Virus record (IMG/VR): IMGVR_UViG_3300030106_000192
Coordinates: 1-22,689 of that record
Strand: one strand, 5' to 3'
Source: a virus
DNA: 22,689 nucleotides
Shown here: positions 1 to 22,689 of the stretch, piece after piece
Position numbering within the stretch: position 1 is the stretch's first letter
Layout: each line of letters begins with the position of its first letter
The notes under the pieces: generated by a model
Told to the model about the DNA's origin: nothing
Database searches by the model: none
What the model saw: only the letters and a program-made list of their open reading frames with translations
Position numbers and translations under genes: made by a program

Positions 1-1
1 T

Positions 2-49
2 TCAGAGACAGACCCACAGGCGGCGGCTCTAAGTATTGCTCTAGGATAA
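2..49 (+). CDS. C-terminal end of a truncated upstream protein
   Basis: An open frame enters from the left edge and stops with TAA at 47-49. The last residues read SETDPQAAALSIALG. Only 15 codons are visible, so no function can be given. The next gene starts 9 bases downstream on the same strand, so it is probably the end of a structural gene in the same late operon. Confidence 0.45.
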   Translation, partial: SETDPQAAALSIALG

Positions 50-58
50 GGGGGAACA

Positions 59-409
59 TTGGCTAATACATTTAAATTAAAAACGAATGCGGCTATGCCA
101 GCGTCATCGGGAACACCTTTGACACTATACACTTGCCCGTCAAGCACTCAAACGATTGTTATTGGACTAACTCTTTGTAATGTTCACACAACAGCAGTAA
201 CAGCAGATGTTCAATTAGTTTCAGATACATCGGACACAGAAACAAACGAAACAGTTTTAATTATTAATGATGTTGATATTCCCGCAAAATCCTCATTAGA
301 GGTACTTTCGGGTGGTAAATATGTTTTACAAGCAACTGATGTTTTAAAAATAGATTGTTCAGTAGCGGCAAAAATAGACGCAACATTAAGTATATTAGAG
401 ATAACATAG
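59..409 (+). CDS. Small beta-rich virion protein (hypothetical)
   Basis: This 116-residue protein begins at a TTG codon (59-61) behind the Shine-Dalgarno-like AGGATAAGGGGGA; no ATG near the N-terminus fits better. It is rich in Thr, Val and Ser, has alternating hydrophobic residues throughout and has no signal peptide or membrane segment. That composition suits a small beta-sandwich particle protein, such as a tail, neck or decoration protein. It lies just before the fibre genes and ends 9 bases before the next SD/ATG. The structural role is inferred from composition and position; no catalytic motif is visible. Confidence 0.6.
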   Translation: MANTFKLKTNAAMPASSGTPLTLYTCPSSTQTIVIGLTLCNVHTTAVTADVQLVSDTSDTETNETVLIINDVDIPAKSSLEVLSGGKYVLQATDVLKIDCSVAAKIDATLSILEIT

Positions 410-418
410 GAGTAAGGT

Positions 419-1132
419 ATGGCTTATATTGGCAAGACTCCCACACCAGCGGCTCTAACAGCATCAGATATTACAGATGGTATTATTTCAACTTCAAAAT
501 TAGCAGACACATCAGTAACTAATGCAAAACTTAATGCAGATATAATTTCAGCAGAAACAGAATTAACATCTAGCCCAGCCGACACAGACGAATTTTTAAT
601 TTCAGATGCGGGTGTTTTAAAAAGATTAGATGCTAGTTTAGTTGGCGGTGGTGGAATTACGGAAGTTGATATGTGGAGAATTAATACATCAACTTCTATT
701 AGTGGCGGTAGCATGGATTTGACTGCTAATTGGGAAAGAGTTGATACAGATTTTGAGAAAATTGGAACTGGATTAACTGAAAGTTCTGGAGAATTTTCTT
801 TTCCAGTAACTGGCAAATATTTAGTTTGTTATGACATTACATTTAAAACAACTGCAACTACGGCATACGCTGGAATTTATATGTATTTAATGACGGCTGG
901 TTCAAGTTTTGATAGTATTGCCTCAAATACTAACACAAACATTTACTCTGGTGGTTCATTATCATTAGCAAGCACAAGTGGGTGTGCAATAATTGATGTT
1001 ACAAACACATCTAATTACAAATTTAAATTACAAGTGGATTATCAAAATCCAAGTTCTGGTTCTCCAGAGATTTATGCACATACAAATAGAAATAGATCAT
1101 ATATTTATATGATTAGATTAGGAGATACATAA
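419..1132 (+). CDS. Tail fibre / adhesin with C1q-like C-terminal domain
   Basis: A 237-residue protein preceded by a good SD (AGGAG, 410-414). The N-terminus MAYIGKTP and a Ser/Thr/Ala/Asp-rich stretch (about 10-80, with SKLADTSVTNAKLNAD) resemble marine phage fibre stems. A Gly run (about 76-79) acts as a hinge. The C-terminal part (about 82-237) has a C1q/TNF-like jelly-roll look, with FSFPVTGKYLVCYDITF and an ending SYIYMIRLGD. Such domains usually trimerise and bind receptors at fibre tips. It is the first of three fibre-like genes and is followed after one base by a chaperone-like gene. The fibre role is fairly secure; the receptor is unknown. Confidence 0.7.
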   Translation: MAYIGKTPTPAALTASDITDGIISTSKLADTSVTNAKLNADIISAETELTSSPADTDEFLISDAGVLKRLDASLVGGGGITEVDMWRINTSTSISGGSMDLTANWERVDTDFEKIGTGLTESSGEFSFPVTGKYLVCYDITFKTTATTAYAGIYMYLMTAGSSFDSIASNTNTNIYSGGSLSLASTSGCAIIDVTNTSNYKFKLQVDYQNPSSGSPEIYAHTNRNRSYIYMIRLGDT

Positions 1133-1133
1133 A

Positions 1134-1406
1134 ATGGACGAGCAAGATTGGTTAGCATCAGCTTTGGCACAAATGCATAGTGGTCAATGGTATGGTTGGA
1201 AAAAAGATTGGACAGGAGAGCATAGAATGTCTTATGAAAATTTAATAGTACATGATAGTTCAATTACAAAACCAACTGAAGATGAAGTAAATGCAAAGAT
1301 ACAAGAATTAAAAGATGCTGAATCACAAAGAGCAAATGACAAAATATCTGCACAAAATAAATTAAAAGCATTAGGTTTAACTGATGCAGAAATAGAAACA
1401 TTATAA
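1134..1406 (+). CDS. Tail-fibre assembly chaperone-like protein 1
   Basis: A 90-residue protein starting one base after the first fibre gene. The N-terminal half is Trp-rich (WLASALAQM, QWYGWKKDW). The C-terminal half is a charged helix containing KPTEDEVNAKIQEL and ending LKALGLTDAEIETL. This two-part layout, and its place directly after a fibre, match small phage tail-fibre assembly chaperones of the DUF4376/APC kind. It has no signal peptide or membrane segment. Equivalent-sized genes follow the other two fibre-like genes. Chaperone function is inferred mainly from position and composition; it could instead be a minor fibre component. Confidence 0.5.
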   Translation: MDEQDWLASALAQMHSGQWYGWKKDWTGEHRMSYENLIVHDSSITKPTEDEVNAKIQELKDAESQRANDKISAQNKLKALGLTDAEIETL

Positions 1407-1407
1407 T

Positions 1408-2499
1408 ATGGCATATATTGGAAAATCTCCCTCTATTGGCTCATACTCTATGCTCGATGCACTTACAGCAAGTGCAACAGCAAGTTATTCCTTAACATTA
1501 GATTCAGTAGCTTTTGTGCCAGAATCGGCGAATCATCTTATTGTAAGTTTGAACGGACACATTCAGAAAGCTGGGAGTAGCTTTACTGTTAGTTCGTCCA
1601 CTCTAACTTTCAGTTCTGCTTTAACGAGTTCAGACTCTATCGACTTTGTTTTAGCACTTGGTAATGTTTTAGATATAGGTACACCAAGCGATTCAACAGT
1701 CACGAATGCAAAAACTAATTTTGTATCAACATCATCTGCGGCTGGATTACAGATCAAAGGCGATGGTACTACTGACGGAACTTTACAATTAAATTGTTCA
1801 CAAAATTCACATGGTATCAAATTAAAAAGCCCAGCCCATAGTGCATCGGCATCATATACTTTAACCTTTCCCACTACTGACGGAAATGCAGATGAATTTT
1901 TAAAAACTGATGGTTCTGGTGTTTTATCTTGGGCAACTGCTGGTGGTGGAGGTTTTGATTTTATAAGCAAAACTACAATTTCCGCCGCTGATACAGTAGA
2001 TGTAGATAATATTTTTTCTTCAAGCTATAATGTTTATAAAGTAATTATAAATACTATCACACCATCTACAAATAATGTAAATCTTAAAATGAGATTGCTT
2101 GACAACTCAGGAACTCAAAAAACAAGTAGTTATTACAGATCAGTTAGATCTGGTGGAGAGGGTTTTTCAGGAAGTGTAAACAATAGCCAAGCAGCAAAAG
2201 AATTTGATCAAAATGCGTGGGATATAACACCAGCTGGCAGCACTATTAGTAATGATACAGCGTATGGTGGAGTTGTTTGTGAATTTAATTTTTATGAACC
2301 TTACAGTACGAGTAAAAGACCAAAATATATTGGTAAAGGTCATATGACTAATCAAGCTGGTTCAGGAATACATGGCTCTTTATTTCAAGGTATTTATAAT
2401 GCTGATACATCAACACAATTTAGAGGTTTAAGATTTTATTTTAGTTCTGGACAGTTAGCATCTGGCACAATATTAGTTTATGGGTCTAAGGAGGCATAA
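1408..2499 (+). CDS. Tail fibre protein, second MAYIGK-type
   Basis: A 363-residue protein whose N-terminus, MAYIGKSP, repeats that of the fibre at 419, suggesting a shared attachment point. Residues about 20-95 form a module known from many phage fibres (ANHLIVSLNGHIQKAGSSFTV and DSIDFVLALG). Residues about 115-180 hold a second common stem module ending DEFLKTDGSGVLSWA, then a Gly hinge. The C-terminal part (about 188-363) is Ser/Tyr/Asn-rich and beta-type, probably the receptor-binding tip. It starts one base after the first chaperone-like gene and overlaps the next gene by TAATG. Confidence 0.72.
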   Translation: MAYIGKSPSIGSYSMLDALTASATASYSLTLDSVAFVPESANHLIVSLNGHIQKAGSSFTVSSSTLTFSSALTSSDSIDFVLALGNVLDIGTPSDSTVTNAKTNFVSTSSAAGLQIKGDGTTDGTLQLNCSQNSHGIKLKSPAHSASASYTLTFPTTDGNADEFLKTDGSGVLSWATAGGGGFDFISKTTISAADTVDVDNIFSSSYNVYKVIINTITPSTNNVNLKMRLLDNSGTQKTSSYYRSVRSGGEGFSGSVNNSQAAKEFDQNAWDITPAGSTISNDTAYGGVVCEFNFYEPYSTSKRPKYIGKGHMTNQAGSGIHGSLFQGIYNADTSTQFRGLRFYFSSGQLASGTILVYGSKEA

Positions 2500-2780
2500 T
2501 GAAAAAACAAGTAAACAATGAATTAATAGATATGACGGCAGAGGAAATAACTCAGCTTCAAAATGACCAAGTTACACCAATGACAGATTTAGAGGCATCT
2601 TTGTCTGAATTAAGAAAATTAAGAAATAATCTTTTATTTGAAACAGATTGGTTAGCAAACTCTGATGTTACAATGAGTGATGAATGGAAAACTTACAGAC
2701 AAGAATTAAGAGATTTACCATCTGGTTTAGATACAGTAGAAAAAGTAAATAATATAACATGGCCAACAAAACCAAGTTAG
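2499..2780 (+). CDS. Phage tail assembly chaperone (APC-like)
   Basis: This 93-residue protein overlaps the stop of the second fibre gene (TAATG). The C-terminal half carries the pattern LRNNLLFETDW..., then a Ser/Asp linker, then WKTYRQELRDLPS and a final WPTKP. This R..LL..TDW...YRQ.LRDLP signature is that of the phage tail assembly chaperone family (Phage_tail_APC type), whose members help fold or trimerise fibres. The N-terminal half is polar and helical. It is the clearest of the three small chaperone-like genes and supports that reading of its two positional equivalents. Confidence 0.68.
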   Translation: MKKQVNNELIDMTAEEITQLQNDQVTPMTDLEASLSELRKLRNNLLFETDWLANSDVTMSDEWKTYRQELRDLPSGLDTVEKVNNITWPTKPS

Positions 2781-2788
2781 GATAAATT

Positions 2789-3310
2789 ATGGCATTAGTA
2801 AAAGGTAGATCATTAGGATTAAATTTAGCAGATACATTTAATTTTACAGGAACTTTGCAACAAAATGGCGGTGCTATTGCTGGAGGAAAACTTTTGCAAG
2901 TTGTTTCGGCAAAAGATACAACAGCAAGAACCACAAACTCAACTTCTTATGTCACAGGCTCAAATACTTTATCAGTAAATATAACCCCATCATCAAGTTC
3001 AAATAAAATATTGATATTAACTTCATATCAACATTTTGGAGTTGCTAGTCAAGCAAATTGTCGTAGCACAGTTTTTAGAACGATTGGGGGAAGTGCAACA
3101 GATTTAGCAACAGTTAGACTTGGACAAGACTATAATGGACATACTATAAGCGTTTCTTCAGCTTATGAAGATTCGCCATCAACAACTTCACAATGCACTT
3201 ATCAAGTTTATTTTAAAAGTGGTAGTGGTAGTCATACAGTTAGGTTAAATGCCCCTGATGGTAGTGATACTGTTGATGGTAGTATTGTTGCTATGGAGAT
3301 TTCATCATGA
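2789..3310 (+). CDS. Third fibre/adhesin-like protein
   Basis: A 173-residue protein with SD-like AGGAT upstream. The N-terminus (MALVKGRSLGLNLADTF) differs from the MAYIGK fibres but is of the short lead-in type found on phage fibres. From about residue 35 it has a common beta-sandwich tip module: KLLQVVSAKD, then a Thr/Ser-rich stretch, VNITPSSSSNKILIL, and a final DGSIVAMEIS. It has no signal peptide. It overlaps the next small gene by ATGA, repeating the fibre plus chaperone arrangement. A short accessory adhesin or fibre tip is likely; the exact place in the virion is unknown. Confidence 0.62.
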   Translation: MALVKGRSLGLNLADTFNFTGTLQQNGGAIAGGKLLQVVSAKDTTARTTNSTSYVTGSNTLSVNITPSSSSNKILILTSYQHFGVASQANCRSTVFRTIGGSATDLATVRLGQDYNGHTISVSSAYEDSPSTTSQCTYQVYFKSGSGSHTVRLNAPDGSDTVDGSIVAMEISS

Positions 3311-3606
3311 TTATAATAGAGGCAATACTAAAAATTAATCCTGATGCACAAGTTTCTGTTAGTGGAAATGATATAGATTCTATTGTTTGGGAAAATGGAA
3401 CAACACCTATCGATAAATCTGAAATACAAACTAAAATAGATGAATTACAAGCTGAATATGATGCTGAAGAATGGAAAAGAAATAGACAAGCAGAATACCC
3501 ATCACATGACGATTGCATTCATGCACTATTAGATGGTGGCGATACACTTACTGATTTACAAGCAAAAAGAACAGCAACTAAAAACAAATACCCAAAACCA
3601 GAATGA
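3307..3606 (+). CDS. Tail-fibre-associated small protein (XkdW/chaperone-like)
   Basis: A 99-residue protein overlapping the third fibre gene by four bases. The N-terminal half reads like a small beta unit with IVWENGTTPIDKSEI. The central part is helical and charged. The C-terminal part has YPSHDDCIHALLDGG and ends in NKYPKPE. The pattern of a YP(S/P)..D...AL segment and a C-terminal KYPKP is common in small proteins downstream of phage fibres (XkdW-like and APC-like). Role as a fibre chaperone or accessory protein is inferred from position. Confidence 0.5.
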   Translation: MIIIEAILKINPDAQVSVSGNDIDSIVWENGTTPIDKSEIQTKIDELQAEYDAEEWKRNRQAEYPSHDDCIHALLDGGDTLTDLQAKRTATKNKYPKPE

Positions 3607-3609
3607 TAA

Positions 3610-4188
3610 ATGAGAAACCCTTTTATTATAGGAATTATAATAGCATCAATACTTATCTGGTTTCTTAATGGATTAATGAACTCTGCTCTTGGGGCAGATA
3701 CAAATACAGTTTCATCAACAGTCGTAACTAACAACACACCACCTACTGCTAACGCACCATCAGTTGTCGTAAATAATTCTGATATATGTAAAACTGCCGT
3801 AGCTGGTGCAGTACAAACTCAGATACTTGGAATTAGTTCTGGTGTTACAGTTCGTGATGAAAACTGTGAAAGACTTAAACTCTCTCGCTCTCTCTATGCT
3901 ATGGGCATGAAAGTAGCGGCAATCTCAACATTGTGTGCAGACTCTAGAGTCTTTGATGCGATGTGGAATGCTGGTACTTATTGCCCATACAATGCAAGTA
4001 TTGGCGAAGATGCTAAAAAAGGGTGGGAAGAAAATAAAGATAAAATACCAGAGGGCAGTTTAATATTTGCCAGCATGAAAGAAGATGAAAAAGAAAAACT
4101 TAAAAAGAAAAGAAAAGAAGATGGTAAAGCTAGCGGTTTGGAGGTTTTTCTTGCCCTTGCTACTTTTATGCTTTTACCACTCTTATAG
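3610..4188 (+). CDS. Exported/membrane-anchored protein of unknown function
   Basis: A 192-residue protein with an N-terminal hydrophobic segment (about 4-28, FIIGIIIASILIWFLNGL, then ALGA) that can be a signal peptide or anchor. A Thr/Val/Asn-rich low-complexity stretch follows (30-55). A conserved-looking core contains four Cys (DICKTAV, ENCERLK, TLCADS, TYCPY), so disulfides are possible. The region about 150-175 is strongly charged (KEDEKEKLKKKRKEDG). The end is again hydrophobic (LEVFLALATFMLLPLL). Two membrane segments with an exported Cys-containing core are therefore likely. The last 68 bases are shared with the signal peptide of the next gene in another frame. The function is not recognised. 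Confidence 0.65.
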   Translation: MRNPFIIGIIIASILIWFLNGLMNSALGADTNTVSSTVVTNNTPPTANAPSVVVNNSDICKTAVAGAVQTQILGISSGVTVRDENCERLKLSRSLYAMGMKVAAISTLCADSRVFDAMWNAGTYCPYNASIGEDAKKGWEENKDKIPEGSLIFASMKEDEKEKLKKKRKEDGKASGLEVFLALATFMLLPLL

Positions 4189-5785
4189 CAAAGCTGTTGA
4201 TTGCACTACTGATACTGTGGGACTTTGCACGCCTACTATCGAGCAAATCATCGAGGAAAGTTCTATTGAAACTATTGAATACGAATCATCTGGTTACACA
4301 ATAACTACTGAAACTACCACTAACACCACTACAACCACTGTTACAAATGAAGACTCCGCTGATATATTAGACGGCTCTAATGATTATGTCGTCAGTTCTA
4401 AAGAGGGAGATATGGACATAGATTGGGGAGGACAAGGCCCAGCAACTATGCCAAGTGGTAACTCATGCGGACAATTAGGGAGTGATAAATGTGCCATGAT
4501 TACGGGTAGTGGAAACTCAACGAGTTCTATGGGTGTCGCTAATATGGGAACGACATTTATAAATACTGTCGATATTTCTAATTTAAATATTACCAAAGGT
4601 GGCGAAACTAATTATTCTATAAAGGTTGAAAAGCAAGATAGCCAAGACTCAATCTATATGCACATAACTGGCCGTGATGGTAAAACAAATATTTTTAGTG
4701 GCACTGATATTTTAAGTGCCAGCGGTGTAGATAGTGGATTTAAAACATACACAGGCGGATTTGATTTTGGTGGTAGCTTAACAACTATAATTATTGAGGT
4801 GGGTGGCAGAGATATAAACCTAGCTGTTGGCCCGATGTTTGATGATGTTCAGGTTAATGTTTTATACAATGTCGTAAATACTATTGTTGAACAAACCATA
4901 ACAAGCGTTGAAATGTTTGTTGCACTAAATACTGATGCACCCGAAGAGGTACTCGATGTTGTTGAGGATATATTTGAGGTAAACGCACCCGTTGAAACTG
5001 ATGTTGGTATGGAGTTTGAGCCTATTGAGGTTGAAGAGATCACTTACGAATCAGTAGAGATAGAAATTGCAGAAATAGAAATAGAGGAAATACAAGTTGC
5101 TAGTATTGAAGTAACAAACACAGAGGTTCAGGTTGATGTCGTCCAAGTAGAGACAGAGATTGAAATGGAGTTGGAAATGGAGTTAGAAATGGAATTAGAT
5201 TTAGAGGTTAGTGTAGAGCCTGAGATAGTTGCTGATATAGATGTGGGTGGAGAAGAGAATACAGAAACAACCACAGAATCAACACAAGAGCCAGACCAAA
5301 CAGAAAGTACCCAATCCGAGAACGATGTGGAAGAAACCAGCGAACCAACCTCAGAGGCAAAAGAGGAAAAACAAGAGACGCAAGCAGACGAGGAATCCAA
5401 AGAAGAGCAAAGCAAAGTAGTTGAAAAAATAAAAGAAGAAAAGAAAGAAGAGCCACAACAAGAGACAAAGAAAACCGAAAAAGCCAAGACAGCAGAGAAA
5501 AAACAATCATCTAAAGAAAAGGCCGCTAAAAAAGTTTTGAAAAAGATTGATGATAAAAAAAGATATGATGAAAGTAGTCAAATAAAAACTCTTGTTGTTA
5601 TGCAAGTATTGGGAAACACTAAAACATTTTTTGATAGTCAACAACAGTTAAATGACAGGGTAGATTTTTTTACAGATGTTACTTTGCCAGATGCCGTAAT
5701 TTCTGATAATGATATGGCTGGGTACTTTTTATTTGTAGGGAGTGATGGATTAATGAATGAAATTATTGATAGTCAATATAAATAA
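4121..5785 (+). CDS. Secreted acidic, Glu/Lys-repeat surface-type protein
   Basis: I place the start at ATG 4121 (554 residues), because the frame from there begins with a clear signal peptide (MVKLAVWRFFLPLLLLCF, cleavage near YSKA). An in-frame ATG at 4085 would put a highly charged 12-residue tail before it. Mature regions: a Thr-rich segment (about 35-75), a beta-rich domain (about 80-270, with MDIDWGGQGPATMP and GGFDFGGSLTTIIIEVGG), a long acidic strand-like region with Glu at every other position and an EMEL x3 repeat (about 270-385), a Glu/Lys/Gln/Thr-rich linker (about 385-480), and a small C-terminal domain (VVMQVLGNTKTFFDSQQQ... GYFLFVGSDGL). It is exported and probably acts in or on the host envelope. 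The function is unknown. Confidence 0.68.
   Translation: MVKLAVWRFFLPLLLLCFYHSYSKAVDCTTDTVGLCTPTIEQIIEESSIETIEYESSGYTITTETTTNTTTTTVTNEDSADILDGSNDYVVSSKEGDMDIDWGGQGPATMPSGNSCGQLGSDKCAMITGSGNSTSSMGVANMGTTFINTVDISNLNITKGGETNYSIKVEKQDSQDSIYMHITGRDGKTNIFSGTDILSASGVDSGFKTYTGGFDFGGSLTTIIIEVGGRDINLAVGPMFDDVQVNVLYNVVNTIVEQTITSVEMFVALNTDAPEEVLDVVEDIFEVNAPVETDVGMEFEPIEVEEITYESVEIEIAEIEIEEIQVASIEVTNTEVQVDVVQVETEIEMELEMELEMELDLEVSVEPEIVADIDVGGEENTETTTESTQEPDQTESTQSENDVEETSEPTSEAKEEKQETQADEESKEEQSKVVEKIKEEKKEEPQQETKKTEKAKTAEKKQSSKEKAAKKVLKKIDDKKRYDESSQIKTLVVMQVLGNTKTFFDSQQQLNDRVDFFTDVTLPDAVISDNDMAGYFLFVGSDGLMNEIIDSQYK
5162..5197 (+). repeat. Three tandem 12-base units encoding EMEL
   Basis: Units GAAATGGAGTTG, GAAATGGAGTTA and GAAATGGAATTA follow each other without a gap and encode EMEL three times (about residues 348-359 of the acidic surface-type protein). 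The flanking codons (EIEMEL, DLEV) continue the alternating charged/hydrophobic pattern. Synonymous differences between units suggest an older duplication, not a very recent slippage event. Confidence 0.8.
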
Positions 5786-5925
5786 TGGCAAAAAAGTTTA
5801 AAAACTACGAGGCTCACGAATCGGTTTATCACAAAACAAGTATTGGTAGAAACCCCAGTAAACAAAAAATGAATAAGGATAAAAGACGAGGGTTTTCGAA
5901 GAAATATAGAGGACAAGGTAAGTAA
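5785..5925 (+). CDS. Tiny basic protein (46 aa)
   Basis: The ATG at 5785 overlaps the previous stop (TAATG), and the stop at 5923-5925 overlaps the next start (TAATG), which strongly supports a real coupled gene. The protein begins MAKKFKNYEAHES and ends GFSKKYRGQGK, with many Lys/Arg/Gly. I recall similar short proteins with an SIGRNP-like core and KRR.F..KYRGQGK ending in other marine phages, with no assigned function. Nucleic-acid binding is possible from charge alone. Nothing else is visible. Confidence 0.65.
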   Translation: MAKKFKNYEAHESVYHKTSIGRNPSKQKMNKDKRRGFSKKYRGQGK

Positions 5926-6419
5926 TGGCAAAACAACAAACAGAAATAGATATCGGTGGTGTAAAATTTAAGGGCGGTAGGGTTTTTCTCATAATCACTA
6001 TTTTAAGTTCATTTATTGGTGTTTTATGGGGTGGGTTTGAGGCATACCAAAGATATTTAGACATGGAGGCCAAAATAAACAGTTTTGTAAGCCCTGATCT
6101 ATCTGGCTTTGATAAAAAATTAGAGGTTGTAAATACTGAGGTAGATATGTTGCAACAAGAAATATCAATAATATTAGAGGAGGTTTCTTTAGTAGCTGAT
6201 GTTGCAAAGGAACTTAAAAACGATCTAAAGGCAGATGTACGAAGAATTGAAACTATTGTAGAAGATGTAGAGCAAAGAGTAAAAGAAGATAGTAGAGAAA
6301 ACGCAAAAGACTTAAAAGAAACTATTAACGAACTAAAACAAGAAATGACGGATTTAGAAGAAAAGACAGACAAGAAAATTCGTAATGCTTTAGAAAATCC
6401 GTTAAATAGTATGAAATGA
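5925..6419 (+). CDS. N-terminal TM plus coiled-coil protein, i-spanin candidate
   Basis: A 164-residue protein with a polar start (MAKQQTEIDIGGVKFKGG), one membrane segment (about 19-40, VFLIITILSSFIGVLWGGF), and then about 110 residues of helical heptad-like sequence rich in Glu, Lys, Val and Leu (for example KLEVVNTEVDMLQQEI and ELKQEMTDLEEKTDKKI). The predicted topology is N-in with a periplasmic coiled coil, as in inner-membrane spanins. The next gene is a tiny lipoprotein overlapping by ATGA, and the lysozyme and holin genes follow, which suits a two-component spanin pair. The role is inferred; a structural tether is also possible. Confidence 0.6.
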   Translation: MAKQQTEIDIGGVKFKGGRVFLIITILSSFIGVLWGGFEAYQRYLDMEAKINSFVSPDLSGFDKKLEVVNTEVDMLQQEISIILEEVSLVADVAKELKNDLKADVRRIETIVEDVEQRVKEDSRENAKDLKETINELKQEMTDLEEKTDKKIRNALENPLNSMK

Positions 6420-6559
6420 GATATTTGATATTATTACTTTTATTAAATAGCTGTGCCATATCATTCAAACCAGCACAGTGCGATAAAACCAAATATACCA
6501 GTTGTTACGAGTATTATTGGGATAGATACGGCTGGACTCCACATGAAAGCATCAAATGA
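6416..6559 (+). CDS. Tiny lipoprotein, o-spanin (Rz1-like) candidate
   Basis: This 47-residue ORF starts at ATG 6416, overlapping the previous stop by ATGA, and its own end overlaps the next start by ATGA. It begins MRYLILLLLLNSCA, a short signal peptide with a lipobox-like LNSC; Asn at -2 is less usual. The mature part is about 34 residues with further Cys (AQCDK, TSCYEYYW). Small size, lipid anchor and coupling to a TM/coiled-coil gene are typical of outer-membrane spanins. It lacks the marked proline richness of classic Rz1, so the call is tentative. Confidence 0.55.
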   Translation: MRYLILLLLLNSCAISFKPAQCDKTKYTSCYEYYWDRYGWTPHESIK

Positions 6560-6789
6560 AATGGATATTAATTTTATATGTTTGCACTTTAGCAACTGGA
6601 GAGTGTCCATCTAGTTCTATTACCATGCACCAATTTGAAACACATAGAGACTGCGTTTTGACTGGCTATAAAGTTGCACATAATACTTTTTATAATTTAC
6701 AAAATTTAGAAGAGTTCGAAACAGATTATATTGAAAAAGAACAAGTAGTTATCAAGTTTGAATGTAAAGGCGTAAAAACAAATATATGA
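6556..6789 (+). CDS. Small exported Cys-containing protein
   Basis: A 77-residue protein translated through ATGA overlaps at both ends. It starts with a hydrophobic signal-like stretch (MKWILILYVCTLATGEC). The mature part has three more or less evenly spaced Cys (GECPSS, RDCVLTG, FECKG), so it may be a small disulfide-bonded periplasmic protein. It sits between the spanin-like pair and a small outer-membrane-like protein, so an envelope role during lysis or superinfection exclusion is possible. The family is not recognised. Confidence 0.6.
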   Translation: MKWILILYVCTLATGECPSSSITMHQFETHRDCVLTGYKVAHNTFYNLQNLEEFETDYIEKEQVVIKFECKGVKTNI

Positions 6790-7097
6790 GTTGCCTTAGT
6801 TTATTATTTGCGATGAGCCTACATCTTGGTTTAGAAAATGACTATAATCCTTACCACCCTCAAATAAGATGCACGCAAGATCAAACTATTTATGGGGGGT
6901 TTTACAACAGTGAAAAAAATGTTAGTCTTTTTTACGGAAAGAAATATAAAAATATTGAATATGGAGTAGTTACAGGATATTCAGGTGGAGATATTTTGCC
7001 AATGGTACGATACAAAAAAGATAAATTTTTTATTGCACCAGCTTATGAAATGTCAGGTAATTATGGAATTGTAATAGGATTAGAGTTTAAATTATGA
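6786..7097 (+). CDS. Small exported beta-barrel-like protein
   Basis: A 103-residue protein with a short N-terminal hydrophobic stretch (MSCLSLLFAMSLHLG). The rest alternates aromatic/hydrophobic and polar residues with several Gly-Tyr turns (TIYGGFYNSEKNVSLFYGKKY, EYGVVTGYSGG) and ends with the strand-like YGIVIGLEFKL and a C-terminal hydrophobic residue. That resembles a short outer-membrane beta protein or a piece of one. It is coupled by ATGA to both neighbours within the lysis region. I recall similar short proteins in marine phages without a known role. Confidence 0.58.
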   Translation: MSCLSLLFAMSLHLGLENDYNPYHPQIRCTQDQTIYGGFYNSEKNVSLFYGKKYKNIEYGVVTGYSGGDILPMVRYKKDKFFIAPAYEMSGNYGIVIGLEFKL

Positions 7098-7282
7098 CGA
7101 AAATACTACCAAAGACAACAAAAGAACATATTATAAATATTTATAATAAGATTGAGTTGCTGGAATCAAATCATATTTCCCATCTTCAAAAAGAGGTGCG
7201 AAAACTTAATTATGTTCTTTGGACAATAGGTTTTATGGTTGCAACTCAGTTTATTGCGTTTGTTTTACGAATGATAGGCTAA
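7094..7282 (+). CDS. XhlA-like small membrane protein, holin/lysis accessory
   Basis: A 62-residue protein made of a helical, coiled-coil-like N-terminal part (about 1-38, HIINIYNKIELLESNHISHL) and one C-terminal membrane segment (about 40-60, NYVLWTIGFMVATQFIAFVL). This is the layout of XhlA-type haemolysin/holin accessory proteins. It overlaps the stop of the previous gene by ATGA and overlaps the lysozyme start by TAATG, which fits a holin-endolysin pair. The 3-TM holin downstream means that this one may be a holin partner or antiholin. Confidence 0.58.
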   Translation: MTKILPKTTKEHIINIYNKIELLESNHISHLQKEVRKLNYVLWTIGFMVATQFIAFVLRMIG

Positions 7283-7737
7283 TGTACGAATCAGTAAAAA
7301 AGAAAATCAAAGCATCAGAGGGTTTCTCGAATAGAGGGTATTTCCTTAAATACAAAGGTGCTGATGGCCAAGATATCCAAGAGGATTTTATGACTATTGG
7401 TTATGGCCACAAATGCGTAGATGGAGACCCATATCAACCGAATGTAGATTATTCGACAGAGGTATTAGAACAACAGTTTGAAAAAGACTTTACTGTGTAT
7501 TTACACGCCGCTAATAGATACATAGGCGATTGCGAAGTACCAGAACACATAAAAGAAATAATTATTGAGACAGCTTATAATATTGGAGAACCAAGATTAT
7601 TTATGTTTAAAAACATGAGAGCAAAGATGCAAGAGGGCGACTGGGTAGGTATGGCGGCAGAGTTAAGAGACTCCAAACTATACAGAACTTTAACATCAAG
7701 ATATGAGCCACTTGCAAAAATGATTGAGGAGACTTAA
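7282..7737 (+). CDS. Endolysin, T4-type lysozyme (GH24)
   Basis: The start is set at ATG 7282, in a TAATG overlap with the membrane-protein gene, giving 151 residues; the upstream in-frame extension is the shadow of the preceding gene. The GH24 features are in order: catalytic Glu in ASEGF (E13), an Asp in the Tyr/Gly-rich stretch before FMTIGYGH (D28 or D35), Thr38 in TIGYGH, and the C-terminal family region AYNIGEPRLFMF through the final helix with SRYEPLAKM. It cleaves the MurNAc-GlcNAc bond of host peptidoglycan. It has no signal peptide, so it needs a holin for release, and holin candidates lie on both sides. Confidence 0.88.
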   Translation: MYESVKKKIKASEGFSNRGYFLKYKGADGQDIQEDFMTIGYGHKCVDGDPYQPNVDYSTEVLEQQFEKDFTVYLHAANRYIGDCEVPEHIKEIIIETAYNIGEPRLFMFKNMRAKMQEGDWVGMAAELRDSKLYRTLTSRYEPLAKMIEET

Positions 7738-7740
7738 AAA

Positions 7741-8172
7741 ATGGTTTTAGGAAAATTATTAAGTGGTGGAACTATAAAGGCTGTCGCTGGAGTTATTGAT
7801 GACTTACACACCAGTGACGAGGAAAAACTACAACTAAAAAACAGATTTGCTGAGATAGAGGCAAAACTAAAAGAAAAACAAATGTCTATCAACTTGGCCG
7901 ATGCAAAGAGTCAAGCTGGTGGTATTAGTGGTTTTCTTCAAAGAGCATGGCGGCCTTTAATTGGTATGTCATGTGCGTTAGCAATATTCTGGGAATATGT
8001 ATTATCAAAATTTATTTTATTTATTTGCGGCTTATTCCAGTATGAGGTTCAAAATATACCTCAGATGGACATGGGAACACTTATGCCCCTAGTAATGGCA
8101 CTCTTGGGTATGTCGGGTATAAGATCGTTTGAGAAACTCAAGAAAATCAACACCGATAAGGGAAAGGAGTAA
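7741..8172 (+). CDS. Holin, GTA-type 3-TM family
   Basis: A 143-residue protein starting three bases after the lysozyme stop, with GAGGAG upstream inside the lysozyme end. The N-terminal third is helical and charged (about 25-55). A conserved-looking RAWRPLIGM segment follows (about 68-76). Hydrophobic segments run at about 72-90, 92-100 and 113-125 (TLMPLVMALLGMSGIRSFEKL). This matches the 3-TM holin family described for gene transfer agents of alphaproteobacteria. It would form the membrane lesion that lets the GH24 lysozyme reach the cell wall. Confidence 0.8.
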   Translation: MVLGKLLSGGTIKAVAGVIDDLHTSDEEKLQLKNRFAEIEAKLKEKQMSINLADAKSQAGGISGFLQRAWRPLIGMSCALAIFWEYVLSKFILFICGLFQYEVQNIPQMDMGTLMPLVMALLGMSGIRSFEKLKKINTDKGKE

Positions 8173-8175
8173 TTT

Positions 8176-8304
8176 ATGGTCAAAAAAAAAATTGAACAAC
8201 AAGTTACTAAATGGTGGCACGCATTCACAGAATTAAAATCTTGGGTGCAAATCATAATAGCTGTTGCAGTGGTTGTAGCGGCTCACAACTATATTCTTCA
8301 TTAG
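8176..8304 (+). CDS. Single-TM small protein (42 aa)
   Basis: The ATG at 8176 lies behind a strong SD (AAAGGAG, 8163-8169) and the frame ends with TAG 8302-8304. It begins MVKKKIEQQVTKWWHAFTEL and then has a hydrophobic helix (about 25-37, VQIIIAVAVVVAA). One membrane segment with a positively charged cytoplasmic N-terminus is expected. Following directly on the holin, it may be a lysis regulator, but no family is recognised. Confidence 0.55.
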   Translation: MVKKKIEQQVTKWWHAFTELKSWVQIIIAVAVVVAAHNYILH

Positions 8305-8307
8305 ATC

Positions 8308-8415
8308 ATGGCTAAGAAGAAAAAGAAAATGGTTGGTGGTTTGACCACGAAACAGAAAAAGTTGCCTAAAGCGTTACAGATGGCAATTTTGAAAAAACAA
8401 AAAAAGGGGAAATAA
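8308..8415 (+). CDS. Tiny Lys-rich protein (35 aa)
   Basis: ATG 8308 to TAA 8413-8415. The peptide starts MAKKKKKMVGGLTTKQKKL and ends ILKKQKKGK, with about 40% Lys. The motif GGLT.KQKKLPKALQ.AI is one I recall from small proteins of other marine phages, which favours a real gene over chance. It starts three bases after the previous stop. Nucleic-acid or capsid-interior binding is possible from charge. The function is unknown. Confidence 0.5.
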   Translation: MAKKKKKMVGGLTTKQKKLPKALQMAILKKQKKGK

Positions 8416-8416
8416 A

Positions 8417-8518
8417 ATGCCTTATCATACTGGCAAAGGCTCTCATTCAAAAGGCATGAAAAAATCTAAAAAATCAAAAATGCCTAAGATGAGCAAGCGT
8501 AAGAAGAAAAAAAGATAA
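8417..8518 (+). CDS. Tiny Lys/Ser-rich protein (33 aa)
   Basis: ATG 8417, preceded by the SD-like AGGGGAAATAAA, to TAA 8516-8518, which overlaps the next start by TAATG. It starts MPYHTGKGSHSKGMKKSKK and ends SKRKKKKR. It is extremely basic, with His, Gly and Ser and no hydrophobic core, so it is probably disordered without a partner. The overlap with the next gene supports translation. It is part of a run of four such small basic genes. Confidence 0.48.
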   Translation: MPYHTGKGSHSKGMKKSKKSKMPKMSKRKKKKR

Positions 8519-8700
8519 TGGTTAAGGTTGCATCTATAAAAAACATAGTAAAAGATTTAAAGCCAAGACAGCGACAAACAATGAACCGCCACGCTAGGCA
8601 TCATTCATTGAAACACATGAGGTCAATGGCTAACGCTATGAAAAAGGGTGCAACCTTTTCACAGGCTCATAATCGTGCCATGAGATCAGTTGGCAAATGA
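8518..8700 (+). CDS. Small basic helical protein (60 aa)
   Basis: A 60-residue protein overlapping its neighbours by TAATG and ATGA. It contains KPRQRQTMNRHARHHSLKHM and MANAMKKGATFSQAHNRAMRSVGK, so it is rich in Arg, Lys, His and Met and likely folds as two or three short helices. I recall the HA.HHS.KHM..MA..M..G..F.QAH..AM pattern as a recurring marine phage protein with no assigned function. DNA binding or packaging is plausible but only an inference. Confidence 0.6.
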   Translation: MVKVASIKNIVKDLKPRQRQTMNRHARHHSLKHMRSMANAMKKGATFSQAHNRAMRSVGK

Positions 8701-8846
8701 GTGGATTTACAACAACCTCTACAATTTCAGAGTTAATTAACAAAAGGCCCATAAATCGCAAAAGACGGGTTAAGATTACTCTTAAAGCACCCCAGAATCG
8801 CAATTTAAGGGCCACACAGCGACTTTTAAGGTCTAAGGCTACCTAG
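8697..8846 (+). CDS. Small basic protein at the convergent junction (49 aa)
   Basis: ATG 8697 overlaps the previous stop by ATGA; the frame ends with TAG 8844-8846. It begins MSGFTTTSTISELINKRPIN and continues with an Arg/Lys-rich body (RKRRVKITLKAPQNRN, LRATQRLLRSKAT). It is the last gene of the rightward late operon and overlaps the end of the oppositely transcribed nuclease gene by four bases. The function is not recognised. Confidence 0.5.
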   Translation: MSGFTTTSTISELINKRPINRKRRVKITLKAPQNRNLRATQRLLRSKAT

Positions 8847-8851
8847 TAGCC
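8837..8851. terminator. Hairpin at the convergent operon junction
   Basis: A perfect inverted repeat, GGCTAC-CTA-GTAGCC (6-bp stem, 3-base loop), spans the last codons of both converging genes, and the loop holds parts of both stop codons. A weaker outer pairing is possible between 8824-8831 (TTTTAAGG) and 8869-8877 (CCTTTAAAA). No clear U-tract follows on either strand, so this is terminator-like only and may instead slow or insulate converging transcripts. Confidence 0.35.
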
Positions 8852-9628
8852 CCAAACCTCTTGTCTTGCCTTTAAAACGGCCTCCTCTTTCCAAATCCAG
8901 TCATCTGGGTTCGGTATCAGCGTATTTTTAACATCATCTAAGGTATCAACAGATTTTAAGTAGTTGGCCATAGCTGAAATGATATGTTCACAAATTTTCA
9001 TAGGCTTATCATAATCAGTTAGGCTCATACTCTCAAACTTAGCACCACTTTTATTTGCTATCAGATACCAAAGCCTCTGATTTGCGTTAGTGCCTCTTTG
9101 ATAAATAGATTGTTGCATAGCATGAGACATAGATAAGCCGCTAGGTTTACGCTTGGTTGTTTTAAGGTCGATAAAGAAATCCTCTTTGGTTTGTTTATCT
9201 TCAAAATGAAAGTCGGTATATCCGATCAGCGGTACACCATGAATATTTAATTCTACTTTCTTTTGATATCCTAAAAGATTCCATTTAAAACCAAACTCTT
9301 TGAATGCTCGAACACCCTCGCCAAACAAAGGAATTAAATTATCTCGTTCCTCGTCAGTCTTTAGGTCATTGAACAAAGCACAGTTAGCGTTAAACTCATC
9401 ATACATCTTATCGACTGCCTCCTCATAGTCTATTCCATTGAGCCACATATTAAGACCAGACTCTACAGCTTTACCTCGTTCTGCCGCCGCCGATGATGCA
9501 AATTGATATCCGAAGATACGCCTCAATGCCCATCGTTCTCTGTTAAATGCAAACTCGTTGATATGACTAAACGATAAGGGCAATAAAGTTTTATCGCCCT
9601 CATCAAATTTTTTGAAATGCTCTATCAT
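8843..9628 (-). CDS. PD-(D/E)XK exonuclease (Cas4/RecB/lambda-exo-like)
   Basis: A 261-residue protein with the RecB/Cas4-type nuclease motifs in order: AERGKAVE (R51, G52, E56; the RGxxxH/E helix), GYTDF (Asp139), IDLKTT (Asp154 and Lys156, the DxK metal/catalytic pair) and QQSIY (Q172...Y176). There is no Fe-S Cys cluster as in Cas4. Such enzymes degrade DNA ends, usually for phage recombination or replication or host DNA breakdown. It is the last gene of the leftward operon; an OB-fold/SSB-like protein lies upstream in that operon. Its start overlaps the stop of the preceding gene by ATGA. Confidence 0.82.
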   Translation of the reverse strand: MIEHFKKFDEGDKTLLPLSFSHINEFAFNRERWALRRIFGYQFASSAAAERGKAVESGLNMWLNGIDYEEAVDKMYDEFNANCALFNDLKTDEERDNLIPLFGEGVRAFKEFGFKWNLLGYQKKVELNIHGVPLIGYTDFHFEDKQTKEDFFIDLKTTKRKPSGLSMSHAMQQSIYQRGTNANQRLWYLIANKSGAKFESMSLTDYDKPMKICEHIISAMANYLKSVDTLDDVKNTLIPNPDDWIWKEEAVLKARQEVWGY

Positions 9629-9885
9629 AGTAAATCCTTATATTTCTCAGTATGCTCGATATTGTTATCAAGTTCCACTATAAGATTTTTACATTGTTGA
9701 TAGATATTGCTCTCTTTGCCAAACCTTTTGATATAAAGTTCAAGACCAGTTTTTGTTAGTTCCATGATCTTAACATCTTCATTATGTTTATCAAAAGCCC
9801 GCATTTTATCCATATCAAGACCATCTTCCATTTCTGCGATTTGTTGATCTGATATGTTAAAATATTCTTTATCAGGTTTACTCAT
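9625..9885 (-). CDS. Hypothetical helical protein (86 aa)
   Basis: An acidic, helical 86-residue protein (MSKPDKEYFNISDQQIAEM, then GLELYIKRFGKESNIYQQC and ELDNNIEHTEKYKDLL). It has no membrane segment, signal peptide or recognisable motif. It lies between a small HTH gene and the exonuclease gene, overlapping the latter by four bases, so it is probably co-translated. A role in the recombination or regulation set is only positional. Confidence 0.6.
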   Translation of the reverse strand: MSKPDKEYFNISDQQIAEMEDGLDMDKMRAFDKHNEDVKIMELTKTGLELYIKRFGKESNIYQQCKNLIVELDNNIEHTEKYKDLL

Positions 9886-9887
9886 GG

Positions 9888-10091
9888 CTATTGCAACAAA
9901 CTATATTCTGCAAATGTTTTACCTTTACGGGTAACATTCTTAGTTATGATTGCGTTCCCCTGTTCTCTTAAATTAAATATTCTTGCACTTAATCTAAAAC
10001 AACCAAACTTTTTTAACGCTGTAAGTGGGGTTATTGTTTTACCTGATTTTAGATAATCAAGTATTTGTTGGTTTTGTGTTAGTTCTGGCAT
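9888..10091 (-). CDS. Small helix-turn-helix protein (HTH_39-like)
   Basis: A 67-residue protein with SD AAGGAG upstream (on the minus strand, at about 10097-10102). The pattern QNQQILDYLKSGKTITPLTA, a conserved LKKFGCFRLSARIFNLREQG and a final beta pair ending YSLLQ match the small winged-helix family found in phages (HTH_39-type, with ...AL..FG..RL.ARI..LR..G). It could bind DNA and control early genes or act in replication. It is not a classic CI/Cro-type repressor. Confidence 0.68.
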   Translation of the reverse strand: MPELTQNQQILDYLKSGKTITPLTALKKFGCFRLSARIFNLREQGNAIITKNVTRKGKTFAEYSLLQ

Positions 10092-10103
10092 AATGACTCC
10101 TTT

Positions 10104-10463
10104 CTATAAGTTATTTTTTGCCAATTCCCTTTCGTTTACGACCTTAGTTCTGAGGTCATCACGAAAAGCCTTAAAGGTCTCGTATCTAATTTTAGAACGA
10201 TTCCTTGCTTTAAGAGTTCCGCTGTATCTGTCGAAGAACTGCTTAAACTTGTTATCAGAATAAATGAGTCCATTTAATTCTGTTGTATTCTTATAACTGC
10301 TGTTACGAGTATGTTCCAGTGTTAATTCTGCTATAATCATTTTCTCTTCTTTTTTCATTAATTCAACTGCTGTATCATTATCTGAAAACTCTAAGCCTAA
10401 TTCTTCTTGCTTAGATGAAAGAATATTTGGGTTAAAATCTAAAGAATAAATATCAGATGCCAT
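10104..10463 (-). CDS. Hypothetical charged protein (119 aa)
   Basis: The start is set at ATG 10461-10463, because the SD AAGGAG (10474-10479 on the minus strand) sits 10 bases before it; an in-frame TTG at 10472 is only one base from that SD. The start is inside the end of the HNH gene. The protein begins MASDIYSLDFNPN and is rich in Lys, Glu, Asn and Arg, with helical segments (NDTAVELMKKEEKMIIAEL, FKAFRDDLRTKVV). No motif is recognised. It belongs to the same leftward operon as the nuclease genes. Confidence 0.6.
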   Translation of the reverse strand: MASDIYSLDFNPNILSSKQEELGLEFSDNDTAVELMKKEEKMIIAELTLEHTRNSSYKNTTELNGLIYSDNKFKQFFDRYSGTLKARNRSKIRYETFKAFRDDLRTKVVNERELAKNNL

Positions 10464-10755
10464 TTTGTTCAAACTCCTTTTCGTCTATTTTTTGTTGTAA
10501 TTCTTTTTTAAATTCTTCATTAACTTGTCGATTGCTATGTGCCAGAGTATGACATGGGCGGCAAACGGGAAATAAATTGTTTGGCACATTGTAAGTGTTT
10601 TTTTTACTGCCTCCAAAACCTTTAGATTTAAGATGATGTATTTCAACTGCTGGCCTTTGGTAGCAACCCCAACACTGGGGGATATCAACGATAGATAACC
10701 CCCAATAGTCAAAAAATATCTTTCTGTAATTTTTAGATATTCTTGAGGTTGTCAT
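10453..10755 (-). CDS. HNH endonuclease
   Basis: A 100-residue protein with a compact HNH signature: a Zn-binding pair CWGC (C28, C31), EIHHLKSKGFGG (H40, H41), VPNNLFPVC (N59/N60, C65) and C..CH (C68, H69), followed by HSN. It is predicted to nick or cut DNA in a metal-dependent way. It is not next to the terminase genes (about 5 kb away), so it is less likely to be the packaging-partner HNH and more likely a recombination nuclease or a free-standing homing-type enzyme. It overlaps both neighbours. Confidence 0.8.
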   Translation of the reverse strand: MTTSRISKNYRKIFFDYWGLSIVDIPQCWGCYQRPAVEIHHLKSKGFGGSKKNTYNVPNNLFPVCRPCHTLAHSNRQVNEEFKKELQQKIDEKEFEQNGI

Positions 10756-11215
10756 TAAATGCTCTCACTGCATTTTTAGTCAAGTCGCTTATATCTTCTA
10801 CACTGAAATGACCGCTACCCATAGATCGACCAACAACACCAGTAACAAAAATATCCATTCTCTGAGTATTGTTTTTGTTTATACCATTAGATATAGGCAT
10901 CGTTGTTGCTTGTTTAGCACTAGATAGTGATGGATATGTTTGACCATGCGTAGCCCCATAAGAACTGCTACTAGGCAAATCATCATCGAGTGTATGATTA
11001 TCAGCAATAGCAACATCTTTGACATTAGTATATGGATTGCCGCCTTTTGATGTTTTCACATTTATAACAGTGAAATCAATCGCCTCTCCTGATTGGGGTA
11101 AAGGGTTTATAACTTTTCCCCGTGCATATAACCTAGTGCCATCGACTAAATCTATTGCATAGTTTGGTTTACCATCTTCGCTATTGTCAAAGACTTTATC
11201 AACTATATTAGACAT
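10733..11215 (-). CDS. Putative OB-fold / ssDNA-binding-like protein
   Basis: A 160-residue protein. The N-terminal 70 residues look like a five-strand beta barrel (YAIDLVDGTRLYARGKVINP, then AIDFTVINVKTSKGGNPYTNV). The middle (about 75-115) is Ser/Thr/Gln/Asn-rich and probably disordered. The C-terminus (about 118-160) has IFVTGVVGRSMGSGHF and a helical ending, seen in phage proteins found in recombination or replication operons. There is no acidic DDDIPF-type tail as in host SSB. An SSB-like role beside the exonuclease fits but is inferred. Its leader is of the AAT-repeat type. Confidence 0.5.
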   Translation of the reverse strand: MSNIVDKVFDNSEDGKPNYAIDLVDGTRLYARGKVINPLPQSGEAIDFTVINVKTSKGGNPYTNVKDVAIADNHTLDDDLPSSSSYGATHGQTYPSLSSAKQATTMPISNGINKNNTQRMDIFVTGVVGRSMGSGHFSVEDISDLTKNAVRAFNDNLKNI

Positions 11216-11245
11216 TGTAGTTTTCCTTTCTATTATTATTATTTG
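11216..11245 (-). promoter_or_regulatory. AAT-repeat leader with SD of the SSB-like gene
   Basis: Read on the minus strand, the bases before ATG 11215 are an AATAATAAT tract, then GAAAGGAAA and ACTACA before ATG. The same arrangement precedes two more genes of this operon (starts at 13108 and 13289). The SD-like core is AAGGA. The A/T tract probably keeps the ribosome site unstructured. Confidence 0.5.
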
Positions 11246-11700
11246 TTAATGACATTATAACCTCTTCCCTCTAAACAAACATTAATTAAATCTTGTCTAG
11301 TTTTAAGTTTGGGAGAAAGCCATAACACCCTCCAACGCAGACCATTATATACCGCTTTTGATTTATCAACCAAAGCATTGGTATTATCTTCAACAATACT
11401 TTTGCAAGTATAATAGTCATCGTGATATCGTTCCGCCGTCCCCTCAATATTGGCGGAACTTTTGCCCCTACTATCTACTATTGGCGTGGTGCTACACCCA
11501 GCAAGGAACACAGCACCATATATAAGTAAAAGCAAAACCATTGATACCCTAAAAATAGACTTATAGTTAGTTTTCTTTTTAGGTAAAACTCTTGTTACCC
11601 GATAGAGTGGAGTCTTATCTTTATCCATCGAGTAACCGATTACCTCCCTATGTTCTATGCCATAGGGAAATAAAGTTTTTGATTTTTTAGCTTTTTTCAT
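11239..11700 (-). CDS. Lipoprotein with long N-terminal extension
   Basis: A 153-residue protein with a hydrophobic segment (about 52-66, VSMVLLLLIYGAVF) ending in a canonical lipobox LAGC (Cys69), then STTPIVDSRGKS and a domain with YYTCKSI...C and a GRGYNVINK ending. That last domain is of a type recalled from small marine bacterial and phage lipoproteins. Unusually, about 50 mostly basic residues precede the membrane segment. The start at 11700 has a usable SD (AAAGAG) and lies inside the end of the GHKL gene. A shorter form from a later Met is possible. It may be an outer-envelope protein, for example in superinfection exclusion. Confidence 0.65.
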   Translation of the reverse strand: MKKAKKSKTLFPYGIEHREVIGYSMDKDKTPLYRVTRVLPKKKTNYKSIFRVSMVLLLLIYGAVFLAGCSTTPIVDSRGKSSANIEGTAERYHDDYYTCKSIVEDNTNALVDKSKAVYNGLRWRVLWLSPKLKTRQDLINVCLEGRGYNVINK

Positions 11701-13108
11701 TGGACTCTTTCATAATTAATTTAGCACCAATTTCACAAAGACCATCGTAATATCTTTCGCTTAGATGATCGCCTGAATACCAGTGTCCAAACTCATGGAT
11801 AATCAACTCTAATATCCTCTGTTTGTTATTAGTAAGATCAAACCATTTCTTACCCAACATCTTATAAGAGAACTGTAAGTTACCTCTACCATAAGTTGCT
11901 AAAGCACCATTACCATTATGAATACTTACAGAACAAGAAGAGTTAAATAAATATAAATGCAATTCTTTTGCATAATCTATTATCTCTTTCATTCCATCAG
12001 TATAGGTATCAATTTCTTTAGCACCGCCAGTCAAAGTAGGACTAGCATATTGGCCAACAGAACCAGATGGTCTAGCAAACTCAGTATGCTCTTCTCTAGT
12101 TCTTTTGATATTGTCCCAAACTTTAGAATTGAAACTACCACCAGTAATAACATTCACATCATCTGCAAATGCTTTTTTGTTAGCCTCATGGTCAGTTGGG
12201 TCAAAAACCACAGCGTCCTCTCCATATCTAGATTCAACAACATCTTTAACTGCATCAACATCAGCATCTTCAAGAGCCTCAGTTACCCAAGCAGATTTAG
12301 ATTGTTCCTCAGTCAAATCAGATGATGTATGATTGAGAACATAAGTCTTTAGCTTTTTTAGATAGCTAGGACTTACATTGTCTCTATCTTTATTGAGAGG
12401 TATCTTTTGATCGACATTTATTGAAAAGCCAATATCAGTCTCAACAACAGGAATACCCATTTCATAAATAAAATGTTCATCTGTTTTGAACAACTCGATA
12501 TTAGTATTTCTTGATGATCTAACTAAATTACCCTCATCATCAGAAACAACAGTAGGCAAGTTCTCAGTAAAAGATTTGTATGTTTCTGGTCGAGAAACTA
12601 AATCTCCATTTACTAAGTATTCAACACCCATAGGTGGAATAATCATTTTTGCCTTATCTGTAAGGTCAGCTATTTCTTCATAAGTTAATTTTAACTCGCC
12701 AGAAAAAATAGTTCCTAGTTCAGTTTTTACTTTTGTTTTATTTCTTGAACCATCTTTTGCAAAGATAACTGAACCAGTAGTAGATTTTATGTTTGCAAGA
12801 TCAAACATCGCAAGAGCAAATTTTTCTCCAACATTAAATCTGCCTCTTTTTTCTACGATACCTTTTTTGTAGCTTGGTGCAAACATAGTATAAGAATCTT
12901 TTAAATCCTTAAAACCATCTTTGCTATTATCCATGCAATCAATATAACTTTTGTAAGATGTTGTTTTACCAATATCTAATTTGCATAAAGTTATATCTTC
13001 ATCAAAAGAATTACTTACCAATTCCTTAATGATAAAGAATTTATCTTTCTCACTTTGGACTTGTTGCAATCCTTTTTTATCTATCTCAAACCAATTATTT
13101 TTTTGCAT
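11687..13108 (-). CDS. GHKL-type ATPase fused to a C-terminal zincin-like HExxH domain
   Basis: A 473-residue protein with two recognisable parts. Residues about 20-280 look like a GHKL (Hsp90/MutL/gyrase-B type) ATPase with transducer: N-box KELVSNSFDE (E29, N33, D36), a DNSKDGF box (D60, G65), a GRFNVGEK box (G89, G94), and the transducer-like PLNKDRDNVS. Residues about 285-400 are a charged linker. Near the end, HEFGHWYSGDH (H438, E439, H442, H448) fits a zinc protease HExxHxxxxxH pattern, with flanking helices. The protein lacks a signal peptide and is probably cytoplasmic. ATP-driven opening or remodelling with protein cleavage is an inference. The leader is of the AAT-repeat type. Confidence 0.75.
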   Translation of the reverse strand: MQKNNWFEIDKKGLQQVQSEKDKFFIIKELVSNSFDEDITLCKLDIGKTTSYKSYIDCMDNSKDGFKDLKDSYTMFAPSYKKGIVEKRGRFNVGEKFALAMFDLANIKSTTGSVIFAKDGSRNKTKVKTELGTIFSGELKLTYEEIADLTDKAKMIIPPMGVEYLVNGDLVSRPETYKSFTENLPTVVSDDEGNLVRSSRNTNIELFKTDEHFIYEMGIPVVETDIGFSINVDQKIPLNKDRDNVSPSYLKKLKTYVLNHTSSDLTEEQSKSAWVTEALEDADVDAVKDVVESRYGEDAVVFDPTDHEANKKAFADDVNVITGGSFNSKVWDNIKRTREEHTEFARPSGSVGQYASPTLTGGAKEIDTYTDGMKEIIDYAKELHLYLFNSSCSVSIHNGNGALATYGRGNLQFSYKMLGKKWFDLTNNKQRILELIIHEFGHWYSGDHLSERYYDGLCEIGAKLIMKESNEKS

Positions 13109-13289
13109 TGTTTTCTCCTTTATTATTATTAGGTTTGTTGATTGAACTCTTCATAACTAACTTACCATTGTTATCATAAACAGCGGTAGAGTTATCAAGA
13201 TGCGTAATTTTAAAAAGATGTTCGACCTTATCATTTTCGATAACATCAAACTTTTGTATCTTCTTAAAAAGTCTATTTAGTTTTTGCAT
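13095..13289 (-). CDS. Small hypothetical protein, first gene of the leftward operon
   Basis: A 64-residue protein (MQKLNRLFKKIQKFDVIEND, then a beta-type middle HLFKITHLDNSTAVYDNNGK and a polar Asn/Lys-rich tail). It has no motif, membrane segment or signal peptide. It has a strong AAGGAG SD behind an AAT tract, and its end overlaps the start of the GHKL-zincin gene by 14 bases. As first gene after the divergent control region it is probably an early product; the coupling suggests a partner or regulator of the ATPase, but this is only positional. Confidence 0.6.
   Translation of the reverse strand: MQKLNRLFKKIQKFDVIENDKVEHLFKITHLDNSTAVYDNNGKLVMKSSINKPNNNKGENNAKK
13109..13131 (-). promoter_or_regulatory. 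AAT-repeat leader with SD of the GHKL-zincin gene
   Basis: On the minus strand the leader reads TAATAATAATA, AAGGAG (13115-13120), then AAAACA before ATG 13108. It lies inside the coding end of the upstream 64-residue gene, where it encodes part of the Asn/Lys-rich tail. It has the same layout as the leaders before 13289 and 11215. Confidence 0.5.
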
Positions 13290-13316
13290 TGTAGTCTCCT
13301 TATTATTATTATTATT
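13290..13316 (-). promoter_or_regulatory. AAT-repeat leader with SD of the first leftward gene
   Basis: On the minus strand the leader reads AATAATAATAATAAT, AAGGAG (13296-13301), then ACTACA before ATG 13289. It is the longest AAT tract of the three related leaders. The adjoining run of AT dinucleotides (about 13319-13329) could contain a -10 promoter element, but no good -35 box was found at the right spacing. Confidence 0.5.
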
Positions 13317-13330
13317 TAATATATATATAA

Positions 13331-13348
13331 CCTACTAAATTTCTTAGG
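13331..13348. promoter_or_regulatory. Operator-like imperfect palindrome
   Basis: The 18 bases CCTACTAAATTTCTTAGG have dyad symmetry of the form CCTA-nn-AAATTT-nn-TAGG, with 14 of 18 positions symmetric. The site lies about 42 bases upstream of the first leftward gene, next to an AT-rich stretch that could hold its promoter, so a repressor or activator could bind here. The small HTH protein at 9888 is one candidate, without direct evidence. Confidence 0.4.
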
Positions 13349-13569
13349 TTTTGTATATAGTTAATTTACATTAAAAAACCCTTGATTTCTAACGATTTTT
13401 CACTAAGAATTAAAATAGTTCTTTTCTTAGCTAGGCATTGTAGCAATCTGAACTAGGTAGATAACCCATTTCATCTACCGATTCGAGGGGGTAAGTTTAG
13501 TCATTGAAATGCTTTTTTCGCTTATCCCCTCTAATAAAATAATTTTACCAAAAAATAATCTTAGGTTTT
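13342..13569. repeat. 11-base direct repeat flanking the control region
   Basis: TCTTAGGTTTT occurs at 13342-13352 and again at 13559-13569, in the same orientation. A partial copy, TTCTTAG, lies at 13424-13430. One copy overlaps the palindrome near the leftward start and the other lies just before the candidate promoter of the rightward operon, which suggests a common binding site. The middle of the given interval is not part of the repeat. Confidence 0.4.
13403..13531 (+). ncRNA. Candidate structured RNA or origin: consecutive stem-loops
   Basis: Four hairpins follow each other. SL1 pairs CTAAGAA (13403-13409) with TTCTTAG (13424-13430). A small one pairs ATTG with CAAT (13437-13447). SL3 pairs GGTAGAT (13456-13462) with ATCTACC (13473-13479), loop 10 bases. 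SL4 pairs GAGGGGGTAAG (13485-13495) with CTTATCCCCTC (13521-13531), 11 bp with one G-U pair if read as + strand RNA. The G-U wobble favours a + strand transcript slightly. The G/C-rich arms stand out from the AT-rich surroundings. It could be a leader RNA, an sRNA or part of an origin; no known RNA family was recognised. Confidence 0.35.
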
Positions 13570-13571
13570 TC

Positions 13572-13600
13572 TTGAAACTCTAAAGAAAAAAAATTAAACA
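13572..13600 (+). promoter_or_regulatory. Weak sigma70-like promoter candidate for the rightward operon
   Basis: TTGAAA (13572-13577) is followed after 17 bases by TAAACA (13595-13600). The -35 box is close to TTGACA; the -10 box is poor. The A-rich spacer and position 35 bases before the chosen start of the replication gene are suitable. In such AT-rich DNA, matches of this quality arise by chance. Confidence 0.25.
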
Positions 13601-13635
13601 TAGTAAATATAAATTGTTCAGAAATGGGGGTAACA

Positions 13636-14484
13636 ATGTTTATAGACGAGAACTCTAAACCTAAAGAAAAACTCAAAGCATGGTATTTATTTACCGAAGA
13701 TTTTACTGCTGGCACATCACATTTAACAAATGAAGAGATAGGAATTTACATTAGATTACTATGTTGGAATTGGAATAAACGCTGTGTTGGTTTACCTAAT
13801 AATATTGATACAATAAAACGAATCGCTGTTTGCTTTACTGATAGCGAGAAACTTTCATGTGAAAAGATACTAAATGAATTTTTTGTTTTAGTAGAAAATC
13901 ATTATCAAAACGAGAGACAGCTACAAGAATATTTATATATTCGTAAGAGAATAGATGCCTCTAAAGTAAATGGTAAGTTGGGAGGGCGGCCAAAAAAACC
14001 TAGCGACAACCCCCCTACCCCTACCTCTACCCCTACCAATACATCTACTAATAAATACTCTCCAAAGTTTAACAAGTTCTGGGATAAGATCAGCAACAAG
14101 GTCAGTAAGGGAACAGCAGAAAAGAACTTCAATAAGATCGAGAAAGATTGGTTAGATAAACCAGAGCAATTAGCAGATATGTATAATTCTTATTATGATT
14201 CGGTTAAGGATAAAGAATTTGCCAAACAGCCCGCATTCTGGCTATCAGCAAAGAAATATTTAGATGTTGTTCCTAAGAAAGAATATAATTTTGGTATCAC
14301 TATAACTAAAGATGAGGACAGAGTTAAAATGTTTACCGATGCTATAAAATATAACAAAGTAACTAGGTTTATTAAAGATTATGCCGCTAAAAATAAAGAT
14401 GTGATTGATATGGGCATAAGGAAAGGATTTATTACAAAAGAACAGGCTATTAATGATTTAGGCATGGTAAACGAATATAAATGA
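13636..14484 (+). CDS. DUF1376-type replication protein (putative initiator)
   Basis: The start is set at ATG 13636 (282 residues), with the SD-like GGGGGT (13626-13631) about 5 bases upstream; an in-frame ATG at 13624 adds four residues but has no SD. Residues about 15-120 match the DUF1376 family: AWYLFTEDFTAGTSHLTNEE, GIYIRLLCWNWNK, a QNERQLQEYL region and KVNGKLGGRPKK. A Pro/Thr linker (about 126-138) follows. The C-terminal half has FNKFWDKISNKVSKGTAEKNF and QPAFWLSAKKYLD, as in phage replication proteins. A lambda O-like initiator or helicase-loading role is inferred. It overlaps the methyltransferase gene by ATGA. Confidence 0.7.
   Translation: MFIDENSKPKEKLKAWYLFTEDFTAGTSHLTNEEIGIYIRLLCWNWNKRCVGLPNNIDTIKRIAVCFTDSEKLSCEKILNEFFVLVENHYQNERQLQEYLYIRKRIDASKVNGKLGGRPKKPSDNPPTPTSTPTNTSTNKYSPKFNKFWDKISNKVSKGTAEKNFNKIEKDWLDKPEQLADMYNSYYDSVKDKEFAKQPAFWLSAKKYLDVVPKKEYNFGITITKDEDRVKMFTDAIKYNKVTRFIKDYAAKNKDVIDMGIRKGFITKEQAINDLGMVNEYK
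14013..14048 (+). repeat. Period-6 repeat in the linker of the replication gene
   Basis: Six hexamers ending in TAC follow each other: CCCTAC, CCCTAC, CTCTAC, CCCTAC, CAATAC, ATCTAC. They encode alternating Thr with Pro, Ser or Asn. The C-rich strand composition is unlike the AT-rich surroundings. It may simply code a flexible linker, but iteron-like arrays inside initiator genes are known from the lambda O gene. Confidence 0.6.
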
Positions 14485-15329
14485 ATGTTCTTAGTCTTTT
14501 TGACGGAATGAGCTGTGGGCAGATCGCTTTAAATAGGTCTGGTATTAAATATGAAAATTATTTTGCATCTGAAATAAAAAAACACGCAATAGAGGTTACT
14601 CAACATAATTACCCAAAAACAATTCAATTAGGAAATATTAAAGATATTAAAAAAGAAGATTTACCTCAAATTGATTTAATATTAGCTGGCAGCCCATGTC
14701 AGGATTTTAGTAGAGGTAATAAAACAAGAGATGGACTTGATGGTCAAAAAAGTAGTTTATTTTTTGAATTTTATAGACTTTATAAAGAATGCAAACCTAA
14801 ATATTTTATATTAGAGAATGTAATTATGCCGCCAGCAGATTACGAATATTTAAGTAGGTTAATGGACACATATCCAGTTAGAATAAATAGCAGCACTGTT
14901 TCAGCTCAATATAGAGATCGTCTTTATTGGACAAATATCGGTGGAGAATATAGAGATCTATTTGGTTTTAGATATTCTGATATACCACAACCTAAAGATA
15001 AAAGATTGTCTTTAAAAGATATTTTAACAAGTGGATATACGGACAAGTTTAAATCAAGATGTCTATTAACAAATACTGGTCATATAAACGAAAATAAAGA
15101 ATATTTACTCAACAGATATAAAACAACTGGCATGATTACAATAGTATTTGAAAAAGAAGATTTATCTTTAGAAAGTGTGAGAACATTTAATCAAATTGAA
15201 ATGGAAAGACTACAAACAGTTCCAGAAAATTATACCAGTATTTTAGATGTCAATAAAGCCAGTGATTTATTAGGGGACGGGTGGACTGTTGATGTTATAA
15301 GTCACATATTAAATTACATAAATAAATGA
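14481..15329 (+). CDS. DNA C5-cytosine methyltransferase
   Basis: A 282-residue protein with the C5-MTase motifs: I, LSLFDGMSCG (F7, D8, G9); IV, AGSPCQDFS (catalytic Cys73); VI, LENV (112-114); VIII, SAQYRDRLYW (Q143, R145, R147); IX/X, ERLQTVPENYT and LLGDGWTVDVISHIL. The short target-recognition region and the motif IV form GSPCQDFS are those of the small DNMT3-like phage enzymes. It would methylate cytosine in phage DNA, most likely as protection from host restriction; no partner endonuclease gene is adjacent. It overlaps the replication gene by ATGA. Confidence 0.88.
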   Translation: MNVLSLFDGMSCGQIALNRSGIKYENYFASEIKKHAIEVTQHNYPKTIQLGNIKDIKKEDLPQIDLILAGSPCQDFSRGNKTRDGLDGQKSSLFFEFYRLYKECKPKYFILENVIMPPADYEYLSRLMDTYPVRINSSTVSAQYRDRLYWTNIGGEYRDLFGFRYSDIPQPKDKRLSLKDILTSGYTDKFKSRCLLTNTGHINENKEYLLNRYKTTGMITIVFEKEDLSLESVRTFNQIEMERLQTVPENYTSILDVNKASDLLGDGWTVDVISHILNYINK

Positions 15330-15360
15330 TGTAAAAACTATAAAATTTTGATAAACAAAA

Positions 15361-15382
15361 CTTACCTAACTCATAGGGTAAG
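15361..15382 (+). promoter_or_regulatory. Hairpin overlapping the SD of the small terminase gene
   Basis: CTTACC (15361-15366) can pair with GGTAAG (15377-15382), loop of 10 bases. The right arm overlaps the SD-like AAGAGG (15380-15385) of the gene starting at 15389. It could partly hide the ribosome site. The 59-base gap 15330-15388 is one of the few gaps in this operon. Confidence 0.35.
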
Positions 15383-15388
15383 AGGATT

Positions 15389-15691
15389 ATGGCGAGACCA
15401 AAAAAATATAATATTGATACTGAACAAGTAAAAAAATTAGCTATTCTTGGGTGTACGAATAAAGAGATCGGAGATTTCTTCGGTTGTAGTGCTGACCTTA
15501 TTGAAAAGAGTTATTCGGAATTCCTGACAAAAGGTAGAGCCGAAATGAAAATGAGACTTAGACAGCTACAATGGAAGAGTGCAACCAAGGGAAATGTTGT
15601 CATGCAGATATGGTTAGGTAAACAAATATTAGGTCAATCTGAGAATACTATTACGGAAGATGACGAACCATTGGCTTGGTCTGTTGAGTGA
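15389..15691 (+). CDS. Terminase small subunit
   Basis: A 100-residue protein beginning MARPKKYNIDTEQVKKL, with a helix-turn-helix (about 17-45, LAILGCTNKEIGDFFGCSAD) and then KGRAEMKMRLRQLQWKSATKGN and MQIWLGKQILGQ. This layout (HTH near the N-terminus, then RL...Q...A..GN..M.IWLGKQ.LGQ) is that of small terminase subunits in many phages. It recognises the packaging site and loads the large subunit. The large-subunit gene follows after one methyltransferase gene. The SD is AAGAGG. It overlaps the next gene by GTGA. Confidence 0.8.
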   Translation: MARPKKYNIDTEQVKKLAILGCTNKEIGDFFGCSADLIEKSYSEFLTKGRAEMKMRLRQLQWKSATKGNVVMQIWLGKQILGQSENTITEDDEPLAWSVE

Positions 15692-16227
15692 TACCATTCC
15701 CACAGAAACGCTACAATATAATATATGCAGACCCAGCGTGGACATTTAAAACATACTCTGAAAAGGGACAGAAACGATCTGCTACCCGCCATTATAATAC
15801 CCTTAGTATTAACGATATTTGTAAGTTACCTATTCCTGATATTTCTGACGATAATTGCACTTTATTTCTTTGGGCTATTGATTCGATGTTGCCAGAGGCT
15901 TTTCGTGTTATTGAAGAGTGGGGTTTTACATATAAAACAGTTGGTTTTACATGGGTCAAACAAAACATAAAATCAGATGGATATTTTACAGGCATGGGCT
16001 ATTGGTCGAGGTGTAACCCTGAACAATGTTTACTTGCAACTAAAGGTAAACCACAAAGAGTTTCTAAATCAGTAAAACAATTAGTAATTAGTAAAAGACA
16101 AGAGCATAGTAAGAAACCAGCTATCATAAGAGATAATATTGTAGAGTTATGTGGCGATCTTCCAAGAATAGAATTGTTTGCTAGACAAAAAGCAGATGGT
16201 TGGGATAGTTGGGGAGATCAGATTTAA
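15688..16227 (+). CDS. MT-A70 family DNA N6-adenine methyltransferase
   Basis: A 179-residue protein starting with GTG, overlapped with the previous stop (GTGA). Motifs: YNIIYADPAWTF (DPAW at 15-18, a variant of DPPW), the HYNTLS and LPIPDI segments, CTLFLWAI, GFTYKTVGFTWVKQN, the YWSRCNPEQCLLATKGKP region and a final DLPRIELFARQKADGWDSWGDQI. These are hallmarks of MT-A70 enzymes, here probably modifying adenine in DNA. Lying between the two terminase genes, it may mark DNA for protection or packaging; this is inference. Protection against host restriction is the simplest role. Confidence 0.87.
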   Translation: MIPFPQKRYNIIYADPAWTFKTYSEKGQKRSATRHYNTLSINDICKLPIPDISDDNCTLFLWAIDSMLPEAFRVIEEWGFTYKTVGFTWVKQNIKSDGYFTGMGYWSRCNPEQCLLATKGKPQRVSKSVKQLVISKRQEHSKKPAIIRDNIVELCGDLPRIELFARQKADGWDSWGDQI

Positions 16228-17435
16228 TGCCATTAACTGACCCTCAAAGGGCTGTAATAAAATGTAACAAAAGGTTCAGAGTGCTTATATCTGGCCGTAG
16301 GTTTGGTAAAACATTCTTAGCTATACAAGAAATGGCTAAGTTTGCTCGTTTTCCAAATCAGCGTGTTTGGTATGTGTCCCCTAGTTATAGACAAAGTAAA
16401 ACTATCTGTTGGGATATGCTTAAAGAAATGATGATTAGGCATAGATGGGTCAAAAGAATTAATGAGTCTGATTTATCATTATTACTTAAAAACAATACAT
16501 TGATTAGTCTAAAGGGGGCAGACAACGATCAATCTTTGCGTGGCGTTGGCCTAAATTTTATTGTGCTAGACGAGTTTGCTGACATTAAACCACAGGCTTG
16601 GTACGAGGTGTTAAGACCTACATTATCTGACACATTAGGCCATGCCCTGTTCTGCTCTTCGCCTAAAGGCTTTAACTTTGCTTATGATCTATATACAAAA
16701 CAAGACCCTGAGTGGCAGAGTTTTAAATATACAACACTAGAGGGTGGCCAAGTATTAGAAGAAGAAATAGAGCAAGCAAAGAATGATTTAGATGAGAGAA
16801 CTTTTCAGCAAGAGTATTTAGCAACCTTTGTTAATTATGCTGGTATCATTTATTATAACTTTGATAGAGATAAAAATATTATTAATGACTTTAAGAGCAA
16901 ATCAAAAACAATACATATTGGCCAAGATTTTAATATAGACCCGATGGCGGCTGTTGTTTCTGAAATAGAAAATGATAAGATAACTATTATTGACGAAATA
17001 CAAATATGGTCATCAAACACAAATGAAATGATAGACGAAATAAAAACTAGATATCCAAATAAAAAAATTATTATTTATCCTGACCCAAGTTCTAAAGCTA
17101 GAAAGACATCTGCTGGTGGTATGACTGATCTTGCACTTTTAAAAAATGCTGGCTTTGAGGTTCGTGTCAGAAACAAAGCACCATTAGTTCGAGACAGAAT
17201 AAATGCAGTTAATTCTAAATTTAAAAATGCTAAAGGTGTAAATAGTTTATTTGTTTTAAAATCTTGCAAAAATGTTATTAAGTCGATAGAAAGACAGATA
17301 TACAAAGAGGGAACAAATGTGCCTGACAAAGACTCTGGTTTTGACCATTTTAACGATGCGTTAGGTTACATGGTAGAATATAATTTTCCTGTCAAAAGGG
17401 ATTTTAAACCTAGCCCTCTTAAAAGGTGGAGTTGA
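16227..17435 (+). CDS. Terminase large subunit
   Basis: The start is set at ATG 16227 (TAATG overlap with the methyltransferase stop), giving 402 residues. ATPase part: Walker A SGRRFGKT (22-29, K28), an adenine-region Gln near the start (DPQRAV), Walker B FIVLDE (D115, E116) and the coupling motif SSPKG (144-148). Nuclease part: GQDFN (D234), YPDPSS (D286) and FDHFNDALGY (D373, D377), the RNase H-like metal ligands. It powers DNA packaging and cuts the concatemer at the portal. It is directly followed by the portal gene (TGATG overlap). Confidence 0.93.
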   Translation: MPLTDPQRAVIKCNKRFRVLISGRRFGKTFLAIQEMAKFARFPNQRVWYVSPSYRQSKTICWDMLKEMMIRHRWVKRINESDLSLLLKNNTLISLKGADNDQSLRGVGLNFIVLDEFADIKPQAWYEVLRPTLSDTLGHALFCSSPKGFNFAYDLYTKQDPEWQSFKYTTLEGGQVLEEEIEQAKNDLDERTFQQEYLATFVNYAGIIYYNFDRDKNIINDFKSKSKTIHIGQDFNIDPMAAVVSEIENDKITIIDEIQIWSSNTNEMIDEIKTRYPNKKIIIYPDPSSKARKTSAGGMTDLALLKNAGFEVRVRNKAPLVRDRINAVNSKFKNAKGVNSLFVLKSCKNVIKSIERQIYKEGTNVPDKDSGFDHFNDALGYMVEYNFPVKRDFKPSPLKRWS

Positions 17436-18862
17436 TGGACAGAAAATTTTTAACAACAAAGCACCCACTCTGGCACGCTAATATTCAGAACTGGGAGTTT
17501 TATATTCGTAGTTATCTTGGTGGGAATGATTATAGAAATGGTTATTACCTACATAGATATATCTTAGAGACTCCAGAGGAATACGATCAAAGAGTTAGAC
17601 ATACACCCGTTGATAATCACTGCAAAAATGTAGTTCAAATCTATACAAGTTTTTTATGGAGAGTTCCGCCAACTAGAGACTATGGTTCTTTGGCTGGAGA
17701 CCCAGCTTTAGAGTCTTTTGTTAATGATGCAGACTTAGACGGCAGATCATTTAATACTATTATGAGAGAGGTGCAGATGAACGCCAGCATCTACGGGAAC
17801 TGTTGGGTTATCATTGACAAACCACAAACTAATTCAAGAACTAGAGCAGAGGAACTAGATCAAGACATTAGACCTTATATGTCGATCTATACACCAGAGA
17901 ATATTGTAAACTGGAATTATAGTAGAGCCGCAAGTGGTAGGTTCTATTTAGATATGCTTTTAGTTGTAGAAGATATTAATGCAGATAGAGCAGTATTAAA
18001 ATTATTTACCGAAGAAGAGATTACTACTTACCATGTTACTGATTATGAAAAAGAATATGCAGAGGGCGATGTAAAGATCATTGAGCAAGTGCCAAATGCT
18101 ATCGGTAGAATACCATGTATCAATGTTTACAATTTAAAGGGTGGTAAACGACCAATAGGTATTAGCGATCTTGCAGATGTCGCTTATTTACAACAAAGTA
18201 TTTACAACGACTACTCAGAGAAAGAACAACTTATAAGATTAGCTAACCACCCAAGCCTAGTTAAGACTCCAAATGTAGAGGCGAGTGCTGGTGCTGGTTC
18301 TATCATAGAAATACCAGAGGATATGCAAGCTGATCTAAAACCTTACATCATTCAACCTAGTGGACAAAACTTAGAGGGTATTATGAAATGTATTCAAAAC
18401 AAAATTGATGCAATAGATCGTATTACTCACATGGGTTCAGTTAGAGGTACATCAGGACAACAAATATCATCAGGTATTGCGTTACAAACAGAGTTTCAAT
18501 TATTGAATGCAAGACTATCAGAGAAAGCAGATTATTTAGAAAATGCCGAAGAGCAGATTTGGGATTTGTTTGCTTTATGGCAAGACAAAGAATGGGACGG
18601 GGCAGTAGATTATCCTGATACATTTGATGTAAGAGATTGGGCAAATGATTTACAATTCTTACAGATGGCAAAAGCTAGTGGAATAAAATCAGAAACATTT
18701 AACAAAGAATTAGATAAACAAATAGCAGAGGCAGTTATTGATGATAACGAAATGATAAAAATGATTAACGATGAGATTGATAGCACCAGAACTACTAGAG
18801 GACAATTTACGACAACTGAAATTGAGGGACAGACTCCAGATGGCGAAGAAGAAGAAAGTTAG
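17435..18862 (+). CDS. Portal protein (DUF4055-like)
   Basis: The start is set at ATG 17435, overlapping the terminase stop; an in-frame GTG lies nine bases upstream. The 475-residue protein begins MDRKFLTTKHPLWHANIQNW, then has the YLHRYILETPEEYDQRVRHT region, a KNVVQIYTSFLW stretch, SIYGNCWVII and a helical C-terminal half (about 240-440, with SIYNDYSEKEQLIRLA and GIALQTEFQLLNARLS). The layout and position just after the large terminase subunit fit a dodecameric portal of the DUF4055/SPP1 gp6-like kind. The C-terminal end is acidic. No frameshift was seen. Confidence 0.85.
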   Translation: MDRKFLTTKHPLWHANIQNWEFYIRSYLGGNDYRNGYYLHRYILETPEEYDQRVRHTPVDNHCKNVVQIYTSFLWRVPPTRDYGSLAGDPALESFVNDADLDGRSFNTIMREVQMNASIYGNCWVIIDKPQTNSRTRAEELDQDIRPYMSIYTPENIVNWNYSRAASGRFYLDMLLVVEDINADRAVLKLFTEEEITTYHVTDYEKEYAEGDVKIIEQVPNAIGRIPCINVYNLKGGKRPIGISDLADVAYLQQSIYNDYSEKEQLIRLANHPSLVKTPNVEASAGAGSIIEIPEDMQADLKPYIIQPSGQNLEGIMKCIQNKIDAIDRITHMGSVRGTSGQQISSGIALQTEFQLLNARLSEKADYLENAEEQIWDLFALWQDKEWDGAVDYPDTFDVRDWANDLQFLQMAKASGIKSETFNKELDKQIAEAVIDDNEMIKMINDEIDSTRTTRGQFTTTEIEGQTPDGEEEES

Positions 18863-19028
18863 AAAACCACCTAAAGATAAGGACACAGGATTACCAAAAA
18901 AGTATTTATCTGGCCTTAAAGGTAGTAAAAGGAAAAGAAGAGCAAGCCTGATAAAAAGAGTTTCGTCTATTTATAAATCAGGTGGTGTAATTCCAAGAAG
19001 TTTATTAAGAGCAAGAACAAAGGCATAA
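18840..19028 (+). CDS. Small basic protein in the head module, first of three
   Basis: The start is set at ATG 18840 (MAKKKKVRKPPKD), inside the end of the portal gene. The 62-residue protein has the conserved-looking GLPKKYLSGLKGSKRKRRAS and SSIYKSGGVIPRSLLRART. I recall the PKKYL.GL.G...R..R...I......YK.G..IP.S pattern from small head-region proteins of other phages and giant viruses, without a firm function. It is highly basic. Its stop overlaps the next start by TAATG. DNA contact within the head is possible. Confidence 0.62.
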   Translation: MAKKKKVRKPPKDKDTGLPKKYLSGLKGSKRKRRASLIKRVSSIYKSGGVIPRSLLRARTKA

Positions 19029-19267
19029 TGGCAGTTAGAAGAAAACCTTTATCAGCGGCAACTAAAGCTACTCTCAAGAGAAAAGCTAAAGCATCAAAGA
19101 GATATACTTACGGAACATTAGCAAAAGTTTATCGTAGAGGTCAGGGTGCATTTTTATCGGCTGGTAGTAGAAGAGTTCCTATGGCGGCGTGGAGTATGGG
19201 CAGAGTGAACTCGTTTCTTCGTGGCTCAAGAAAGCATGATTTAGATTTAAGAAAAAGAAAGAAATAA
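19028..19267 (+). CDS. Small basic protein, second of three (DUF5824-like)
   Basis: A 79-residue protein in TAATG overlap with both neighbours. It has a Lys/Arg-rich N-terminal part, then TYGTLAKVYRRGQGAFLSAG, VPMAAWSMGRVNSFL and KHDLDLRKRKK. The KVYRRG.GA....GSR...AAW...RVNSFL....K.D.DL pattern is one I recall from a widespread viral family (DUF5824-like). Its biochemical role is not known to me. The position between portal and minor head genes suggests a head or packaging accessory. Confidence 0.65.
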   Translation: MAVRRKPLSAATKATLKRKAKASKRYTYGTLAKVYRRGQGAFLSAGSRRVPMAAWSMGRVNSFLRGSRKHDLDLRKRKK

Positions 19268-19542
19268 TGGCTAAGTATCAGGGTAAGACAGTTAAGCTGG
19301 GAAAGCCATTTAGAACACCAAGTCAAAGTAAAAAGTTTGCTGTTTATGTCAAAGACAGATCAACGGGTAATGTTAAGAAAGTTAGGTTTGGAGATAAATC
19401 AATGTCAATCAAATCTAATATACCAGCTAGAAAGCGTAGTTTCATGGCTCGTATGGGCGGAGTTTTAAAAAAGGTAAAAGGCCAAAAAACATTATCGCCA
19501 GCTTATTGGTCTCTCTATTCATGGCGTAACAGCATTAAATGA
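19267..19542 (+). CDS. Small basic protein, third of three (DUF5754-like)
   Basis: A 91-residue protein starting with MAKYQGKTVKLGKPFRTP, then KKFAVYVKDRSTGNVKKVRFGD, a KSNIPARKRSFMARMGG segment and SPAYWSLYSWRNSIK. The FAVYV.....GNVKKV.FGD...I....PARK.SF.AR pattern is one I recall from phage and giant-virus proteins (DUF5754-like), often with Cys residues before the final YWS; here those Cys are missing. It overlaps the minor head gene by ATGA. The function is unknown. Confidence 0.65.
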   Translation: MAKYQGKTVKLGKPFRTPSQSKKFAVYVKDRSTGNVKKVRFGDKSMSIKSNIPARKRSFMARMGGVLKKVKGQKTLSPAYWSLYSWRNSIK

Positions 19543-20441
19543 GTAAGATATTAGATAAACTTGCAGATCAACACGAAGAACGAATTATTAATGTTCTCTA
19601 TAAATTAGAGGAAGATGTAATTAAAGCTGTTACCAAAGCATCTGGTGGAGAGTTAGTTTCAACTAGATTAGCTATACAACTACAACCTGAACTACGATCT
19701 ATTATTGAAAGTACATTTTTAGAAGAGGCTGACTTACTTATAAACTCTGAGTACAACTTAATAGCGAAAGAGGTGTTAGATACCTTTGGTAAAATGCCTA
19801 TACCCGCAAATTTTAAAAATTTAACACAAATAGATTTACAAACTATTAATGCACTTAAATATCAATCTTTTAGTGGGTTTGAAGATATAGCTGAAAGATT
19901 TATAAAAGTAATAAATGATGAGGTTTATCAAAGTACCATAGTTGGCAGACCTTTTAATGATGTAGTTAAGAATATTAGATCACACATAAACGGAGTATAT
20001 CAAAAATCAAATCAGGGAAAGATAAACGAACTTGTTGATTTTATTAATGAAAACAAATTTGTAGAGTCTCAGAAAACACAAGTACAGAGTGCAGTTACTA
20101 AGCTACAAACAGAGTATGCCGCTGACAGGGCTGGAGAAAACCTTAGACGATACGCTGGTCAGATAGCACATGACTCGGTCATGCAGTTTCATGGACAATT
20201 TACAGTTAAAAAGGCTAAAGAGAGTGGTCTAAAACATTTTACCTACACAGGAACTTTAGTAAGAGACTCTAGACCATTTTGTGTAAATATGGTAGGAAGA
20301 ACACTAACCGAAAAAGAAATTCGGGATAGATGGAACTCACAGTCGTGGAAAGGCAAAAGTTCTGGAGACCCCTTTATAGTTAGAGGGGGATATCGTTGCC
20401 GCCATACTTGGATTCCAACAAATCCTGATTGGAACATATAA
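19539..20441 (+). CDS. Minor head protein (SPP1 gp7 / Mu F-like)
   Basis: A 300-residue protein. The N-terminal two thirds are helical (DKLADQHEERIINVLYKLEE, EEADLLINSEYNLIAKEVL). The C-terminal domain (about 205-300) carries the head-morphogenesis signature: HDSVMQFHGQFT, then GLKHFTYTGTLVRDSRPFC, TEKEIRDRW and FIVRGGYRCRHTWIP, with the Cys and His typical of the family. Such proteins are present in a few copies and act in DNA ejection or head assembly. Order after the portal and before the scaffold matches other phages. Confidence 0.82.
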   Translation: MSKILDKLADQHEERIINVLYKLEEDVIKAVTKASGGELVSTRLAIQLQPELRSIIESTFLEEADLLINSEYNLIAKEVLDTFGKMPIPANFKNLTQIDLQTINALKYQSFSGFEDIAERFIKVINDEVYQSTIVGRPFNDVVKNIRSHINGVYQKSNQGKINELVDFINENKFVESQKTQVQSAVTKLQTEYAADRAGENLRRYAGQIAHDSVMQFHGQFTVKKAKESGLKHFTYTGTLVRDSRPFCVNMVGRTLTEKEIRDRWNSQSWKGKSSGDPFIVRGGYRCRHTWIPTNPDWNI

Positions 20442-20451
20442 GGAGATATAA

Positions 20452-21177
20452 ATGGCCGATGAACAACCAAAAGTAGAACAAACTACTGAAACCCAAGAAC
20501 CAAAAGAAGAGCAAACTAACCAAGAGGTTACGAAAGCACCTGAGACTAAATTTACTGAGGAAGATGTAAATAATATTGTCAAACAAAGATTGGCAAAAGA
20601 ACGAGCATCAATTTATAAAAAATTAGATGTTGAGGATTTAGATACAGCCGTCCATGCAGTCAAAGCAACCAAAGAGGCAGAGCAACAAAAACAAATTCAA
20701 AAGGGAGAGTTTGAAAAAATTCTTAAAGAAAAATCTGATGAGTTTGGAAAAAAACTTAGTGGATTAGAAACAGAGTTAAGAGATATAAAAGTAAATAAAT
20801 CTTTATTATCATCTGCATCAAAAAACAAAGCAGTAAACCCAGATCAAGTAGTCGAGTTATTAAATAAAAATATAAAATTAAATGATTCGGGAAGTGTTGA
20901 AATTTTAGATAAAAATGGTATAGCTAGATATAATAGTAAGGGGGAACTTTTAACAACTGACGAGTATGTTCAAGAGTTTTTAACACAGAACCCGCACTTT
21001 GTCGTTGCTACCCCAAGTGGTAGTGGCTCAGTGTCAAATGTGGATAGGTCAGAACTCAGTAAACCTTTCAATCTGAGTGATTTAGATATGAACAATCCAG
21101 CGGATAAGAAAAGATATGCTGAGTACAGAAAGCAAAGAAATTCTCAACCCACAAAGATTGTTCTCAACAATAAATAA
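20452..21177 (+). CDS. Capsid scaffolding protein
   Basis: A 241-residue protein with a strong SD (AGGAGATATA). The N-terminal 35 residues are Glu/Gln/Thr/Pro-rich and disordered. Then come FTEEDVNNIVKQRLAKERAS and a long coiled-coil-like stretch (about 62-125). The C-terminal part has DKKRYAEYRKQRNSQPTKI, a basic helix suited to coat binding. High charge, no Cys, and position just before the major capsid gene are typical of scaffold proteins. No protease motif was seen. Confidence 0.82.
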   Translation: MADEQPKVEQTTETQEPKEEQTNQEVTKAPETKFTEEDVNNIVKQRLAKERASIYKKLDVEDLDTAVHAVKATKEAEQQKQIQKGEFEKILKEKSDEFGKKLSGLETELRDIKVNKSLLSSASKNKAVNPDQVVELLNKNIKLNDSGSVEILDKNGIARYNSKGELLTTDEYVQEFLTQNPHFVVATPSGSGSVSNVDRSELSKPFNLSDLDMNNPADKKRYAEYRKQRNSQPTKIVLNNK

Positions 21178-21195
21178 CCATTAAAGGAGTAAAAA

Positions 21196-22035
21196 ATGGC
21201 TAATGAAACGACAAGTAGCACGATATCAGAACTATATACTGAAATCGTTGCAGAGGCTTTGTTTGTAGCACAAGAGCAAAGCATTATGAGAGGTCTTGTC
21301 AAAAACTATACTATCGCTGGCGGTGGTAAATCAGTAGAAGTACCGATTTATGCAAATGTATCAGCGGCGGCAGTAAGTGAGGCATCTGATCTTTCTAACA
21401 CGGCAGTCAATCCATCATCTGTTACTATAACAGCATCAGAGATTGGTATTATGACAACACTAACAGACCTAGCAAGAAATTCAGCATCAAGAAATGTTGC
21501 GGCTGACATCGGCAAATTATTTGGTGAGGCGATTGCAACTAAAATTGATACTGACCTTGCGGCTTTGTTTACAGGCTTTTCAACAGAAAAAGGGCCTGGA
21601 GCTGGTTCTGAAATAACAGTTCAAGATTTATTTGAATGTTCAGCAGAACTAAAAACTAACAAAGCACCTGGCCCATACTACGGCGTGTTCCACCCTAAAC
21701 AAATTTTTAATGTCAAAAAATCTTTGACTAATACTTTTGTTGGTAGAGATACAGAGTTATCTAACGAGGCTATGAGAACAGGATTTGTCGGCAATGTTGC
21801 TGGAATACAAATCTTTGAAACTTCTAACATAGCAGTAGATGGTTCTGATGATTCTATCGGTGGTGTATTCTCTCAAGACGCTTTAGGACTAGCGATGATG
21901 CAAGACTTAAAAATTGAGTCTCAGCGTGACGCAAGTTTAAGAGCAGATGAGATCGTAGCTACGGCTGTGTTCGGCGTTGGCGAACTTCATGATTCTTATG
22001 GAGTTAAAATAACTGCTGACACTTTAGCGGCTTAA
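21196..22035 (+). CDS. Major capsid protein (HK97-like)
   Basis: A 279-residue protein with a good SD (AAAGGAG, 21184-21190). It has the N-terminal helix (TISELYTEIVAEALFVAQEQ), a VEVPIYANVSAAAVSEASDL strand region, EIGIMTTLTDLARNSA, the LFGEAIATKIDTDLAALFTG spine helix and, near the end, a beta-rich A-domain with ASLRADEIVATAVFGVGELH. This is the pattern of the short HK97-fold capsid proteins following a separate scaffold. It forms the icosahedral shell. No obvious N-terminal delta domain or protease gene is present. A strong hairpin follows it. Confidence 0.87.
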   Translation: MANETTSSTISELYTEIVAEALFVAQEQSIMRGLVKNYTIAGGGKSVEVPIYANVSAAAVSEASDLSNTAVNPSSVTITASEIGIMTTLTDLARNSASRNVAADIGKLFGEAIATKIDTDLAALFTGFSTEKGPGAGSEITVQDLFECSAELKTNKAPGPYYGVFHPKQIFNVKKSLTNTFVGRDTELSNEAMRTGFVGNVAGIQIFETSNIAVDGSDDSIGGVFSQDALGLAMMQDLKIESQRDASLRADEIVATAVFGVGELHDSYGVKITADTLAA

Positions 22036-22047
22036 TCAATAAACTAA

Positions 22048-22074
22048 ATAAGGGGTGGAACACCCACCCCTTAT
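22048..22074 (+). terminator. Strong hairpin after the capsid gene
   Basis: A perfect 11-bp stem, ATAAGGGGTGG with CCACCCCTTAT, loop AACAC, lies 12 bases after the capsid stop. The bases after it (CTGATATAAAAAATT) do not form a U-tract, so termination may be partial. Such hairpins after capsid genes commonly lower downstream expression or protect the capsid mRNA 3' end. Confidence 0.65.
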
Positions 22075-22089
22075 CTGATATAAAAAATT

Positions 22090-22302
22090 ATGACTATTGA
22101 AACTGTAAAACTTATTAATGATAAAAATGGTGCTATCATTGAAAGAAAAAAAGTAGATTACGATAACAATGTTCAGATTTGGACACAGCGTGGTTGGAGT
22201 CTACACGATGGTAAAACTGCAAAAGCTAAAACTGCGAAACCAGTTATAAAAGCTGAAAAAGTTGTTAAGAAAGTTACGAAAAAAAAGAAAAGTAAAAAAT
22301 AA
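22090..22302 (+). CDS. Small hypothetical protein with Lys-rich tail (70 aa)
   Basis: A 70-residue protein starting MTIETVKLINDKNGAIIERK. The first 42 residues form a small mixed domain with VQIWTQRGWSLHDG. The rest is Lys/Ala/Val-rich (about 43-70), resembling histone-like tails. There is no good SD; it starts 15 bases after the hairpin. Small genes in this place after the capsid gene are frequent in marine phages. Its stop overlaps the next start by TAATG. The function is unknown. Confidence 0.6.
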   Translation: MTIETVKLINDKNGAIIERKKVDYDNNVQIWTQRGWSLHDGKTAKAKTAKPVIKAEKVVKKVTKKKKSKK

Positions 22303-22689
22303 TGTCATCGACTGTATTTAGTGTGCAAAATACACATTTGCAAAAAATACAACCAGACATTCTAGGTTTTGGAATCACTACTTTTGTCGATCAAATACAA
22401 TTTGCTGAAAACGATGTATTAAGACGAGTTCGAGAGGAGTGGTGGGAGAGATACAGACACCAAGTCAGATACAAAGATATTACCAAAGTTACATCTGTTG
22501 AAATGGAAAACAGTAAACTCACTGCATCACAGTGGGAGTTATCTGTTGTTTATTTAGCACTATGGAAATACATTTATCCTCAACTTACTAAATGGAGAGA
22601 CCCTGACACAGGCGAGGGTAAGGATACATTTCAAGTACAAATAGATTTTTACAGGGACAGATACGACGAAGAGTTCCAAGCTATATTGA
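22302..22689 (+). CDS. Head-completion/adaptor-like protein, cut by the window end
   Basis: ATG 22302 overlaps the previous stop (TAATG), and 129 codons are open to the right edge. The visible part has DILGFGITTFVDQIQFAEND, VLRRVREEWWERYRHQ, an SQWELSVVYLALWKYIYPQL helix and FYRDRYDEEFQAIL. Position two genes after the capsid and the helical layout resemble gp6-like head-tail connector proteins. The call rests mainly on position; the protein continues beyond the window. Confidence 0.55.
   Translation, partial: MSSTVFSVQNTHLQKIQPDILGFGITTFVDQIQFAENDVLRRVREEWWERYRHQVRYKDITKVTSVEMENSKLTASQWELSVVYLALWKYIYPQLTKWRDPDTGEGKDTFQVQIDFYRDRYDEEFQAIL

Follow-up and report, generated by a model that had tools for sequence, protein, structure and literature searches.

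What is the run of hairpins between two divergent operons of this virus: a regulatory RNA, and if so with which targets, or a hairpin-bearing replication origin? The window, that is, the whole 22,689-nt stretch analysed here, is part of a 31.5-kb virus record. By sequence its source contig is pelagiphage-like, the terminase of this phage being 55-56% identical to those of the isolated pelagiphages HTVC026P and HTVC111P; the hosts of pelagiphages belong to one of the ocean's most abundant groups of bacteria. Leftward and rightward operons diverge from the gap at 13290-13635, which an earlier note had called the only large intergenic region. By our own ORF calls it is the largest gap between genes in the window, but not the only one, since 8173-8517 is nearly empty as well, its sole content being a possibly spurious 49-aa minus-strand ORF. 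The rightward genes begin with a DUF1376 primosomal protein, followed by a DNA methylase, the terminase and other genes, and no tRNA or tmRNA was found in the window. Features are listed in Table 1.

Table 1. Features of the RNA element, its flanking operons and its candidate target sites (window coordinates).
Feature	Position	Strand	Remarks
Leftward operon	8843..13289	-	accessory genes, HNH nuclease, winged-HTH protein, PD-(D/E)XK nuclease
First leftward gene	13095-13289	-	leftward operon
CTACAATGTC, start-codon region of gene 10733-11215	11211..11220	-	8 bp to loop 1, 10 with one G-U
CTACAATGC, start-codon region of first leftward gene (13095-13289)	13286..13294	-	9-bp complement of loop 1
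Promoter-like TTGATT-N17-AAGAAT	13382..13410	+	predicted RNA 5' end about 13416-13418
H1: outer helix TAGTTC 13416-13421 / GAACTA 13450-13455, inner GCTA 13430-13433 / TAGC 13441-13444	13416..13455	+	formed in fold from 13416
Loop 1 GGCATTGTAG, last 3 bases within inner stem	13434..13443	+	antisense to CUACAAUG(C) at leftward start codons
H2: stem GGTAGAT 13456-13462 / ATCTACC 13473-13479	13456..13479	+	carries loop 2
Loop 2 AACCCATTTC	13463-13472	+	antisense to primosomal gene's ribosome-binding site
H3: G/C-rich stem GAGGGGGTAAG 13485-13495 / CTTATCCCCTC 13521-13531, one G-U, U-rich loop	13485..13531	+	
Terminator-like ACCAAAAAATAATCTTAGGTTTTT	13547..13570	+	read by eye; weak possible 3' end of a separate RNA
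GAAATGGG, primosomal gene ribosome-binding region	13621..13628	+	8-bp complement of loop 2
Primosomal / replication initiation protein (DUF1376), first rightward gene	13636..14484	+	PF07120 E 3.9e-12; phrog_9327 primosomal protein E 5.8e-21

The stem-loops are real and form part of a conserved plus-strand RNA element of ~115 nt (13416-13531), placed between the two divergent operons just downstream of a promoter-like sequence. In an alignment of 25 distinct sequences, window included, which was fitted to the covariance model and therefore favours structure, 97.0% of pair cells are kept and both sides have changed in 19 of the 26 pairs. None of 500 shuffles matches this alignment on any of the five measures; its covariation score of 0.475 compares with 0.182 for shuffles, and slid controls score no more than 0.135, with 36-54% of their cells paired instead of 97%. 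Each helix contributes, namely the outer (93.8% of cells paired, both-side changes in 5/6 pairs) and inner (91.5%, 4/4) helices of H1, H2 (98.9%, 5/7) and H3 (99.6%, 5/9). The seed alignment, made by sequence alone, holds five pairs with both-side changes, a number that 23 of 500 shuffles reach, and 17 cells with such changes, which none of 500 reaches, while its further pair types fall below those of the shuffles (8 vs 10.1). Paired cells across the family comprise 37 G-U and one A-C, which marks the plus-strand RNA as the constrained molecule; what the earlier note had remarked of the single G-U pair in its fourth stem-loop, that it needs plus-strand RNA, thus holds family-wide. All four inverted repeats that it had described exist, and three (SL2, SL3 and SL4) are conserved and compensated among relatives. 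SL1 (CTAAGAA 13403-13409 / TTCTTAG 13424-13430) is not: it overlaps the −10 box of the promoter-like sequence, where most relatives read CTAATAAT, and the true first helix is the outer helix of H1, which had been missed.

Folding of the plus strand of 13395-13540 was better than that of all 200 dinucleotide shuffles (z −3.76), and that of the minus strand was equalled by one in 200 (z −2.66). The former fold lacks the conserved outer helix, with which the upstream flank competes; folded from the predicted start (13416-13533), the RNA adopts exactly the conserved helices (z −3.82, 0/200 shuffles). The −10 box of the promoter-like sequence occupies 13405-13410. A TTG-N3-N17-box pattern, whose fixed 17-nt spacer was chosen after viewing the sequences, lies upstream of 24 of 26 elements, with 0.96/26 expected from mononucleotide shuffles, and a looser pattern matches in only 12/26. 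In all 24 but L045 the promoter-like sequence ends at most two bases from the aligned element start. Mechanical scans of the window listed neither the promoter-like sequence at 13382..13410, by consensus, nor a terminator at 13547..13570. A second promoter-like sequence, TTGAAA-N17-TAAACA, precedes the primosomal gene at 13572-13600 and is kept, by eye, in relatives without an intervening ORF. H3 lies a few bases before a start codon in L020, and in L029, L035, L045 and L049 the start codon of the next gene falls in or at its 3' arm; in the type B member tested (types are defined below), that gene encodes a VRR-NUC nuclease. With the next start codon thus placed in types B and C, their element looks like an mRNA leader, not a free sRNA, and H3 may itself control the next gene there.

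The search with the primosomal protein returned 248 related stretches, the best 80 of which served as loci, and a pattern search gave 25 stretches with the type A core. The covariance model was built from 13 sequences (alignment A3), obtained from the 23 rows of A1 by leaving out the divergent rows L020, L024, L028 and L029 (giving A2) and then L011, L012, L015, L017, L030 and L083; L023 was never in A1-A3. Alignment A5 comprises 26 of 74 sources, excluding L007, L023, L027, L028 and apparent copies of kept loci, as judged by equal score. In relatives that are much more diverged, the model locates the element ahead of this gene again and in unchanged orientation. Scores of the most distant carriers (L052, 23.1 bits; L045, 21.3) overlap those of opposite-strand matches (L007, 22.5; L028, 20.4), so that these two rest on position, structure and loop logic. 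Searched over whole records, the model recovered the element in 15 of 30, with no match in the 10 chosen as non-carriers. Among the 20 chosen carriers it missed G005, G010, G013 and G017, whose elements were found through their loci, and G011, where the element is cut off at the contig end. A weak second match occurs at G003:C1:30082-30191 (11.7 bits, E 0.19), and the element at L023:1594-1707 is devoid of the promoter and the 5' strand of H1 and keeps loops 1 and 2. Prokaryote genomes yielded no match to the element pattern and no relative of the primosomal protein; among isolated phages, blastn of the region gave, in the best 20 of 24 records, only 30-39-base matches, none of them to a Pelagibacter phage.

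Loop 2 (ACCCAUUUC) is complementary to the site (GAAAUGGG) of the rightward primosomal gene. Among 41 start regions in the window, this one forms the most stable duplex with loop 2 (−13.0 kcal/mol); a run of equal length occurs at one other start, and nine of 5000 random contig 10-mers reach an 8-nt run with the primosomal start region. Upstream of the primosomal gene, the 80 relatives and the window display three loop/site pairs: type A, window included, combines loop ACCCAUUUC or ACCCAUUUU with site GAAAUGGG, type B loop UGACCUCCAUA or UGACCUCCAAA with site AUGGAGGU(CA), and type C loop GCCUCCAAC with site GUUGGAGGC. With few exceptions, relatives with other loops carry correspondingly changed sites.

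Start sites were then compared across 26 contigs (11 of type A, eight of B, one of C and six without the element), G011, G025 and G028-G030 being excluded, G013, G014 and G026 counted without their last 0.4-1.9 kb, and the window standing for its own record. At a threshold of at least 8 nt, primosomal starts match loop 2 of their own type only (A 9/9, using the window loop for all type A contigs; B 8/8; C 1/1), and all cross-type counts for these 18 starts are 0. Among the starts, that of G009 was added by pattern and that of G020 was called upstream of the true ATG; G014 is a fragment without the primosomal gene. None of five primosomal starts from contigs without the element has an 8-nt match, two matching the type B loop at 7. 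Scored against its own loop, each contig gives a run of 7-8 nt if it is of type A and of 9-11 nt if it is of type B or C. The primosomal start ranks first of 21-62 starts by duplex energy in nine of 10 type A contigs and second in the remaining one, with other starts in several contigs having runs as long; in type B, whose loops resemble a generic anti-Shine-Dalgarno sequence, it ranks only first to seventh.

Loop 1 (GGCAUUGUAG) is complementary to start codons of leftward genes (CUACAAUGC). Allowing one mismatch at most, it matches nothing else in the window but two leftward start sites; four of 100 shuffles have as many matches, and 14 of 5000 random 10-mers match as many leftward starts of the window. 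The strongest partner of the loop 1 region (−17.0) is the leftward start at 9885, which has no box, and unbiased 8-mer scans gave scattered matches outside the loops too. In type A contigs TACAATG stands at the start codon of 22/136 minus-strand and 0/328 plus-strand ORFs, the leftward fractions being diluted by spurious minus-strand ORFs from a crude ORF caller. The corresponding counts are 0/114 and 0/250 in type B, 0/54 in type C and 1/314 in contigs without the element; 2/138 minus-strand ORFs of type A contigs match the type B loop at 8 nt or more. Six relatives without the element (G021-G024, G026 and G027) have few minus-strand ORFs (20/314), and among relatives the element and a divergent leftward operon co-occur. 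The invariance of loop 1 is partly due to selection, as its motif was used to gather the type A elements.

Comparison of orthologues, in which G022 offered no anchor, showed the box switching with loop type. The MSNIVDKV family carries it in 11/11 type A and 0/9 type B/C members, and MYYNEK has GGAGGTC in type B (2/2) and GGAGGC in type C (1/1); as an exception, GGAGGTC also occurs in another family, in two type A members. First leftward genes, many of them mutually unrelated, bear TACAATG in 17 of 21 type A cases and ACAATGC in one, the box being absent in three, and GGAGGTC, matching their own loop UGACCUCC, in 9/9 of type B. That of type C has two possible starts, of which the scored one carries the type A TACAATG, not the expected box. 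Among minus-strand starts with a Shine-Dalgarno-like motif, codon 2 begins with C in 29/82 of type A and 0/63 of type B, an excess indicating that the loop match extends into the coding sequence. Phylogeny leaves perhaps two or three independent loop changes, which together with cassette flanks means that these fractions are not independent samples. This antisense relation to both operons had not been foreseen.

We favour, at a probability of about three in four, a leader-derived antisense RNA that would repress the leftward early genes and the replication gene by loop pairing, and so probably switches off early genes through their messages. Pairing is suggested because loops and start sites change together among relatives; like a base-pairing sRNA, the element has a seed that is complementary to its targets and coevolves with them. 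Of the options raised in the earlier note, a regulatory leader RNA or phage sRNA is supported by computation, through the conserved structure with plus-strand covariation, the promoter-like sequence at a nearly fixed place before 24/26 elements, and loops complementary to ribosome-binding sites. From sequence we infer transcription, timing, action in trans and repression rather than activation. Rightward transcription from a promoter of its own would make the element the 5' part of the rightward transcript, and a separate or processed RNA of about 115-155 nt might arise as well; the element would fold into three hairpins. Loop 1 would act in trans on leftward early genes by pairing over their start-codon regions. 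Loop 2 would bind the primosomal gene's ribosome-binding site, either in cis or in trans, and in other subtypes it would serve leftward genes and the primosomal gene alike. By excluding ribosomes, such pairing would let rightward promoter activity lower leftward gene expression and damp replication initiation.

The element might instead be a purely cis-acting leader controlling only the rightward mRNA, in which the RNA folds back so that loop 2 meets the ribosome-binding site of the primosomal gene and H3 the next start codon, the leftward matches of loop 1 implying no action in trans. Its position 5' of rightward genes in the carriers looked at fits this account, as does H3 adjoining or overlapping the next start codon in types B and C; however, loop 1 and the type B loop 2 match, type-specifically, leftward mRNAs belonging to the other transcript, and we regard a cis-only role as unlikely. 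Less probable still, the leftward boxes could reflect nothing more than flanks common to cassettes or a consensus of start sites, with the RNA serving another purpose such as protein binding. A longer upstream context, ATAATAATAAGGAG, is indeed common to the first leftward genes of type A, and gene cassettes swapped together with common flanks can account for much of the recurrence of the leftward box. On the other hand, boxes that follow the loop type in orthologues, reach into codon 2 and are missing from rightward genes do not behave as mere flanks; the primosomal site covaries with the loop too, and a protein site common to both would recur as an identical, not a complementary, sequence. 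An RNA antiterminator acting on RNA polymerase in the manner of HK022 put would suit hairpins directly downstream of an early promoter, but it leaves loop-target complementarity unexplained and is at odds with loop sequences that differ between types; we judge it very improbable. Least probable is the DNA replication origin considered in the earlier note, which the intergenic position next to a replication gene recommends; the 37:1 G-U bias, compensatory RNA covariation, a promoter-like sequence at nearly fixed distance and loop-target coevolution, unexplained by an origin, speak against it.

The antisense reading invites comparison with known systems. A covariance search against RNA families, which the earlier note had proposed, found no Rfam 15 family at the gathering threshold in the window and eight relatives, and a permissive search of the window gave five matches, all outside the element. 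RNAIII of Staphylococcus aureus and alphaproteobacterial anti-Shine-Dalgarno loop sRNAs have loops complementary to the Shine-Dalgarno regions of several mRNAs; these RNAs are chromosomal, unlike the phage element, and our literature search for the alphaproteobacterial ones found no paper. By analogy, the element would work like the C4 RNA of P1/P7 while not being a member of its family, as the C4 model (RF01695) had no match in the window and eight relatives and is not among the five permissive ones. RNase P processing of a longer transcript is another mark of the C4 family. Passages of PMC5320573 describe C4 as three stem-loops cut from a larger transcript, whose loops a' and b' pair with the target mRNA, b' partly covering the ribosome-binding site, and whose loop and target differ together between P1 and P7. 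The element likewise has three stem-loops in a phage RNA, loops and targets that change together, and two loops complementary to target mRNA, one at a ribosome-binding site; unlike C4, whose loops act jointly on one target, each loop has its own targets, several leftward genes for one and the replication gene for the other. No integrase was found in 11 records, some possibly fragments, and control of lysogeny is thus not expected. According to one section of the 2025 phage sRNA review PMC12197685, OOP and sar of lambdoid phages repress phage genes by pairing, sar blocking translation initiation of ant; each has one target (cII and ant, respectively), whereas the element has short loops and several candidate targets. 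As treated in that section, PreS has a host mRNA as its target and VpdS affects the mRNA levels of phage and host, both being Hfq-bound and phage-encoded regulatory RNAs, as is proposed for the element in the latter respect; the abstract and this section describe no pelagiphage RNA (PMC12197685). On Hfq in the host, passages of PMC2704228 name the protein only within a reference.

A possible parallel in a cultured phage came from HTVC111P. Across four pelagiphage isolates, in whole or in part, the covariance model gave no convincing match (best E 0.29). A hairpin with loop CCUCUCUCU lies in HTVC111P (L225:3960-4060) directly before gp12, the first rightward gene; it has no homology to the element by the covariance model. 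Complements of at least 7 nt to CCUCUCUCUCC occur in the start regions of four of 13 minus-strand genes (three GGAGAGA and one AGAGAGG, the latter far upstream), a result that five of 3000 random genome 11-mers equal, and the start region of the first rightward gene is complementary as well (AGAGAGA). By sequence, the hairpin is a possible independent analogue of the element; HTVC112P had no loop-target match of 7 nt or more. An ATG preceded by GGAGAGA near 3762 lies within gp11 of HTVC111P (L225:3557-3790), whose annotated start may be too far upstream.

If the proposed antisense role is correct, one small RNA switch governs both replication and a variable set of early genes, with a specificity that can be read from sequence; the coevolving loop/target types would be ready-made compensatory mutants, and the idea can be put to the test in an isolated phage that has a similar hairpin. 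Among the open-access matches listed (titles and abstract openings), no paper deals with regulatory RNA in pelagiphages, and no paper among the matches listed, likewise by title and abstract opening, describes such a two-loop antisense RNA. More speculatively, and at a low probability, the RNA might define incompatibility groups among ocean phages, one loop type shutting down early genes and replication in any co-infecting phage whose ribosome-binding sites match. Phages of other loop types would then escape, new accessory genes would join the regulon by acquiring a box, diversification of loop-target pairs would resemble that of plasmid copy-control RNAs, and HTVC111P would harbor an independently evolved version.

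Among the leftward genes of the window, the one at 11687-13108 (minus strand) encodes a 473-aa protein that combines a metallopeptidase-like HEFGHWYSGDH motif with an N-terminal ELVSNSFDED stretch, the latter reminiscent of GHKL ATPases. A Pfam search returned no match for this protein; a relative with 39% identity over 99% of its length is encoded by the 485-kb uncultured phage LR745208.
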